This document shows, piece by piece, positions 1-64,000 of a DNA stretch of 64,000 bases (position 1 is the first letter of the stretch; the number at the start of each line of letters is the position of its first letter). Position numbers and translations under genes: made by a program. Where the stretch lies: positions 61,435 through 125,434 of the forward strand of contig NZ_JVOJ01000045.1 of the NCBI RefSeq assembly GCF_001064145.1. The letters are read 5' to 3'. The notes below the pieces were generated by a model, which made no database searches, was not told where the DNA came from, and saw nothing but the letters and a program-made list of their open reading frames with translations. Origin of the DNA: Sanguibacter keddieii. Its GTDB lineage: Bacteria > Actinomycetota > Actinomycetes > Actinomycetales > Actinomycetaceae.

Positions 1-84
1 CGCCCACGGCAGGCATCTGCTGGGTGGGCTGCTGCCCGTAGTCGCCCACGGCAGGTATCTGCTGGGTAGGCTGCTGCCCAAAGT
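1..84. repeat. Two tandem copies of a 42-bp coding repeat
   Basis: Bases 1-42 and 43-84 are the same 42-bp unit with five differences. They encode the 14-residue Gln/Pro unit of the minus-strand protein. The array may continue to the left of the window. Confidence 0.85.
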
Positions 85-169
85 CACCTTGTGGGTACGA
101 GCCCTGTTGGTATCCACCCTGTTGAGGCTGGTAGGGCTGTTGATTTTCGGGAGAATAGGGCGTGCTCAT
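1..169 (-). CDS. Gln/Pro-rich protein, N-terminal fragment (runs off the window)
   Basis: Only the first 56 codons are inside the window. The ATG lies at 169-167 on the minus strand, preceded by GGAAG as a ribosome site. The peptide starts MSTPYSPENQQPYQPQQGG and is made almost only of Gln, Pro, Tyr and Gly. It then carries two near-identical 14-residue units (DFGQQPTQQIPAVG and DYGQQPTQQMPAVG). Such low-complexity cytoplasmic N-termini are common in front of actinobacterial membrane domains (RDD, DUF4190 or DUF4870 types), but that domain is outside the window, so no function can be given. It is divergent from the ATP-grasp gene. Confidence 0.75.
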   Translation of the reverse strand, partial: MSTPYSPENQQPYQPQQGGYQQGSYPQGDFGQQPTQQIPAVGDYGQQPTQQMPAVG

Positions 170-228
170 AATGTACTTCCGTGTTGGTGAGAGAGGTCTC
201 AGGGAACGTTCTGTATCCTACCAGGCGC

Positions 229-234
229 TAGGCT
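229..234 (+). promoter_or_regulatory. -10-like hexamer for a probably leaderless mRNA
   Basis: TAGGCT ends six bases before the ATG at 241, and there is no purine-rich ribosome site between them. A transcript initiated from this -10 would begin at or next to the start codon. No good -35 is visible. The same hexamer-to-ATG arrangement occurs at 14902. Confidence 0.45.
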
Positions 235-240
235 TGTGGC

Positions 241-1518
241 ATGACGATCGACTATCTGACTCAGACGCGACCGCTGATGCCCCGCGAAGACATCGTGCCC
301 GTCATTATCGGAGGAGACTTCGGAGTGTACGGAATTGGGCGTTGTTTCAACGAAGCTTTCGGTTGTCGGTGTATCTGTGTGGGATCGCAGCCGACGGAGT
401 CGATCACACGTTCTCACTTTTTTGATGTCCGCCACGTGAGCGCTCATGCGAGTGACGCGCAGCTCCTGGACACCCTCATGACGATCGCGGGCGAGCATTC
501 GGATAAGAAGCTCATCCTGATGGCCAACCACGACATCTTCTCGGCGTTCGTGGCACGGAATATGGAGACGCTCTCGCGTCACTACGCGCTGCCGTTCCCT
601 ACCGAGGAGGTCATGGATCGGCTGACCGATAAGGCCGAGTTCGCCCGCGCGTGCGAGCGTGCGGGGATCGCTACGCCGGGCACGGTCGAAGTAGACTTCT
701 CCGGCGTGGAGGACGAGGCCTGGGCCGCTCCTGAGATTCCCTTCAGTTTCCCGGTGGTTGCTAAGTCCGCGAAGGGCGAGCCTTACGATGTGCTCGAGTT
801 TGAGGGCAAGCGCAAGATCTGGTTCATCGACACGGCGGAGGAACTCACCCAGCTGTGGGGGACCCTGAAGGCTGCGGGCTTCCGCGATACCTTCCTGGTG
901 CAGGAGTTGATTCCCGGCGATAACACCGCCATGCGCTCGATCACCGCCTACGTGGATTCTCGCGGTGAAGTCACGCTGATCGGTTCGGCGCGTGTCCTCC
1001 TCGAAGACCACGCGCCCACGATGATCGGGAACCCCGTGGCCATGATTACCGAGGACTTCCCGAGGTTGTGGCGCGATGCCTGCGCCTTGCTGACCGAGAA
1101 CGGGTACCGCGGCTTCGCGAACTTCGACGTGAAGATCGATCCCAGGGACGGACGAGCGCTGTTCTTTGAGGTGAACCCGCGCATCGGCCGCAACAACTGG
1201 TACATGGCCGCCGCCGGCGCGAACCCGATGATCCCGATGGTTGAGGACCTTATCGACGGCAAGGCCTGCGAGCAGACTCAGGCGACTGACGAGATTCTCT
1301 ACACCCTCGTCCCGGACTCCCTGCTGCTGCACTACATCACCGATCAGGATCTGCGCGCGCGCGTCAAGCGCATCATCCGTGAGGGCCGGCGTTTTGATCT
1401 GCTCCTGAATCCGACGGAGAAAGACCTGCGCCGCAACCTCACCGTGTGGCTCCAGAAGCAGAACCACCGACGGAAGTTTGCGCGCTACTACCCGGAGCCC
1501 ACCGAGACGTCCTACTGA
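241..1518 (+). CDS. ATP-grasp carboxylate-amine ligase, probable D-aspartate (D-amino acid) ligase of peptidoglycan
   Basis: The protein has 425 residues. After a short head comes a pre-ATP-grasp segment (GGDFGVYGIGRCFNEAFG, residues ~24-41), then an ATP-grasp core that ends in the metal-binding stretch FEVNPRIGRNN near residue 308. The FNEA segment and the overall length resemble the enterococcal/lactococcal D-aspartate ligase (Asl family) as I remember it. That enzyme activates a D-amino acid beta-carboxyl and attaches it to the side-chain amine of residue 3 in the UDP-MurNAc-pentapeptide. The next gene encodes a FemAB transferase, and cell walls of this bacterial group carry bridges with D-Glu or D-Asp plus Lys or Orn. 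This context supports a cytoplasmic bridge-building role, but the actual substrate is inferred. Other ATP-grasp ligases remain possible. Confidence 0.7.
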   Translation: MTIDYLTQTRPLMPREDIVPVIIGGDFGVYGIGRCFNEAFGCRCICVGSQPTESITRSHFFDVRHVSAHASDAQLLDTLMTIAGEHSDKKLILMANHDIFSAFVARNMETLSRHYALPFPTEEVMDRLTDKAEFARACERAGIATPGTVEVDFSGVEDEAWAAPEIPFSFPVVAKSAKGEPYDVLEFEGKRKIWFIDTAEELTQLWGTLKAAGFRDTFLVQELIPGDNTAMRSITAYVDSRGEVTLIGSARVLLEDHAPTMIGNPVAMITEDFPRLWRDACALLTENGYRGFANFDVKIDPRDGRALFFEVNPRIGRNNWYMAAAGANPMIPMVEDLIDGKACEQTQATDEILYTLVPDSLLLHYITDQDLRARVKRIIREGRRFDLLLNPTEKDLRRNLTVWLQKQNHRRKFARYYPEPTETSY

Positions 1519-1622
1519 CGTCACGTCCCTTCCCCTGCCCGGCCCCGGCCTCGTCGGTGGGGGAGAAGCCCCTGATAGACTGACTTCCTACGCGACCGAT
1601 AATTCCGACCAACGAGGACACC

Positions 1623-2648
1623 ATGACGACAACCGCACTCGTGCCCATCTCGCAGGACGACAAGATCGCCGCTGTCTCTGGCTTCCAGGACCGCTCCCTA
1701 CCCATCGAACAGGCGTGCGTGTGGGAGGCGTTCGAGGAATCCCAGGGCCACGGAGTGTGGGGACGCTACGCCTGGTGCGAGGATGATGCCAAGATCGCGT
1801 TCATCACCCTGTACAAGTATTCGGTGCGTGGCGTCCACTACCTGTGGGCAAAGTGGGGACCCGCGTGGGTCAAGGAAGCGAGCCCGGAGCGCGAAGCTGC
1901 TCTGCGCGCGGACCTTGTGCGCGAGATTCAGGCAAAGGATAAGACCGTCGCATTCGTGCGCCTGCACGCCATCTATCAGCACCCTGACCTGTGCATGCCG
2001 CTGCAGACGATCTCCTACGACCGTACTGTCGTCATCGATACCTCCGGCAAGACCGAGGAAGCGATCCTCGCCGCTATGCCCAAGGCGGGTAAGCGCTCGA
2101 TCCGCTCCGGCCTCAAGAAGGGCAAGGCCGAGGGCGTGACGTTCCATGAGGACACCGCAAACGCGGCGCAGGTCATTGACGAGTACTACGCCGTCATGGA
2201 GGAGACCGCCAAGCGCGACGGCTTCCGTCCTCACCCCAAGGAGTACTACCTCAGCCTGCTTCAGACGCTGGGCCCGAAGCACGCGCGTATCTTCTCGATG
2301 CGTGACGCCGACGGAAACATCCTCTGCTGGGACTTCTGCCTCGTCGAGGGAATTCGCGCGCAGGCCGAGTACGGCGCTTCGACCGAGGCCGGCCGACGCC
2401 TGCGCCAGCCCCCGGTCCTGGACTTCCTGGCCGCCGAATTCCTTGCCCGTGACGGCGTGCGTGAATTCGACCTGATGGGTGCCCACTCGCCGCGCTGCCC
2501 CGACCTCTACAGTGTCGGAAAGTACAAGAGCGCCTTTGCCTTGCACTTCACAGACGTGCCCGGCGGCTGGGACATGCCCATCAAGAAGGCCACTTACCGT
2601 GCCCTCAGCGCCGCAAAGGCTCTGAAGGACTGGCGGGCCCGCTCCTGA
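1623..2648 (+). CDS. FemAB/FemX-type peptidoglycan bridge aminoacyltransferase
   Basis: The protein has 341 residues with the double GNAT-like layout of the FemABX family. Recognisable parts are the aromatic-rich N-terminal half (VRGVHYLWAKWGP), a Lys/Arg-rich central helix (KAGKRSIRSGLKKGK), and the C-terminal strand VGKYKSAF near residue 297, where the family has its conserved Tyr-Lys-Phe element. Family members transfer an amino acid from aminoacyl-tRNA to the stem-peptide side chain of lipid II or its precursor. There is no membrane segment, so it should act on the cytoplasmic side. ACGAGGACACC precedes the ATG. It lies 104 bases after the ATP-grasp ligase, and the two probably contribute to the same cross-bridge; which amino acid it adds cannot be read from sequence. 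Confidence 0.8.
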   Translation: MTTTALVPISQDDKIAAVSGFQDRSLPIEQACVWEAFEESQGHGVWGRYAWCEDDAKIAFITLYKYSVRGVHYLWAKWGPAWVKEASPEREAALRADLVREIQAKDKTVAFVRLHAIYQHPDLCMPLQTISYDRTVVIDTSGKTEEAILAAMPKAGKRSIRSGLKKGKAEGVTFHEDTANAAQVIDEYYAVMEETAKRDGFRPHPKEYYLSLLQTLGPKHARIFSMRDADGNILCWDFCLVEGIRAQAEYGASTEAGRRLRQPPVLDFLAAEFLARDGVREFDLMGAHSPRCPDLYSVGKYKSAFALHFTDVPGGWDMPIKKATYRALSAAKALKDWRARS

Positions 2649-2667
2649 AGCGGACCCGACACGGGGA

Positions 2668-2673
2668 TAGAAT
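2668..2673 (+). promoter_or_regulatory. Candidate -10 for the thrS-pgsA-pimA cluster
   Basis: TAGAAT lies 47 bases before the thrS start in the short gap after the FemAB gene. The best upstream -35 is only CTGAAG at 17-bp spacing, so this is a weak promoter call. No T-box-like structure is apparent in the 72-base gap. Confidence 0.35.
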
Positions 2674-2720
2674 TCTATTCGCAACACAATCTCGCGTATC
2701 TAACGAAACTAGGAGACACA

Positions 2721-4754
2721 GTGCCCGATATCTCGCTCGTCATTGACGGACACGAACAGACCGTACCGGCGGGGACCACGGGCACGACGTGGTTCGAGAA
2801 GTCGCGCGATGTCGTCGCCATCAAGGTCGACGGCACGCCGCGCGACCTCGAGACGCCTCTGGAAGCAGGAACGACCGTCGAGGCCATCACCCTGGCCAGC
2901 GAGGACGGCCTGAATATTCTGCGCCACAGCGCCACCCACGTGCTTGCACAGGCCGTGCAGGACGTGTTCCCCGACGTGAACCTGGGCATCGGCCCCTTCA
3001 TCACCGACGGCTTCTACTACGACTTCGGCAACATCGACGCGGTCACCCCCGAGCTGCTGCGCGACCTCGAGAAGCGCATGAAGCGCATCATCAAGGAAGG
3101 GCAGCGCTTCGTACGCCGCGAGATCTCCGAGGAGGAGGCCACCCGCGAGCTGGCCGCCCAGCCCTACAAGCTCGAGCTCGTCACCACGAAGGGGAAGGGC
3201 ACCGAGGGTGCATCCGTCGAGGTCGGCGGCACCACGCTCACCATGTATGACAACGTCCGACGCGACGGCTCCGTCGCATGGAAGGACCTGTGCCGCGGCC
3301 CCCACCTGCCCTCCACCAAGCTTATCGGCAACGGCTTCGCGTTGACGAAGGCCTCGGCCGCCTACTGGAAGGGCGACCAGTCGAACGATCAGCTCCAGCG
3401 CATCTACGGTACCGCCTGGGCCTCCAAGGAAGACCTCGTCGCGTACCAGGAGCGCATCAAGGAAGCCGAACGCCGCGACCATCGTCGCCTCGGCGCCGAG
3501 CTGGATCTTTACTCCTTCCCCGAGGAGATCGGCCCCGGCCTCGTCGTGTTCCACCCCAAGGGTGGCATCCTGCGCCACGAGATCGAGTCCTACGTAACCG
3601 ACCGACACAAGAAGGCCGGTTTCGACTTCGTGCACACCCCCGAAATCTCCAAGGGTGGGCTCTTTCACACGTCGGGTCACCTGCCCTACTACGCGGACAC
3701 GATGTTCCCGCCCATGCTCGTCGACGAAGAACGCGACGAGGAGGGCAACGTCACCAAAGCAGGCCAGGAGTACTACCTCAAGGCCATGAACTGCCCGATG
3801 CACAACCTGATCTTCCGCTCGCGGGGACGCTCTTACCGCGAGCTGCCCCTGCGCTTCTACGAGCTGGGCCACGACTACCGTTACGAGAAGAGCGGCGTCG
3901 TCCACGGCCTGACCCGCATGCGCGGCTTCACGCAGGACGACTCGCACACGTACTGCACCCCGGAGCAGGCCTCGGAGGAGATCCGCACGCAGATCGAGTT
4001 CTTCCTGTCGATCCTGTCGGCTTTCGGCCTCAAGGACTTCTATCTCGAGCTGTCCACGCGCGACGAGGACGGCAAGAAGAAGGACAAGTTCATCGGATCG
4101 GACGAGGACTGGGCGGCCGCCACCAAGGCCCTCGAAGACGCCTGCGCTGCGACCGGCCTTGACCTCGTTCCCGATCCGGGCGGTGCCGCCTTCTACGGCC
4201 CCAAGGTCTCCGTGCAGGTCAAGGACGCGATCGGTCGCACCTGGCAGATGTCGACGATTCAGTACGACTTCAACCAGCCCGAGCGCTTCGACCTGGAGTA
4301 CACGGCGGCCGACGGAACTCGTCAGCGCCCCGTCATGATCCACTCCGCGAAGCTCGGCTCCGTCGAACGTTTCATCGGCGTTCTCACCGAGCACTACGCG
4401 GGCGCTTTCCCGGCGTGGCTCTCGCCCGTCCAAGTCCGCCTCATCCCCGTTGCCGAGGCCTTCGATGGCTACGTCAAGGACGTCGCCGCGAAGCTGCGCG
4501 AGCACGGTGTGCGCGTCGAGACCGACCTGTCGGACGACCGCTTCGGCAAGAAGATTCGCAACGCTTCCAAGGACAAGATCCCCTTCACGCTCATCGCCGG
4601 TGGCGAGGACGTCGAGGCGGGCGCGGTCTCCTTCCGTCTGCGTGACGGCTCGCAGCACAACGGCGTCGCCGTTGATCGCGCGGTCGAGCTGATTGTGTCG
4701 CACATCGAGCAGCGCAACAACGCCGACCAGATCGACGGCCTCGACGAGGCGTGA
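2721..4754 (+). CDS. thrS: Threonine--tRNA ligase
   Basis: This 677-residue class II synthetase charges tRNA-Thr. It has an N-terminal TGS domain (residues 1-~60), the editing domain with HSATHVLAQ near residue 70, and a catalytic core with the zinc cysteine in KAMNCPMHN near 355, [10 protein letters not shown] near 403, and motif 3 with LGSVERFIG near 541. The C-terminal anticodon-binding domain spans roughly 565-677. The start is GTG, with AGGAG nine bases before it. The gene opens the actinobacterial thrS-HIT-pgsA-patA-pimA run and overlaps the next gene by four bases. Confidence 0.97.
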
Positions 4755-5353
4755 GAGACATGAGCCGCGACGCCGGTTCCGACTTGATCGGGACCCCGAA
4801 CGGCCCGTTGCCAACCGAGGACGCCCGCTCACTGGCCGGCGTCCCGGACGGCTTCGGTCGTTTTTGGACCCCCTACCGGATGGCCTACATCCGCGGTGAA
4901 GGCAAGCCCGCCGATTCCTCGGATGTCGGGTGCCCGTTCTGCACGGCACCCGGTAAGGACGACCAGACGGGACTGATCGTCTACCGCGGCGACACGTGCT
5001 TCGTGCTCATGAACCTGTTCCCCTACAATTCCGGGCACCTGCTCGTGTGCCCGTATCGTCATGTCTCCGACTACACGGAACTCACTGACGAGGAACGCGT
5101 GGAGCTGGGCAACCTGACTGCGATGGCCATGCGCGTCACCCGTGAGGTCGCGTCTCCGGCGGGTTTCAACCTGGGCATGAACCAAGGTGAGGTGGCCGGG
5201 GCCGGTATTGCCGCTCACCTGCACCAGCATGTCGTTCCGCGCTGGCTGGGGGATGCGAACTTCCTGCCGATTATCGCGCAGACGAAGGCCGTGCCTGAGC
5301 TCCTGGAGGACGCTCGCGCCCGGTTGGCCACCGCCTGGCCGAAGGAGGACTGA
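4751..5353 (+). CDS. HIT-family hydrolase/Ap4A phosphorylase-like protein
   Basis: The 200-residue histidine-triad protein carries the catalytic [10 protein letters not shown] at ~156-165 and a Cys pair CPFC at 61-64. It corresponds by position and motifs to the mycobacterial HIT protein next to thrS (Rv2613c), described as a diadenosine tetraphosphate phosphorylase. The GTG at 4751 overlaps the thrS stop (GTGA), and an in-frame ATG at 4760 is an equally possible start. The predicted role is cleavage of dinucleoside polyphosphates, by-products of aminoacyl-tRNA synthetases, which would fit a gene coupled to thrS. The exact substrate is unproven. Confidence 0.88.
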
Positions 5354-5979
5354 TGCTCGGAAACCACGGACGTTCCATTACGAAGGCAATCTTTACGCCT
5401 CTCGCTCGGGTTCTCGCACGAGCCGGCGTCACACCGAATATGGTGACGGTCGCGGGCACCGTTGCGACGGTCGCAATCGCGCTCATCTGCATCCCGCAGG
5501 GGTGGATCTGGCAGGGAGGTATCGCCCTGGCCATCGTCATGTTCGGCGATTCCGTCGATGGGACGCTTGCACGCATGACCACGGGTGGCACACGTTTTGG
5601 TGCTTTCCTCGATTCGACGCTCGACCGTCTGGGTGATGGCGCCGTGTTTGGCTCTCTGACTGCGTACGCGGTCTTCCAGATGGACAACTCGTTCGTGCGC
5701 ACGTGGGCGATCATCGCCGGCATCTGCTCAATTGTCGGTGCCGCCGCCGTTCCCTACGCGCGCGCCCGCGCGGAATCCGTTGGCGTCGTCGCCAAGCTGG
5801 GCATAGCCGAGCGCACGGACCGGCTCATCATTGGCATGGGAACGGCCATGCTCATGAGTTTCGGTCTGCCCGAGTGGGTGTTTGCGGCTGGCCTCACCTG
5901 GGTGGCGTTTGCATCCTTCGTGACCGTCTGCCAGCGCATCTGGTTCACTGCCCGTCACATCGACGAGGGAACGCCGTGA
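5353..5979 (+). CDS. pgsA: CDP-alcohol phosphotransferase, phosphatidylinositol phosphate synthase
   Basis: This 208-residue membrane enzyme carries the full CDP-alcohol phosphotransferase signature: D66, D69, G70, A73, R74, G83, D87 and D91 (DSVDGTLAR...GAFLDSTLD). The aspartates bind the metal ions. Hydrophobic helices flank the motif. In this cluster position the mycobacterial counterpart (PgsA1, Rv2612c) joins CDP-diacylglycerol and inositol-1-phosphate to phosphatidylinositol phosphate, the base of the PIM lipids. The ATG overlaps the HIT stop by one base and follows GAAGGAGG. The neighbouring patA and pimA strongly favour the inositol rather than the glycerol substrate. Confidence 0.9.
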   Translation: MLGNHGRSITKAIFTPLARVLARAGVTPNMVTVAGTVATVAIALICIPQGWIWQGGIALAIVMFGDSVDGTLARMTTGGTRFGAFLDSTLDRLGDGAVFGSLTAYAVFQMDNSFVRTWAIIAGICSIVGAAAVPYARARAESVGVVAKLGIAERTDRLIIGMGTAMLMSFGLPEWVFAAGLTWVAFASFVTVCQRIWFTARHIDEGTP

Positions 5980-6902
5980 GTTTTTCGCCCCTGTCGCTCG
6001 CTTTCGCCGTCGCTCCTCGCCTCCCGCTGCGTGTCGTCATGCGCATGGCGGACACTGGCGCATCGATTGCGGCCAGGCGCGGGGGCGCCATGATCGATAG
6101 ACTGCGCGTCAACATGGCGCGTTTGACTGGAACGGAGCCGTCGTCCGACGAGTTGCGCGCCGCAGTTCGCTCCCACATTCGCAACTACGCCGAACAGCTG
6201 ATGCTTGGCTCGCGTGGCGGCGCACCGTTGCTCGAGGGGGTCTCTTTCGAGGGATTCGAGGCCTTGGCTGCGGCCAGCGCAGATGGCCCGGTTGTGCTCG
6301 CTCTCGGACACTCCGGCAGCTGGGATCGCGCCGGCGCGTGGGTGTGCGCACACGGTCGTGGCATCGTGACTGTGGCCGAGAAAGTGGAGCCTCCCTCACT
6401 GTTTGAACGTTTTGTGGCGCTGCGCGAAGGCCTCGGCATGGAGATCATCGGCGTCGCAAAGGGTGAATCGGTCTTTTCCACCCTCGTTGAGCGCGTGCGC
6501 GGCCGTAGCGTCATCGTCCCGCTTCTTGCAGACCGGGATATTTCGGGTTCGGGCATCGAAGTCGACCTTGGTACGCGGCGGGCACTCGTCGCTGCGGGGC
6601 CCGCTGCGCTCGCGACCAAGCTGGAGCGTCCCCTCTTTGTCGCCTGTATCACGTACGAGAATGAGACGCCGACCGGGGCGGATGTGCGCGTGCGTTGTGT
6701 TGGACCGATTAGTGCCGCTGACCGGGAACGACCCGGCCTCAACCGCGTCGAGACCCTCACGCAGGCATGGGTAGACGAATTTGCCGCCATGATGGCGTTG
6801 AAGGCGCAGGACTGGCACATGATGCAGCGCGTGTATGTGGAGGATCTTGACCCCGAACGCTTGGCGCGCGCGAGGGCCGAGCACGAGAGGAAGAATCGAT
6901 GA
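5976..6902 (+). CDS. patA: Phosphatidylinositol mannoside acyltransferase (PatA/LpxL family)
   Basis: The 308-residue protein belongs to the LpxL/HtrB acyltransferase family, with the catalytic H112-x4-D117 in GHSGSWDRAG and the C-terminal DWHMMQ typical of PIM acyltransferases. It should transfer an acyl chain to the mannose of PIM at the cytoplasmic membrane face. The GTG at 5976 overlaps the pgsA stop (GTGA). A longer reading from 5703 would lie inside pgsA and is not needed. Its end overlaps the pimA start (ATGA), so the three PIM genes are translationally coupled. Confidence 0.88.
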   Translation: MSFSPLSLAFAVAPRLPLRVVMRMADTGASIAARRGGAMIDRLRVNMARLTGTEPSSDELRAAVRSHIRNYAEQLMLGSRGGAPLLEGVSFEGFEALAAASADGPVVLALGHSGSWDRAGAWVCAHGRGIVTVAEKVEPPSLFERFVALREGLGMEIIGVAKGESVFSTLVERVRGRSVIVPLLADRDISGSGIEVDLGTRRALVAAGPAALATKLERPLFVACITYENETPTGADVRVRCVGPISAADRERPGLNRVETLTQAWVDEFAAMMALKAQDWHMMQRVYVEDLDPERLARARAEHERKNR

Positions 6903-8080
6903 AGATTGGAATCGTGAACCCGTATTCCTGGGACGTGCCCGGGGGAGTGGGCTTCCACATTCGAGACCTCGCGTTGAAGCTGCGTTCGCGCGGACACGAC
7001 GTTCGGGTGCTGACGCCGTCGACCTCGGACGACCTGCCCGACTGGATCACGTCAGCCGGTTCGTCTGTGTCAATCCCGTTCAACGGATCGGTGGCCAATA
7101 TTTCGTTGAAACCGAAGGCGCTCGCGCGGACTCGCCGTTGGCTGGCAGACAACGATTTCGATGTCGTGCACGTCCATGAGCCTGTCGTTCCCTCGGTCTC
7201 TATGGCAGCCGCAATGCTGTCGACTGCTCCCCTCGTGGGAACATTCCACGCAGCCCTCGGACGGTCGGTTTCGCGCGCAATTGCTTCGGCCCCCATGCGC
7301 CTGTACATGGAACGCATCGGAGTGCGCATCGCCGTGTCCGAGGAGGCACGCCGAACGCTGATCGAGCACCACGGCGGCGATGCCATCATCATTCCGAATG
7401 GGGTCGAGACCGCTTCGTTCCGCAGCGCCCAGCCCCTTGACCAGTGGGTAGCAACGGATGAACGTCCGGTCATCGTGTTCCTCGGCCGCCTCGATGAGCC
7501 CCGCAAGGGCCTGAGCATTTTCGCCGGTGCCATCGCTGGTGTGCTCGAGCGTTTCCCGGGCGCTCGTTTCCTGATTGCCGGACGAGGAGACGCCCCGGAG
7601 ATCCGCCAGGTCGTCGAGCGTTTTGGTGATTCTGTATCCTTCCTGGGAGGAATCAGCGATGAGGAGAAGGAATCCTTGCTCGCGGGTGCCAGCATCTATG
7701 TCGCTCCGCAGACGGGCGGCGAGTCTTTCGGCATCGTCCTCGTCGAGGCGATGGCGGCCCATACGGCTGTCGTTGCCTCGGATATCCCCGCGTTCCGCGC
7801 GGTACTTGAGGACGGGCGAGCCGGCGCACTCTTCGAGACGGGTAATAGCGACTCGCTCACACGTACGCTCATCGACCTGCTCAGCGATCGTGAGCGCCTT
7901 GAGGAGCTGTCCGCTTCCGGAGCTCGCTCATCGGCGCAGTATGACTGGGAGGTTGTGGCGGATAAGGTCTTCGAGGTCTACAAGCTGGCGATCGCCATGG
8001 GAAGTCCCGCCGACTCGGGAACGCGCCGGGCACGTGACCTGATCCGAGGTCGCGGAGAAGAAGGGGAGGCACTCGTATGA
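6899..8080 (+). CDS. pimA: GT4 glycosyltransferase, phosphatidyl-myo-inositol mannosyltransferase
   Basis: The protein has 393 residues with the GT-B fold of family GT4. The N-terminal Gly-rich loop PGGVGFH (14-20) corresponds to the acceptor/nucleotide loop of PimA. VHVHEP follows near residue 87, and the C-terminal E-x7-E (ESFGIVLVE, ~278-286) contacts the GDP-mannose. The expected reaction is transfer of the first mannose from GDP-Man to phosphatidylinositol on the inner membrane face. It overlaps patA upstream and the next gene downstream by four bases each. Position and motifs together make PimA the most likely identity. Confidence 0.9.
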   Translation: MKIGIVNPYSWDVPGGVGFHIRDLALKLRSRGHDVRVLTPSTSDDLPDWITSAGSSVSIPFNGSVANISLKPKALARTRRWLADNDFDVVHVHEPVVPSVSMAAAMLSTAPLVGTFHAALGRSVSRAIASAPMRLYMERIGVRIAVSEEARRTLIEHHGGDAIIIPNGVETASFRSAQPLDQWVATDERPVIVFLGRLDEPRKGLSIFAGAIAGVLERFPGARFLIAGRGDAPEIRQVVERFGDSVSFLGGISDEEKESLLAGASIYVAPQTGGESFGIVLVEAMAAHTAVVASDIPAFRAVLEDGRAGALFETGNSDSLTRTLIDLLSDRERLEELSASGARSSAQYDWEVVADKVFEVYKLAIAMGSPADSGTRRARDLIRGRGEEGEALV

Positions 8081-8691
8081 TCTCGCTCTCCCCCTGGCTG
8101 CTCGTCGCTGTAGTATTCGCCGTCATCACGCTCGGCGTCGTCGCTGGATTCGCGATTACGCGTGCGCGCAGGTTGGACCGGCTCCATCAGCGCATCCTTG
8201 CTTCGCGCGACTCTCTCTCGCGGCTCCTGCTGCGCCGGGCCTCTGAGGCAGACCTGCTGAGCCGCAGCGCCGGGCTGGAAGGCTCTGGCCTCGCCGACGC
8301 CGCACGCGCCTACATTCAGGACGGGGGAGACCAGCTCACCACCGATGGCCTCGACCGCCGAACTGCGGCGCAACGCCAGGGCGATCGTGTCGACGTTGCG
8401 ACGCGTTTGGAGCGTGCATCCGCCCTGTCTCGAGCAATCCGTGAGACTCTCACTCTCGAAGATCGGGCACGGATTGCGTCGGATCCTGAGGCCGGTGCGC
8501 GCCTGGAAGCGTTGGATGCGACGTGCTATCGCATCGAGCTCACACGCAACGTGCATAACGTGGATGTCGCAGGAGTTCGCGCCCTGCGTTCTGCACGAAT
8601 GGTAAAATTACTGCGACTGGCCGGGCATGCTCCGATTCCCGAGCCCATTGACTTTGATGATGACACGCGAACTGGCGGACGAGGTTACTGA
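8077..8691 (+). CDS. Membrane-anchored conserved actinobacterial protein of the PIM locus
   Basis: The protein has 204 residues with one N-terminal membrane helix (~7-27) followed by a cytoplasmic, Arg/Leu-rich, mostly helical region (RRLDRLHQRILASRDSL...). The ATG overlaps the pimA stop. From memory, the N-terminal half of the Nudix-carrying mycobacterial protein after pimA (Rv2609c) has the same RLxRLHxR start. This gene may therefore be the free-standing equivalent of that half, with the Nudix domain encoded separately at 11024. The function is unknown. A loose likeness to LemA-type helical proteins is possible but not certain. Confidence 0.75.
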   Translation: MISLSPWLLVAVVFAVITLGVVAGFAITRARRLDRLHQRILASRDSLSRLLLRRASEADLLSRSAGLEGSGLADAARAYIQDGGDQLTTDGLDRRTAAQRQGDRVDVATRLERASALSRAIRETLTLEDRARIASDPEAGARLEALDATCYRIELTRNVHNVDVAGVRALRSARMVKLLRLAGHAPIPEPIDFDDDTRTGGRGY

Positions 8692-8692
8692 C

Positions 8693-9994
8693 ATGCACGC
8701 GACCCACTGGGGAGGGCCTGGCGAGGACTATCGCCTCAGCAAGATCAGCAGCGCTACGATCGACTCTACTGAGGGAGTCTCGGCGCCGGCTCCCGACGAT
8801 GTCGCTCCCGTCTGGCAGCCTCCCAAGCCCACGCACTCCTTCCCCTGGTTCGAGGTCGTCATGACGACGATCGGCGTGCTGGGGACAATCGGCATCATTA
8901 TTTTCGGTCTGGCACCCGAGTCTTCGAGTGTGACGTCCTTCGTGAAGACGACCCTGCTGTCCCTCGTCGCCCTCGTGATCGTCGTCGGTTTCCTCCAGCG
9001 TATCGATCGCTGGGAGCCCGAACCGTGGAGGACGAAGCTCGCGATGTTCCTCTGGGGCGGAGGCGTGGCGACGCTGTCGGCGATGATTATGAACACGGCG
9101 CTGAGCGAGGACATTGCCGCCACAATCGGCGACTTCGACCGTGCTGAGGCACTTGCCGCTGCATTTATCGCGCCCCTCGTAGAGGAGTCCCTCAAGGGGA
9201 TCGGCGTCCTCATCATCGTCGTTGTACGACGCAACTCCATCAACTCGGTGCTCGACGGTGTCGTGTACGCGGGGTTCTCGGCAGCTGGGTTCCTATTCTT
9301 CGAGGACATCCTCTACTTCCTGCGCACCGAGGGACAAGGTACAAAGACCCTCGTCTTTGTATTCGTCGTTCGTGCCCTGCTGGGGCCCTTCCTGCACGTG
9401 ATGGCAACCTCGATGACGGGCATCGGACTGGCGCTCGCCCTCCTCAAGTTCAAGCGGGGCTGGTCGAAGACCGCTATCGTCATCATCTTCTGGTTCTTCG
9501 CGATGCTCATTCACTTCGTGTGGAATGGAAGCGCCGCGTTGACCGGATCCGGATTGGGCTTCATCGCGATGTATGTCGTGGTGGGTATTCCTGGGTTCCT
9601 TCTCTGGTCGATTCTGCTGCTGCGAGCTGCGCGCCGGGAGGCTCTCCATATTCGCGAGGGCCTGGTCCCGTACGTGCGTACCGGATGGATCCTTCCCGGC
9701 GAAGTATCGATGGCGACCGATCGTCGCGCGCGTAAGGCCGCATTCAAGTGGGCTGCCCAGGGTGGTCGGGATGCGAAGCGTGCGATGCGCGCCTTCTTGT
9801 CCGAGTTGGCCTCCCTCGGCCTTGACCAGCGCCTCATGGCTCGTCATGGCGCCGATCGTTCTCGCATCGAAAACGATCGTCAGATGCTGGCTGATGCTGT
9901 CGATAACCGGCGCGAATTCCTGCGACTGACCTCGATCGCGGAGCAACAAAAGGATGTCACAAACGCCGTTGCCGGTCGGGTGCAGGTCGCCTGA
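8693..9994 (+). CDS. PrsW-family intramembrane metalloprotease, first copy
   Basis: The protein has 433 residues with about eight membrane segments between ~55 and 325. It carries the PrsW motifs: EESLK (~164-168), FEDILY (~203-208), a His in LHVMATSMTG (~235) and a His in IHFVWNG (~273). These Glu and His residues are the presumed metal site. The C-terminal ~100 residues are a soluble, charged tail. PrsW proteases cleave membrane proteins such as anti-sigma factors; the target here is unknown. I chose ATG 8693, which follows GACGAGG by eight bases and starts just after the previous stop. An ATG at 8660 would overlap that gene. Confidence 0.85.
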   Translation: MHATHWGGPGEDYRLSKISSATIDSTEGVSAPAPDDVAPVWQPPKPTHSFPWFEVVMTTIGVLGTIGIIIFGLAPESSSVTSFVKTTLLSLVALVIVVGFLQRIDRWEPEPWRTKLAMFLWGGGVATLSAMIMNTALSEDIAATIGDFDRAEALAAAFIAPLVEESLKGIGVLIIVVVRRNSINSVLDGVVYAGFSAAGFLFFEDILYFLRTEGQGTKTLVFVFVVRALLGPFLHVMATSMTGIGLALALLKFKRGWSKTAIVIIFWFFAMLIHFVWNGSAALTGSGLGFIAMYVVVGIPGFLLWSILLLRAARREALHIREGLVPYVRTGWILPGEVSMATDRRARKAAFKWAAQGGRDAKRAMRAFLSELASLGLDQRLMARHGADRSRIENDRQMLADAVDNRREFLRLTSIAEQQKDVTNAVAGRVQVA

Positions 9995-10085
9995 CGCGCG
10001 CAGTAGTGAGCTGGTGTAGCGGGGTGGTAAAGGCGAGCTGAGGCAACGGCAGGCTTTCTTGGTGGCCACTGGTGCACGCCTTTCG

Positions 10086-10103
10086 CGTGAGCGCTTGCTC
10101 ACG
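10086..10103 (+). terminator. Short hairpin between the two prsW-like genes
   Basis: CGTGAGC and GCTCACG form a perfect 7-bp stem with a 4-base loop, followed by GCTCGTTC but no real T run. It may be a weak terminator or pause site. The rest of the 184-base gap shows no gene. Confidence 0.3.
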
Positions 10104-10178
10104 GCTCGTTCATCGCGCCCTCATAGGTGACGCACAGGAACATGGGGCACGATGGGCGGCAACAGAAAGGAAACCTCA

Positions 10179-11027
10179 GTGACTGATGTACTGTCGACGC
10201 GCCCACGTTCCTGGGCGTTGATCATCTGCTCCGTCGTTCTGATCGCAGTGAGTATCGGGGCGGCTATCTATGAATTGACGACTGCCCTCGAGGGCGTCCC
10301 GTCGTCTGATGCCTGGCTCGCGGTTGGCGCCTCGACGCTGAGCGCAGTCGTGGGCCTCGTATTCCTCGGTGCGTGGACGCGCATGAAGCCTTCGGTTCTT
10401 GCATGGCTCGCCGCGTTCGCCTGGGGAACCGGCGGTGCTCTCATTTTTGCCGGCTTCGGAAACGGCTTTTTGGATTCTGCTGTTGAAGACTCTGGTGTAG
10501 CGGGAAGTACCGCTGACTTTGTGACGTCCGTGCTGACGGGACCCGTCGTCGAGGAGACCGGCAAAGGCCTCGGCGTCCTCGCGCTGATTGTGGCTGCACG
10601 TAAGCTGCTCGAGCGGCCCGCACAGGGTGGCGTTCTCGGTGCCCTTGTCGGTATCGGCTTCGCCTGGGGCGAGGACGTGGGGTACTACGTGAGCGCCCTC
10701 GAAGACGGCATGGGTGGACTATGGGAATCGTTCCTCGTACGCGCCATTCTCGGCGCATACGCTCACGCGATCTTCACCGGCGTGTTCGGTTACGCGCTGG
10801 CCTGGGCCGTCCTGCGCGCCAATAGCGCGGTGAGTGGAATCCTCGCCGGTGTTGGGGGCTATGTCGGAGCGCTCGCGCTGCACGCCCAGGCCAATGGTGT
10901 CGGCTTCCTGGCTCCTGAGGACTCCTGGAACCTGACCTACGGCGCGATCGAAATCCCGCTGTTCGTCGTGAGCGTGGCCCTCCTCGTGTGGGGCCTGCGC
11001 CGCCACCGGGCTACCCTGGAGGCATGA
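10179..11027 (+). CDS. PrsW-family intramembrane protease, second copy
   Basis: The protein has 282 residues and about eight membrane helices. The same signature set as in the preceding gene is present but shifted: VEETGKG (~123-129), WGEDVGYY (~163-170; Trp-Gly-Glu replaces the usual Phe-Glu), HAIFTG (~194) and HAQANG (~233). It lacks the charged C-terminal tail of the first copy. The GTG at 10179 follows AGAAAGGAAA; the in-frame ATG at 10152 has no ribosome site. It ends in an ATGA overlap with the Nudix gene. Whether the pair acts on one substrate, perhaps as two different subunits, cannot be told. Confidence 0.8.
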   Translation: MTDVLSTRPRSWALIICSVVLIAVSIGAAIYELTTALEGVPSSDAWLAVGASTLSAVVGLVFLGAWTRMKPSVLAWLAAFAWGTGGALIFAGFGNGFLDSAVEDSGVAGSTADFVTSVLTGPVVEETGKGLGVLALIVAARKLLERPAQGGVLGALVGIGFAWGEDVGYYVSALEDGMGGLWESFLVRAILGAYAHAIFTGVFGYALAWAVLRANSAVSGILAGVGGYVGALALHAQANGVGFLAPEDSWNLTYGAIEIPLFVVSVALLVWGLRRHRATLEA

Positions 11028-11551
11028 GCGCACTCGACTGGCCTGTGGACGCGGACGGCTATCCCCACCGGGAGGCCGCCCGCGTCCTCCTCTTTGATGA
11101 CAGCGGACGGGTCCTCTTGGCCAAGGGCCACGACGAAGATCAACCGGAGCGATTCTGGTGGTTCACGATCGGGGGCGGCATCGAAGATGGCGAAGATCCG
11201 CGCGGCGCAGCCGTGCGTGAGGTCTTCGAGGAAACCGGCATCGAGCTAGCCGCTGACGACCTGGTGGGTCCCGTCCTGTACCGGACCGCAGAGTTCGACT
11301 TCCTGGCGGTCACCGCCCGGCAGGACGAGTGGTTTTTCATCGCGCAGGCACCCTCGACCGCGCTGAGCAGGGAAGGATGGACCGAGCTGGAACGCTCCGT
11401 CATCGACACGCAGGCCTGGTGGGATATTGACGAGGCCGCTGCCCAGATCGATGGAGAAATCTACCCCGCGCAGATCCTCGAGTACGCGCGCGCCTGGCGC
11501 AATGGGTGGGACGGGCACATGATCCGCCTGACAGACACGCGCGAACCCTGA
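11024..11551 (+). CDS. Nudix hydrolase
   Basis: The 175-residue protein has a complete Nudix box (G-x5-E-x7-REVFEETGI, residues ~51-73), including the REx2EE metal-binding core. Nudix enzymes hydrolyse nucleoside diphosphates linked to another moiety; the substrate is not predictable here. The ATG overlaps the upstream stop and sits after GGAGGC. A Nudix protein also ends the pgsA-patA-pimA run in mycobacteria, so the gene is part of the conserved locus. Its 3' end converges on serB, nine bases away. Confidence 0.9.
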   Translation: MSALDWPVDADGYPHREAARVLLFDDSGRVLLAKGHDEDQPERFWWFTIGGGIEDGEDPRGAAVREVFEETGIELAADDLVGPVLYRTAEFDFLAVTARQDEWFFIAQAPSTALSREGWTELERSVIDTQAWWDIDEAAAQIDGEIYPAQILEYARAWRNGWDGHMIRLTDTREP

Positions 11552-11560
11552 CGAGCGTGC

Positions 11561-12250
11561 TCAGGCGAGGCCGAGGGGTGCGATCGCCAGTGACAGATCC
11601 GGTGTATTGAGCTGGACGGAGACCTGATCGCGAACGGTGGGCTTCGCACAGAACGCGATACCCACCCCGGCCTCGTGCATCATGGGGATATCGTTCGCCC
11701 CGTCACCGATCGCGACCGTGCGCTCGAGGGGGACACCGAGGGACGAGGCCCACGAACGCAGGCAGTCGACCTTGACCTGGGAGGTGACGATGCGCCCGAG
11801 GACGCGGCCCGTCAACACGCCGTCGGCAACCTCGAGGCGGTTCGCCGCGTAGAAATCGATGCCAAGAGAGGCCGCCAGGGGAGCGACCACTTCCTCGAAT
11901 CCGCCCGAGACGACGCCGAACTTTCCGCCGGACCGGTGCACCGCGTTGATCAGCTCGCTCGCACCCTTCGTGGGGGTGATGGCGGACAGGACATCGCCGA
12001 AAACGGATTCGGGGACCCCCGCGAGGGTTGCAACGCGCTCGCGCAAAGACTCAGCGAAATCGAGTTCGCCATTCATCGCACGAGACGTAATCTCGGCGAC
12101 CCGCTCACGGGTACCCGCAGCCTCGGCCAACTCTTCGATGACCTCCTGGCAGATCAGGGTCGAATCGACGTCGGTGACGACGAGGCCGGGTGCCCCGCTG
12201 GCACACAGCAGCGGAGCACCCGGCTCGTCGAGACGGTGAGTCATGCTCAC
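11561..12250 (-). CDS. serB: Phosphoserine phosphatase
   Basis: This 229-residue HAD-superfamily enzyme makes the last step of serine synthesis (O-phosphoserine to serine). Motif I DVDSTL has the nucleophile D27 and acid D29, the SGG of motif II is near residue 113, and [10 protein letters not shown] is the metal site of motif III/IV near 180. It lacks the N-terminal ACT domains of mycobacterial SerB2 and is about the size of the catalytic part alone. The GTG at 12250 overlaps the glgC stop (GTGA); an ATG lies two codons later. Confidence 0.9.
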
Positions 12251-13482
12251 TTGCGGACGACCGCGCCCTTGGGAACGACCGTAATACCGGACTCGGTGAC
12301 GGTGAAGCCACGCTCGCGATCGTGGTCAAGGTCGACACCGACGACGGCGCCTTCCTCAACGACGACATTCTTATCCAGAATCGTCTTCACGACCCGGGCC
12401 GAGCGGCCGATGCGACAGCCATGCATGACGACCGAATCCTCGATCTTCGCCCACGAATGGACGTAGGTGTTCGGGGAAATGACCGAGCGCACGATCTCGC
12501 CACCGGAGACGATGACGCCGGGTGAGACGAACGAGTCGATCGCGTGACCCAGACGATCCGCATCGCCGTACACGAACTTGGCCGGCGGCAGCGAACCGTC
12601 GATCATCGTCATGGTCGGCCAGTCGCGGTTGTACAGGTTGAACACCGGGTGCACCGAGATCAGGTCCATGTTCGCCTCGTAGTAGGCGTCCAGCGTACCG
12701 ACGTCACGCCAGTAGTCGCGGTCACGGTCGGTCGACCCCGGCACGTCGTTGTCCTGGAAGTCGTAGACGCCGCACTCTCCGCGCTCGACGAACCACGGGA
12801 TGATGTTGCCGCCCATGTCGTGCTTCGAATCGGGGTTGGCCGCATCCTCACGCAGAGCGTTGACCAGATCCTTCGTGGTGAACACGTAGTTGCCCATGGA
12901 GGCGAGAACCTTAGTCGGATCGTCGGGCAGTCCCACGGCGTTCTTCGGCTTCTCGAGGAAGTTCTTGACGACGCCGTTCTCGCCGTCGATGACGCCGAGC
13001 GCCGAAGCAAGCTCGATCGGCTGACGGATGCCGGCGACCGTCGCGGGCAGGCCTGAATCGATGTGGTGCTGGACCATCTGCGAGAAGTCCATACGGTAGA
13101 TGTTGTCCGCACCGATGATGACGATGTACTCCGGCTGCTCATCATCGACGATGTTCAGCGACTGGTAGATGGCATCTGCGCTACCCAGGTACCAGTGCGG
13201 GCCGCGACGCTGCTGAGCCGGCACAGGGGCAATGAAGTTGCCGAGTAGGGGAGACGTGTACCAGGTCTTTGTCACGTGACGGTCGAGCGAATGGGACTTG
13301 TACTGCGTCAAGACAACAATCTTGAGGTATCCGGAATTCACGATGTTCGACAGAGCAAAATCGATCAGACGGAAGTGGCCACCGAAAGGAACGGCCGGCT
13401 TTGCGCGGTCATCCGTCAGGGGCATCAGTCGCTTACCCTCACCGCCCGCGAGAACGATTGCCAGGACGTGGTTCTTTGCCAT
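12247..13482 (-). CDS. glgC: Glucose-1-phosphate adenylyltransferase
   Basis: The 411-residue nucleotidyltransferase makes ADP-glucose from glucose-1-phosphate and ATP. The N-terminal signature is [29 protein letters not shown] follows, and the C-terminal part is a left-handed beta-helix with hexad repeats. The chosen ATG at 13482 follows AGAGGTGCC. A reading that begins 20 codons further upstream has no ribosome site. It is transcribed away from glgA, and serB follows with a 4-base overlap, so the two probably share one mRNA. Confidence 0.95.
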
Positions 13483-13610
13483 GTGGCACCTCTTTGTTGG
13501 TCGAGTGGATCCGCATCGGTGCGGACCCGTGGGAGTGGTCACACTGTATTACAAATGTCTATCGATTGCTACACCGTCTCGTTTTCGACCGGCGACGACG
13601 TGAGATCGGA

Positions 13611-13616
13611 TACGAT
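13611..13616 (+). promoter_or_regulatory. Candidate -10 of glgA in the glgC-glgA divergent region
   Basis: The gap 13483-13653 holds a locally AT-richer stretch around 13545-13560 and a TACGAT about 38 bases before the glgA ATG. The -35 is not obvious, so the site is tentative. I see no strong operator palindrome in the gap. Confidence 0.3.
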
Positions 13617-13653
13617 GAGTCTCACACGTCGCTCCCATCGGAAGGACCCCACC

Positions 13654-14877
13654 ATGCGCGTTGATCTCCTTACCCGCGAATACCCGCCTCACGTCTATGG
13701 AGGAGCCGGTGTCCACGTGCTCGAACTGGCTAAGGTCCTGCGTGGCCTCGTCGAGGACCTGCGCGTCCAGGCGTTTGACGGTCCGCGCGAACCGGGCACC
13801 GACGGAGCTGACCCGGGCGTGACCGGACACGCTGATCTGCCTCAGCTGGCAGGAGCGAATGCCGCCCTGCGCACGCTCGGTGTTGACCTCGAGATCGCCG
13901 CCGCGTGCGAGGGATCTGACCTGGTCCACTCCCATACCTGGTACGCGAACTTTGCTGGACACGTTGCGTCGCTTCTCGGCGACATCCCGCACGTGATCTC
14001 GGCGCATTCGCTGGAGCCGCTGCGCCCGTGGAAGGCTGAGCAGCTCGGCGGCGGCTACCGCCTGTCGTCCTACGTGGAAAAGACCGCCTACGAGGCTGCG
14101 AGCGCGATCGTCGCCGTCTCGAACGGCATGCGCGACGATATTCTGCGCTGCTACCCCGGCGTTGATCCCGAGCGCGTGCATGTCATTCACAACGGTATCG
14201 ACCTGAACAAGTGGCACGCCCCCGAAGGGGAAGCGGGCGAGGAGCTGCGCGCCCGTGTGCTTGCCGAGCACGGTATTGACCCGTCTCGTCGCACGGTTGT
14301 GTTCGTCGGCCGCATCACCCGCCAGAAGGGCCTTCCGTACTTCCTGCGCGCCGCCCAGCTGCTGCCCGATGACGTTCAGCTCGTGCTGTGTGCCGGTGCT
14401 CCCGACACTCCCGAGATTGCCGCGGAGGTGGAGGGCCTCGTCGCCGAGCTGCGTGCTCGTCGCTCGGGCGTCGTTCTCATCTCCGAGATGCTTCCCCAGC
14501 CCGAGGTGGCCGCGATCCTGTCCTCGGCTCAGGTCTTCATCACGCCGTCGGTGTACGAGCCCCTCGGCATCGTCAACCTGGAGGCGATGGCCCTGGGTTT
14601 GCCCGTCGTCGGCACCGCGACCGGCGGCATCCCCGACGTCATCGTCGATGGAGAGACCGGCTACCTTGTGCCGATCGAACAGAAGCAGGACGGCACGGGA
14701 ACCCCGCTTGATCCTCGCGCCTTTGAGGAAGCGATGGCTGATCGACTGGTGCGTGTCCTTGACGATCCTGAGTTGGGACGCCGCATGGGTGAGGCCGGCC
14801 TCGTTCGCGCCCGCGATCACTTCTCCTGGGAAGCGATCGGCGTGAAGACCGCCGAGCTGTACCGTTCGCTCGTTTAG
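13654..14877 (+). CDS. glgA: Glycogen synthase/ADP-glucose-dependent GT4 glucosyltransferase (GlgA/GlgM type)
   Basis: The protein has 407 residues and GT4 architecture. The N-terminus MRVDLLTREYPPHVYGGAG is the actinobacterial form, in which VYGGAGVH takes the place of the KTGGL loop of classical GT5 GlgA. The donor motif YEPLGIVNLE with E-x7-E is near residue 306. The mycobacterial counterpart (Rv1212c) was renamed GlgM, because it makes maltose-1-phosphate from ADP-glucose and glucose-1-phosphate; the same may apply here. GGAAGGA precedes the ATG. Divergent glgC supplies its ADP-glucose. Confidence 0.88.
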   Translation: MRVDLLTREYPPHVYGGAGVHVLELAKVLRGLVEDLRVQAFDGPREPGTDGADPGVTGHADLPQLAGANAALRTLGVDLEIAAACEGSDLVHSHTWYANFAGHVASLLGDIPHVISAHSLEPLRPWKAEQLGGGYRLSSYVEKTAYEAASAIVAVSNGMRDDILRCYPGVDPERVHVIHNGIDLNKWHAPEGEAGEELRARVLAEHGIDPSRRTVVFVGRITRQKGLPYFLRAAQLLPDDVQLVLCAGAPDTPEIAAEVEGLVAELRARRSGVVLISEMLPQPEVAAILSSAQVFITPSVYEPLGIVNLEAMALGLPVVGTATGGIPDVIVDGETGYLVPIEQKQDGTGTPLDPRAFEEAMADRLVRVLDDPELGRRMGEAGLVRARDHFSWEAIGVKTAELYRSLV

Positions 14878-14901
14878 GGCGCACGTCACCCGACAGACGA
14901 C

Positions 14902-14907
14902 TAGGCT
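14902..14907 (+). promoter_or_regulatory. -10-like TAGGCT six bases before an ATG
   Basis: TAGGCT is followed by GGATAC and the ATG at 14914, with no ribosome site between. The spacing fits a leaderless transcript and matches the site at 229-234. Confidence 0.45.
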
Positions 14908-14913
14908 GGATAC

Positions 14914-15702
14914 ATGACTTACGTCCTGAATCTTTCTCACGTGTTCCTCCAACGCGGGGACACGCAGGTCCTGTCCGACGTCTCGTGGTCGACGCGCCCG
15001 CGCCAGCACTGGGTCATCGTCGGCCCGAATGGCGCCGGCAAGACCACGCTGGTGCGCGTGGCCTCGGGCCGTATCGCTCCCGATAGCGGAGAGGTGACGG
15101 TGTCGGAGACCGATTTGTCGCACGCCGACCCCTCAGAGATCGCCACGCGCGTGGGGCTCTCGTCGGCCGCGGTGGGGGCCAAGATCGTGCCGACCCAGAC
15201 GGTCCTCGACACGGTGCGCAGTGCCGCCTGGGGCCTGGCCGTCGCCCACGACGAGGAATACGAGCAGGTCGACGATGAACGCGCCCACGCGCTCATGGAC
15301 ATCTTCGGTGTCTCGCACCTGGCCCAGCGCGAGTTTTCGACGCTCTCCGAGGGCGAGGCCCAGCGCGTGCTGCTTGCGCGCGCTCTCATGACTGACCCGG
15401 AGGTGCTCATCCTCGACGAGCCGACGTCCGGCCTTGACCTGGGGGCGAGAGAGCTGCTGATTGCTGCTCTCTCGGAGATTATGGCGGGCTCGAAGTCCCC
15501 GCAGGTCATCCTGGTCACGCATCAGATCGAAGAGATCCCCGCGGGCGTGACGCACTGCGCGATCATGTCGAACGGCGCGATCACGCATCAGGGGCCGATC
15601 GAGGACGTCCTGACCGGTGTCAACCTGTCCGAGGTGTATGGCATGCCTCTGCTCGCCGGCAACACCGACGGGCGCTGGTGGGCACGCGGCGTGACTGACT
15701 GA
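14914..15702 (+). CDS. ABC transporter ATP-binding protein without a visible permease
   Basis: The 262-residue ATPase has Walker A GPNGAGKTT (37-45), signature LSEGEAQR (~143-150), Walker B LILDEPT (~165-171) and the switch His in VTHQIEE. No membrane-domain gene is adjacent, since the neighbours are glgA, nfeD and an SPFH gene. Its partner must therefore be elsewhere, or it works without one, as ModF-like ATPases do. The signature has Glu in place of the usual Gly (SEGEA rather than SGGQ). The substrate is unknown. Confidence 0.85.
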   Translation: MTYVLNLSHVFLQRGDTQVLSDVSWSTRPRQHWVIVGPNGAGKTTLVRVASGRIAPDSGEVTVSETDLSHADPSEIATRVGLSSAAVGAKIVPTQTVLDTVRSAAWGLAVAHDEEYEQVDDERAHALMDIFGVSHLAQREFSTLSEGEAQRVLLARALMTDPEVLILDEPTSGLDLGARELLIAALSEIMAGSKSPQVILVTHQIEEIPAGVTHCAIMSNGAITHQGPIEDVLTGVNLSEVYGMPLLAGNTDGRWWARGVTD

Positions 15703-15715
15703 AAGGGATTGTGTG

Positions 15716-16189
15716 ATGAGTACCTGGTGGCTGTGGATTCTCGGCGCCCTCGTCTGCGGAATCGTCGAGGTCATGAGCGTGAGCTTCGTGTTCCTCATGT
15801 TTGCGATCGGTGCCTTGGCCGCGGGCATAGCCGGTGCGTGCGGCGCAGATCTGATGGTTCAGGTCATCGTTTTCATTGTCGTCTCGATCGCTCTTTTGGT
15901 CATCCTGCGTCCTTTCCTGAAGGGGCGTATCGACCGGTCCAGTGGTTACGTTCCGAGCAACACTGATGGTCTGATTGGCAAGACCGGTTACGTGACCGAG
16001 GCCGTGGGCGAGCGCCACGGGCGTATCCAGTTCTCCGGTGGAGAGTGGAGCGCGCGCACCGAGGGGCCGATGCTGCCCGTCGGCGCCGAAGTTCGTGTTG
16101 ATCGCATCGACGGTGCAACCGCTGTCGTGAGCGCCCTCAACCCGGCCTCTGCGGCCCCGACCAATCCGTACGGGGACTCGGCCTCCTGA
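15716..16189 (+). CDS. NfeD-like membrane protein
   Basis: The 157-residue protein has three hydrophobic segments in the first ~75 residues and a C-terminal beta-rich OB-fold domain (~80-140: GLIGKTGYVTEAV...GAEVRVDRIDG) typical of NfeD. NfeD proteins are regularly encoded beside SPFH/stomatin genes, as here, and are thought to work with them in membrane microdomains. The ATG at 15716 follows GAAAGGGA; GTG 15713 is an alternative. Confidence 0.88.
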   Translation: MSTWWLWILGALVCGIVEVMSVSFVFLMFAIGALAAGIAGACGADLMVQVIVFIVVSIALLVILRPFLKGRIDRSSGYVPSNTDGLIGKTGYVTEAVGERHGRIQFSGGEWSARTEGPMLPVGAEVRVDRIDGATAVVSALNPASAAPTNPYGDSAS

Positions 16190-16236
16190 TCCCGCACATC
16201 CTGTATTTTTCATTGACGTAAGAAAGGAAAGACGCT

Positions 16237-17196
16237 GTGAATTCAGGTGACATCATCGGCAACATCGCCGTCATCGTGGTGCTTGCTGTCGTTATTTTTG
16301 TCGTGGTCTCGCTCGCCCGCGCAGTGCGCATCGTCCCGCAGGCGCAGGCCTACGTTGTTGAGCGCCTCGGCCGGTACCAGGCGGTCATGCAGGGTGGTTT
16401 CCACCTGCTGGTCCCCTTCGTGGACCGCGTCGCCGCTCGTGTCGATCTGCGCGAGCAGGTTGCGAACTTCCCGCCTCAGCCCGTCATCACCGCCGACCAG
16501 GCGATGGTCTCGATCGACTCCGTCATCTATTTCCAGATTACGGATCCGCGCAGCGCGACCTACGAGGTCGCTAACTTCCTGCAGGCGATCGAGCAGCTGA
16601 CTGCGACGACGCTGCGTAACCTGATCGGTTCGCTGGACCTGGAGCAGACGCAGACCTCGCGTGAGTCGATCAACAAGCAGCTGCGTGGCGTCCTTGACGA
16701 AGCCACGGGCCCGTGGGGTATTCGCGTGACCCGCGTGGAGCTCAAGTCCATCGAGCCGCCGCCGCGAGTCCTGGCCGCCATGGAGCAGCAGATCACGGCA
16801 GAGCGTACGAAGCGCGCCACGATTCTGACGGCTGAGGCCGAGCGTGAGGCCCAGATCAAGAAGGCCGAGGGCGCCAAGCAGGCTGCCGTTCTAGCCGCCT
16901 CCGCCCAGCAGGAGGCCCAGGTTCTGCAGGCCAAGGGCCAGAAGGAGGCCCTGATCCTCCAGGCCGAGGGTGCCCGCCAGGCACAGATCCTGCGTGCACA
17001 GGGCGAGTCCGAGGCCATCCAGACCGTCTTCGCGGCGATCAACGCTGGCAACGCCACGCCCGAGCTCCTGTCCTACAAGTACCTCGAAATGCTGCCGAAG
17101 ATTGCTGACGGTCAGGCGTCCAAGCTGTGGATGCTTCCCTCCGATCTCACCGGCGCACTGGAATCCATCTCGAAGGGTTTCAACCTGGGCAAGTAG
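16237..17196 (+). CDS. SPFH/Band 7 (stomatin/paraslipin-like) protein
   Basis: The 319-residue protein has a single N-terminal membrane helix (~8-28), then the Band 7 domain (IVPQAQAYVVERLGRYQAV onward to ~residue 200). A long Ala/Glu/Gln/Lys coiled coil follows at ~190-265, with repeats such as AEGAKQAAVLAA and AKGQKEALILQ. Such proteins oligomerise on the membrane and organise microdomains or membrane proteases. The GTG follows AGAAAGGAAAG. It pairs with the upstream nfeD and is closed by a strong hairpin at 17210-17240. Confidence 0.9.
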   Translation: MNSGDIIGNIAVIVVLAVVIFVVVSLARAVRIVPQAQAYVVERLGRYQAVMQGGFHLLVPFVDRVAARVDLREQVANFPPQPVITADQAMVSIDSVIYFQITDPRSATYEVANFLQAIEQLTATTLRNLIGSLDLEQTQTSRESINKQLRGVLDEATGPWGIRVTRVELKSIEPPPRVLAAMEQQITAERTKRATILTAEAEREAQIKKAEGAKQAAVLAASAQQEAQVLQAKGQKEALILQAEGARQAQILRAQGESEAIQTVFAAINAGNATPELLSYKYLEMLPKIADGQASKLWMLPSDLTGALESISKGFNLGK

Positions 17197-17209
17197 ACTG
17201 AAGCCATGC

Positions 17210-17250
17210 CGGGCCGACCGCAGTCCCTGCGGTCGGCCCGTTCTTTTCTC
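17210..17250 (+). terminator. Rho-independent terminator after the SPFH gene
   Basis: A perfect 14-bp GC-rich stem (17210-17223 with 17227-17240, loop TCC) is followed by TTCTTTTCTC. It sits between the SPFH stop and the glnA ribosome site and so rules out the upstream ATG at 17206 as the glnA start. Confidence 0.9.
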
Positions 17251-17265
17251 AACGGGAGGATACCG

Positions 17266-18606
17266 GTGGATTCGCATCAGGAATACGTGCTGCGCGAGGT
17301 GGCGCAGAAGAACATTCGCTTTATCCGTTTGTGGTTCACGGATGTTGCGGGCGTGTTGAAGTCGATTTCGATCGACCCCGGTGAGCTCGAGGAGGCATTC
17401 GCTGAGGGGATTGGCTTCGACGGCTCGGCCGTCGAAGGCCTGACGCGCGTCTACGAGTCGGACATGCTGCTCAAGCCCGATGCGTCGACGTTCCAGCTGC
17501 TCCCGTGGCGTTCCAATGAGGACCCGGTTGGCCGCATGTTCTGCGATGTCCTCATGCCTGATGGTCGCCCGGCTCCCTCCGATCCCCGCGGCGTCCTTGA
17601 GCGAGCGGTGGAGCGCGCCGCCGATGCGGGCTTCCGTGTGATGATCCACCCGGAGATCGAGTTCTACCTGCTGCGTCAGCCCGTGACTCCTGATCGCATG
17701 ATTCCCGTCGATCAGGCTGGATACTTCGATCACGTCGCGCGTGGCGACTCGAACGATTTCCGCCGCCGCGCCGTTCGCATGCTTGAGGACATGGCGATCC
17801 CGGTTGAGTTCTCCCACCACGAGGGAGGACCGGGACAAAATGAGATCGACCTGCGCGCCGTTGACCCCGTGCGCGCCGCGGATAACATCATGACTGCGCG
17901 CACCCTCATCGAGGAGGTCGCGCTGCGCGAGGAGCTCGTCGCGACGTTCATGCCCAAACCCTTCATCGAGCACCCCGGCTCGGGTATGCACACGCACCTG
18001 TCGCTGTTCGAGGGCGAAGAAAATGCGTTCTTCTCCCCGGCGGGTCAGTATCGCCTGTCCACGACGGGACGCCAGTTCATTGCGGGCCTCCTCGCACATG
18101 CCGAGGAGATCGCGGCCATCACCAATCAGCACGTCAACTCCTACAAGCGCCTGTGGGGCGGGGGAGAGGCACCCTCCTACGTGTGCTGGGGTCACCTGAA
18201 TCGCTCGGCTCTCGTGCGTGTTCCCCTCTACAAGCCGAAGAAGGCTGCCGCCGCGCGCATCGAATACCGCGCGCCCGACCCGAGTGCGAACCCCTATCTG
18301 GCGTTCGCTGTCCTCATCGCTGCGGGGCTCGACGGCATCGAGAAGAAGATGGAGCTTATGCCCGAGGCCGAGGACAACGTGTGGGATCTGTCGGATCGAG
18401 AGCGTCAGGTCATGGGTATTCACGCCCTGCCGGCCTCGTTGGCGGACGCCGTGCGTGCCATGAAGATCTCCGACCTGGTGGCCGCCACGCTCGGCGAGCA
18501 GGTGTTCGACTACGTCATCCGCAACAAGCGCAAGGAATGGACGGAATACCGCCAGCAGATCACTCGCCAGGAGCTCGAGCAATTCCTGAAGGTCATTGCC
18601 CGGTGA
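17266..18606 (+). CDS. glnA2: Glutamine synthetase, GlnA2 type
   Basis: The 446-residue type I glutamine synthetase is the same length as mycobacterial GlnA2. It has the beta-grasp N-terminus with GFDGSAVEG (~50-58), the catalytic barrel with IHPEIEFY, and HPGSGMHTHLS (~236-246). At the place where adenylylated GlnA enzymes carry Tyr in NLYxLP, the sequence reads NVWDL, with Trp at residue 373, so this enzyme should not be controlled by adenylylation. The GTG follows GGGAGGATACC and lies downstream of the terminator. glnE overlaps its stop (GTGA), as in the Rv2222c-Rv2221c pair. Confidence 0.92.
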   Translation: MDSHQEYVLREVAQKNIRFIRLWFTDVAGVLKSISIDPGELEEAFAEGIGFDGSAVEGLTRVYESDMLLKPDASTFQLLPWRSNEDPVGRMFCDVLMPDGRPAPSDPRGVLERAVERAADAGFRVMIHPEIEFYLLRQPVTPDRMIPVDQAGYFDHVARGDSNDFRRRAVRMLEDMAIPVEFSHHEGGPGQNEIDLRAVDPVRAADNIMTARTLIEEVALREELVATFMPKPFIEHPGSGMHTHLSLFEGEENAFFSPAGQYRLSTTGRQFIAGLLAHAEEIAAITNQHVNSYKRLWGGGEAPSYVCWGHLNRSALVRVPLYKPKKAAAARIEYRAPDPSANPYLAFAVLIAAGLDGIEKKMELMPEAEDNVWDLSDRERQVMGIHALPASLADAVRAMKISDLVAATLGEQVFDYVIRNKRKEWTEYRQQITRQELEQFLKVIAR

Positions 18607-21533
18607 CACCCGACGAACTTCGGATTGCTGGTTTCCTGGACCCCCGCAGAGCCCTGGGCTTTTTTGAGGAGCTTCCGGGTGGTGCCGAGGTGTGGGCGGC
18701 GGACTTGGGAGAGAGTGCCGACCCTGATCAGGCGCTGCTGGCGGCGATCCGTCTGCACGAGGCGGACCCCGGCCTCGTGCGGGGACTCGTCGATGATTCG
18801 CGTGCGCGCGCTCGCCTGTGCGCTGTCCTGGGTGGTAGCCAGTGGCTGGGCGATTACGTGATCGCCGATCCCGGCCGCGCACGATCAACGTGGGAGGACC
18901 CTGGTGAGGCCGCGCGTGTGATGCTTGCGTCCGTGGGGGCGACGCGAGGGGAGTCTGGGGGCTTCGTCGCCTCTGAGAATGCCCGTGTGGACGATCTCCG
19001 TGGCGCGTATCGCCGGGTCCTGCTGTACCTGGCCGCCGATGACCTGACGAGTGACGATCCCGAAGGGTTCATGCCAGAGGTTGGTCGGCGCATAGCCGAC
19101 CTGGTCGATGCGACCCTTGAGGCCAGCCTAGCCCTGGCCAGGCGGGACATCGATCCGCGCGGGCTCGTCCCCTTTGCCATCATCGCGATGGGTAAGACTG
19201 GAGCACGCGAACTCAACTACATCTCCGATGTCGATGTCGTTTACGTCGCCGAGGCCGGGGCGGATGGGGATGAGCGCGTGGCCCTCGAAGTCGCGACGCG
19301 CCTGGCGGCGGCCACCGCCTCCGCCTGTTCGGGCCCCGGCACCGAAGCTCCGCTGTGGACGGTGGATGCGAACCTACGGCCCGAGGGACGCAACGGAGCG
19401 CTCGTGCGCACCGTTGAATCCTACCGTCAGTACTGGGACAAGTGGGCGCAGACCTGGGAGTTCCAGGCGCTGCTGAAGGCTCGAGCCTGCGCGGGAGACG
19501 AGGCCGTCGGGCGTGCCTTCGAGGAAGCCGCGCAGCCTTACGTGTGGAGCGCGGCGACACGTGAAGGATTCGTCGAAGCGGCGCGCCAGATGCGCCGTCG
19601 CGTCGAAGACAACATCTCGCGTTCGTACGCGTCGCGCGAGCTCAAGCTCGGGCGCGGCGGTCTGCGAGACGTCGAGTTTACCGTCCAGCTGCTTCAGCTT
19701 GTTCACGGTCGTACCGACGCCTTCCTGCGCGTGAGGTCGACCCTGGAGGCGATTGAGGCGCTGCGCGAGGGCGGCTACATCGCACGCAGCGACGCGCATC
19801 GGCTCGCCTCGTGCTACCGATTCCTGCGCGCCGTCGAACATCGCACGCAGCTGCCCCGCATGCGCCGCACGCACCTGATTCCCGACAAGGAACGGGAGCT
19901 GCGTGTCCTCGGGCGTGCGATGGGACCCGCTCGCTTCCCCGATGCGGCGTCGATCAGCGCTGCGATCGACGAGGTTCGCACTCGCGTGCGCGCTCTGCAC
20001 GAGGACGTCTTCTACCGCCCGATCATTGCAGCGACCGCGTCCCTCAGTGAGGATGAGGTATCTCTGCACGCGGATGGCGCGCGTGATCGCCTGGCGGCGA
20101 TCGGCTACCGAGATCCGGCGGGAGCGCTGACGCACATCGGAGCCCTCACACAGGGGACGAGCAGGCGCGCGGCGATTCAGCGCCACCTACTCCCGGTGTT
20201 CATCTCGTGGCTCGCTGGTGGGGCGGACCCCGACATGGGCCTCCTGAACTTCCGTATCCTGTCCGAGGACATCGGCGATTCGCACTGGTACCTCGCGCTC
20301 CTGCGCGACTCGGGAGTAGCGGCCCACAGGCTCACGACCATGCTTCCGAACTCTCGCTGGATTGCGGAGGCCCTCGCCAAGCGTCCCGAGGCCGTGGCCT
20401 GGCTCGATGATGATGACGAGCTGGCACCGCGCGATCCGCATCGGCTGGCCCGGGAAGTAGCAGCTCTCATTGATCGCCACGATGACGCGACGGAGGCCGC
20501 CGCTCGGGTCCGCGCCGTGCGCACCCGCGAGTTGACGCGTTGCGCGATGAGCGACCTGCTGGGCGGCGTTGATCCTCGCGGGAACGCGATCGCTGACGCC
20601 ACGGATGCGGCAATTCTCGGAGCCCTCGCCATCGCGCAGCGGGAGGAAACTGAGCGGTGGGGAGAGAGACGAGCGAGCGTCGTGTTCGTCGCGATGGGCC
20701 GCTACGGCGGACGCGAATGCTCGTACGCGTCGGACGCAGACGTGATTGCCCTGCACGAGGCCGTCGACGGAGCCTCCGATGCGGAGGCGGCGGCGAGCGC
20801 GACGGCGATCGTCAACCGCGTGAAGAAGCTCCTTGGCTCTGCGACTAATCAGCTGGGCATCGTCGTCGACCTCGACCTGCGACCCGAGGGCAAGAACGGC
20901 CCGATGAGCCGCACGATCGAGTCACACCGAGAGTATGCGCAGCGGTGGGCTTCGACCTGGGAGAGACAGGCGGCGGTGCGTGCGCGCCCGATCGGTGAGG
21001 GTGGTCTCGCGGACTCCGCCCGAGAGCTCTTTGATGAGCTCGCCTATGGGGGAGTGAGCGAGGCAGACGTGCGTGACATTCGCTTGCTCAAAGCCCGCAT
21101 GGAAAACGAGCGCCTGCCGCGCGGCATTGAGCCCGCTCGTCACGTGAAGCTCGGACCCGGTGGCCTCACCGACGTCGAGTGGACGATCCAACTCATTCAG
21201 ATGCGTGCTGGATTAAACAACCCCGCACTGCGTACGCCCTCGACGACGCAGGCGATTCTCAGCGCTCAGGAGCACGAGCTGATCGGCGCTCAAGACGCGC
21301 AGACTCTCCTCGATGCCTGGGACATGGCCACCCGCATTCGTGCGGCGAACACGCTGGCGAGTGGGCGCATGAGCGGTGTGAAGCTCGACGTTGTGCCCCG
21401 TGACAGCGCGGAGCTGCGTGCCCTCGCAGCGATCCTCGGGTACGGTAGCGGCGGGCTGAACGCCCTCGAAGACGACTGGCTGCGCGTTGGACGCAAGGCG
21501 CGCGCCGTCATGGAACGACTTTTCTGGGAGTAA
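18603..21533 (+). CDS. glnE: Bifunctional glutamine synthetase adenylyltransferase/adenylyl-removing enzyme
   Basis: The 976-residue protein has two nucleotidyltransferase domains separated by helical linkers. The N-terminal deadenylylating domain has GARELNYISDVDVVYV (~200-215), and the C-terminal adenylylating domain has GRYGGRECSYASDADVI (~699-715). Both metal-binding Asp pairs are intact. It attaches AMP to, or removes it from, a Tyr of glutamine synthetase according to nitrogen state. The adjacent GlnA2 has no such Tyr, so its substrate must be another GlnA encoded elsewhere. The start is the GTG that overlaps the glnA2 stop; longer readings lie within glnA2. Confidence 0.95.
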   Translation: MTPDELRIAGFLDPRRALGFFEELPGGAEVWAADLGESADPDQALLAAIRLHEADPGLVRGLVDDSRARARLCAVLGGSQWLGDYVIADPGRARSTWEDPGEAARVMLASVGATRGESGGFVASENARVDDLRGAYRRVLLYLAADDLTSDDPEGFMPEVGRRIADLVDATLEASLALARRDIDPRGLVPFAIIAMGKTGARELNYISDVDVVYVAEAGADGDERVALEVATRLAAATASACSGPGTEAPLWTVDANLRPEGRNGALVRTVESYRQYWDKWAQTWEFQALLKARACAGDEAVGRAFEEAAQPYVWSAATREGFVEAARQMRRRVEDNISRSYASRELKLGRGGLRDVEFTVQLLQLVHGRTDAFLRVRSTLEAIEALREGGYIARSDAHRLASCYRFLRAVEHRTQLPRMRRTHLIPDKERELRVLGRAMGPARFPDAASISAAIDEVRTRVRALHEDVFYRPIIAATASLSEDEVSLHADGARDRLAAIGYRDPAGALTHIGALTQGTSRRAAIQRHLLPVFISWLAGGADPDMGLLNFRILSEDIGDSHWYLALLRDSGVAAHRLTTMLPNSRWIAEALAKRPEAVAWLDDDDELAPRDPHRLAREVAALIDRHDDATEAAARVRAVRTRELTRCAMSDLLGGVDPRGNAIADATDAAILGALAIAQREETERWGERRASVVFVAMGRYGGRECSYASDADVIALHEAVDGASDAEAAASATAIVNRVKKLLGSATNQLGIVVDLDLRPEGKNGPMSRTIESHREYAQRWASTWERQAAVRARPIGEGGLADSARELFDELAYGGVSEADVRDIRLLKARMENERLPRGIEPARHVKLGPGGLTDVEWTIQLIQMRAGLNNPALRTPSTTQAILSAQEHELIGAQDAQTLLDAWDMATRIRAANTLASGRMSGVKLDVVPRDSAELRALAAILGYGSGGLNALEDDWLRVGRKARAVMERLFWE

Positions 21534-21535
21534 CA

Positions 21536-22207
21536 GTGAAGATTGTGCTGGTACGGCACGGGCAGACCCCCGCGAATCGCCTCGGTGCGCTCGATACGGT
21601 GCGCCCCGGCCTCGGGCTGACTCCCGAAGGGCTCCTCCAGGCCCAGCGCCTCGCGGATCGATGGGAATCCGAAGTTGCGCCTCCTCCTACCGTCATCGCG
21701 TTGTCTGGGCTGCACCGCACCCGCCTGACCGCGGCTCCGCTGGCGAGTGCCTACGGGCTGACGCCGCAGGTGCACCCCGGCATTCGCGAGCTGCGCTCCG
21801 GCGACCTCGAAATGGCTGCCGACCCGTGCTCTCAGTCCCTCTATGTGCGCACGACCCTGTCGTGGTGCGCCGGGGATTTGAACAATCGCATGCCCGGTGG
21901 CGAAAACGGGCGCGAGGCCCTGGCCCGCTCGCTGGAAACCGTGCGCCGCGTGGGCCTGGCCGCCCGCGAGCAAGCGGGGGACGAGGCCGTCGCTGTGTTC
22001 GTCATCCACGGTGCCCTCACGCGCCTGCTGGCGACGTGGCTGTCGTGCGACATCGACGAGGAGCTTGTCTCCAAGCACTTCATGTCCAACACGGGCACGT
22101 CGACCTTCGAGTGGGCTCCCGGCTTCGCCCCTGCCTCGGCCGACGAACTGGCGAAGGGACTCCACGCCCTGACCTGGAACGACCGTCCCCTCGATCAGTG
22201 GTCGTGA
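21536..22207 (+). CDS. Histidine phosphatase (phosphoglycerate mutase-like)
   Basis: The 223-residue protein starts MKIVLVRHGQT with the phospho-accepting His of the RHG motif at residue 8, and it has the second catalytic His in VIHGALTRLL (~160). The family includes broad-specificity phosphatases and cofactor-dependent mutases; the substrate is not predictable. The GTG at 21536 lies two bases after the glnE stop and follows GGGAG, so it is probably co-transcribed with glnA2-glnE. Its last 13 bases overlap the minus-strand gene at 22195. Confidence 0.85.
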   Translation: MKIVLVRHGQTPANRLGALDTVRPGLGLTPEGLLQAQRLADRWESEVAPPPTVIALSGLHRTRLTAAPLASAYGLTPQVHPGIRELRSGDLEMAADPCSQSLYVRTTLSWCAGDLNNRMPGGENGREALARSLETVRRVGLAAREQAGDEAVAVFVIHGALTRLLATWLSCDIDEELVSKHFMSNTGTSTFEWAPGFAPASADELAKGLHALTWNDRPLDQWS

Positions 22208-22440
22208 GACGATTCGCCGCCTGAGTCCTCATCGGGCGCGACGAACTCTGAGACCTCGTAGGGGAAGGACCGGTACGTGAAGTACCCCTCCAGGTAGGAC
22301 AGGTGTTCCTCGCACGACAGCCATGTCTTCGTGCGCCCGCGATGGATCGCGGGATTGCTCCAGTCGATCCGGTAGATCGCGGCGTTCGTGCATTCGCGCG
22401 CCGAGCAGATGCCCGATGCGGCTTCGACTCCCAGTGCCAT
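22195..22440 (-). CDS. Small conserved actinobacterial protein with a zinc-ribbon-like Cys/His set
   Basis: The 81-residue protein has C12-x4-C17 and a second half-site C43-x2-H46 (CEEH), with the pattern CxxxxC...IDWSNPAIH...KTWLSCEEH. I recall small actinobacterial proteins of unknown function with the same NP-x-H...KTWLxCxEH layout. They are sometimes annotated only as hypothetical. GGGGAGGACACC precedes the ATG. The C-terminus is acidic and ends in SSHDH. It is divergent from the SixA-like gene and converges on the preceding phosphatase with a 13-base overlap. Confidence 0.8.
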   Translation of the reverse strand: MALGVEAASGICSARECTNAAIYRIDWSNPAIHRGRTKTWLSCEEHLSYLEGYFTYRSFPYEVSEFVAPDEDSGGESSHDH

Positions 22441-22459
22441 GGTGTCCTCCCCGTGCAGT

Positions 22460-22465
22460 TACGCT
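22460..22465 (+). promoter_or_regulatory. -10-like TACGCT before the SixA-like gene
   Basis: TACGCT ends seven bases before the ATG at 22473, again with no ribosome site between, which suggests a leaderless mRNA. It lies in the 32-base gap shared with the divergent small gene. Confidence 0.4.
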
Positions 22466-22472
22466 TGGAAGT

Positions 22473-22955
22473 ATGCCAACCCTCGTTCTCGTTCGCCACG
22501 CGCAGGCCGCATATTTCTACCCCGATCACACTCGCCCCCTCACGGATGCAGGCGTCGACCAGGCCGCGCGCCTCGGCGGTGTCCTGTCCCGTCAGATCGG
22601 GAGCTTCGATGTGGCCGTATGCTCGGACGCGGTCCGTGCCCAGCAGACGTTTGCCCAGATCAGCCAGCGCGTGCCGATTCGCGAGAGCTGGTGTGACCGC
22701 GGCGTCTACAACGCCGACGAGGAAGACATCCTGACCCTGGCACGCAGCTTCGAGGGGGAGCGCGCACTCATCGTCGGTCATGAGCCGACCATCTCCGGCT
22801 CGGGCTATGTTCTGGCGCGCGAGGACGACCGGGCAGAGGTGGCCCGAGGCGTGCCCACCGCGACCGCTCTCATCCTCACCTTCGACGGACCCTGGGAGAA
22901 GCTGGCACCCTCCAGCGCCGCCCTTCGCGTGGCGCTGACCCCGCCCACCCGATAG
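22473..22955 (+). CDS. SixA-like histidine phosphatase
   Basis: The 160-residue protein starts [12 protein letters not shown], with the catalytic His of the RHA motif at residue 9 and the second His in IVGHEPTIS (~97). Length and motifs match the SixA subgroup, whose members dephosphorylate phospho-His on signalling or phosphotransferase proteins. The specific target here is unknown. It is the second histidine phosphatase within 1.4 kb, but sequence outside the motifs differs clearly from the first, so it is not a recent duplicate. Confidence 0.85.
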
Positions 22956-23063
22956 GGTGCCTGCCCCCGGAAGTGGCCCCTGCCTCGTCCATGCTTCCTG
23001 TGAGTGTGTTTACGTTTGTCCACGTGACGCCCGCCCGGATGCGGATGGGGGCCGCACACGCGT

Positions 23064-23069
23064 TAGAAT
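23064..23069 (+). promoter_or_regulatory. Candidate -10 of yebC
   Basis: TAGAAT lies 35 bases before the yebC ATG. The GC-rich DNA upstream has no clear -35. The 148-base gap after the SixA-like gene contains no other gene-like signal. Confidence 0.4.
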
Positions 23070-23103
23070 GTGGCGGTATCTATCCACCCAACAGGGAGAA
23101 GTG

Positions 23104-23865
23104 ATGTCGGGACACTCTAAGTGGGCGACCACCAAGCACAAGAAGGCCGCCATTGACGCCAAGCGCGGCAAGCTCTTCGCGCGCCTCATCAAGAACATTG
23201 AGGTTGCAGCTCGCACGGGCGGCGGCGACCCCGCTGGCAACCCGACCCTGTACGACGCCATCCAGAAGGCGAAGAAGAACTCCGTCCCCGCTGACAACAT
23301 CGACCGCGCCGTCAAGCGTGGCTCCGGTGCCGAGGCCGGTGGCGCCAACTACGAGACCATCATGTACGAGGGCTACGGCCCGAACGGTGTCGCCTTCCTG
23401 GTGGAGTGTCTGACGGATAACCGTAACCGCGCGGCCTCCGACGTGCGCCTGGGCTTCACCCGCCACGGCGGCTCCCTGGCCGACCCCGGTTCGGTCTCCT
23501 ACCTGTTCTCGCGTCGCGGCGTCGTCGAGGTGCCCGCCGCCGACGGTGTGGATGAGGAATCCATCATGATGGCCGTCCTGGACGCCGGAGCCGAAGATGT
23601 CGAGGACGCCGGTGAGATCTTCGTCATCGAATCCGACCCCAAGGACGTCGTCGCCGTGCGCACCGCCCTGCAGGAGGCCGGCATCGACTACGACTCCGCC
23701 GAAGTCCAGTTCGTCGCCTCCACCGAGGTCGAGCTCGATCTCGAGGGCGCCCTGAAGGTCAACAAGCTCATCGACGTTCTCGAGGACTCCGATGACGTGC
23801 AGAACATCTACACGAACATGTCGCTGAGCGACGAGGTTCGTGCCCAGCTGGAAGAACAGGAGTGA
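23104..23865 (+). CDS. yebC: YebC/PmpR-family regulator
   Basis: The 253-residue protein starts with the family hallmark [18 protein letters not shown] and carries the three-domain YebC body ([30 protein letters not shown]). YebC proteins act as DNA-binding regulators, and more recently as translation factors that relieve ribosome stalling at proline runs; both views are from the literature. The ATG follows GGGAGAAGTG. It precedes pdxS, and the set sits upstream of ruvCAB as in other actinobacteria. Confidence 0.95.
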
Positions 23866-23867
23866 GC

Positions 23868-24770
23868 ATGAGCGATTCGACCGCTAAGCGCGAGGTCGGC
23901 ACCCCGCAGGTGAAGCGTGGCATGGCCCAGATGCTCAAGGGCGGCGTCATCATGGACGTCGTCACCCCCGAGCAGGCGAAGATTGCCGAGGACGCGGGTG
24001 CCGTGGCCGTCATGGCCCTCGAGCGCGTCCCCGCCGACATCCGCGCCCAGGGCGGCGTGGCCCGCATGTCCGACCCCGACCTGATCGAAGGCATCATCGA
24101 GGCCGTGTCCATCCCCGTGATGGCCAAGGCCCGTATCGGTCACTTCGTTGAGGCGCAGGTCCTGCAGTCCCTGGGCGTTGACTACATCGACGAGTCCGAG
24201 GTTCTGACCCCCGCCGACTACACGCACCACATCGACAAGTGGAACTTCACCGTTCCCTTCGTCTGCGGTGCCACCAACCTCGGTGAGGCACTGCGCCGCA
24301 TCAACGAGGGCGCGGCCATGATCCGCTCCAAGGGCGAGGCCGGCACCGGCGACGTCTCCAACGCGACCACGCACATGCGCAAGATCCGCGACGAGATCCG
24401 CCACCTGACCTCCCTGCCCGAGGATGAGCTCTACGTCGCGGCCAAGGAACTGCAGGCCCCCTACGAGCTCGTCGCCGAGGTTGCCCGCGAGGGTCGCCTC
24501 CCCGTCGTGCTCTTCACGGCCGGCGGCATCGCCACCCCCGCCGACGCTGCCATGATGATGCAGCTGGGCGCCGAGGGCGTCTTCGTGGGTTCGGGCATCT
24601 TCAAGTCCGGTGACCCCGCCAAGCGCGCGGCAGCCATCGTCAAGGCCACGACCTTCTACGACGATCCGTCCGTCATCGCCGAGGTCTCCCGTGGCCTGGG
24701 CGAGGCCATGGTCGGCATTAACGTCGACGACCTGCCGGTTGATCACCGCCTCGCGGAGCGCGGATGGTGA
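23868..24770 (+). CDS. pdxS: Pyridoxal 5'-phosphate synthase, lyase subunit
   Basis: This 300-residue (beta/alpha)8-barrel makes PLP from ribose-5-phosphate, glyceraldehyde-3-phosphate and ammonia delivered by PdxT. The start region [20 protein letters not shown], the Schiff-base Lys in VMAKARIGH (~86) and the phosphate-binding GGIATPAD loop are present. ATG 23868 follows AGGAG; the GTG at 23862 overlaps the yebC stop but is too close to that ribosome site. Its end overlaps pdxT by seven bases, ensuring equal synthesis of the two subunits. Confidence 0.96.
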
Positions 24771-25357
24771 CCATCGGCGTTCTCGCCCTGCAGGGCGACG
24801 TCGCAGAGCACGTGCGGGCGCTGGAAAACTCCGGCGCCCGCGCGCTGCTTGTGCGCAGGGTTTCTGAGCTCGACCAGGTCGATGGCCTGGTTATCCCGGG
24901 CGGCGAGTCGACGACCATGTCGAATCTCCTGCTGTCTTTCGGCATGTTTGACACGCTCAATGAACGCATCGCGTCCGGCATGCCCGTGTACGGGACGTGT
25001 GCGGGCATGATCATGCTTGCCTCCTCGATCCTGGACGGCCGCGAGGACCAGCGTTCCTTCGGCGCGCTCGACATGGTCGTGCGCCGTAACGCTTTCGGTC
25101 GCCAGGTCGACTCCTACGAGGAGGACCTGGACATTGAGGGTCTTCAGGGCGGTCCCTTCCACGCCGTGTTTATCCGCGCTCCATGGGTCGAGTCGGTGGG
25201 CGAGGGCGTCGAGGTGATCGCGCGCGCCGGTAATAGCGCCGACGGCCCGATCGTCGCGGTGCGCCGCGGCAACGTCATGGCGACGTCCTTCCATCCCGAG
25301 GTGGGCGGTGACGACCGTGTTCACGCACTGTTCGTCGATATGGTGGCGCGCTCCTGA
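24764..25357 (+). CDS. pdxT: Pyridoxal 5'-phosphate synthase, glutaminase subunit
   Basis: The 197-residue class I glutamine amidotransferase releases ammonia from glutamine for PdxS. The nucleophile Cys is residue 79 in YGTCAGM, and His and Glu of the triad are in SFHPEV near 177-179. [12 protein letters not shown] and PGGESTT are family signatures. It overlaps pdxS upstream, and its stop overlaps the ruvC start by one base. Confidence 0.96.
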
Positions 25358-25986
25358 TGCGCGTCATGGGCATCGACCCGGGCCTGACGCGGTGCGGCCT
25401 CGGCGTCGTCGACGTCGACGCGTCGCGGCGCGCCTCGCTCGTGTACGTCGGTGTGGCCCGCACGGATAAGGACCTGGCGACGCACTTCCGGCTGCGAACG
25501 ATCGCGGATGCGATCGATAGTGTCATCGAGCGCTACGAGCCCGAGGTCGTTGCCATCGAACGCGTCTTCGCGCAGGATAACCTGCAGTCGGTGACGAGCA
25601 CGATGCAGGTCATGGGTGCGGCGATGACGTGCGTCGGTCGCGCCGGCCTGCCCATGGCCGTTCATACGCCCTCCGAGGTCAAGTCCGCCGTCTCGGGCAA
25701 CGGCAACGCGGACAAGGCTCAGGTGCAGGCGATGGTTGCACGCATCCTCGGCCTCGCCAAGGCCCCCAAGCCTGCGGACGCCGCCGACGCACTGGCCATC
25801 GCTATCACGCACGCGTGGCGGGGGACCGGCTTGCTCGGTGCCCCCGAGGACTCCTCGGTCGCCGTCTCGATCTCGGGCCGTCTCACCGCGCGCGGCTCGA
25901 TGACCCCCGCGCAAAAAGCGTGGGCCGAGGCCCAGGCCGCGCAACGCCGAACGGGTGCCGTCGATCCGAGGCGCAGGCGCGGCTAG
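25357..25986 (+). CDS. ruvC: Holliday junction endodeoxyribonuclease
   Basis: The 209-residue RNase H-fold nuclease resolves Holliday junctions left by RuvAB branch migration. The acidic active site is visible as D7 in GIDPGLTRCG, the Glu in VAIERVF (~71) and the Asp pair in PADAADALAIAI (~140-146). The C-terminal ~30 residues are a basic, variable tail. It starts on the pdxT stop codon, so it should be translated from the pdxST mRNA. A separate SOS-like site lies after its end. Confidence 0.95.
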   Translation: MRVMGIDPGLTRCGLGVVDVDASRRASLVYVGVARTDKDLATHFRLRTIADAIDSVIERYEPEVVAIERVFAQDNLQSVTSTMQVMGAAMTCVGRAGLPMAVHTPSEVKSAVSGNGNADKAQVQAMVARILGLAKAPKPADAADALAIAITHAWRGTGLLGAPEDSSVAVSISGRLTARGSMTPAQKAWAEAQAAQRRTGAVDPRRRRG

Positions 25987-26004
25987 AATCGTACATATGT
26001 TCGC
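25984..26004 (+). promoter_or_regulatory. SOS (LexA)-box-like site with overlapping -10 before ruvA
   Basis: TCGTACATATGTTCGC at 25989-26004 matches 10 of 12 fixed bases of the actinobacterial LexA box TCGAAC-N4-GTTCGA. It begins on the last base of a -10-like TAGAAT (25984-25989), an ideal place for repression. The ruvA start follows 38 bases later. A -35 is not obvious. Confidence 0.7.
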
Positions 26005-26041
26005 CCGCGCACGCGGGTGACCCGTGAACGAAAGGAACGCA

Positions 26042-26647
26042 GTGATCTCCATTCTGTGCGGCACAGTCGCGAGCGTCGGCCTCGACCACATCGACATCGT
26101 GGTGGGGGGCATCGGCTTTCGCGTGCACGTGACGCCCGCGTTCGCGCAGGGTGCGTCGCGTGATCAGGAGATGACGGTGTTCACGTCGATGATCGTGCGC
26201 GAAGATTCGATGACGCTCTACGGTTTTGAGTCCGCGGATGAGCGTGACGTGTTCACGAAGCTGCTGTCGGTGTCGGGCATCGGCCCGAAGATCGCGCTCG
26301 CCGCACTGGCTGTCCTGCGCCCCGACGACCTGCGCCGTGCGGTGCGCGACCAGGACCTTGCGGCGCTCCAGCGCATCCCGGGTGTGGGTAAGAAGTCAGC
26401 CCAGCGCATGGCGCTCGAAATCGGCGACAAGCTGGGTACTCCAGCAGCCTTGCCGGGCGACGAAACCGTGGCCGCTCCCGTGTCCACCGAGGATGCCGTG
26501 GCCTCCGAAGTCAGCGCCGCGCTGGTCGGTTTGGGCTGGTCCGAGGCCCAGGCCGCCAAGGCGATCGAGAAGCTGGCGGGCAGTGGGCTTGGCGCCTCCG
26601 ACATGCTGCGTGCTGCCCTCGTGACGCTGGGAGGCGGACGTGGCTGA
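26042..26647 (+). CDS. ruvA: Holliday junction branch migration protein
   Basis: This 201-residue protein tetramerises on four-way junctions and guides the RuvB motor. It has an N-terminal OB domain, two helix-hairpin-helix motifs ([12 protein letters not shown] ~80 and [16 protein letters not shown] ~115), and the C-terminal RuvB-binding domain ([14 protein letters not shown] ~165). The GTG at 26042 follows AAAGGAAC; the GTG at 26024 has no such site. It overlaps ruvB by eight bases. Confidence 0.95.
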
Positions 26648-27692
26648 TCAGATGGATTCCGGGTTCGACGTCGATGCGATGCGCATCGTCGCCCCCGATG
26701 CCGGGGAGCTCGAGCGTGCCGCAGAGGCCGCGCTGCGCCCGAAGAAGCTCTCTGAGTTCGTCGGCCAGCGCGTCGTGCGCGGCCAGCTGCAGCTCGTGCT
26801 CGACGCCGCGCGCATGCGTTCGGCGAGCCCTGACCACGTCTTGCTCGCGGGCCCTCCGGGACTCGGCAAGACGACGCTCGCGATGATCATCGCCGCCGAG
26901 ATGGGAACGTCCCTGCGACTGACCTCCGGCCCCGCCATCCAGCACGCGGGTGATCTCGCGGCGATCCTGTCCGGTCTTCAAGAGGGCGACATCCTCTTCA
27001 TCGACGAGATTCACCGCCTCGCGCGCACCGCCGAGGAAATGCTCTACCTCGCCATGGAGGACTTCCGCGTCGACGTCGTCGTGGGCAAGGGACCCGGTGC
27101 GACGTCGATCCCGCTGACCCTTCCTCCATTCACGGTCGTCGGCGCAACCACGCGTTCAGGCCTGCTCCCCGCACCGCTGCGCGACCGCTTTGGTTTCACC
27201 GCCCATCTCGAGTTCTACGAAACCGATGAACTGCAGTCCGTTGTCACCCGTTCCGCCTCGCTGCTGGGGTCACCCATCGACGCGCAGGCCGCCCACGAGA
27301 TCGCCTCGCGTTCGCGCGGCACTCCTCGAATCGCGAACCGCCTCCTGCGTCGCGTCGTCGACTACGCCCAGGTGCATGGCGACGGGCAGCTGACCCTCGA
27401 GGCCGCGCGCGGCGCGCTCGAGCTTTTCGAGGTCGACCCTTCCGGCCTGGATCGCCTGGACCGCGCGGTACTCGATGCCATCTGTCGTCGTTTCGCGGGT
27501 GGCCCGGTGGGCCTGACGACCCTGTCCGTGACGATCGGAGAGGAAGCAGAGACCGTCGAAACCGTCGCCGAACCCTACCTTGTGCGTGAAGGCTTCCTCG
27601 TGCGCACCAACCGCGGACGTATGGCAACCCCCAAGGCGTGGGCTCACCTCGGGCTGACCCCGCCCGCGCCGGACGGCGCTCTCTTCGACTAG
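26640..27692 (+). CDS. ruvB: Holliday junction branch migration ATPase
   Basis: The 350-residue AAA+ motor has Walker [10 protein letters not shown] (71-79), Walker B FIDEIHRL (~119-126), sensor 1 GATTRSGLL (~164) and the C-terminal winged-helix domain. It pumps DNA through the RuvA-bound junction. The GTG start is preceded by GGGAGG inside ruvA. The FVGQ...LDAARMR N-terminus is as expected. The unit ruvA-ruvB is probably damage-inducible through the site at 25984. Confidence 0.96.
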
Positions 27693-27813
27693 GGGAGTGT
27701 ACCTCGTCCCCATCTGTGCTGGTCGCGGGTGACGCGTAGTGTCAAAACGGCTCAGGAGGCGTCTTGCGCCGCGCCACACCTTGATCACTTAGGCTAAAAC
27801 CTTGCTCGGGCAT

Positions 27814-27819
27814 TAGACT
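27814..27819 (+). promoter_or_regulatory. Candidate -10 of the yajC-secD-secF-apt unit
   Basis: TAGACT lies 51 bases before the yajC ATG in the 178-base gap after ruvB. No consensus -35 is at the right distance. The gap otherwise shows nothing gene-like. Confidence 0.3.
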
Positions 27820-27870
27820 GGCAAAGTGCGCTCGAAGCGCTAGACCGTCATCGAAAGTGAATCAGCCTTT

Positions 27871-28278
27871 ATGAACAACTACATGCTCCTGATCATGGCA
27901 GCTTTCCTCATCGTCTTCGTGATGTGGAGCTCGCGCTCCCGCAGGCAGCAGATGCAGAAGATGGAACAGGAAAAGCGCGACCAGCTCGCAGCCGTCACCC
28001 CCGGAGAATGGGTGCGTACCCGCGTGGGCTTCTGGGGTCGTTTCGTTGACCTCGACGGCGACATCGTCGTCCTGGAGACCACCGACGGACATGAGATGTA
28101 CTGGGAGCGCGAATTCATCGCCGAGATCGGTGGACAGCCGCCGCTCGCTGACGCAGATCAGGCTGACGCGGACGCCGACGCGGCAGAGGCGGTGGAGGAG
28201 GACGCGTCCGTCCTCGGCCTCAACCAGGAAGACGCCCAGTCTTTCGACGTGCGCGACACCGACGAGCAGCAGAACTAA
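27871..28278 (+). CDS. yajC: Preprotein translocase accessory subunit YajC
   Basis: The 135-residue protein has one N-terminal membrane helix (~4-22), a basic stretch (SSRSRRQQMQK), then the small YajC domain with VTPGEWVRTRVGFWGRFVD (~42-60). A ~45-residue acidic Ala/Asp-rich tail follows. YajC joins SecDF in a holo-translocase complex, and secD follows 26 bases later. A good ribosome site is not evident; GAAAGTGAA lies somewhat far upstream. Confidence 0.92.
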   Translation: MNNYMLLIMAAFLIVFVMWSSRSRRQQMQKMEQEKRDQLAAVTPGEWVRTRVGFWGRFVDLDGDIVVLETTDGHEMYWEREFIAEIGGQPPLADADQADADADAAEAVEEDASVLGLNQEDAQSFDVRDTDEQQN

Positions 28279-28304
28279 CTCAAGGCTGAACGGAAAGTAG
28301 AACC

Positions 28305-30281
28305 GTGGCATCACACAAGCGACGCCCCGTGCGCGCGCTCGTGACCCTGACCGTCGCCATCCTGGCGGCGTGCGCGGCACTTGCGATCGGGCACTTCGTG
28401 AAGGGCGTGTCCCCGTATCCCGACCTGGCCCTTGACCTCAAGGGTGGTACTCAGCTGATCCTGACTCCGACCCCGACGTCAGAGGGACAGCGCGAGATCA
28501 CCGAGGAGGACATCACGCAGGCGATCTCGATTATTCGTAATCGTATTGACGCCTCCGGCGTGTCCGAGTCCGAAATCTCCTCGATGGGTAGCTCGAACAT
28601 TATGGTGTCGATTCCCGGCACCCCCTCCCAGGAGCAGCTGGACCTGATCCGTTCGTCCTCGCAGATGAACTTCCGCCCGGTGCTGCGCATCGGGCCCGCG
28701 CAGCGCGTCCCCCAGAATCAGCAGCAGCCTCAGGTGGATAACCCTCAGTCGGGTGAGCAGTCCGGCGCTCAGTCGGGTGCGCAATCCGGCGAGCAGAGCG
28801 GCGAGCAGTCGGGTGAGCAGAGCGGCGCTGGAGCGGCTGACACGGCCCAGTCCGGCGTTCAGTCCACCGCTCTGGACGAGGCGACCGCTCGTGGCGCTGC
28901 GGACGCGGACGGCGACGGCGTCCTGTCCGACACCCCCTTGAAGACTCCCGAGAACGCTTCGGATCTCTCCTGGGTGACCGAGCAGGTCATGTATGACTTC
29001 CTGACGCTCGATTGCTCGGCATCTGCCGATGTCAAGCGCGTCGAGGGCCCCGCAGATAAGCCCTACGCCGCCTGCGATGAGTCCGGCCAGATCAAGTACA
29101 TCCTGGGCCCTGTAGCCGTTCCCGGTTCGGACCTGACGTCTGCGGCCGCGGCCATCGCGCGCAACAATAACGGTCAGTCGACCGGCCAGTGGATCGTGTC
29201 GCTGCAGTTCAACCACGATGGTGCCGAGAAGTTCAAGGATACCTCCACGATCCTGTACGGCTACCACGATTCGGACCCCCAGGGGTCGTCCTTCCGAGGC
29301 AGCCCGGATCGTAACTCGTTCGCGGTCGTCCTCGACGGAACAGTCATTACCGCTCCGTCGATGCAGGCCATCATTACGAACGGTGAGGCACAGATCAGCG
29401 GTAACTTCACCGCGCAGTCTGCGACCGCGCTGGCTAACCAGCTGCAGTTCGGCTCGTTGCCCCTGAACTTCGAGGTCGAGTCCGAGCAGCAAATTTCTGC
29501 GACGATCGGTACGGACCACCTGACCATTGGCCTGTGGGCGGCCCTCATCGGCTTCCTGCTCGTCATCCTCTACCTGATCTGGCAGTACCGCGGCCTCGCG
29601 ATTATCTCTGCCGGTTCGCTGATCATTGCTTCGATCATCACCTACCTGGTGATCACGCTGCTGTCGTGGGCGATGGGCTACCGCCTCTCGCTGGCAGGTG
29701 TCGCCGGTCTGATTATGGCAATTGGCGTCACCACAGACTCGTTCATCGTCTACTTCGAACGTGTTCGAGACGAGGTCCGAGATGGACGTCCGCTCCGCGC
29801 CGCCGTCGAGGAGGGCTGGGATCGCGCCAAGCGCACCATCCTGGTCTCCGACGCCGTCAACCTGGTCGCGGCCGTGGTCCTCTACCTGCTCGCCGTTGGT
29901 GGTGTTCAGGGCTTCGCCTTCACCCTCGGTATCACGACAGTCATCGACATCGCGGTGATCTTCCTGTTCACCCACCCGATGATGGAGCTGCTGATTCGGG
30001 CCCGCTTCTTCGGCGAAGGACACAAGCTGTCGGGTCTGGACCCCGAGCACCTGGGCGCGAAGAGCTCTCTCGTGTACGCGGGTCGCGGACGCGTGGTCGT
30101 GCGCGGTGAATCCGCCACGACGAAGGACACGGACGACGAGGCCGGCGATGGTCTGTCGATTGCCGAGCGCCGCCGCGCCGCCCGCCTCGCCGCCGCCAAG
30201 GCCGAGGAAGAAACCGTCGACGACGCTTCAGGCGAAACGACGGATGACGCCGCAGACGTGACCGAGGAAGAGGAGAACTGA
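28305..30281 (+). CDS. secD: Protein translocase subunit SecD
   Basis: The 658-residue membrane protein uses the proton gradient to pull exported proteins through SecYEG. It has TM1 near 8-28, the DLKGGTQLIL motif (~44-53), a large external P1 domain, then five helices in the C-terminal third with GVTTDSFIVYFERVRDE (RND family). Residues ~148-188 are an inserted array of QSGEQSGAQSG units, and a Gly/Ala/Ser-rich linker follows. The cytoplasmic C-terminus is acidic. The GTG start follows GAAAGTAGAACC. secF follows one base after the stop. Confidence 0.94.
   Translation: MASHKRRPVRALVTLTVAILAACAALAIGHFVKGVSPYPDLALDLKGGTQLILTPTPTSEGQREITEEDITQAISIIRNRIDASGVSESEISSMGSSNIMVSIPGTPSQEQLDLIRSSSQMNFRPVLRIGPAQRVPQNQQQPQVDNPQSGEQSGAQSGAQSGEQSGEQSGEQSGAGAADTAQSGVQSTALDEATARGAADADGDGVLSDTPLKTPENASDLSWVTEQVMYDFLTLDCSASADVKRVEGPADKPYAACDESGQIKYILGPVAVPGSDLTSAAAAIARNNNGQSTGQWIVSLQFNHDGAEKFKDTSTILYGYHDSDPQGSSFRGSPDRNSFAVVLDGTVITAPSMQAIITNGEAQISGNFTAQSATALANQLQFGSLPLNFEVESEQQISATIGTDHLTIGLWAALIGFLLVILYLIWQYRGLAIISAGSLIIASIITYLVITLLSWAMGYRLSLAGVAGLIMAIGVTTDSFIVYFERVRDEVRDGRPLRAAVEEGWDRAKRTILVSDAVNLVAAVVLYLLAVGGVQGFAFTLGITTVIDIAVIFLFTHPMMELLIRARFFGEGHKLSGLDPEHLGAKSSLVYAGRGRVVVRGESATTKDTDDEAGDGLSIAERRRAARLAAAKAEEETVDDASGETTDDAADVTEEEEN
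28747..28870 (+). repeat. Repeats encoding QSG[A/E] units inside secD
   Basis: The stretch encodes about ten copies of Gln-Ser-Gly-(Glu/Ala) in the periplasm-equivalent P1 domain of SecD. The DNA repeats are 12 bp with codon variation (CAGTCGGGTGAG, CAGTCCGGCGCT and similar). Confidence 0.85.
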
Positions 30282-30282
30282 C

Positions 30283-31371
30283 ATGATGAGTTTTGCTCAG
30301 TGGGGTAACGCCCTGTACTCCGGCGACAAGTCCTATGCCGTCGTTCCCAAGCGCAAGATCTTCGTCGGCCTCGCCGCTGCTGTGTTGGTCCTCGGCTTCG
30401 CACTCGTCGCAATCCTGGGACTGAACCGCTCGATTGAGTTCACCGGAGGCTCGCAGTTCGATGTCGCTCACGTGAGTGACCAGAGTGAATCCTTCGCGTC
30501 GCGTGCAGTGAGCTCGACCGGCCTCGTTGAAGGCGCCCCCAAGGTCACGCGCGTGGGTTCCGACTCCGTGCGCATCCAGACCACGTCCCTCGACTCCGCG
30601 CAGACCGCGCAGATGCGCGATGCGCTGGCCAGCGCCTATGGCGTGGATGCGACCGAGGTGCAGTCCTCCTCGATCGGTCCCTCCTGGGGTTCGTCGGTCA
30701 CCAGTAAGGCCGCCCAGTCGCTCGTCATCTTCATGGCGCTCGTCGCCCTGCTCATGACGGTGTACTTCCGATCGTGGCGCATGGCAGCGTCTGCGCTGCT
30801 CGCGCTCGTGCACGACATCGCAGTGACCATCGGCGTGTTCGCGATCCTGCAGGTTGAGGTCTCGCCCGCAACCGTGATCGGTTTCTTGACGATTCTGGGC
30901 TACTCGCTCTATGACACCGTCGTCGTGTTCGACAAGGTGCGCGAGCTGACCTCGGACGTCTACGAGCAGAGGAACTACACCTTCGCCGAGTACGTGAACC
31001 TCGCGGTCAACCAGACGATGGTTCGCTCGATCAACACCTCGGTTGTGGCGCTTCTCCCTGTCGGCGCGATCCTGATCATCGGTTCCGTGGCCCTTGGCCC
31101 GGGTACTCTGGTGGATATCTCGCTGGCCCTGTTCGTCGGTATGATCGCCGGTACCTACTCGTCGATCTTTATCGCCTCGCCGCTTCTGGTGACCTTCCAG
31201 GAGCTGTCGGATAAGACCCGCGAGCACAACGCGGCCGTCGACCGGGCACGTCAGGGCCGCCACGCCACTGACAAGCCGGGCGCTTCCGCGTCGGTGAAGG
31301 TGGCTCCCATCAAGCCCGGCAAGCGCCTGGGCAACGAGAACCAGCCCCACAGGAAGAAGAATCATCGATGA
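30283..31371 (+). CDS. secF: Protein translocase subunit SecF
   Basis: The 362-residue partner of SecD has six predicted membrane helices. Signatures are FTGGSQFDV after the first helix, SIGPSWGSSVTSKA before the second, and TILGYSLYDTVVVFDKVRE with the conserved Asp-x3-Val-x2-Asp. The C-terminal ~50 residues are cytoplasmic and basic (KKNHR end). ATG 30283 follows GAGGAGAACTGAC; ATG 30286 is also possible. apt overlaps its stop by four bases. Confidence 0.95.
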   Translation: MMSFAQWGNALYSGDKSYAVVPKRKIFVGLAAAVLVLGFALVAILGLNRSIEFTGGSQFDVAHVSDQSESFASRAVSSTGLVEGAPKVTRVGSDSVRIQTTSLDSAQTAQMRDALASAYGVDATEVQSSSIGPSWGSSVTSKAAQSLVIFMALVALLMTVYFRSWRMAASALLALVHDIAVTIGVFAILQVEVSPATVIGFLTILGYSLYDTVVVFDKVRELTSDVYEQRNYTFAEYVNLAVNQTMVRSINTSVVALLPVGAILIIGSVALGPGTLVDISLALFVGMIAGTYSSIFIASPLLVTFQELSDKTREHNAAVDRARQGRHATDKPGASASVKVAPIKPGKRLGNENQPHRKKNHR

Positions 31372-31907
31372 TCGGTGAGCTTGGCGATCGGATCGCCACT
31401 CTGGTGCGCAGCAACATGCTGGAAATCCCGGATTTTCCGGAACCCGGCGTCCTGTTCCGCGATATCACTGAGCTGTTTGCGAATGGCCCGGCATTCAAGG
31501 AACTCGTTGAGCTGATCGGCGCTCGCTACGCGGGTCGCATCGACGCCGTCGCGGGTCTTGAGTCGCGCGGCTTCATCCTCGGCGCGCCCGTGGCCGCCGA
31601 GCTGGGCCTTGGAATGCTGACGATCCGTAAGGCCGGCAAGCTTCCCGGCCATGTGATTGGCGTCGACTATGAACTCGAGTACGGTACGGCGCGCATGGAA
31701 ATGCACCCCGAGTCGGTCCACGAGGGACAGCGCGTCCTTATCATCGACGACGTGCTTGCAACGGGCGGCACCGCGAACGCGGCGGTGAAGCTGCTGCGTC
31801 AGTGCGGTGCCTCCGTTGAGGCGGTGGCCGTTCTCCTCGAACTCGATGCGCTGGGTGGACGCTCGGTGCTGACGGATGTGACGGTGGAGAGCGCGTTACA
31901 CCTCTAA
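31368..31907 (+). CDS. apt: Adenine phosphoribosyltransferase
   Basis: The 179-residue purine-salvage enzyme makes AMP from adenine and PRPP. The PRPP-binding loop is VLIIDDVLATGGTANA (~123-138). PDFPEPGVLFRDIT and AGLESRGFILGAPVA are APRT signatures. The ATG overlaps the secF stop. The secDF-apt-rel order is a familiar actinobacterial arrangement. A strong hairpin closes the unit at 31925-31965. Confidence 0.96.
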   Translation: MIGELGDRIATLVRSNMLEIPDFPEPGVLFRDITELFANGPAFKELVELIGARYAGRIDAVAGLESRGFILGAPVAAELGLGMLTIRKAGKLPGHVIGVDYELEYGTARMEMHPESVHEGQRVLIIDDVLATGGTANAAVKLLRQCGASVEAVAVLLELDALGGRSVLTDVTVESALHL

Positions 31908-31924
31908 GCGTCGTTTCTTGACAG

Positions 31925-31970
31925 CGAGCGGGTCCGGGGATCGCCACGATCCCCGGACCCGCTCGTTCGT
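31925..31970 (+). terminator. Perfect 19-bp hairpin after apt
   Basis: 31925-31943 pairs completely with 31947-31965 around the loop CCA. It is followed by TTCGTCGC, not a long T run. The stem ends only nine bases before the -10-like site of rel. Confidence 0.8.
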
Positions 31971-31973
31971 CGC

Positions 31974-31979
31974 TATCAT
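31974..31979 (+). promoter_or_regulatory. -10 of rel, probably leaderless
   Basis: TATCAT (5 of 6 to TATAAT) ends six bases before the rel ATG (31986). The sequence upstream is the hairpin, so there is no usual -35. GGGG in the spacer is too close to the ATG to be a normal ribosome site. Confidence 0.5.
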
Positions 31980-31985
31980 GGGGCC

Positions 31986-34286
31986 ATGAGCAGCGACGAC
32001 ATGACTTCAGGATCCGCACTTCCCGCGGCCGGTTCCCGAGTGCGCTCTGGCCTCGTTTGGTTTGGCTCACGCGGACGCGCCACGATCCCCGAGATTGAGC
32101 CGCTTGTACGCGCCCTGCGAGCGAACCATCCGAAGGCGGACATCAGCGTCATCGAGCGGGCTTACCGCACTGCCGAGGAACACCACCGTGGGCAAATGCG
32201 CAAGTCCGGTGAACCGTATATCACCCATCCGGTCGCCGTTGCCACGATCCTGGCGGAAATGGGCATGACGACGCCGACGCTTGTCGCAGCGCTGCTGCAC
32301 GACACGGTCGAGGACACGGACTACACCCTCGAGCAGCTCGCTGGCGAATACGGCGAGGCGATCGCCAACCTCGTCGATGGCGTGACCAAGCTCGATAAGG
32401 TGCGCTACGGCGCGGCTGCCCAGTCCGAGACGCTGCGCAAGATGCTCGTCGCGATGAGTCGCGACATTCGTGTGCTGCTCATCAAGCTCGGCGACCGCCT
32501 GCACAATGCTCGCACGTGGCGTTTCGTGCCCGCCAAGTCGGCGGCAAAGAAGGCGAAGGAGACGCTCGAGATCTACGCTCCGCTCGCTCATCGCCTTGGC
32601 ATGAATATGGTCAAGTGGGAGCTTGAGGAGCTGTCGTTTAAGACGCTGTACCCGGAGATCTACGAGGAGATCGACCGCCTCGTCGCGGAGCGGGCACCCC
32701 AGCGCGAAGAATACCTGCGAGATGTCATTGACCAGATCGAAGAGGATCTGCGTCATTCGGGCACGAAGGGGACGGTGAGCGGCCGTCCGAAGAGTCACTA
32801 TTCGATCTACCAGAAGATGATTGTGCGCGGAAAGGCCTTCGATGAGGTCTTCGACCTGGTGGCTGTGCGTGTCCTGGTGGAGTCGATCAAGGATTGCTAC
32901 GGCGTGCTTGGGGCGCTGCACGGGCGCTGGAACCCGATTCCCGGCCGTTTCAAAGACTACATCGCGATGCCGAAGTTTAATCTCTACCAGTCGCTGCATA
33001 CGACGGTCATCGGACCCGGCGGCAAGCCGGTGGAGATTCAGATCCGTACTTTTGACATGCATGAGCGCGCCGAGCACGGTGTCGCCGCGCACTGGAAGTA
33101 CAAGCAGAACCCCAACGCGTCGAGTGGCGACGCTGATCGTATGAGTTCCGATGAGCAGGCGAACTGGCTGCGCGCGTTGGTCGAGATGGAGCGCGAGACG
33201 GGGGATCCTGAGGAGTTCCTCGATTCGCTGCGCTACGAGATCGCGGGCGACGAGGTTTACGTGTTTACGCCGAAGGGCCAGGTCATCGTGTTGCCGGCGC
33301 GTTCGACGCCCGTCGACTTCGCGTACGCGGTGCATACGGAGGTCGGCCACCGTACGGTGGGCGCGAAGGTCAACGGCCGTCTCGTCTCCTTGGATACGCG
33401 CCTTGAGTCGGGTGAGACAGTCGAGGTCGTGACCTCTAAGTCGGACAAGGCTGGGCCTTCGCGCGACTGGCTAGCTTTTGTCGCCTCGCCACGTGCGCGT
33501 TCGAAGATCAAGGCGTGGTTCTCGAAGGAGCGCCGCGAGGAAGCCGTGGAGGCCGGCAAGGAGGCGCTCGCCCGCGCGATGCGTAAGCAGAACCTGCCGC
33601 TCCAGCGCCTCATGAACCACGAGTCGATCCTGTCGGTGGCGACGTCTTTCGGCTATCCGGATGTGTCCGGCCTGTATGCAGCTGTCGGTGAGGGGCACAT
33701 CTCCGCGCAAAACGTTGTCTCCAAGCTGGTCGACAACCTGGGTGGGGGAGATGGAACGGAGGAGACGCTGTCCGAGGCCGTGACCCCCGGTTCTCAGAAG
33801 CCGCGCTCCGATGCCTCGGGCGATGCGGCGATCACCGTCGCGGGTCTGAGTCCGAATGAGATCTGGGTGAAGCTGGCCAAGTGCTGTACTCCGGTGCCCG
33901 GCGATGACATCGTCGGCTTTATTACCCGAGGCCAGGGCGTCTCGGTGCATCGCAGTACGTGCGCGAACGCTGTGCGGCTGGGACAGTTGCAGCCCGAGCG
34001 GTTCGTCGACGTGTCTTGGAACGAGGAGGGCCTGGGCGCTCCATTCCGCGTGCAGATCGAGGTGCGCGCTCTTGACCGTGGTGGCCTTCTGTCGGATCTG
34101 ACGCGCGTCCTGTCTGACTATCGCGTCAATATTCTCGCCGCCGCGCTTAAGACCGACGGAGATCAGGTCGTCTCGGGAAACTTCTCATTCGAGCTGGCCG
34201 ACCTCGGGCACTTGAACGCTGTTCTGTCCGCTCTCCGTCGGGTCGACGGTGTCTTCGAAGCGGTGCGCATCGGCGCGGATTCATAG
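31986..34286 (+). CDS. relA: Bifunctional (p)ppGpp synthetase/hydrolase
   Basis: The 766-residue Rel enzyme controls the stringent response. Order of domains: HD hydrolase with HDTVEDT (~105-111), synthetase with GRFKDYIAMPKFNLYQSLHT (~320-339), TGS with FTPKGQVIVLPARSTPVDFA (~424-443), a zinc-finger-like segment with KCCTPVPGD (~633-641), and a C-terminal ACT domain (~690-766). Hydrolase and synthetase motifs are both intact, so it is a long bifunctional Rel. The start at 31986 has a -10-like TATCAT six bases upstream and no ribosome site, so the mRNA is probably leaderless. Confidence 0.95.
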   Translation: MSSDDMTSGSALPAAGSRVRSGLVWFGSRGRATIPEIEPLVRALRANHPKADISVIERAYRTAEEHHRGQMRKSGEPYITHPVAVATILAEMGMTTPTLVAALLHDTVEDTDYTLEQLAGEYGEAIANLVDGVTKLDKVRYGAAAQSETLRKMLVAMSRDIRVLLIKLGDRLHNARTWRFVPAKSAAKKAKETLEIYAPLAHRLGMNMVKWELEELSFKTLYPEIYEEIDRLVAERAPQREEYLRDVIDQIEEDLRHSGTKGTVSGRPKSHYSIYQKMIVRGKAFDEVFDLVAVRVLVESIKDCYGVLGALHGRWNPIPGRFKDYIAMPKFNLYQSLHTTVIGPGGKPVEIQIRTFDMHERAEHGVAAHWKYKQNPNASSGDADRMSSDEQANWLRALVEMERETGDPEEFLDSLRYEIAGDEVYVFTPKGQVIVLPARSTPVDFAYAVHTEVGHRTVGAKVNGRLVSLDTRLESGETVEVVTSKSDKAGPSRDWLAFVASPRARSKIKAWFSKERREEAVEAGKEALARAMRKQNLPLQRLMNHESILSVATSFGYPDVSGLYAAVGEGHISAQNVVSKLVDNLGGGDGTEETLSEAVTPGSQKPRSDASGDAAITVAGLSPNEIWVKLAKCCTPVPGDDIVGFITRGQGVSVHRSTCANAVRLGQLQPERFVDVSWNEEGLGAPFRVQIEVRALDRGGLLSDLTRVLSDYRVNILAAALKTDGDQVVSGNFSFELADLGHLNAVLSALRRVDGVFEAVRIGADS

Positions 34287-34373
34287 ACGAGGCGCGGGAG
34301 GCCTGCGTCGATTTGGGCAAAACGGGTGTTACATCCGTCCCCTTTTGGGTGATGAGCTTTCCCCTGCTCGTTA

Positions 34374-34404
34374 GATGTGACACACTAGAAGTGTGTGTCA
34401 CATC
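34374..34404. promoter_or_regulatory. 12-bp perfect inverted repeat upstream of the DUF349 gene
   Basis: GATGTGACACAC (34374-34385) and GTGTGTCACATC (34393-34404) are exact inverted copies around TAGAAGT. The central TAGAAG resembles a -10, so the element could be an operator over the promoter or, if transcribed, a hairpin in the leader. It lies 48 bases before the GTG start. The rest of the 165-base gap after rel (34287-34451) shows no gene. Confidence 0.6.
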
Positions 34405-34451
34405 GGCACACACCCGCGCCGGGCGTAAGCCCTCGTCTCAGAAGGAATATC

Positions 34452-35786
34452 GTGACCACGACGCCGATTCCGAATAACGAAACCGCTCCCGAAGCTGCCC
34501 CGTCGACTGTTGAGGAGGCTGCGGCCTCGACGACGATCGCTGCTTCTGAGGTGCCCACCCACCCCTTCGCCCGTATCGGCGAGGATGGCACTGTGTATGT
34601 CAAGGATGGAGACGAGGAGCGCGTCATTGGCGGCTTCCCCGAGGGCATTCCTGCTTCTCCCTACGCTCTGTACGAGCGTCGCTACGCGGACCTCGAGGCC
34701 ACCATCAAGCTGTTTGAGGATCGCCTGGGCACGCTGAGCCCGCGCGACATCGATCAGACTCTCGCAACGCTGCGTGAGCAGGTCGCCTCTCCGAACGTTA
34801 TCGGCGATATCCCGGCGCTGCGTGAGCGCGTCGCGGCGGCCACGAAGGCTGCCGAGGAGCGCAAGGAAACTGCCCGCGAGGAGCGTAAGGCTGCCAAGGC
34901 TGCCGCTCTCGCCGAGCGCACCTCCGTCGTCGAGCGCGCCGAGGCTATTGTTGCCCAGGATCCCGCTAAGACCCACTGGAAGCAGTCGGGGCAGACTCTG
35001 CGCGACCTCCTCGACGAGTGGAAGAACCTGCAGCGCCGCGGTCCGCGCCTGGAGAAGGCGGTTGAGGATGAGCTGTGGAAGCGTTTCTCCTCCGCGCGCA
35101 CCCAGTTTGACCGTCACCGCCGCCAGTTCTTCTCGCAGCTCGATCAGGCTCAGTCTGAGGCGAAGCGTGTGAAGGAAGCTCTGATCGCCGAGGCCGAGGC
35201 TCTCTCCTCGTCTGTGGACTGGTCGCGTACCTCCGGCGCCTACCGTGAGCTCATGAACCGATGGAAGGCTGCCCCGCGTGCCTCGCGTAAGGAAGACGAC
35301 GCGCTGTGGGCGCGTTTCCGCGCCGCTCAGCAGGTGTTCTTCGACGCTCGCCGCGCGAAGGACGAGGCCACCGACGCGGAGTACCGCGACAACCTCGTCG
35401 CGAAGGAAGCGATTCTCGTTGACGCCGAGGCGATCCTGCCGGTGACCGACATTGATCGTGCGAAGGCTCAGCTGCGTCAGATTCAGGACCGCTGGGAAGA
35501 TGTGGGCCGCGTGCCTTCCGCTGATCTGCACCGTATCGAGGGTCGCCTGCGCGCCGTTGAGGCCGCTGTCCGCGAGGCGGAAGAGAAGGAATGGCGTCGC
35601 ACCAACCCGGAGACGCGCGCACGCGCGGCCGGCATGGTTGGTCAGCTTGAGGAGCAGATCGCTCAGCTCGAGCGTTCTCTGTCCGAGGCCGAGGCCAAGG
35701 GCGACGAGAAGGCTGCCAGGAGCGTGCGCGAGGCTCTCGAGACCAAGCGCGCCTGGCTCGCGCAGATCTCCTCCTCCATGGAGTGA
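34452..35786 (+). CDS. DUF349 coiled-coil protein
   Basis: The 444-residue cytoplasmic protein begins with an Ala/Thr/Pro-rich disordered head (~1-45) and a short globular piece (HPFARIGEDGTVYVKDG). Long charged helices follow with the repeating DUF349 element: (D)LLDEWKNLQRRGPRLEKAVE, LMNRWKAAPRASRKEDD and IQDRWEDVGRVP. The C-terminal ~50 residues form a coiled coil. Family members are conserved in actinobacteria without an assigned function. The GTG at 34452 follows GAAGGAATATC. The upstream palindrome suggests specific regulation, and its position between rel and hisS is typical. Confidence 0.85.
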   Translation: MTTTPIPNNETAPEAAPSTVEEAAASTTIAASEVPTHPFARIGEDGTVYVKDGDEERVIGGFPEGIPASPYALYERRYADLEATIKLFEDRLGTLSPRDIDQTLATLREQVASPNVIGDIPALRERVAAATKAAEERKETAREERKAAKAAALAERTSVVERAEAIVAQDPAKTHWKQSGQTLRDLLDEWKNLQRRGPRLEKAVEDELWKRFSSARTQFDRHRRQFFSQLDQAQSEAKRVKEALIAEAEALSSSVDWSRTSGAYRELMNRWKAAPRASRKEDDALWARFRAAQQVFFDARRAKDEATDAEYRDNLVAKEAILVDAEAILPVTDIDRAKAQLRQIQDRWEDVGRVPSADLHRIEGRLRAVEAAVREAEEKEWRRTNPETRARAAGMVGQLEEQIAQLERSLSEAEAKGDEKAARSVREALETKRAWLAQISSSME

Positions 35787-35787
35787 C

Positions 35788-36507
35788 ATGCGTCTTCACG
35801 TCATTCCGTCGCCTTTCTACGCGGCGAATGGGCTTGTGCTCGTCCCTTCCGGGGCGGGCACTGCCCTTGTCGTCGACCCTTCAGCGGGAATCCAACACCT
35901 GATCCGCGAGGTCCTCGAGCTCGAGGGCGTCAACGTGGGCGCGGTGCTTCTCACGCACGGACATCCGGACCACGTCTGGGATGCGGCCGCAGTGTCCACC
36001 TGGGGACCGGACGGCGCGACCGTTCCCGTGTATGTGCCGGGACCTGACATGTACCGCATGGACGACCCGGCCTCGTTCCTGCCGATGCCGCTGCCCGACT
36101 TCGTGGGGGAGTGGGTCAAGCCCGACGACCTGCGTGAGATGCCCTCCGATTCGTTCGAGGCAACTCCGGGCGTGTGGCTGCGCATGGTTCCCGCACCCGG
36201 CCATACAGAGGGATCGGCTGTCTTCCTGGGGGAGAGTCCGCTCGACATTCGGGTGAACAACCAGTCCTTTTACTCGTCCGACGAAGCGGTTCCGTGGGCG
36301 ATGAGCGCAGACGTGCTGTTTAAGGACAGCGTCGGGCGCACCGACCTTCCCGGGGGCGACGAAACTCAAATGCGGCATTCTCTGCGCACGATTTCCAACG
36401 CTCTCGATCCTCGCACCGTCCTCGTACCCGGCCACGGCCCGGCGACGACGCTCGCGGATGAGATACGCTCAAACCAGTATCTGATTCGCGCTCGTCGCAT
36501 CGGCTAA
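35788..36507 (+). CDS. Metallo-beta-lactamase-fold hydrolase (glyoxalase II-like)
   Basis: The 239-residue protein has the metal site THGHPDHVWD (HxHxDH, ~56-65), a further His in PAPGHTEGSA (~134) and the C-terminal PGHGPAT (~217). Length and motifs match the MBL proteins next to hisS in actinobacteria (Rv2581c position), often called hydroxyacylglutathione hydrolase-like. Actinobacteria use mycothiol, so the real thioester substrate is uncertain. The ATG lies one base after the DUF349 stop. Confidence 0.88.
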   Translation: MRLHVIPSPFYAANGLVLVPSGAGTALVVDPSAGIQHLIREVLELEGVNVGAVLLTHGHPDHVWDAAAVSTWGPDGATVPVYVPGPDMYRMDDPASFLPMPLPDFVGEWVKPDDLREMPSDSFEATPGVWLRMVPAPGHTEGSAVFLGESPLDIRVNNQSFYSSDEAVPWAMSADVLFKDSVGRTDLPGGDETQMRHSLRTISNALDPRTVLVPGHGPATTLADEIRSNQYLIRARRIG

Positions 36508-36534
36508 CCACCTTCCTCACAGAAAGAACGCTCA

Positions 36535-37887
36535 ATGGCTCGCACGTCCCTGTCAGGTTTCCCCGAATGGCTCCCGGAGGGCCGCATCATTGAGATGCAT
36601 GTCCTCGACGAGCTGCGGCGCGTGTTCGAATTGCATGGGTTTGCGGGCATTGAAACCCGGGCGGTCGAGACCCTCGAGCAGTTGGAAGCAAAGGGCGAGA
36701 CCTCCAAAGAGATCTACGTGCTCGACCGCCTGCAGGCCCTGAAGGCCGCGGCGGCGGGCGCACGCGCTCCCAAGGACAAGGGCATGGGTCTGCACTTCGA
36801 TCTGACCGTTCCATTCGCCCGCTACGTGGTGGAGAACGCGAACGAACTGGACTTCCCGTTCAAGCGCTATCAGATTCAGAAGGTGTGGCGCGGCGAGCGC
36901 CCACAGGATGGTCGCTTCCGCGAGTTCACGCAGGCGGATATCGATGTCGTAGGTAACGGCGAGCTGCCGTTTCACTTCGAGGTAGACCTGCCCCTCGTCA
37001 TGGCCGAGGCGCTCAACAACCTGCCGATCCCGCCCGTGCGCGTGCTCGTGAACAACCGCAAGGTTGTCCAGGGAGTGTGCGAGTCCCTCGGGGTCACGGA
37101 CGTTGAGGCTGCCCTGCGTGGCCTCGACAAGATCGACAAGATCGGTCCGGAGGGTGTGGCCGCCGAGCTGGCTCAGTCCGGTATCTCGGGCGACCAGGCA
37201 TCCGTTCTGCTTCAGATGGCGCAGATCCGCACGTCCGAATCTTCCGAGGTGCGCACGCGTCTGGCCGAGCTCGGCGTGAGCGGTGAACTGCTGGATGAGG
37301 GCTTGAAAGAGCTGACCGAGCTCCTCGATACCGCGAACAAGCGGATGCCGGGTGCAGTCGTCGCTGACCTCAAGATCGCTCGCGGCCTCGACTACTACAC
37401 GGGCAGCGTGTACGAGTCGGAGATCGAAGGCCATGAGGACCTCGGCTCGATCTGCTCGGGCGGACGCTACGACTCCCTGGCGAAGGACGGCAAGCGCACG
37501 TACCCGGGCGTCGGCCTGTCGATTGGCGTTTCGCGCCTCGTGTCGCGCATGATCTCCGCGCCGATGGTGACGGCATCTCGCAAGGTGCCCACGGCGGTCG
37601 TGGTCGCGGTCATCGCGGAGGAACAGCGTGAGCGCTCGGAGTCCATTGCCGCCGTGCTGCGTTCGCGCGGCATCTCGACGGACGTTGCTCCCAGCGCCGC
37701 GAAGTTCGGCAAGCAGATCAAGTTCGCCGATAAGCGCGGAATCCCCTTCGTCTGGTTCCCGGGCGAGGAGGGCAGCGCGGATACGGTGAAGGATATCCGA
37801 AGCGGTGAGCAGGTGGACGCCGACCCGCACACGTGGGTCCTGCCCGAGGCCGACGCGGTTCCCACTATCGAGAAGGTGACGGACTGA
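36535..37887 (+). CDS. hisS: Histidine--tRNA ligase
   Basis: The 450-residue class II synthetase charges tRNA-His. Motif 2 is in QIQKVWRGERPQDGRFREF (~113-131), the HisA motif in ARGLDYYTGSVYE (~281-293), and motif 3 in SIGVSRL (~325). The C-terminal anticodon domain begins near 350. The ATG follows CAGAAAGAACGCTCA. The next gene (GTPase) starts directly after its TGA, so at least three genes may be co-transcribed. Confidence 0.96.
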   Translation: MARTSLSGFPEWLPEGRIIEMHVLDELRRVFELHGFAGIETRAVETLEQLEAKGETSKEIYVLDRLQALKAAAAGARAPKDKGMGLHFDLTVPFARYVVENANELDFPFKRYQIQKVWRGERPQDGRFREFTQADIDVVGNGELPFHFEVDLPLVMAEALNNLPIPPVRVLVNNRKVVQGVCESLGVTDVEAALRGLDKIDKIGPEGVAAELAQSGISGDQASVLLQMAQIRTSESSEVRTRLAELGVSGELLDEGLKELTELLDTANKRMPGAVVADLKIARGLDYYTGSVYESEIEGHEDLGSICSGGRYDSLAKDGKRTYPGVGLSIGVSRLVSRMISAPMVTASRKVPTAVVVAVIAEEQRERSESIAAVLRSRGISTDVAPSAAKFGKQIKFADKRGIPFVWFPGEEGSADTVKDIRSGEQVDADPHTWVLPEADAVPTIEKVTD

Positions 37888-39540
37888 GTGTCCCTCACGG
37901 CGGTTGAAGCAGCTCGCTCGCTGGCACAAGCCCTCGAGCAAACGCTCCAGGCCATTCCGGACGGGAGTCGCGGTGACGCGGAGCGCGCGCTGCGACGCCT
38001 GCAGGACGTCGTGTTGCCGCGTCTTAAGGATGCGGATGCGCCCGTGCTGGTTGTCGTCGGCGGCTCGACGGGGTCGGGTAAGTCGACGCTCGTCAATTCG
38101 TTGCTTGGCCGGAACGTGAGCCGGGCGGGCGCGGTGCGTCCGACGACTCGCCGCCCCGTGTTGGTGTGCTCGCCCAAGGCGCGTGAGTGGTTCATGTCGG
38201 ACCGAGTGCTGCCGCGCCTGGCGAAGATCGAGGGCACGGGCGGGGACAGCCTTGACGCGATCACGATCGCGGTCGAGGAGACGTTGTGGCCAGCCGTGGG
38301 CATTGTGGACGCCCCGGACATCGATTCTGTCGAGGACGGAAACCGTCGCCTGGCTGCGGAGCTGCTTGACGGTGCAGATCTGTGGGTGTTCGTCACGACC
38401 GCGGCCCGCTACGCCGATGCGGTGGCGTGGAAGCACCTGGAGGAAGCCGCGAGCCGCGGATTGCGTGTTGCTATCGTGCTCAACCGCGTCCCCGCTGGGG
38501 CGACGCAGGAGATTCGCGAGGATCTGGCCGCGTTGGCCCAGCGGCGAGGCCTGGGCGAGGTGGCGATTTATACGGTCGAGGAGCAGCCGCTGAGCGATTC
38601 CCGCCTGCCCGCCGAGGCAATTGCGCCGATTGGCGCGTACCTGGAGGGAATCGGACGCGATGCCGAGGAACGCGCCGCTATCGTGCGCCGATCGCTGTCT
38701 GGTGCCGTCGCCTCGTCGTTGGAGGAGACGACGCGTGCGCTGGAGGCTGCGAGGCAACGCAACCGTGCGTTTGAGGCGGCCTCCGATGATATTGCGCAGC
38801 TCGTTGCGTCCTATGCCCGGGAGGTGTCCTCCTCGTCCAGCGACGACGTGCTGCGTGGCGAAGTGAGCGCACGCATCGCTGAGGTGCTGGGCTCGTGGGA
38901 TATGTCCAAGACCATCTCGCGTGTGTTTTCTGGCCTGAGCTCGCGCGTCATGGGGGCTTTTCGCGGACAGGCAGCCCCGGACGTTCAGGTGCAGCGCGAC
39001 CTGACTGGAGGCCTTGCGCAGCGTTTGGCGGACCAATACCACCGGGCGTGGGGCGAATCCCTGCGCAGGGCGCGTATCGTCGTCGATACGTCGTCCTTCG
39101 ATGAGCTGCTCGATGTCGATGCGGCGGCGCAGCGCGGCCGCACAGTCGCGCAGGAGTGGACGCGCGAGGTCACGCAGATCATTCGTGGCCAGGCCGAATC
39201 CTCGCGCGTCAGCGGGCGCATGCTCGCGGGCGGCATCAACGTCGTGACGGTGTCACTGATGGTGACCGCGTTTACGATGACCGGTGGTCTCACCGGAGTT
39301 GAAGTCGGCATCGCCGGCGCATCTGCCGCCCTGTCGCAGACGATCTTGGAAGCCTATTTCGGCGAGCGAACGGTTCGCTCGCTGGCGGAGCAGGCCCGCG
39401 CGGCGCTCGAGCGCCTCGCCGGCGAGTCGCTGTCGGATGTCGTTGCGCCTGTGAGTGCGAGCCTCGACCGTGCGTCCGACAAGGTTCTCGTCGACAAGCT
39501 GGCGGCGGCCGTGGAGAGCGCCCGGGAGGTGCTGGCATGA
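37888..39540 (+). CDS. Dynamin-like GTPase A of a paired set
   Basis: The 550-residue protein has a G domain with P-loop GGSTGSGKST (58-67), switch Thr in VRPTTRRP (~83-90), the unusual G3 DAPDIDSV (~142-149) and a weak G4 at LNRVP. The middle is helical. Residues ~448-490 are a long hydrophobic/Gly-rich hairpin (GGINVVTVSLMVTAFTM...) like the membrane paddle of bacterial dynamin-like proteins, and a C-terminal helix follows. The GTG start is immediately after the hisS stop, and the end overlaps GTPase B by four bases. The pair recalls neighbouring dynamin-like genes in actinobacteria (IniA/IniC, DynA/DynB), but direct orthology is not claimed. Confidence 0.8.
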   Translation: MSLTAVEAARSLAQALEQTLQAIPDGSRGDAERALRRLQDVVLPRLKDADAPVLVVVGGSTGSGKSTLVNSLLGRNVSRAGAVRPTTRRPVLVCSPKAREWFMSDRVLPRLAKIEGTGGDSLDAITIAVEETLWPAVGIVDAPDIDSVEDGNRRLAAELLDGADLWVFVTTAARYADAVAWKHLEEAASRGLRVAIVLNRVPAGATQEIREDLAALAQRRGLGEVAIYTVEEQPLSDSRLPAEAIAPIGAYLEGIGRDAEERAAIVRRSLSGAVASSLEETTRALEAARQRNRAFEAASDDIAQLVASYAREVSSSSSDDVLRGEVSARIAEVLGSWDMSKTISRVFSGLSSRVMGAFRGQAAPDVQVQRDLTGGLAQRLADQYHRAWGESLRRARIVVDTSSFDELLDVDAAAQRGRTVAQEWTREVTQIIRGQAESSRVSGRMLAGGINVVTVSLMVTAFTMTGGLTGVEVGIAGASAALSQTILEAYFGERTVRSLAEQARAALERLAGESLSDVVAPVSASLDRASDKVLVDKLAAAVESAREVLA

Positions 39541-41126
39541 GGCGAGCGACGAACCCCGTGGCGTCGGCCGCCCAGCAGCTCGACCAGATGTGTACCCTGG
39601 CTGCTCGGGATCTTGATGAGCAGACCCTGGCGCGCATTCGCGAGCTCATTGACGTGACGTCCGAACGCAGCGAGGTTGACCCGTCCTGGTGCGTCATCGG
39701 CATGCTGGGAGGTACGGGTGCCGGCAAGTCTTCCCTGGTGAATGCGCTGAGTGGGGGAGAGGTCGTCACCGCGGGTGTTCGACGCCCCACGACGAACGAG
39801 GCGTGCGCCGTGTTGCCGCGAGGCCGCGAACCGCAGGAACTGCTGGGGTGGCTGGGCATCGGTCGTCGGGTGGAGGCTCCGCGAGCGCTCCCCGGCGACA
39901 CAGTCGTCGTCGATCTGCCGGACATTGATTCGGTCGAGGCAAGCCACGCGGAGATCACCGGTCGTCTCGCATCGCGCGTTGACGCGCTCGTTGTTGTCGT
40001 CAATCCTCAGAAGTACGCTGATGCGCGTCTCCATGACGACTGGTTGGAACGCTTGCGCTTGTCCCACGCGTCGGTGACGGTCGTCCTCACGCACATCGAT
40101 ACCATCTCCATGCCCGAGCGTGATGCGATCGAGCAGGACCTGCGTCGTCTGCTGAGTGAGCGCGGTGTGGCGCAGGCTGAGGTCTTCGCGGTGTCGTCGA
40201 CGACGGGTGAGGGCATGCGCACGCTGATCAAGCACTTGACGCGTGAGGCCGAGCGGGTCGCGCGGCAGGCGTCGCGCGCGCGCGCTGCGTTGCGTGAGGC
40301 CTCCCGGCTGCTGCACGAGTCCTTGGAGCTGTCCGGCACGGTCCGAGGTCTCGAGACCGATGGCCTGGCCGACGAATTGGCTGGCACGGCCGCTGATCTT
40401 GCGGGTGCCCCCATCATCGCCGAGGCCGTGGCTGACTCGACGCTGCGTGCCGGACGCCGGGCGGGTGGCTGGCTGCCGTTGCGTTGGCTGGCGCGTACGG
40501 GTGCGGACCCGCTGCGCCGCCTGCATCTGGACGATGAGTCGCGCGCCGAGGGGGCGACGACTCCGACGTTGCCGACTCGGTCCGCCTCTGATGAAGCTGC
40601 TTTCGTGAACGCCGTTCGTGGGGCCGTTGGGGAGCGCGCGCAGGCGCGTCCTGCCCGGTGGCGCGCGGCGCTGGTCGAGCGTGCGCTCAGCGGGGCGCGA
40701 GAGGCTCCAGATGCGGCGCATCGCGAGGTTGCGGAGCATATCCGCGTGTCGACCGGAGCGCCGGCGTTGTGCCGCGTGCTGGGAGGAGCACAGCTGCTTG
40801 CGTGGCTCGGCGTTGTCGTGGGCGTGGCGTGGATTGTTCTCGTGCACCTGGGCCGGGCCGTCCTCATCGACGTTCGGGTCCCCGCGCTCGGGCCGATTCC
40901 ACTTCCGACGGCTCTGGCCGCGTTGTGCCTGTTGATCACGGTGCTATGCGCGTGTGCGAGCCGAGCACTCGCCCGGTGGGCTGCATCGCGGCGTCGACGC
41001 GTCGTGATGCGCGACCTGCGTGGACTGTGCCGTGATGTGGTCGATCGACTTGTCGTTGCTCCCCTTCGGTCCGAGGACAATCGACAGGTGACGATTGCCT
41101 CGTTCCTTTCCCGCCTGCCTCTCTGA
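39537..41126 (+). CDS. Dynamin-like/YfjP-type GTPase B of the pair
   Basis: The 529-residue protein has P-loop LGGTGAGKSS (~57-66), RRPTTNEA as switch I, G3 DLPDIDSV (~126-133) and a good G4 THID (~185). The middle region is helical and Arg/Ala-rich. Two strong membrane helices occur near the C-terminus (~421-443 and ~461-479), followed by a basic cytoplasmic tail. The shared PDIDS switch II and RPTT motifs show that it is a distant homologue of the preceding gene. The 4-base overlap argues that the two form a complex. The function is unknown; membrane remodelling or stress protection is a guess based on dynamin-like families. Confidence 0.8.
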   Translation: MRRATNPVASAAQQLDQMCTLAARDLDEQTLARIRELIDVTSERSEVDPSWCVIGMLGGTGAGKSSLVNALSGGEVVTAGVRRPTTNEACAVLPRGREPQELLGWLGIGRRVEAPRALPGDTVVVDLPDIDSVEASHAEITGRLASRVDALVVVVNPQKYADARLHDDWLERLRLSHASVTVVLTHIDTISMPERDAIEQDLRRLLSERGVAQAEVFAVSSTTGEGMRTLIKHLTREAERVARQASRARAALREASRLLHESLELSGTVRGLETDGLADELAGTAADLAGAPIIAEAVADSTLRAGRRAGGWLPLRWLARTGADPLRRLHLDDESRAEGATTPTLPTRSASDEAAFVNAVRGAVGERAQARPARWRAALVERALSGAREAPDAAHREVAEHIRVSTGAPALCRVLGGAQLLAWLGVVVGVAWIVLVHLGRAVLIDVRVPALGPIPLPTALAALCLLITVLCACASRALARWAASRRRRVVMRDLRGLCRDVVDRLVVAPLRSEDNRQVTIASFLSRLPL

Positions 41127-41357
41127 GCGCCGTCCGATCGGTAGAGGGTTGACGATTCGCTGACAGTGAGTTCGCCGACCACGCGCCTCTACGAGCTGCG
41201 CGCGAGGGTATGCTGGCCATAGCGATGAGGCGCTGCCCCTTGTTATGGTGCCCGCGGGATGCGGGATTTGTTGTTATGGGTGAGGCCGCGCCGAGGAGCC
41301 GAGTAGGCCCGCCCCGATGGTTTTGCTGACACCGATTGCACCACGCAAGGATGAATT
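41127..41357 (+). promoter_or_regulatory. 231-base gap: promoter and long leader of the DEAD-box helicase gene
   Basis: A candidate -10 TATGCT is at 41209-41214, which would leave a leader of about 140 bases. Within it, TTGTTATGG occurs twice (41240-41248 and 41271-41279), flanking a GCGGGAT tandem duplication (41254-41267). AAGGA (41348) is the ribosome site. No ORF of note is present. Long structured leaders are common for cold-induced helicase mRNAs; that is inference here. Confidence 0.4.
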
Positions 41358-43526
41358 ATGCCCTCTGACGATTTCATGGAACGCGCTGACGACGAGCGCG
41401 AGATGACGGCGATTGCCGACGATATTGACGACCTCGACGATGATCGTGACCTCGACGATGATCGCGCGGACGAGGAGGATGCGGATACCGTGACCTTCGC
41501 GAGCCTCGGCCTGCCCGAGGAGATCCTCGCCGCCGTTACCGACATGGGATTCCGCGTCCCCACCCCGATTCAGGCCGCTGCTATCCCGCCGCTGCTGGAG
41601 CTGCGCGACGTCGTCGGCATCGCCCAGACGGGTACCGGTAAGACTGCTGCATTCGGTCTGCCGCTCCTGGCAATTGTTGACGCGGACGAGCGCGATGTCC
41701 AGGCCCTCGTGCTGGCCCCCACCCGCGAACTCGCGATGCAGAGTGCCCAGGCCATCGAGGATTTTGCTGCTCGTACCGCCCGCCTCGACGTTGTCCCCGT
41801 GTACGGCGGCTCGCCCTACGGCCCGCAGATCGGTGCGCTCAAGCGCGGCGCTCAGGTTGTTGTCGGTACCCCGGGTCGCGTCATCGACCTCATCGAGAAG
41901 GGCGCCCTGGACCTGTCGAACGTGCGCATGCTGGTCCTCGACGAGGCCGACGAAATGCTGCGGATGGGCTTTGCCGAGGATGTCGAGACGATCGCCTCGA
42001 GCGCCCCGGATGATCGCCTGACGGCACTGTTCAGCGCGACGATGCCCGCGGCCATTGAGAAGGTCGCCCGCGAGCACCTGAAGGATCCGGTCAAGGTCGC
42101 GGTTTCCACCGAGTCCTCGACTGTCGACACCATCCACCAGACCTATGCGGTGGTGCCCTACAAGCACAAGATCGGCGCGCTCTCGCGCGTGCTTGCCACC
42201 CGCGCCCAGCACATCAAGGAAGGCCAGGAAGGTGCTGACGCCGCCATCGTCTTCGTGCGCACTCGCGCCGATGTCGAAGAGGTGTCTCTGGAGCTCTCGG
42301 GCCGCGGATTCCGCGCTGCCGGCATCTCCGGCGATGTCGCTCAGACCGAGCGCGAGCGCATGGTTGAGCGCCTGAAGAACGGCTCGCTCGACGTGCTGGT
42401 CGCGACTGACGTGGCCGCGCGAGGCCTCGATGTCGAGCGTATCTCCCTCGTCGTCAACTTCGACGTTCCGCGCGAGCCCGAGGCCTACGTGCACCGCATC
42501 GGTCGCACCGGCCGAGCAGGCCGCGAGGGTCGTGCGCTGACCTTCTTCACCCCGCGCGAGCACGGACGTCTGCGCCGTATCGAGAAGTTGACGGGCACGG
42601 AGATGGAAGAGGTCGAGATTCCCTCGCCCGCAGCCGTCTCCGAATTCCGCGCTAGCCGCTTGCTCGAGGGCCTGTCCGCTCGCATCGAGCGCGGCCGTCT
42701 CGACATGTATAAGCGCCTGCTCGCGGACCTCGGCGGTGAGATGTCCGTCGAGGACATCGCCGCGGCCCTCATGGCGACGGCCGTCGGCGACGAGGGCCCC
42801 GCGCCGCGCCGCGAAAAGGACCGTCGCGGCAACGGCAAGATCCGCCGTGAGGAACAGCTGGACGAGTCCGGCGAGTTCGTCGGCGCCACCTTCGAGGCTG
42901 GCCGCGACAAAGACCGCCCGCTCAAGGGCGGCGCGAACGGTGCCCGTCGTCGCGGCGGCGGTCGCCCGGCCCCCGGTTCCGGTACACGCTACCGCATCGA
43001 GGTGGGCAAGAAGGACCGCGTCAAGCCCGGTTCGATCGTGGGCGCTATTGCGGGCGAGGGTGGCATCGACGGCCGCGATATCGGCAATATCGAAATCTAC
43101 CCGACCTTCTCCCTGGTCGACATCACCGCTGACCTGTCCGGCGAGCAGCTATCCCGTATCTCCAAGGGATACGTGTCGGGCCGCCAGCTGCGCATCCGCG
43201 TGGACGAGGGCCCCGGCGGCCGTTCTCACGGCGACCGCGATGGTTTTGAGCGCCGTGAGCGCCGCGACTTCGACCGAGACAACCGAGGCCGCGGTGGCTA
43301 CGGCGACCGCGAGGGCCGCTTCGGGGACCGTGATGAGAAGCGTCCGCACCGCTTCGAAAAGGGCGACGGATCGCGTCCGCGCCGCAGCGTTCGTACCGAG
43401 CGCTGGGAGAAAGACATCAAGCGTGCCCGCCGCGAACGCGAGGGTGGCCGCGACGGCGGTTGGGATCGCGACTCAGGCCGCGATGGCGGACGCCGCCACT
43501 TCGGCAAGCGCCGTTACGAGGACTGA
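41358..43526 (+). CDS. deaD: DEAD-box ATP-dependent RNA helicase (DeaD/CsdA-like)
   Basis: The 722-residue helicase starts with a very acidic head (~1-35, Asp-rich). The core follows, with Q motif FRVPTPIQ, Walker A AQTGTGKTA (~89-97), VLDEADEML (~193-201), FSATMP (~225) and HRIGRTGRAGR (~379-389). A DbpA-type RNA-binding domain spans ~545-620 (YRIEVGKKDRVKPGSIVGAI). The last ~100 residues are an Arg/Gly/Asp-rich disordered tail. It should unwind structured RNA in ribosome assembly or RNA decay, especially in the cold. Its 3' end overlaps the convergent MFS gene by 13 bases. Confidence 0.95.
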   Translation: MPSDDFMERADDEREMTAIADDIDDLDDDRDLDDDRADEEDADTVTFASLGLPEEILAAVTDMGFRVPTPIQAAAIPPLLELRDVVGIAQTGTGKTAAFGLPLLAIVDADERDVQALVLAPTRELAMQSAQAIEDFAARTARLDVVPVYGGSPYGPQIGALKRGAQVVVGTPGRVIDLIEKGALDLSNVRMLVLDEADEMLRMGFAEDVETIASSAPDDRLTALFSATMPAAIEKVAREHLKDPVKVAVSTESSTVDTIHQTYAVVPYKHKIGALSRVLATRAQHIKEGQEGADAAIVFVRTRADVEEVSLELSGRGFRAAGISGDVAQTERERMVERLKNGSLDVLVATDVAARGLDVERISLVVNFDVPREPEAYVHRIGRTGRAGREGRALTFFTPREHGRLRRIEKLTGTEMEEVEIPSPAAVSEFRASRLLEGLSARIERGRLDMYKRLLADLGGEMSVEDIAAALMATAVGDEGPAPRREKDRRGNGKIRREEQLDESGEFVGATFEAGRDKDRPLKGGANGARRRGGGRPAPGSGTRYRIEVGKKDRVKPGSIVGAIAGEGGIDGRDIGNIEIYPTFSLVDITADLSGEQLSRISKGYVSGRQLRIRVDEGPGGRSHGDRDGFERRERRDFDRDNRGRGGYGDREGRFGDRDEKRPHRFEKGDGSRPRRSVRTERWEKDIKRARREREGGRDGGWDRDSGRDGGRRHFGKRRYED

Positions 43527-44923
43527 GCGCTAGCCGCCTCGCCCGTGGAACGAACCGAAGATGGACGCAGCCGAGTCACGGCAATCACGGTGAGGATCGC
43601 AAGCACTCCAGCAATCACCCAATAGGGAGCGTAGGCCGCCCCGCCCACCGTGGCGGTGGCGGCCCACGCGCTCATGGCCACGGATACGAGGGCGAGTTCG
43701 AGGGCAGGGCCTGCCGAATCCGCGACCTGCAGCCACGAGGCGACACGCCCGTGCTTGGCCTCGGGGGTGACCTCAAGGGCCATGACGGACAGGGGAGCGT
43801 GCACGAGGCCGACGCCCAGGCCGACGAGGAGCCAGCCGACGAGAGGCACCAATACGGGAATCGAGGGCACCAGGAGAGCTCCGACGGGGATCGCGCCGAT
43901 CGCCATCAGCGCGCCACCGATGACGGGAAGACGACGTCGCAGATGTGGATCGTGAACGCGCGCCTGTCCGACTGCGCCAATCGACCAGGTGATCGACCCG
44001 AGGGTGACCCACCAGGCGGAGGAGGCCTCGGACCACCCGTGCACGCGCTGGAGGATGAGCGGAATCATGACGGCGAGACCAACCTGTGAGGCCATCGCGC
44101 TCAGCCTGGCCAGAATTGCCGAGGGCATGCCTCGGCGTGAGATGAATGTTCCGCGCGGCAGGAGACGGGGCAGTGCCCAGACCGTGATGCACGCGCCGAG
44201 GGCGAAAACCCCGAACTGTGCCATAGGCGTGGGCAGTGCGCCCGCGAGCTGGAGCAACATGACACCGATTCCGACGAGTCCGGCGTCTCGCGACAGGGAT
44301 GCAAGCACGGGGGAGCGCTGCCCCTGCGTGGCCGGCACGGAGCGCAGCACATAGGCGATGGGCAGAGCAGCGATCACCACGAAAAGCGGGACGACGCCGA
44401 AGACGTAGCGCCATCCCCACTCCTGGGTGACGTGACCGGCGATTGCGGGGCCGACCAGTGAGGGAAGTACCCACGCCAGCGAAAAGGACGCAAAGAACGA
44501 GGGACGGTGACGAGGGGACGCGACCGAACCCACGAGCACGTAGAGCGGAACGATGAGAAGGCCACCGCCGAGCCCCTGCAACGCGCGGCCGACAACAAAC
44601 ACAACCACGTTCGTACCCGCAGCGCATACCGCCAAACCGACGGCGAACAGGACCAATCCCGCGAGCAAGACGAAACGGGGGCCCTTCCAATCCGCCAGAG
44701 CACCCGCGACCACGGTGGCGCTCAGCTGCGTCGCCAAGGCCGCGCCCGAGGCGATCGGGTACCAGGCGGCAGCGTCAAAAGACTGGACGACTGCGGGCAT
44801 GATCGTCGTGGCGGCGAGCTCCTCAAAAGCTACGAGGGTGATGAGGAGCACCGAACCGATGGCCAAGCCAATTTCGGACGGCGTCCATGAAGCGCGGGCG
44901 GGGGAAGAAATGGCTGGTGGCAT
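43514..44923 (-). CDS. Major facilitator superfamily transporter
   Basis: The 469-residue protein has 12 or more hydrophobic helices. The loop 2-3 motif [14 protein letters not shown] (motif A variant) and [19 protein letters not shown] (motif B/C region) place it with drug:proton antiporters. The substrate is unknown. The ATG at 44923 has a -10-like TACGAT seven bases upstream and no ribosome site, so a leaderless mRNA is likely. A longer reading further upstream would be antisense to aspS and is rejected. It converges on the helicase gene with a 13-base overlap. Confidence 0.88.
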
Positions 44924-44930
44924 GATGACT

Positions 44931-44936
44931 ATCGTA
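44931..44936 (-). promoter_or_regulatory. -10-like TACGAT of the MFS gene
   Basis: On the minus strand TACGAT ends seven bases before the MFS ATG, with no ribosome site in between. This fits leaderless transcription. Confidence 0.45.
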
Positions 44937-44970
44937 CTCGCGGCACGCGCGACTCTACGGAAGGCAGGCG

Positions 44971-44976
44971 TACAAT
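44971..44976 (+). promoter_or_regulatory. Candidate -10 of aspS
   Basis: TACAAT (5 of 6 to TATAAT) lies 49 bases before the aspS GTG in the divergent aspS-MFS region. The -35 is not clear. Confidence 0.5.
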
Positions 44977-45025
44977 AACACTGCCGCCGCCTGTCTCGCG
45001 GATGGTAACTACGAAAGGAATCACA

Positions 45026-46831
45026 GTGCTTCGCACTCACAACATTGGAACCCTCGGCACCGACCTCGTCGGTCAGACCGTGACGCTCACCGGTTGGGTG
45101 GATCGTCGTCGTGACCACGGCGGCGTGGCCTTCATCGATCTGCGCGACGCGTCGGGCATCGCCCAGGTTGTCGTCCGCGACGAGCGTGTTGCCCACGAGC
45201 TGCGCTCCGAGTTCGTCCTCAAGGTCACCGGCGAGGTCTGCGCTCGCCCCGAGGGCAACGAAAACCCGCACCTGGCCACCGGCGCCATCGAGGTGATGGG
45301 CGATGACATCGAAATCCTGAACACCAGCGCGCCTCTGCCGTTCCAGGTGTCCTCCAATGCTGAAGATTCCGGCAACGTGGGCGAGGAAACCCGCCTGAAG
45401 TACCGCTACCTCGACCTGCGTCGCGAGCCCGAGCAGTACGCGATCCGCCTGCGTTCGAAGGTCTCCCGCGCTGCCCGTGAGGCGCTCTACGCCCGCGACT
45501 TCGTCGAGATCGAGACCCCGACCCTGACCCGTTCGACCCCCGAGGGTGCCCGCGACTTTATCGTCCCGGCTCGCCTCTCGCCCGGTTCGTGGTACGCCCT
45601 GCCCCAGTCGCCCCAGCTCTTCAAGCAGCTGCTCATGGTGGCCGGCATGGAACGCTACTTCCAGATTGCGCGCTGCTACCGCGACGAGGACTTCCGCGCC
45701 GACCGTCAGCCCGAGTTCACCCAGCTCGACATCGAGATGAGCTTCGTGGACCAGGACGATGTCATCGAGGTCGCCGAGGACGTCCTGAAGAACGTGTGGG
45801 CGCTCATCGGCTACGACCTGTCCACGCCGATCCCGCGTATGACCTACAAGGACGCGATGGAGCGCTACGGCTCGGATAAGCCCGACCTGCGCTTCGGCCT
45901 CGAGCTCACCGACCTCACCGAGTACTTCAAGGACACGACCTTCCGCGTGTTCCAGGCCCCCTACGTGGGTGCCGTCGTCATGCCCGGTGGCGGCTCGCAG
46001 CCGCGTCGTACCTTCGACAAGTGGCAGGAATGGGCCAAGGCGCGCGGCGCCAAGGGCCTGGCCTACGTCACGATCGCCGAGGACGGTACGCTGGGCGGCC
46101 CCGTTGCCAAGAACATCACCGAGGCTGAGCGCGAGGGTCTGGCCGCCGCCACCGGTGCCAACCCCGGCGACTGCATCTTCTTCGCCGCCGGCAAGCCCAC
46201 GCCCTCGCGCGAGCTGCTCGGCGCAGCCCGCCTCGAGATCGGCAAGCGCTGCAACCTCATCGACCCCGATGCCTGGGCGTTCACCTGGGTCGTCGACGCG
46301 CCGCTCTTCAAGCCCACTGGTGATGCCGAGGCCGAGGGCGACGTCGCGCTGGGCCACAGCGCCTGGACGGCCGTCCACCACGCGTTCACCTCGCCCAAGC
46401 CCGAGTGGGTCGACTCCTTCGACAAGGACCCGGGCAACGCGCTTGCCTACGCCTACGACATCGTCTGCAACGGCAACGAGATCGGTGGCGGCTCCATCCG
46501 TATCCACCGCCGCGACATCCAGAACCGCGTGTTCAACGTGATGGGCATCGGCGAGGAGGAAGCCCAGACGCAGTTCGGCTTTCTGCTGGACGCCTTCAAG
46601 TTCGGCGCCCCGCCGCACGGCGGCGTCGCTTTCGGCTGGGACCGCATCGTCTCTCTGCTGACGAAGTCCGACTCGATCCGCGACGTCATCGCCTTCCCGA
46701 AGTCCGGCGGCGGTTTCGACCCGCTGACCGAGGCCCCGGCCCCGATCACGCCCGCGCAGCGTAAGGAAGCCGGCGTCGATGCGAAGCCGAAGAAGCGCGG
46801 CGAGGAAGCGTCCGAAGAATCGGAGAAGTGA
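45026..46831 (+). CDS. aspS: Aspartate--tRNA(Asp/Asn) ligase
   Basis: The 601-residue class IIb synthetase has an N-terminal OB anticodon domain with [12 protein letters not shown], catalytic motif 2 around [16 protein letters not shown] (~216), the bacterial GAD insertion (~300-420) and motif 3 in [11 protein letters not shown] (~534). His31 in the RRDHGG loop is the residue found in non-discriminating AspRS enzymes, which also load Asp on tRNA-Asn, whereas discriminating enzymes have Leu. The GTG follows ACGAAAGGAATCAC; the ATG at 45002 lacks a ribosome site. The C-terminus is a charged tail. Confidence 0.96.
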
Positions 46832-46852
46832 TTCTCTCGCCGTGACCTTGTC

Positions 46853-46893
46853 CACGGAACCCCCATCGGCTACCCACCGGTGGGGGTTTCGTG
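46853..46893 (+). terminator. Hairpin after aspS
   Basis: CACGGAACCCCCA (46853-46865) pairs with TGGGGGTTTCGTG (46881-46893) over 13 positions with one G-U pair and a 15-base loop. There is no T run after it. Its right arm abuts the yciO -10-like site. Confidence 0.55.
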
Positions 46894-46905
46894 CACAATG
46901 GGTAC

Positions 46906-47523
46906 ATGTCGTACGTCGAGATGCACCCCGAGAATCCGCAGGCACGTTTGGTCAACACGGTTGTTGACCTGCTGGAACGCGGCGGCACGATCGCGCTGCC
47001 CACCGACTCCGGCTACGCGATCGCCACGAAGGCGGGCAACAAGGCGGGTATGGACACGATCCGTGCCATCCGTAAGCTTGATGACAAGCACAACTTCTCG
47101 CTGCTGTGCCACTCGTTTGCCCAGCTGGGTGAGCTTGTCATCATCGATAATCACGAGTTCCGCACCATGAAGGCGCTGACCCCCGGACCGTACACGTTTA
47201 TCCTGCGGGGGACCAAGGAGGTCCCGCGCATCATGCTGAACAAGAAGAAGCACACGGTGGGCGTGCGCATCCCCGATCACGTGATTACGCAGGCGATCGT
47301 CGAGGCGCTGGGCGAGCCCCTGGCCTGCTCGACGCTCATCATGCCGGGTGAGGAGGAGCCGCTGACGGACGGCTTCGACGTGGATGATCGCATCGGGCAC
47401 CAGGTTGACCTGGTGGTTGTGGGTCCCGTGGGCGTCGCCGAGCCGACCACGGTCATCGACTTCGCCGGTGGGGACGCTGTCGTCGCGCGCGTCGGCGCGG
47501 GCGACATCTCGCTTTTCGACTGA
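46906..47523 (+). CDS. yciO: YciO-type YrdC/Sua5-domain protein
   Basis: The 205-residue protein follows E. coli YciO closely as I recall it: MSYVEMHPENPQARL at the start, then LPTDSGYAIA, HNFSLLCHS, TPGPYTFILRGTKEVPRIML and HTVGVRIPDH. The fold is that of threonylcarbamoyl-AMP synthases, but YciO is a separate subgroup with RNA-binding or weak TC-AMP activity and no proven main role. A -10-like CACAAT ends six bases before the ATG, suggesting a leaderless mRNA. The Fes-like esterase gene starts five bases after its stop. Confidence 0.88.
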   Translation: MSYVEMHPENPQARLVNTVVDLLERGGTIALPTDSGYAIATKAGNKAGMDTIRAIRKLDDKHNFSLLCHSFAQLGELVIIDNHEFRTMKALTPGPYTFILRGTKEVPRIMLNKKKHTVGVRIPDHVITQAIVEALGEPLACSTLIMPGEEEPLTDGFDVDDRIGHQVDLVVVGPVGVAEPTTVIDFAGGDAVVARVGAGDISLFD

Positions 47524-47527
47524 TTTC

Positions 47528-48712
47528 GTGGCGTTTGAGCGAACGTCTTTTTCGCGCACGGGTTTTTGTCGGCTGCGCTGGGAGGCGTCAGACGGGATTT
47601 ATCGCTACGCCGATGGGCTCCCAATCGTCGGGCCGCGGCTCGTCATTGATGGGGTCGACGCTGTTCGCGTGACCTTTCAATGGGGAGCCCAGGTGCCTGC
47701 GCACTGCTACGTCGTCCTCAACACGATCACTGATCGGGCGCGCGAACATCTCGACGATTTTCGTATGTCGGTGGGGCCGGGACGGGCGGATGCCCGGGCG
47801 CTCGTGTGCGCGCTTCCTGCGGATGTGATCCTCAGCTATCAAACGGTGATCGTGGGCCCGTGGGGCCTTGATCCCGGGGTGCGTACGGACATGGGGGAGT
47901 GGATACGATTTCTTGAGGATGCGCGCCCTGATGAATCGAATCCCTTGAGAGTCGTGAATGGGCGAGGTGCCACAGCCTCGCTTTTCGTTGGGCCCGACGC
48001 GCGGGTCGTGTGGCCGTCGGAGGATCTGGCGGCGCCTCAGATGCGTGCACCGCGAGAGCGCGAGATTGGCGCGCGTATTAGTGCCCGGCTCGGGCACACG
48101 CGCCAGCGCCGGGTCGTGATGTACGACGGCGAGGCGGACCCAACGTGCACGCTCATCATCTTCGACGGCGAGATCTGGCGAGGTAACGGCGTGGGCTGGC
48201 TGACCCGGCGCTATCCCGGCCTGCGGGTCGTGACGATCGACGCGGGGGATCTGGGCGAGCGCGAGGCGGAGTTGACCGATGCGGATCGCGTCGTTGCTCT
48301 GCTGCGGGCAGTGTGCGACGAGGCGGGGGCGGCACCCGTGATGGTCGCCGGCCAGTCCTACGGCGGTCTTGCTGCACTCGAGGCCGCTGTGCGATCGGCT
48401 GTGCCCGTCGACGAAGTTGTCGCTCAATCGCCGTCTCTGTGGTGGGGAGGGGAACAACGAGGAGTCGGCGAAGGCGCGCTGATGGGCGACCTTCGCGCCG
48501 GGCAGGTTCGGCCGCGCCAGGGGGTGCGGCTACGGCTGCAGGTGGGCACGTTGGAAGAGACGATGTGTCCTGTGGTGGATGACTGCGCCGAACTGCTGCG
48601 GCACCTGGGCGTAGCGGTTGAGCTTGACCACTATCGCAGCGGGCACGATGTGGCATGGTGGCGCGAAGGCCTCGTGCGGGCCCTTGATGAATGGGACTCT
48701 CTCACATGCTGA
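47528..48712 (+). CDS. Enterochelin esterase-like (Fes family) siderophore hydrolase
   Basis: The 394-residue protein has a Fes-like N-terminal domain (~40-190, VRVTFQWGAQVP) and an alpha/beta-hydrolase of the esterase D type. The nucleophile Ser lies in AGQSYGGLAAL (~277) and the catalytic His in SGHDVAWWREGL (~373). There is no signal peptide, so it acts in the cytoplasm, presumably cleaving an imported ferric siderophore to release iron. The GTG lies four bases after the yciO stop, so it may be read from the yciO promoter rather than the iron box downstream. The ABC importer follows. The true siderophore is unknown. Confidence 0.85.
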   Translation: MAFERTSFSRTGFCRLRWEASDGIYRYADGLPIVGPRLVIDGVDAVRVTFQWGAQVPAHCYVVLNTITDRAREHLDDFRMSVGPGRADARALVCALPADVILSYQTVIVGPWGLDPGVRTDMGEWIRFLEDARPDESNPLRVVNGRGATASLFVGPDARVVWPSEDLAAPQMRAPREREIGARISARLGHTRQRRVVMYDGEADPTCTLIIFDGEIWRGNGVGWLTRRYPGLRVVTIDAGDLGEREAELTDADRVVALLRAVCDEAGAAPVMVAGQSYGGLAALEAAVRSAVPVDEVVAQSPSLWWGGEQRGVGEGALMGDLRAGQVRPRQGVRLRLQVGTLEETMCPVVDDCAELLRHLGVAVELDHYRSGHDVAWWREGLVRALDEWDSLTC

Positions 48713-48747
48713 CCATGAATGAGACAGCCCAGGTCAATGTGTAGTCT

Positions 48748-48766
48748 GTAGGTTAGGCTTACCTAT
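48748..48766 (+). promoter_or_regulatory. DtxR/IdeR-type iron box of the siderophore ABC operon
   Basis: GTAGGTTAGGCTTACCTAT matches 16 of 19 positions of the DtxR consensus TTAGGTTAGGCTAACCTAA. It contains a -10-like TAGGCT, and TAAGAT (48775-48780) is another -10 candidate. The start codon is at 48800, with GAGGCACTT as the ribosome site. Repression under iron-rich conditions is the expected behaviour. Confidence 0.85.
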
Positions 48767-48799
48767 GCACCTGATAAGATCGACTGAATTGAGGCACTT

Positions 48800-49837
48800 G
48801 TGCACCTGTCGACGCGAATTCGCGCCATCGTTGGCGTCGCTCTGACCGCTCTCGCTCTGGGAGCATGCTCGTCCACCCAGCCCGCTCCAGCCTCGTCCCC
48901 CGAGGCCTCCGCGATGTCCGAGAGCTCTGCGACGCGCACTGTCACCGATGCGTCCGGCCAGGAGGTTACCCTGCCGTCGCACCCCAGCCGTGTTGTCACG
49001 CTCTCTGAGCCAACGACCGACAATGCACTCGCCCTGGGCGTGACCCCGATCGGCGTCGTCTCCGGCCGCGGCCAGCAGACGGTTCCCAACTACCTCGTTG
49101 ACCGCGCGGGTGATATCCCGATCCTGGGCTCCGTCGGCACCCCCAACCTCGAGGCCATCGGTGCGGCGCACCCGGATCTCATCCTCGTCGACGGCACGTC
49201 GGTGAAGAACAATGATACCGAGACGCTAACCGCGCTGGCTCAGATCGCGCCCGTCTTCTTCACGACGCAAAAGGGTGGCGACTGGCGCGAGACCTTCACC
49301 CTGACGGCCGACGCGCTCGGCGTTGCCGACCAGGCTGAGGCCAAGCTCGCGGAATTCGATCAGCACGTTGCCTCCGTCAGCGCCCGTCTGAAGGACGCCG
49401 GCTACCTCGATCAGACCTACTCGGTGGTGCGTTGGCAGGGCGACAGCGCCGGCCTCATCCTCAAGGAGCTGCCCGCCGGCCAGGCTCTCACCGCGCTCGG
49501 CATGAAGCGTCCCGCGAACCAGGATCGTGACGGCGAGGGTCACTCCGAGCCCGTCTCGCTGGAAAACATCGATCAGATCGACGCTGACTGGATCTTCTTC
49601 GGCACGCTGGGCAAGGCCTCGGTGAACAATCCCTCCGCCGGCGGCAACACGGGCGTCGAGGCCTCGGCCGCCGCCCTGGAAGAGGCCAAGAGTACCGTCG
49701 GTTTTGACTCCCTCGGTGCTGTGAAGGCAAATCACGTTATCCCCGTCGACGGTTCCCTGTGGACCTCCACCGGTGGATACCTCCTCATGGACGGCATTGT
49801 CTCGAGCATCGAGGCCCAGTTCGTCCCGGCCTCCTGA
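48800..49837 (+). CDS. Iron-siderophore ABC transporter substrate-binding lipoprotein
   Basis: The 345-residue protein has a lipoprotein signal (ALTALALGAC, lipid Cys 23), a Ser/Pro-rich linker, then a class III binding fold of the FhuD/FepB type (TVTDASGQEVTLPSHPSRVVT, LGVTPIGVVSG, PDLILVDGTSV). It captures the ferric siderophore at the outer membrane face and hands it to the two FecCD permeases that follow. The GTG is preceded by GAGG. The DtxR-type box lies 34 bases upstream. Confidence 0.92.
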   Translation: MHLSTRIRAIVGVALTALALGACSSTQPAPASSPEASAMSESSATRTVTDASGQEVTLPSHPSRVVTLSEPTTDNALALGVTPIGVVSGRGQQTVPNYLVDRAGDIPILGSVGTPNLEAIGAAHPDLILVDGTSVKNNDTETLTALAQIAPVFFTTQKGGDWRETFTLTADALGVADQAEAKLAEFDQHVASVSARLKDAGYLDQTYSVVRWQGDSAGLILKELPAGQALTALGMKRPANQDRDGEGHSEPVSLENIDQIDADWIFFGTLGKASVNNPSAGGNTGVEASAAALEEAKSTVGFDSLGAVKANHVIPVDGSLWTSTGGYLLMDGIVSSIEAQFVPAS

Positions 49838-49873
49838 CGTCGATGGCCAAACGATCCGGGTCGATGACCTGAC

Positions 49874-50869
49874 ATGACGACACGTCGCCTCACCAGCGTC
49901 GCCATTGCTTGTGCGGTGGCGACGCTGGTGCTTGCCCTTGTCGCCCTCGCCTCCCTCGCCTTCGGTTCGCGTCAGATCGCTCCCGACGTGGTATGGGAAG
50001 CGCTTGTGCACGGCGGCGTCACTCAGGACGCGCAGGTGGTGACGCAGCTGCGCGTTCCGCGCACGCTCGCCGCGCTCGTGATCGGCGGGGCGCTGGGGCT
50101 GGCAGGATCCATCATGCAGGCAATGACTCGCAATCCTCTCGCAGATCCCGGTGTGCTTGGCATCAACTCAGGAGCGGCCTTTCTCGTTGTGACCGTCACC
50201 GCTGCGACTGGCGTCGCCACTCGCACGTCGACGCTGGGGGCCTCTCTCATCGGCGCGGGAGTTGCCGCTGGACTTGTCTTCGCTCTTTCGGGGAGCGGGG
50301 GAGGCTCTCGGTCGCGCCTTGCCCTGGCGGGTATTGCCGTATCGGCTGCTCTCGCCTCACTCACTCAGGCTGTTCTCGCGGCGAATCAGTTTGCGTTCAA
50401 CGAATATCGATACTGGGCATCGGGATCATTGGAAGGCGTTGATATGGCCTCGGTGGCCAGCGCGGGTGCAGTGATCGCCGGTGGTGCCGTGGTTGCCCTA
50501 CTTATCACCTCGGCACTGGGTATCCTTGCACTCGGCGATGACGCCGCGGTGAGCCTCGGAGTGCGCGTGCGACTCGTCCGTGTGCTCGGGGTTGTCGCCG
50601 TGACGGCACTGGCTGGGGGAGCGACTGCCCTGGGAGGCCCCCTCACGTTCGTCGGCCTCGCGGTGCCGCTGATGGTGCGACGCATCGTCGGGGCACGGCA
50701 GGGTGCCATTGCCCTCTGGTCTATCGTGGTCGGCGCTGCTTGGGTGTGTGGTGCTGACGTCGTCTCACGCCTCGTGCTCGCCCCGTCCGAGGTGCCCGTG
50801 GGTGTCATTGTCGCTTTGATCGGCGCCCCGTTCTTCATCTTGGGGGCGCGTGGAAAGGGCATGTCATGA
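49874..50869 (+). CDS. FecCD-family iron-siderophore permease, subunit 1
   Basis: The 331-residue permease has about nine to ten membrane helices. RVPRTLAALVIGGALGLAG and MQAMTRNPLADPGVLGINSG are strict FecCD signatures, and the GDDAAVSLG loop contacts the ATPase. It forms the channel as a heterodimer with the next gene. It starts 36 bases after the lipoprotein stop and overlaps the second permease by four bases. Confidence 0.94.
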   Translation: MTTRRLTSVAIACAVATLVLALVALASLAFGSRQIAPDVVWEALVHGGVTQDAQVVTQLRVPRTLAALVIGGALGLAGSIMQAMTRNPLADPGVLGINSGAAFLVVTVTAATGVATRTSTLGASLIGAGVAAGLVFALSGSGGGSRSRLALAGIAVSAALASLTQAVLAANQFAFNEYRYWASGSLEGVDMASVASAGAVIAGGAVVALLITSALGILALGDDAAVSLGVRVRLVRVLGVVAVTALAGGATALGGPLTFVGLAVPLMVRRIVGARQGAIALWSIVVGAAWVCGADVVSRLVLAPSEVPVGVIVALIGAPFFILGARGKGMS

Positions 50870-51915
50870 CGCCAGCTCCGTCGCGCTACAAGACTGTTTC
50901 GCTGCACCGGTTATCGGTGCGCGTGCACCGGCGCAGCGCAGCCGTCGTGGTCGTCGGTTCCATTCTCCTCGCCGCGTTAGCCGTTTATTCGCTGACTCTG
51001 GGGGACTACGGGCTGAGTGCCGCCGATTCGTTCCGTCGTCTTCTGGGCGACGGTGGGTCCCGGGATGATTTTCTTGGAGTCTACTTTGTCCAGTCGGTGC
51101 GCCTGCCGCGCATGCTCGCAGCGATTGGTGTCGGCGTAGCGCTTGGGATTGCCGGGCGTATCTTCCAGACGATCTCGGGTAATCCGCTCGGTAGCCCCGA
51201 CATCGTCGGTCTGTCGACGGGCTGCGCGACCGGCGCTCTGATCGCGATCATCATTCTGGGCTCAAGCCCCACGGTCACTGGGGTTGGCGCCTTGCTCGGA
51301 GGACTCGTTTCGGGTGCGATCATCCTTGCGTGCGCGGGTGGCATGCGAGTGACGGGTATTCGTGTCGTCCTCGTGGGCATTGGCTGCTCGGCGGCGTTGC
51401 GTGCTGTCAACTCGCTGCTCATCGTTAAGGCTCCGCTGGAAGCAGCACAGCGCGCGCAGCTGTGGAGCGCCGGCTCATTCTCCGGCGTTACTCTCGCGCG
51501 TCTGATGCCTCTGCTGATCGTAGTTGGCGCTGTCGTTGTGGTGTGTGCCGTCTTCGCGGTGCCCCTCGGGCTTGTCGCGATGGGCGACGATGTGGCGACG
51601 GGCCTCGGCGTGAGAGTGAGTCGCACCCGCGTACTCCTTATCGTCGTCGCGATCCTACTCGTCGCATCCGCGACATCGGTGGCGGGGCCGGTTGCCTTCG
51701 TTGCTCTCGCCGCACCCCATGTCGCGCATCGGCTGTGCGGCGGCGGGGGAGTCGGATTCACATCCTCTGCTCTCGTCGGAGCCTTGCTTGTGCTGGTCTC
51801 AGACGTGTGCGCACAGAGGCTCGTCGCTCCAGCTGAGCTTCCCGTCGGTGTCGTGACGGGCGTCGTTGGGGGCGTATATCTTCTCTGGTTGTTGATTCGT
51901 GAGGTGAGATCGTGA
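50866..51915 (+). CDS. FecCD-family iron-siderophore permease, subunit 2
   Basis: The 349-residue permease has an N-terminal cytoplasmic extension (~1-28) before the first helix. FecCD motifs are RLPRMLAAIGVGVALGIAG and SGNPLGSPDIVGLSTG, and the coupling loop is GDDVATGLGVRV. It is clearly homologous to the preceding subunit. Both ends overlap neighbours by four bases, so the operon is translationally coupled. Confidence 0.94.
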   Translation: MTPAPSRYKTVSLHRLSVRVHRRSAAVVVVGSILLAALAVYSLTLGDYGLSAADSFRRLLGDGGSRDDFLGVYFVQSVRLPRMLAAIGVGVALGIAGRIFQTISGNPLGSPDIVGLSTGCATGALIAIIILGSSPTVTGVGALLGGLVSGAIILACAGGMRVTGIRVVLVGIGCSAALRAVNSLLIVKAPLEAAQRAQLWSAGSFSGVTLARLMPLLIVVGAVVVVCAVFAVPLGLVAMGDDVATGLGVRVSRTRVLLIVVAILLVASATSVAGPVAFVALAAPHVAHRLCGGGGVGFTSSALVGALLVLVSDVCAQRLVAPAELPVGVVTGVVGGVYLLWLLIREVRS

Positions 51916-52706
51916 GTGAGTCTGCTGTGAGCCGTGGGCTGAGTGCTCGAGACATTGTTGTCGGCTATGGGAAAAATGACCCGATCCTCGAGGGGCTTTC
52001 ACTCGATGTTCTGCCAGGAGAACTGACCGTCATTGTTGGACCGAACGCCTGCGGCAAGTCGACGCTTCTGCGTTCGCTAGCCCGAGTACTTGGCGTGCGA
52101 CACGGTGTGGTTGAGCTGGATGGGCGAAGCGTTACTGATATGAATCAGAAGGCTCTTGCGCGTCGACTGGGTTTGCTTGCTCAGTCGTCGGTCGCTCCGG
52201 GCGACATGTTTGTCGAAGATCTGGTTGCTCGCGGCCGCTATCCCTATCAGTCGGTGCTTCATCAGTGGAGTGATGAGGACGACGAGGTTGTGGCTCGCGC
52301 GATGAAGGACGCAGGTGTTGCGGACCTGGTGGGGCGTCGAGTCGGCGAGCTGTCGGGTGGACAGCGTCAGCGCGTGTGGATCGCGATGTCGCTCGCCCAA
52401 GCGACGGACATTCTGCTCCTTGATGAGCCAACGACGTATCTTGACCTCAACCACCAGCTGGAGGTCCTGCGTTTGGCGCAGCGCCTCCACAGGGACGGTG
52501 TGACGGTCGTTGCGGTACTGCATGACCTGCATCTGGCATTCCGCTACGCAACGCACCTTGTGTTCATGAAGGATGGCGAGGTTGTTGCCCAGGGGGCACC
52601 GCGTGACGTTGTGACGGCAGAACTGATCGAACGTGTTTTCAGCGTGCCCTGCAGGATCATCGACGACCCTGAAACCGAATCGCCACTGGTGATTCCGACG
52701 CGATGA
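51912..52706 (+). CDS. Iron-siderophore ABC transporter ATPase
   Basis: The 264-residue ATPase drives the importer. It has Walker A GPNACGKSTL (~41-50), Q-loop GLLAQSSVAPGD, signature LSGGQRQRVW (~147-156), Walker B ILLLDEPTTYLD (~167-178) and switch His in VLHDLHLA, typical of FepC/FecE. The GTG overlaps the permease stop. It is the last gene of the iron operon, and no terminator hairpin with a T run follows. Confidence 0.95.
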   Translation: MSESAVSRGLSARDIVVGYGKNDPILEGLSLDVLPGELTVIVGPNACGKSTLLRSLARVLGVRHGVVELDGRSVTDMNQKALARRLGLLAQSSVAPGDMFVEDLVARGRYPYQSVLHQWSDEDDEVVARAMKDAGVADLVGRRVGELSGGQRQRVWIAMSLAQATDILLLDEPTTYLDLNHQLEVLRLAQRLHRDGVTVVAVLHDLHLAFRYATHLVFMKDGEVVAQGAPRDVVTAELIERVFSVPCRIIDDPETESPLVIPTR

Positions 52707-52997
52707 CCAGGGCGTTGTGATTCCCAATATCTCAAATCTTGACCGGCGGGTCATGCAGCCCCATGATTATCGGATAATATAATTCACACGAAGTTGATAG
52801 AGGGCTGATATTTCCTGATAAAAACGTGTTTTGACTGCATGTTCCGGTATTTTGCTTGTTGTTCGCAATTGCGGAATAGGCATCAGGCAATAGGATGGTT
52901 CCTGTAGCTGGTGGTTACTCGGACACTGACATATTGATTCTGGGCATGGTGAAGCCGATTAGCACACGACATCCCGTCGAGACAGAGAAGGACACAG
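52707..52997 (+). promoter_or_regulatory. 291-base AT-rich gap before the first surface-protein gene
   Basis: This stretch is visibly richer in A/T than the rest of the window, above all at 52765-52785 with the palindrome ATTATC-G-GATAAT (52766-52778). A possible promoter is TTGCGG (~52870) with TAGGAT 16 bases on (~52892). AGAAGGACACAG is the ribosome site. There is no credible ORF inside and no second clear iron box. Confidence 0.4.
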
Positions 52998-54122
52998 ATG
53001 ACGACACAGATGCGATCGTACGGTAGAGGACTGCGTATGCCTCTGCTGGCTCTGACCGCGTCTGCTTCCATCGTCGGTGGAGTGTTTGTGGCTGCTCAGC
53101 CTGCATACAGCGTTGACGGAGTTGTCGGCGTGGGCGGACAGTGTCTGACCGCTGCTGACGAGGGTGCATCCATCGTCGTATCGTCGGTCGTTCCTGTCGG
53201 TTCTCCGCTGCATGTGGAGGGTTCTGGCTGGGGCGCTAGTTCTGAGACGTTGCGCGGCTTCGTCATCGTCACGCTCGACGATGGGCAGGAAGTTCGTCCC
53301 GACGGTGTCAATCTTCCTGCCTGGGTTCCCGCGTCTGTCGTCCGCAATAAGACCGCCTGGAGCGTCGCCGAAGTGTCGACCACCGGCACCTTTAGTGCCG
53401 ATATTGAGCTTCCGTCAACGTGGGTGGTTGGATCCGAGCACTCGATCATGATTGGCGATGGCGTGACCGGCACCTATGTGCAGGTGTCTGTGACGGTCGC
53501 AGAAGCCAATGCGCAGACGTATGCGTGCTCGCTGACACCGACGGATGAGCCTTCTCACGAGCCTACGGATGAGCCGTCGGTAGCGCCTGATGACCATGCG
53601 ACTTCTGACGTGGTGACCGATGATCCTTCGGAGTCTCCGACTGCTGATGCCGCCAATAACGCCGCTAAGCCCGTTGTTGATCTGACGGATGATGCTTCCA
53701 GTGATGCTGGTAGTGACGCGCCGGCCAGTGTTCCCCCCAACGCGACGGCGACGCCATCCACCCGTACCACCCCCTCGGCCGATGCCTCGGATACCTCACG
53801 CGCGTCGGCGACCCCGATGCCCTCCGCCTCGGCCTCGTCCGCTTCTTCCTCCGGGGGTAATGGTTCGTCTTCTTCTGATGCTGGCGGTGTCGGCTCGAAC
53901 GCTGATACCCCGTCTCCCTCCCCGTCTGAGGAGCAGGAGAGCGTGTCCGCTTCGCAGATTGGTCCCAAGGCTCATTCGGAGCAGCAGGCCACGAACCAGG
54001 CTGTTCGTGAGCAGGAGTCTCGCCTTAATGGCTGGATCCTTGCGGGTGGCGGTCTCCTCGCCCTCCTTGGGGCGATCGTGACGGTCAGCATTGTTCGCCG
54101 CTCGCACGGACTGCTGCGCTAA
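52998..54122 (+). CDS. Surface-exposed stalked membrane protein 1
   Basis: The 374-residue protein has a signal peptide (~1-37), then a globular beta-rich domain (~40-175; PVGSPLHVEGSGWG, GTFSADIELP). That domain is bracketed by the only two cysteines, C49 and C177, probably a disulfide. A Ser/Thr/Pro/Asp-rich stalk follows (~178-340; DEPSHEPTDEPS), then one membrane helix (~346-366) and a short basic tail. No LPxTG motif is visible, so anchoring is by the helix. I do not recognise the family. Its place directly after the iron-siderophore operon suggests, but does not prove, a role in iron or haem capture; adhesin is the alternative. Confidence 0.8.
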   Translation: MTTQMRSYGRGLRMPLLALTASASIVGGVFVAAQPAYSVDGVVGVGGQCLTAADEGASIVVSSVVPVGSPLHVEGSGWGASSETLRGFVIVTLDDGQEVRPDGVNLPAWVPASVVRNKTAWSVAEVSTTGTFSADIELPSTWVVGSEHSIMIGDGVTGTYVQVSVTVAEANAQTYACSLTPTDEPSHEPTDEPSVAPDDHATSDVVTDDPSESPTADAANNAAKPVVDLTDDASSDAGSDAPASVPPNATATPSTRTTPSADASDTSRASATPMPSASASSASSSGGNGSSSSDAGGVGSNADTPSPSPSEEQESVSASQIGPKAHSEQQATNQAVREQESRLNGWILAGGGLLALLGAIVTVSIVRRSHGLLR

Positions 54123-54200
54123 AGCCCGCACACCTGGGGCGATGCGCTGGGAATGTGTGCATTAACCACATGGTGTGTGTTGGGATTTAGCATTCATGCG

Positions 54201-54230
54201 TTACGCCTGTTACTCTTGATTCAGTACAAT
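54201..54230 (+). promoter_or_regulatory. Promoter of surface-protein gene 2
   Basis: TTACGC (54201-54206) and TACAAT (54225-54230) are 18 bp apart, and the start codon is 35 bases downstream. The gap 54123-54200 has no terminator with a T run. Confidence 0.6.
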
Positions 54231-54264
54231 AGTTTCTGCGGATTTAGTCACTAAGGAGAACGGT

Positions 54265-55671
54265 ATGCAGCACGGACGCGCATCGTCGGCCGTCGGCGCT
54301 CGGAGGTTCGTCGGTCGCAGTCGAACCATGAGCCTGCTCATGGCGCTGTTCCTGTTTGCGGGCATCGGTCTCGCGATCCCCGGTTTCGCCGCGCGGGCGG
54401 ATGACGCCCCGCGTTACGGCGTGTTTGAAGGTGGCATGCTCCGCGCAGCCATGTCGGAGAACTCAGACTTCGCTGCCGCACACGTCCAAACCGGATTTTG
54501 GGGACTGATCCTGGATCATGGACAGGTCACGCCGCTGAAGCGTCCGACTTTCACCCGTAACAATGAGTCCGTGACGGCGAACGACCCCGATCTGTGGGCT
54601 GCTGCCTCGCTTGATGATCCTACGATCATGACGGCCATTCCCAATGGCACGAACAACGTCGAGGGGATTACATGGAAGGCCGGAACCGTGCACACGGTCA
54701 CTGTTGTGATGTACCGCAGCGACACCTCCGGAGTTGAGCCCAATCCGGTCACCTATACGGTGATGGTGAATAGTCCGTACGTCGACAATATCGACGATCC
54801 GACGCCCGCTCCCACCGCGGACCCGACAGCTGCTCCCACCGATGATCCGACGGCCTCGCCTGCCCACACGGACGAGCCGACGGCCTCGCCTGCCCGCACG
54901 GACGAGCCGACGGCCGAGCCTGCCCCCACGGTGGACCCCGAGCCCGCTCCGACGGTCGAGCCGACCGCTGATCCCGCTCCGGCGCCCGCTCCGGACCCGG
55001 TGGTTGAGCCCACGACGGAGCCTTCCGCCGCTCCCGCACCGCAGCCTGACGATCCGCAGCTGCCGGCCGTGCGTCCCATGCCGACTCCTTCCGAGAGTGC
55101 GTCCCCGACGCCTGGCCCGTCCGCGTCTGCGACTGCTTCGCGGCCGTCCGAGACCCCTGTGTCGCCCATTACTGACGAGTCTCAGCTGACCGACTCAAAC
55201 AAGGGCGGCGTGAGCGCCGCCTTCACGGCCGGCCAGCTGACCATCAACGTGCCGTCGGAGAAGGCTGCCGCAGGCGACTGGGTAAGTGCCAACATCATGC
55301 AGACCGGAGAGGCCCGTTGGCTGCAGGTCGAGGACTCCAACAAGGTCACCATGGACCTCACGGGTCTGCCGACTGGCGAGTACAAGGTCGTTGTTGCAAA
55401 CCGCTCGCACGAGCTTGTCGGATGGGCCGAATTCAAGGTTGCTTCCACCGTGGGAGCGGCGGCGAACGGTTCGTCGGTCGACGCATCGGGTGCCGTGAAG
55501 CTTCACGCGGAGATGCTGTCCTCCTCGCTCGCTGGCAATGAGTCCGAGGGACTTAACGGATACCTGCTCGGTGCCGGTGCCTGCATGCTGATCCTCGGCG
55601 GCCTCGTGGTTGTCCAGGTTCTCTCCGGTCCTAAGATTGGCTCCGCCTCGAATGGAGTCACTCTGTCCTAA
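54265..55671 (+). CDS. Surface-exposed stalked membrane protein 2
   Basis: The 468-residue protein has a long signal peptide (AxA-type end AARA, ~46) and a globular domain (~47-170, YGVFEGGMLRAAMSENSDF). A Pro/Thr/Ala/Asp stalk (~173-300) includes three 10-residue repeats (DEPTASPART type). A second beta domain follows (~305-395, AAFTAGQLTINVPSEKAAAG), then a membrane helix (~430-452) and a short tail without LPxTG. AAGGAG precedes the ATG. The C-terminal LNGY-helix resembles the LNGW-helix of the preceding protein, so the two share anchor design. The function is unknown, and the context is the iron uptake region. Confidence 0.8.
   Translation: MQHGRASSAVGARRFVGRSRTMSLLMALFLFAGIGLAIPGFAARADDAPRYGVFEGGMLRAAMSENSDFAAAHVQTGFWGLILDHGQVTPLKRPTFTRNNESVTANDPDLWAAASLDDPTIMTAIPNGTNNVEGITWKAGTVHTVTVVMYRSDTSGVEPNPVTYTVMVNSPYVDNIDDPTPAPTADPTAAPTDDPTASPAHTDEPTASPARTDEPTAEPAPTVDPEPAPTVEPTADPAPAPAPDPVVEPTTEPSAAPAPQPDDPQLPAVRPMPTPSESASPTPGPSASATASRPSETPVSPITDESQLTDSNKGGVSAAFTAGQLTINVPSEKAAAGDWVSANIMQTGEARWLQVEDSNKVTMDLTGLPTGEYKVVVANRSHELVGWAEFKVASTVGAAANGSSVDASGAVKLHAEMLSSSLAGNESEGLNGYLLGAGACMLILGGLVVVQVLSGPKIGSASNGVTLS
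54841..54930 (+). repeat. Three tandem 30-bp repeats in the stalk of surface protein 2
   Basis: Units 54841-54870, 54871-54900 and 54901-54930 encode DDPTASPAHT, DEPTASPART and DEPTAEPAPT. Such tracts can vary in copy number between strains. Confidence 0.85.
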
Positions 55672-55674
55672 GCT
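55669..55674 (+). promoter_or_regulatory. -10-like TAAGCT before rarA
   Basis: TAAGCT overlaps the stop codon of surface protein 2 and ends seven bases before the rarA ATG. TAGGTT three bases later is a weaker alternative. No ribosome site is present, which fits a leaderless mRNA. Confidence 0.35.
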
Positions 55675-55681
55675 AGGTTTC

Positions 55682-57025
55682 ATGGATCTGTTTGATTCTG
55701 AATCCGTCGACGAGTCGGGCGTGCCTGCTTTCAACGCGGGCGCGCCCCTCGCCGTTCGTATGCGCCCGACGACCCTTGAAGAGGTAGTCGGTCAGTCTCA
55801 CCTGCTTGGCGAAGGAGCGCCGCTGCGCCGCCTCCTGTCGCCCGGTTCGAGTGATGGTGTTGCCGTTTCCTCCGTGGTGCTGTGGGGTCCGCCCGGAACG
55901 GGTAAGACGACCCTCGCCTATCTGATTGCGCGTGCGTCAGGGCGACGTTTTATTGAGCTGTCGGCAGTCTCCTCCGGTGTGAGCGACGTCCGGCGCGTGG
56001 TTGATGATGCGCGTCGAACCCTTGCCAGCGGGGGAGAGGAAACGATTCTGTTCGTCGACGAGGTGCATCGCTTTTCTAAGTCGCAGCAGGATTCGCTGCT
56101 TCCGGCGGTTGAGAATCGCTGGGTGGTGCTCGTTGCGGCGACGACGGAGAATCCGTCCTTCTCGGTTATTTCGCCGCTACTCTCGCGTTCGCTCCTGCTG
56201 ACGCTTCGGCCCCTGGATTCGGACGCTATCGAGCGACTGATCCGCCGTGCGCTGGCGGATGATCGCGGTCTCGCGGGGCGCTTTTCCATCACGCACGAGG
56301 CCGTGGCTGGCCTCGTGCGTCTGGCAGGCTCGGACGCACGAAAGTCACTCACTCTCCTCGAGGCGGCGGCAGGCGTTGCCAGTGATGATGGCTCTGGCGA
56401 GATCACTGTCGCGAGTGTCGAGGCAGCGGCGAATCAAGCGCTGGTTCGGTGGAGCAAGGATCAGCACTACGATGTCGCGAGTGCGTTCATTAAGTCGATG
56501 CGCGGGTCTGATGTGGACGCCTCGCTTCACTATCTTGCCCGGATGATCGAGGCCGGGGAAGACCCGCGCTTCATTGCGAGGCGCATCATGATTGCCGCAT
56601 CTGAGGAAATCGGGATGGCAGCCCCCGAGGTGCTCACCACCTGTGTGAGCGTCGCGCAGGGCGTCGCGCTTATCGGCATGCCTGAGGCGCGTCTGCTCCT
56701 GGCTCAGGCTGTCGTCGCCGTGGCGACAGCCCCGAAGTCGAACGCGACCTATTTGGCGATTGACCGCGCCATCGCGGATGTTCGCGCTGGGCGTGGGGGA
56801 GCGGTGCCCGAACATCTGCGCGACGCGCACTACGCCGGCGCAAAGGCTCTGGGCCATGGCGACGGGTACCTCTACGCGCACGATCAGCCTCACCATGTTG
56901 CCGCGCAGCAGTATCTGCCGGACGACCTGGAAGGTACGCAGTACTACGAGCCGACGGAAAACGGACATGAGGCGATGCTCACGAAGCGGCTCGGTGTGAT
57001 TCGCAATCTGCTGAAAAGACGCTAG
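55682..57025 (+). CDS. rarA: Replication-associated recombination protein A (RarA/MgsA)
   Basis: The 447-residue AAA+ ATPase acts at stalled replication forks. It has RPTTLEEVVGQSHLL at the start, Walker A GPPGTGKTT (~70-78), Walker B LFVDEVHRFSKSQQD (~123-137), AATTENPSFSV as sensor 1, and the RarA C-terminal region with SMRGSDVDASLHYLARM and QYLPDDLEG. ATG 55682 is chosen. An upstream reading from 55610 would lie inside the surface-protein gene. Confidence 0.94.
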   Translation: MDLFDSESVDESGVPAFNAGAPLAVRMRPTTLEEVVGQSHLLGEGAPLRRLLSPGSSDGVAVSSVVLWGPPGTGKTTLAYLIARASGRRFIELSAVSSGVSDVRRVVDDARRTLASGGEETILFVDEVHRFSKSQQDSLLPAVENRWVVLVAATTENPSFSVISPLLSRSLLLTLRPLDSDAIERLIRRALADDRGLAGRFSITHEAVAGLVRLAGSDARKSLTLLEAAAGVASDDGSGEITVASVEAAANQALVRWSKDQHYDVASAFIKSMRGSDVDASLHYLARMIEAGEDPRFIARRIMIAASEEIGMAAPEVLTTCVSVAQGVALIGMPEARLLLAQAVVAVATAPKSNATYLAIDRAIADVRAGRGGAVPEHLRDAHYAGAKALGHGDGYLYAHDQPHHVAAQQYLPDDLEGTQYYEPTENGHEAMLTKRLGVIRNLLKRR

Positions 57026-57028
57026 GAT
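57000..57028 (+). promoter_or_regulatory. Promoter of rpsD
   Basis: TTCGCA (57000-57005) and TAGGAT (57023-57028) are separated by 17 bp; the -10 includes the rarA stop codon. This leaves a leader of about 110 bases before rpsD. Confidence 0.5.
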
Positions 57029-57099
57029 GGAACAGTTGTCCGCAGCAGCGGGCACCTGGGGCCTTAGCCGATGGATCGGATCGATCCTGGAGTTGGCCC

Positions 57100-57120
57100 C
57101 ATGCCGGGATCCCCGGCATG
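57100..57120 (+). promoter_or_regulatory. Hairpin in the rpsD leader
   Basis: CATGCCGGG and CCCGGCATG form a perfect 9-bp stem around ATC, ending 24 bases before the rpsD ATG and just before the ribosome site GGAAGAAG. S4 proteins repress their own mRNAs in other bacteria, so this may be an autoregulatory element; that is inference. Confidence 0.4.
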
Positions 57121-57144
57121 ACATGAGAAACAGGAAGAAGAAAC

Positions 57145-57768
57145 ATGGCAACGAATCGTTCCCGCAAGCAGGTGCGCGAGTCCCGCGCCCTCGGTCTGGC
57201 TCTGACCCCCAAAGCCGTTCGCTACTTCGAGAAGCGCCCCTACGGCCCCGGTGAGCACGGCCGCACCCGCCGCCGCCAGGACTCCGACTACGCCGTTCGT
57301 CTGAAGGAAAAGCAGCGTCTGCGCGCTCAGTACGGTATTCGCGAGTCGCAGCTGCGCCGCACCTTCGAAGAGGCCCGTCGCACCGCCGGCCTGACCGGTG
57401 AGAACCTGGTCGAGCTGCTTGAGATGCGCCTCGACGCCCTCGTCCTGCGCGCCGGCTTCGCCCGCACCATCCAGCAGGCCCGCCAGTTCGTCGTGCACCG
57501 TCACATCCTCGTTGACGGCAAGATCGTCGACCGCCCCTCGTTCCGTGTGAAGCCCGGCCAGACCCTGCAGGTCAAGCCGAAGTCGCAGACCACGGTTCCC
57601 TTCGAGATCGCCGCTGAGGGTATTCACCGCGACGTGCTGCCCGCCGTCCCCGAGTACCTGGATGTCGATCTTTCCCGCCTCAAGGCGACCCTGGTGCGTC
57701 GCCCCAAGCGCGCTGAGGTCCCCGTGACCGTCGACGTCCAGATGGTCGTCGAGCACTACTCGCGCTGA
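57145..57768 (+). CDS. rpsD: 30S ribosomal protein S4
   Basis: The 207-residue primary 16S-rRNA-binding protein has the N-terminal KQVRESRALGLALTPKA and KRPYGPGEHG segments, and an S4 RNA-binding domain at ~95-160 (MRLDALVLRAGFARTIQQAR). No Cys zinc site is present, so it is the zinc-free form. It stands alone, away from the alpha operon, as in several actinobacteria, and is closed by a strong terminator. Confidence 0.97.
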   Translation: MATNRSRKQVRESRALGLALTPKAVRYFEKRPYGPGEHGRTRRRQDSDYAVRLKEKQRLRAQYGIRESQLRRTFEEARRTAGLTGENLVELLEMRLDALVLRAGFARTIQQARQFVVHRHILVDGKIVDRPSFRVKPGQTLQVKPKSQTTVPFEIAAEGIHRDVLPAVPEYLDVDLSRLKATLVRRPKRAEVPVTVDVQMVVEHYSR

Positions 57769-57780
57769 CACTAGTCAACG

Positions 57781-57817
57781 CCGCGCCCCCGAGCAATGCT
57801 CGGGGGCGCGGTTTTTT
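57781..57817 (+). terminator. Rho-independent terminator of rpsD
   Basis: A perfect 14-bp GC stem (57781-57794 with 57798-57811, loop AAT) is followed by TTTTTTCTTT. This is the most canonical terminator in the window. Confidence 0.95.
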
Positions 57818-57874
57818 CTTTCATCCCACTGTCCGCTTGCGCGTGCCGATGTGCCGTGAGCGGCGCCAACCGTC

Positions 57875-57880
57875 TAACAT
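57875..57880 (+). promoter_or_regulatory. -10-like TAACAT before alaS
   Basis: TAACAT ends eight bases before the alaS ATG. GGGGAA lies between them but is close to the start codon, so the mRNA is leaderless or has a very short leader. Confidence 0.4.
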
Positions 57881-57888
57881 GGGGAACT

Positions 57889-60597
57889 ATGCGTACCTCT
57901 GAAATCCGCACCCGCTGGCTCGACTACTTCGAGAAGCAGGGTCATGAGATTCGTCCTTCCGTTTCTCTCGTCTCTCCGGAGCCCTCGATTCTGTTTACGA
58001 TCGCGGGCATGGTTCCGTTCATCCCCTACATCACGGGCGTTGAGCCTGCGCCGTGGCCGCGCGCCGCGTCGGTGCAGAAGTGCATTCGCACGAACGACAT
58101 CGACAACGTCGGCAAGACGACCCGTCACGGCACGTTCTTCCAGATGAACGGCAACTTCTCCTTCGGCGATTACTTCAAGGAAGGTGCGATCAACTATGCG
58201 TGGGACCTGTTGACCGGTTCGCGCGACGAGGGTAAGTACGGCCTCGACGGTGATCGCTTCTGGGTGACGATTTGGGACCAGGATGAGGAAGCTTTCGATG
58301 TGCTGACCAAACAGATCGGCATGGACCCCAAGCACATCGTCCGCCTGCCTCGCGAGGAGAACTTCTGGGACACCGGCCAGCCTGGCCCGGCGGGTCCCTG
58401 CGCCGAGTGGCACTACGACCGTGGTCCCGCATACGGCCCCGAGGCTGTGGGCGGTACCGTCGATCCGGGTGGCGACCGCTACCTCGAGGTGTGGAACCTG
58501 GTCTTCGACCAGTACATGCGCGGTGAGGGCTCCGGCAAGGACTACCCGCTGCTGGGCGAGCTCGACCAGAAGGCGATCGATACAGGTGCCGGTCTGGAGC
58601 GTCTGGCCTTCGTCATGCAGGACAAGCCCAACATGTACGAGATCGACGAGGTCTTCCCCGTCATCGAGGCCGCCATGCAGATGAGCGGTAAGCGCTACGG
58701 CCTGGGCGCTGCGGGCCCCGAGGCCGGCGCCGCTTACGACGACGACGTGCGCATGCGCGTCGTGGCCGACCACGTGCGTTCCTCCCTTATGCTCATCGGA
58801 GACGGGGTGCGTCCCGGCAACGATGGTCGCGGCTACGTGCTGCGCCGCCTGATCCGTCGCGCGGTTCGCTCGATGCGTCTGCTCGGTGTCGACGAGGCGA
58901 CGATGCCCACGCTGCTCACGGCATCGAAGGATGCGATGAAGGCGTCGTACCCCGAGCTGGAGACCAACTGGAAGACGATCTCCGAGGTTGCTTACGCGGA
59001 GGAAGACGCGTTCCGCCGCACCCTCAGCGCCGGTACGACGATCCTCGACGCCGCCGTTGCGACGGCCAAGGAAGCGAAGGGTGCGCCCGTCATTTCTGGT
59101 GCGTCGGCGTTCTCGCTGCACGACACCTACGGTTTCCCGATCGATCTGACCCTCGAGATGGCCGCCGAGCAGGGCGTGTCCGTCGACGAGGAGGGCTTCC
59201 GCACTCTGATGGCCGAGCAGAAGGAGCGCGCACGCGCCGATGCTCGCTCGAAGAAGACCGGACATACCGACGTTCGCGTCTTCCATGACATTGAGAAGGC
59301 GATGGGTGGCGGCTCGACGTTCCTGGGCTACACGGAGCAGGCCGCAGAGGCCACCGTTGAGGCTCTGCTCGTCGACGGTGTGGCGGCTCCGGCTGCGAGC
59401 GCCCCTGCCGAGGTTGAGGTCATCCTCGACCGCACGCCCTTCTACGCCGAGATGGGTGGCCAGCTCGCCGACCACGGCACCATTCGCCTTGCAGGTGGCG
59501 GTGTCGTTGAGGTCCACGACGTGCAGGCTCCTATCCGTGGCCTGAGCGTTCACCGCGGAACCCTCACTGAGGGCGGAATCACGGTGGCCGAGAAGGCTTA
59601 CGCCGAGATCGACGGCCAGCGTCGCCTCGCCATCGCGCGCGCTCACACCGCGACGCACATGGTGTACGCGGGACTGCGTAACGTCGTGTCGGAGGACGCG
59701 ACCCAGGCGGGTTCGGAGAACTCCCCGTCGCGCCTGCGCTTCGACTTCCGTCACGGATCCGCTCTCGAGGGCTCGCAGCTCACCGATATTGAGGCACTCG
59801 TCAACGAAAAGCTCGCAGAGGACCTGGCCGTGACCACCGAGGTCATGAGTATTGATGCTGCTCGTAAAGCTGGCGCGATCGCATTGTTCGGTGAAAAGTA
59901 CGGTTCCGAGGTCCGCGTCGTCACTATCGGTGATGGGTTCGACCGTGAGCTCTGCGGTGGTACTCACGTGCCCACGACCGGTCATATTGGTCGCGTCACG
60001 GTGCTGTCCGAGGGGTCCGTCGGTTCGGGCGTGCGTCGTATCGACGCTCTGGTCGGCGACGGTGCGTATGAGTTCCAGGCGAAGGAACACGCGCTCGTCA
60101 ACCAGCTCTCCCAGCTTGTGGGCGGGCGCGCCGATGAACTGCCCGAGCGCATCGAGTCGCTGCTGGCCAAGCTGCGCGATTCCGAGAAGGAGCTCGAGAA
60201 GATCCGCATGGCACAGGCTCTGAGCCAGGGTGCCGATCTGGCAGCTTCTGCACAGGCCGTCGGTCCCGTGACCCTCGTCGCCGCAGCAGTTGGTGAGATG
60301 CCGTCTGCGGACGCTCTGCGTACCCTGGCGCTGGATGTGCGCGACCGCCTCGGCAATGAGCGTGGAACCGTCGTCGCCCTCGGTGGCCTCGTCGGCGGTA
60401 AGCCCTCGCTTGTCGTCGCGACGAACGAGGCAGCGCGCGAGGCGTCGGTGAAGGCCGGTGCTCTGGTTCGCGCCGTCGGTAAGCACATGGGCGGTGGCGG
60501 CGGTGGCCGTGACGACATCGCTCAGGGTGGCGGCACCAAGCCCGAGGGCATCGCGGACGCGATCGACGCGATCCGCAAGGAAATCGAGGCTCTGTGA
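57889..60597 (+). CDS. alaS: Alanine--tRNA ligase
   Basis: The 902-residue class II synthetase charges tRNA-Ala and edits mischarged Ser/Gly. Its N-terminus is MRTSEIRTRWLDYFEKQGH, and NGNFSFGDYFKEGAI and GAGLERLAFVMQ lie in the catalytic core. The editing domain has HTATHMVYAGLR (~586-597) and the zinc Cys/His in ELCGGTHVPTTG (~686-697). A C-terminal Gly-rich C-Ala domain (GGGGGGRDDIAQGGG) ends the protein. The start was set by homology; 57796 would run into the terminator. It overlaps ruvX by four bases. Confidence 0.96.
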   Translation: MRTSEIRTRWLDYFEKQGHEIRPSVSLVSPEPSILFTIAGMVPFIPYITGVEPAPWPRAASVQKCIRTNDIDNVGKTTRHGTFFQMNGNFSFGDYFKEGAINYAWDLLTGSRDEGKYGLDGDRFWVTIWDQDEEAFDVLTKQIGMDPKHIVRLPREENFWDTGQPGPAGPCAEWHYDRGPAYGPEAVGGTVDPGGDRYLEVWNLVFDQYMRGEGSGKDYPLLGELDQKAIDTGAGLERLAFVMQDKPNMYEIDEVFPVIEAAMQMSGKRYGLGAAGPEAGAAYDDDVRMRVVADHVRSSLMLIGDGVRPGNDGRGYVLRRLIRRAVRSMRLLGVDEATMPTLLTASKDAMKASYPELETNWKTISEVAYAEEDAFRRTLSAGTTILDAAVATAKEAKGAPVISGASAFSLHDTYGFPIDLTLEMAAEQGVSVDEEGFRTLMAEQKERARADARSKKTGHTDVRVFHDIEKAMGGGSTFLGYTEQAAEATVEALLVDGVAAPAASAPAEVEVILDRTPFYAEMGGQLADHGTIRLAGGGVVEVHDVQAPIRGLSVHRGTLTEGGITVAEKAYAEIDGQRRLAIARAHTATHMVYAGLRNVVSEDATQAGSENSPSRLRFDFRHGSALEGSQLTDIEALVNEKLAEDLAVTTEVMSIDAARKAGAIALFGEKYGSEVRVVTIGDGFDRELCGGTHVPTTGHIGRVTVLSEGSVGSGVRRIDALVGDGAYEFQAKEHALVNQLSQLVGGRADELPERIESLLAKLRDSEKELEKIRMAQALSQGADLAASAQAVGPVTLVAAAVGEMPSADALRTLALDVRDRLGNERGTVVALGGLVGGKPSLVVATNEAAREASVKAGALVRAVGKHMGGGGGGRDDIAQGGGTKPEGIADAIDAIRKEIEAL

Positions 60598-61082
60598 GTA
60601 TTCGTCGGGGTATTCGTATCGGCGTAGACGTCGGCACCGTGCGTGTCGGCGTCAGCCGGTGCGACCCCGACGGCATTCTTACGATGCCTGTTGAAACCCT
60701 TCACAGGGCTCCCGACCTGTCCGATCTTGATCGCTTGACCGACATCGTGCGTAGCCACGACGCGATCGAAGTGATCGTGGGACTCCCTCGGCACCTGCGC
60801 GGGGGAGAGGGGATCTCTGCGAAGGGCGCGCGCAAGTATGCACGCCGCATCAAGAAGCTTGTTCCCGATGTGCGTGTGGCGATGGTCGACGAACGCATGA
60901 CGTCCAACCAGGCGCACGCGCGTCTGCGTGCATCCGGGATCCCCGAGATCGAGCATCGCAGTGTCATCGACCAGGTCGCGGCGCAGATCATTTTGGAACA
61001 GGCACTCGAGCTCGAACGCATGGGTGGTCGTGCTCCCGGTGAGGAAATCATCCTCGAACCAAGTGAAGGAGCGCACGCATGA
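60594..61082 (+). CDS. ruvX: YqgF/RuvX-family RNase H-fold nuclease
   Basis: The 162-residue protein has the RNase H-like fold with IGVDVGTVRVGVS at the start, VGLPRHLRGGEG, VDERMTSNQAH and DQVAAQIILEQAL carrying the acidic residues. YqgF proteins act in 16S rRNA 5' maturation, and some resolve Holliday junctions. The GTG overlaps the alaS stop (GTGA), and the end overlaps mltG (ATGA). Its position after alaS is the standard actinobacterial order. Confidence 0.93.
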   Translation: MSIRRGIRIGVDVGTVRVGVSRCDPDGILTMPVETLHRAPDLSDLDRLTDIVRSHDAIEVIVGLPRHLRGGEGISAKGARKYARRIKKLVPDVRVAMVDERMTSNQAHARLRASGIPEIEHRSVIDQVAAQIILEQALELERMGGRAPGEEIILEPSEGAHA

Positions 61083-62515
61083 GTACGCCTCCCCCGTACC
61101 CCTTCCGTTCTCGTCGCGAGATTCATTCCGGCGAGCGAAAGGTCTATTCCGATGCCGATCTACATGAGCAGTATGCATCGCAGGACGCGACCGAGACGCC
61201 CGCTGCGGGAACCGACTTGCGTGACGGTTTCTCGCGTGACGAGGCCGTGGCACCCGTTTCGGCAAGGGCGCGGGGCGAGCGCACGCTTCGTTCTTTCGAC
61301 GAAGTGACGGATACTGGCGATACTCCTCGCGTGTCCGGTGCAGCGCTGCGTCAGCGTAGTGCGGCGCAGGCAGCAGAATCGCCTTCTGAGACGACGGGTA
61401 TGCGTTCTCGCCGCCTCGCCAGTGAACGACGAGCGGCGCGCAAGCGCAAGCGCCGCCGTCGGGTGCGGTCCTTCTTCATTATTGTTCTGGTGCTTGGCCT
61501 GCTGGCCGGTGCCAGCTACGTCGCCTACGATCAGATCTTCAACTCGTCTGCGACCTCCTCGGATGATTTCCCGGGGCCGGGCTCCGGCTCGGTCGAGGTG
61601 ACGATCGTTGAGAATTCATCCGGTCGCGATATCGGCCAGATGCTCGTCGATGCGGGCGTGGTGAAGTCCGTCGGAGCGTTCGTGCGTCAGTTCGAGAAGA
61701 CCTCGGCGTCGATGTCCATTCGTCCCGGTACGTACCGCCTGAAGCAACAGATGAGTGCCGCCGGCGCGCTTGCAGGCCTGCTGGACGAGACGAACCGCGT
61801 CGATTCGACGATTACGATCACGTCGGGCCAGAAGATGTCGGAGGTCAAGAAGCGGATCGTCGACATTATGGGCGTCACTGAGGAACAGGTAGACGCTGCT
61901 TTCGCCGACACGGAGGCGATTGGGCTACCGTCTGAGGCTGGAGGTAACGCCGAGGGATGGCTGCTGCCCGGTTCCTATGAGGTCGCCGAGGACGACACTC
62001 CGACGACCGTCATCGCACGGATGGTGAAGGGCACTGTCGATGAGCTTGATCGTCTTGGCGTTGCTCCTGCTGACCGTGAGACCGTCCTCATCAAGGCTTC
62101 CATCGTCGACGGTGAAATGAACATCGACAAGTACATGCCGATGGTTGCTCGTGTCATCGAGAATCGCCTCGCAGACACGAACGGGGAGACGAAGGGCTAC
62201 CTCGGCATGGACTCGACCGTCCTGTACGGCGTCGGAAAGACCAGCGGCGTTCCGGACCAGGCGGACCTGGACAACGACAATCCCTACAACACGCGCCTGC
62301 ACGCAGGTCTGCCTCCGACGCCGATTGGGCAGCCCAGCGAGAAGGCCATCAAGGCAGTCCTGAACCCAGCTGATGGTAACTGGCTGTACTTCGTCACCGT
62401 CAACCTGGACACGGGTGAGACACTGTTTGCCTCGACTCTCGAGGAGCAGGAGAAGAACCGCGAACAGTTCAAGGCGTACTGCACCGCGAACCCGACGGTC
62501 TGCACCGCGTCATGA
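61079..62515 (+). CDS. mltG: Endolytic peptidoglycan transglycosylase MltG
   Basis: The 478-residue protein has a long cytoplasmic, low-complexity N-terminus (~1-125, with KRKRRRR before the membrane), one membrane helix (~130-150), a LysM-like domain (VEVTIVENSSGRDIGQML) and the YceG catalytic domain. The conserved core reads KASIVDGE (Glu346); other members usually have ASIVEKE or ASIVQAE, so the catalytic Glu is kept while the preceding residues differ. It should cut nascent glycan strands outside the membrane and set their length. It overlaps ruvX and aroE by four bases each. Confidence 0.92.
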   Translation: MSTPPPYPFRSRREIHSGERKVYSDADLHEQYASQDATETPAAGTDLRDGFSRDEAVAPVSARARGERTLRSFDEVTDTGDTPRVSGAALRQRSAAQAAESPSETTGMRSRRLASERRAARKRKRRRRVRSFFIIVLVLGLLAGASYVAYDQIFNSSATSSDDFPGPGSGSVEVTIVENSSGRDIGQMLVDAGVVKSVGAFVRQFEKTSASMSIRPGTYRLKQQMSAAGALAGLLDETNRVDSTITITSGQKMSEVKKRIVDIMGVTEEQVDAAFADTEAIGLPSEAGGNAEGWLLPGSYEVAEDDTPTTVIARMVKGTVDELDRLGVAPADRETVLIKASIVDGEMNIDKYMPMVARVIENRLADTNGETKGYLGMDSTVLYGVGKTSGVPDQADLDNDNPYNTRLHAGLPPTPIGQPSEKAIKAVLNPADGNWLYFVTVNLDTGETLFASTLEEQEKNREQFKAYCTANPTVCTAS

Positions 62516-63381
62516 TGTGGGCCGGTGTCATCGGTTCCCCGATTGAGCACTCCCTGTCGCCGGTGATCCACCGAGCGGCATGGGAGGACCTCGGAATTGA
62601 GGGATGGGAGTACCGCCGCATCGAGCAGGATGAGACGAGCCTGCCCGAGTTCATCGCAGGGTTGGATGAGTCCTTCCGAGGACTGTCGGTCACGATGCCC
62701 TGCAAACAGGCGATTATCCCGCTCCTGGATGCAATCGATCCGCTCGCCACTGGAGTTGGCGCAGTGAATACGGTGGTTCCGTCCTCTGGCGTGCTCGCTG
62801 GCTTCAACACGGATGTCACGGGGATCGCTTCGGCGATTCGGCGCGCGTGCTCGCAGGCGGGACGAGTGCTCCCCACAAACGCCGTCGTGCTCGGGGCGCG
62901 AGCCACGGCCTCGTCTGCGCTTGCCGCACTCGGTGAGCTCGGCATCGTGACCTCCACCGTCGCCGCGCGCCGTTTCGGGGGACCCGGTTCTGTCGTCGCT
63001 GCGTCCTCACGACTGGGTGTCACTATCGATCAGGTGCTGTGGTCGGATCGCGACGCGGTTCTTCGTGCCGTCAGCGGTGCTGATCTCGTGATCTCGACGC
63101 TGCCCGCAGGCGTTGCTGATCCGCTTGCCGAGCGGATGAGCGTTCGCGAGGGCCAGATTCTCCTCGACGTTGTTTACTCTCCTCGCGAGACGGCACTACG
63201 CAGCGTTTTCGAAAGGAACGGTGGCATCGTTGCCGAAGGCACCGACATGCTCATCTTCCAGGCGGCAGCGCAGGTTCAGCTGATGACGGGGCGCGCCCCG
63301 AAGACGGAGGTTATGCGTGGCGCGCTGGAGGCGGAGCTTGCTCGACGCGCCCGGGTGAGCGGGGGAGGAGATGCCTTGTGA
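62512..63381 (+). CDS. aroE: Shikimate dehydrogenase (AroE family)
   Basis: The 289-residue protein has the shikimate-binding SLSPVIH (14-20), catalytic K65 in VTMPCKQ, D101 in GFNTDVTG and the C-terminal QAAAQVQLMTG. It reduces 3-dehydroshikimate with NADPH in aromatic amino acid synthesis. The nucleotide-binding loop is unusual: LGARATASSALAAL, where I expect a Gly-rich loop such as GGGATA. The usual NADP-contacting NRT motif is AARR here. It overlaps mltG (ATGATG, two possible starts) and the next gene (GTGA). Confidence 0.88.
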   Translation: MMWAGVIGSPIEHSLSPVIHRAAWEDLGIEGWEYRRIEQDETSLPEFIAGLDESFRGLSVTMPCKQAIIPLLDAIDPLATGVGAVNTVVPSSGVLAGFNTDVTGIASAIRRACSQAGRVLPTNAVVLGARATASSALAALGELGIVTSTVAARRFGGPGSVVAASSRLGVTIDQVLWSDRDAVLRAVSGADLVISTLPAGVADPLAERMSVREGQILLDVVYSPRETALRSVFERNGGIVAEGTDMLIFQAAAQVQLMTGRAPKTEVMRGALEAELARRARVSGGGDAL

Positions 63382-64000
63382 TTCAGACGTGGCTGCAGCC
63401 GTGGCTGAGCGCTGATCTGTCTTTAATCTCCGGTTTTCTCACCTGGATTGTCGTTCTTTCCTGGCTGTGGCGTTCCGGGTGGAAGATTCAGCGCCGCTAC
63501 TTTATTGAAGCGACGCAAAAGCCGCTCACGCGCAACGCGATTGTGTGGAGCGCGGGCATCGTCGGAGCAATCTTCTTTGTGACGGCACAGATGCGTCCCG
63601 ACGTGCCCGGTGTGATGACAGTTGCGATGATCGGCGCGCTGAGTGCTTACGTTGATGCTCGTACCCATCGGTTGCCGAACGCATACACGATCGCGATGGC
63701 TATCGGCGTCGTCCTCGGTCTGGTCGTCGGTGGCGTGATGACGCCGCTGTGGCAGGAGCAGCTCCTTGGAGCGCTCATCGGTGCGCTCATTTGGTTCGTG
63801 CCGATTGCTTTGTTGAATCGCATGCCCGGCGGCATGGGCGGCGGTGACGTGAAGCTGGCTCCGGTGTTGGGGGCCTTGGTCGGCTCTGTGGGATTGCACG
63901 CCGGGGTTTTTGCCCTCGCGCTCTCCTTCGTCTCCGCCGGCGTCGCGGCACTGTGGAAGATCGTCGTCGGATCCGCGGGAACGAAGACCCGCGTGCCGAT
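63378..64000 (+). CDS. Prepilin peptidase (A24 family), truncated by the window end
   Basis: The reading frame starts with a GTG that overlaps the aroE stop and stays open for 207 codons to the end of the window. The product is a hydrophobic protein with about seven membrane segments. The two aspartates of the A24 aspartic peptidases are present: D93 in YVDARTHRLPN and D157 in GGGDVKLA (GxGD motif). Such enzymes cleave, and often methylate, type IV/Tad prepilins. No N-terminal Cys-containing methylase domain is seen, so it is the shorter form. This gene also follows aroE in mycobacteria. The stop is beyond the window. Confidence 0.88.
   Translation, partial: MIQTWLQPWLSADLSLISGFLTWIVVLSWLWRSGWKIQRRYFIEATQKPLTRNAIVWSAGIVGAIFFVTAQMRPDVPGVMTVAMIGALSAYVDARTHRLPNAYTIAMAIGVVLGLVVGGVMTPLWQEQLLGALIGALIWFVPIALLNRMPGGMGGGDVKLAPVLGALVGSVGLHAGVFALALSFVSAGVAALWKIVVGSAGTKTRVP

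Follow-up and report, generated by a model that had tools for sequence, protein, structure and literature searches.

The locus analysed here raises the question of whether two overlapping GTPase genes, A and B, lying directly behind hisS in a 64,000-nucleotide stretch of DNA (hereafter the window), encode an undescribed machine, as the original prediction proposed, or a member of a bacterial dynamin family that has already been characterised. Both genes are complete and, as had been predicted, overlap, sharing four bases (ATGA), and A starts at 37888, immediately behind the hisS stop codon that ends at 37887. The features of the locus are the following:

36535..37887, + strand: hisS (histidyl-tRNA synthetase), the neighbour upstream of A, assigned by NCBIfam and Pfam
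37888..39540, + strand: gene A, DynA-type GTPase, 550 aa, GTG start, complete ORF
38062..38085, + strand: P-loop (G1) of A, GSTGSGKS, from motif reading
38137..38148, + strand: switch I of A, RPTT, found in 117/118 family A proteins
38308..38328, + strand: G3 of A, DAPDIDS, with Asp replacing the G3 Gly, Asp in 116/118 A
38482..38493, + strand: degenerate G4 of A, NRVP, without the Asp, from motif reading
39220..39360, + strand: hydrophobic hairpin-like region of A, aa 445-491, with a TGGLTG turn, from hydropathy
39537..41126, + strand: gene B, GTPase of DynB type, 529 aa, carrying two membrane segments in its C-terminal part, ATG start, complete ORF
39708..39731, + strand: P-loop (G1) of B, GGTGAGKS, from motif reading
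39783..39794, + strand: switch I of B, RPTT, found in 108/118 family B proteins
39912..39932, + strand: G3 of B, DLPDIDS, with Asp replacing the G3 Gly, Asp in 118/118 B
40089..40100, + strand: G4 of B, THID, Asp present and His replacing Lys, from motif reading
40794..40850, + strand: membrane segment 1 of B, aa 420-438, from hydropathy
40902..40958, + strand: membrane segment 2 of B, aa 456-474, from hydropathy
41251..41265, + strand: weak terminator-like hairpin 3' of B, one of 3 similar sites over the scanned region, where chance alone predicts 3.0

Besides hisS, the neighbours of the pair in the window comprise RelA/SpoT, DUF349 and metallo-beta-lactamase-fold genes and, downstream, a DEAD-box helicase gene; a promoter scan of the region found none, with 0.4 expected. 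The computed selection on A and B is purifying, which, together with conservation across the phylum, argues that the pair is not a product of chance.

Sequence comparison bore out the proposal that A and B are distant homologues. Window A retrieves window B at 33-34% identity, and a profile-profile alignment places the homology in the G domain with 99.9% probability (A columns 8-272 against B columns 7-247). The predicted resemblance to bacterial dynamins was likewise recovered: the Pfam Dynamin_N cut-off of 27 bits is passed by A (47.6 bits) and B (32.3 bits), as it is by Era of the same genome (44.3 bits), and at E 0.001 the domain matched 28/28 A and 28/28 B proteins. The two C-terminal membrane helices ascribed to B correspond to the hydrophobic segments at residues 420-438 and 456-474, and two such segments lie within the last 40% of the sequence in 105 of the 117 B proteins of at least 350 aa, shorter proteins having been left out of the membrane counts. 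The paddle-like hairpin ascribed to A stood in part, since a single segment, 445-463, is clearly hydrophobic (hydropathy 1.68) and the TGGLTG turn is present, but the stretch that follows is less hydrophobic, so that just half of the hairpin passes the membrane threshold. Beyond the G domain, where a dynamin stalk would be expected, the predicted structures of both proteins are mostly helical at low confidence (mean pLDDT 41.8 for A and 52.0 for B), a result of the shallow alignments used for prediction, which held the window proteins and four close relatives.

The nucleotide-binding motifs agree with the original prediction in each particular: RPTT is found in both proteins, both carry the PDIDS switch, and a good G4 belongs to B only, where THID keeps the Asp with His in place of Lys. 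PDIDS proved to be one form of DxPDxDS, a hallmark found in nearly all A and B members of the family. DxPG is the usual G3 form in the dynamin superfamily. No DxPG, with Gly in G3, occurs in window A or B, and the Asp at this position extends through the family at the frequencies listed above (motif and membrane counts leave out L136, which is the same as L068). Control GTPase frames exhibited DxPG in 10/10 cases, seven of them from Dynamin_N loci and three Era or Era-like, and an eleventh control P-loop frame, ABC-transporter-like, gave no match in the DxPG search. A limited literature search found no report on an Asp in G3. The replacement of the G3 Gly by Asp across the family is a concrete oddity that can be tested for its bearing on the GTPase mechanism.

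The pair is widespread in Actinomycetota. In single-sequence searches of 198 genomes of the phylum, A was detected in 38 genomes and B in 39; the A profile matched 112 of 246 class genomes, and within the window's family (Actinomycetaceae) the A sequence matched 89/101 genomes. The absence of an A match from the other 12/101 family genomes indicates that the pair is dispensable in some lineages. Among 123 fetched loci, 116 hold both genes, invariably on the same strand with A upstream of B; in the other seven, L104-L108 retain a single partner, their contigs being short or the matches lying at contig ends, A falls below the threshold in L089, and the A frame runs off the contig in L159. The conserved part of B begins 444-1605 bases after A in 10/116 loci (six Streptomyces-like and four of family code f73), in which the open frame of B extends back to A. 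As these loci were selected instead of being sampled randomly, and some are nearly identical, counts over them are not independent. A plasmid search for named homologues returned one record, from Nonomuraea gerenzanensis (39% identity over 89%), and a limited literature search found no report of this pair in Actinomyces or Schaalia.

The coupling to hisS, a further element of the original prediction, stands for the window, where A directly follows hisS, but the linkage was seen solely within the window's family. It was found in 26 of 29 fetched loci of the window type (L066-L069, plus single loci from 25 of the 89 matching family genomes), in 0/15 loci of a second copy described below and in 0/79 loci outside the family, some of the latter being short contigs with little flank, on which an occasional link may have escaped notice. 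Outside Actinomycetaceae, coupling to hisS as a general property of the dynamin family is therefore unsupported. The same counts weigh on the proposal that A and B are GTPases like Era or EngA, linked to translation or the ribosome and functionally tied to hisS and relA. This proposal draws on the directly upstream hisS with its coupled start, on relA lying nearby in most hisS-linked family loci, on ettA, encoding a translation factor, near the pair in many loci that are not hisS-linked, and on the scores of B against ribosome-assembly and SelB GTPases, which outnumber its dynamin matches. Those matches, however, span the G domain common to P-loop GTPases, hisS was not found in any of the 79 outside loci or the 15 second-copy loci, and two membrane segments in B would be unexpected for a ribosome factor; we regard a ribosomal role as very improbable. 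The hisS neighbour most likely supplies expression, through co-transcription and the coupled start, and not function.

Many members of Actinomycetaceae carry a second A-B pair near ssb/ettA, of the same family and in the same two-gene order. The fetched loci include both pairs for 12 genomes; Schaalia has the hisS-linked pair alone in 5/5 genomes. An ssb gene and/or an ettA-type ABC gene lies downstream of the second pair in 14/15 loci, the ettA label being a homology cluster that includes other ABC proteins. Compared with the window pair, the second pair is more divergent. In the A trees and in the joined A+B tree (53 hand-picked loci and the window), the window copy falls among pairs from other families and is separated from the Streptomyces-like set. 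Four loci (L070, L071, L072 and L082) fall on the window's side in the A trees and with the second Actinomycetaceae pair in the B tree (support 93), and the branch uniting the Streptomyces-like set with the second pair is weak, at 63 in the joined tree and 86 in the 95-row A tree. The latter is a quick tree without 25 of the 120 A rows (near-duplicates, fragments, the long L087 and L088, and thinning); an 81-row A tree kept L087 and L088, and the B tree left out L087, L088 and L089. A recent duplication within Actinomycetaceae is disfavoured, as a single clade of both pairs was rejected in the 54-row joined tree with p-AU 0.016, a value to be read with the group having been named after the trees were seen and with a long-branch warning. 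The presence of two distinguishable copies of the pair in some families is of consequence wherever phenotypes are carried over on the strength of a name.

The Streptomyces-like genomes (genus code g6), which we infer to be Streptomyces and whose pair we presume to be DynA/DynB, are 5.8-11 Mb in size. They hold 3-7 SsgA-family genes each in 7/7 tested genomes, against 1/9 outside g6 (a single match, in G062), and three SepF genes in 2/2 tested; S. venezuelae is described as having SepF, SepF2 and SepF3 (PMC8748795). Dynamin_N was also found elsewhere in these genomes, as one frame of 325-448 aa in six of the seven (Era-like in the two fetched), with a further frame of 627 aa in one of the six, and as three further large frames in the seventh (G128). 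The window proteins are homologous to the pair of one Streptomyces-like genome (G023), with 45% identity over about 300 aa for A (E 1.4e-57) and 37% for B (E 2e-32), and the Streptomyces-like loci share with the window the degenerate G4 in A, the Asp in the G4 of B, DxPDxDS and two C-terminal membrane segments in B. Their B frames are longer at the N-terminus than window B, at uncertain starts. The surroundings also differ: ssb follows the pair in 9/9 Streptomyces-like loci (SSB was confirmed for L187), whereas it is absent downstream of the window pair, which has hisS before it and the DEAD-box gene after it; in Actinomycetaceae the ssb/ettA place is occupied by the second pair. By gene order, by the two-segment second partner and by the motifs, the window pair thus groups with the Streptomyces-like pair, a placement in a characterised family that the original prediction had itself named as counting against novelty. 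Since the A-then-B pair is widespread and resembles the characterised DynA/DynB, we reject the notion of an undescribed machine; to judge from the sequences, A and B most likely represent a DynA/DynB-family member in an unusual gene neighbourhood.

Taken as a whole, the observations are best explained by an Actinomycetota DynA/DynB-family pair that gives membrane-bound support to the division site, a reading to which we assign a probability of roughly two in three. The role itself is likely, and by analogy with Streptomyces DynA/DynB, B would serve as the membrane anchor, A would join B through a mixed contact and its own hydrophobic region, and the A-B complex would occupy the cytoplasmic membrane where the cell divides; its nucleotide-driven assembly there may help to keep the FtsZ-membrane collar from coming apart before septation has finished. 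No match to the SsgA family, which is central in work on Streptomyces, was obtained in the window's genome, which suggests that FtsZ might be reached via SepF in Schaalia; the window's genome has SepF. If true, this reading would extend the division-linked dynamin family of sporulating Streptomyces to a small oral bacterium in which it could be studied without sporulation. A bolder version, which we hold as doubtful but conceivable, is that in Actinomycetaceae the hisS-linked genes form a second dynamin pair, inherited separately and with its own job, which has ended up as the sole pair in Schaalia, and that throughout the family both partners use a non-canonical G3, with Asp replacing Gly, and thereby read the nucleotide state unlike known dynamins.

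Among named systems, the heteromeric pair DLP1/DLP2 of Campylobacter jejuni (5owv/5oxf) provided the best Foldseek match of both models, a hint only, given the low confidence of the models and TM-scores of 0.18-0.29; the corresponding sequence match is weak (A profile E 0.021). Next among the Foldseek matches of these low-confidence models came BDLP, LeoA and EHD in the case of B and, for A, a weak match to IniA (E 0.0064); the listed PDB sequence matches of the A and B profiles (for B, the best 60 of 111) do not include IniA. Mycobacterial IniA/IniC are described as actinobacterial dynamins encoded by two genes, IniA having a single predicted membrane segment (PMC6715688). Such matches fit a reading in which A and B, within the same broad family, act like IniA or B. 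subtilis DynA in envelope stress and membrane repair, tethering or cutting damaged membrane instead of serving division. For other bacterial dynamin pairs, a link to membrane tethering, fission or repair is described or speculated upon (PMC6104087, PMC6715688), and the window copy is not a clear orthologue of the Streptomyces-like pair. Yet no obvious envelope-stress gene lies among the window neighbours, and the nearest characterised pair is, as far as known, a division factor, so that we consider a repair role unlikely. The division-site reading finds its closest counterpart in Streptomyces DynA/DynB, the named proteins being compared by description: their genes bear neighbouring locus tags (vnz_12110/vnz_12105) and are termed the dynAB operon (PMC6428758), DynB is described with two transmembrane segments, and co-occurrence of sepX and dynB is reported in unicellular actinobacteria (both PMC8748795). 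In its adjacent A and B genes and in a second partner with two membrane segments, the window pair is like them.

Both genes of the GTPase pair are complete and lie in the following arrangement:

37888-39540, gene A, DynA-type GTPase (550 aa), its first base directly after the hisS stop
39537-41126, gene B, DynB-type GTPase (529 aa), overlapping A by ATGA

The original prediction of two overlapping genes behind hisS was borne out, the motifs it named were present, and A and B look translationally coupled. The pair is surrounded by genes encoding RelA/SpoT, a DUF349 protein, a metallo-beta-lactamase-fold protein, HisS and a DEAD-box RNA helicase. Identity to a Schaalia odontolytica record (L067) was 93-98% for the seven proteins that run from RelA to this helicase, so that, judged by protein identity, the window genome is S. 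odontolytica-like. Comparison with four close relatives yielded dN/dS values of 0.08-0.11 for A, 0.08-0.14 for B and 0.02-0.07 for hisS; purifying selection acts on both A and B. A scan of 35600-41500 found no promoter-like sites, with 0.4 expected by chance and such scans being weak in high-GC genomes. Separately, a record filed as Xylanimonas cellulosilytica strain 352_XCEL (L066) shared 94-99% identity with the window across the same seven proteins and nested within Schaalia in the A and B trees; it is probably mislabelled.

Pfam Dynamin_N matched all A and all B proteins compared with it (28 of each). Its cut-off (27 bits) does not separate dynamins from Era, and since the window genome's Era, at 44.3 bits, scored above window B (32.3) and below window A (47.6), a Dynamin_N match alone is weak evidence. 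Profile comparison against two small dynamin-like sets (six proteins in all) was confined to the G domain, and the B profile matched an Era set nearly as well as the dynamin-like sets. AlphaFold2 models were of low quality (mean pLDDT 41.8 and 52.0); Foldseek searches with them ranked the Campylobacter dynamin pair top for both proteins (E 1.2e-4 for A, 8.9e-8 for B), in alignments that were long but had TM-scores of 0.18-0.29. We regard A and B as likely dynamin-like, and profile comparison relates the two to one another in the G domain.

Motif counts covered 118 proteins of each kind. Asp occupied the fourth G3 position in 116 A proteins, mostly as D-x-P-D-x-D-S, and in all 118 B proteins, mostly as DLPD-x-DS. 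The 10 GTPase frames used as controls, seven of them from Dynamin_N loci and the other three Era or Era-like (one confirmed as Era), all have Gly at this place. Nothing evident on this Asp in the A/B family emerged from a limited literature search. The G4 motif of A lacks Asp (NRVP, DRVP, SRVP and similar), ending in it in only one of the 107 proteins with four letters printed, and that of B ends in Asp in all 113 printed. Two membrane segments were located within the last 40% of B in 105 of 117 proteins; among 116 A proteins, 87 had one such segment, 26 none and three had two.

A single-sequence search of 198 genomes of the phylum detected A in 38 and B in 39, and an A profile search at class level matched 112 of 246 genomes. 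Within the window's family, Actinomycetaceae, 89 of 101 genomes matched A and 12 did not. These 12 are confined to five genera (g158, g166, g175, g177 and g181) with no A-positive member among those tested, which suggests lineage-wide losses. Both genes were found on the same strand, with A upstream, in 116 of the 123 loci fetched (L066-L188). The pairing, like the architecture and conservation of A-B, is a matter of direct observation. In ten of these 116 (six Streptomyces-like, four of family f73), the conserved part of B starts 444-1605 bases past A, and the B open frame extends back to A. Among the remaining seven, L104-L108 show one partner each, their contigs being short or the match lying at a contig end, A falls below threshold in L089, and the A frame runs off the contig in L159. 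In another family (L188, genus g248), some genomes have an A open frame of just about 313-388 aa, which comprises a G domain and lacks the C-terminal part; at L188 it adjoins a full-length B. Two A-B pairs also occur in several f73 genomes (L149-L162, L168), where the more divergent pair is that next to ssb and ettA, often with cysG upstream.

In the window's family, hisS lay directly upstream of the window-type pair in 26 of 29 fetched loci (exceptions L131, L132 and L141); no hisS occurred within the fetched stretch of the family's 15 second-pair loci or of 79 loci outside the family. The second pair was followed by an ssb and/or ettA-type gene in 14 of 15 loci, the ettA label denoting a homology cluster that includes other ABC proteins and whose representative (from L163) is EttA. 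Searching five Schaalia genomes with second-pair A returned the hisS-linked A and B alone in all five. In three of these genomes, one being that of the window, neither A nor B lies in the ettA region, where visual inspection also showed no ssb. The hisS pair grouped in the joined A+B tree with single pairs from different families (nodes 96-99) and apart from the second pair, which the Streptomyces-like set joined weakly (63). Holding both Actinomycetaceae pairs together was rejected (p-AU 0.016), for a group named after the trees were seen. Four single pairs (L070, L071, L072 and L082) grouped with the second pair in the B tree alone (93) and on the window's side in the A trees. On these placements, including the A versus B disagreement, the window pair is a possible rather than an established strict orthologue of DynA/DynB. 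The Schaalia branch is unusually long (1.38 changes per column in the A tree, 1.3 in the B tree) despite purifying selection on both genes within Schaalia.

According to the available portions of the sources, Streptomyces DynA and DynB have adjacent locus tags (vnz_12110 and vnz_12105) in a named dynAB operon (PMC6428758); DynB is membrane-tied via two segments and partners DynA and divisome proteins, with sepX-dynB co-occurrence found in unicellular actinobacteria (PMC8748795); and sven2472 is listed next to sco2685 as a putative ATP-binding protein (PMC3765725). Our link to DynA/DynB was made via Streptomyces-like genomes (genus code g6), not via named DynA/DynB sequences. We take sven_2472 to be dynA, and Streptomyces ssbB presumably adjoins the dynA/dynB genes. 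The g6 genomes contain 3-7 SsgA-family genes each (7/7 tested) and three SepF genes each (2/2 tested), from which, together with their size, we infer that they are Streptomyces; nine other genomes tested for the SsgA family gave a single match in one (G062). An ssb gene follows the A-B pair in 9/9 g6 loci, one confirmed as SSB. In one Streptomyces-like genome (G128), a row of three additional large Dynamin_N genes adjoins an ABC-transporter-like ORF.

By analogy, B would act as the membrane anchor, and A, with its degenerate G4 and hydrophobic region, would depend on it; the two together would form an assembly at the division site that helps hold the Z-ring membrane collar, a scheme whose A-B contact, localisation and function we infer. 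The window genome has SepF and gave no SsgA-family match, so contact to FtsZ might be made through SepF. The role of hisS is most likely steady expression of the pair.

We place at roughly two in three the probability that A-B is a DynA/DynB-family dynamin-like pair with a division-site role as in Streptomyces, our confidence being slightly reduced by the partial disagreement of the A and B trees. The observation behind the original prediction was sound, but its undescribed machine is a system of known kind. The novelty is modest: hisS linkage within a single family, a second copy located at the ssb/ettA place, and Asp in G3 throughout the A/B protein family. The Streptomyces-like pair shares that downstream place, as do several single pairs from other families.
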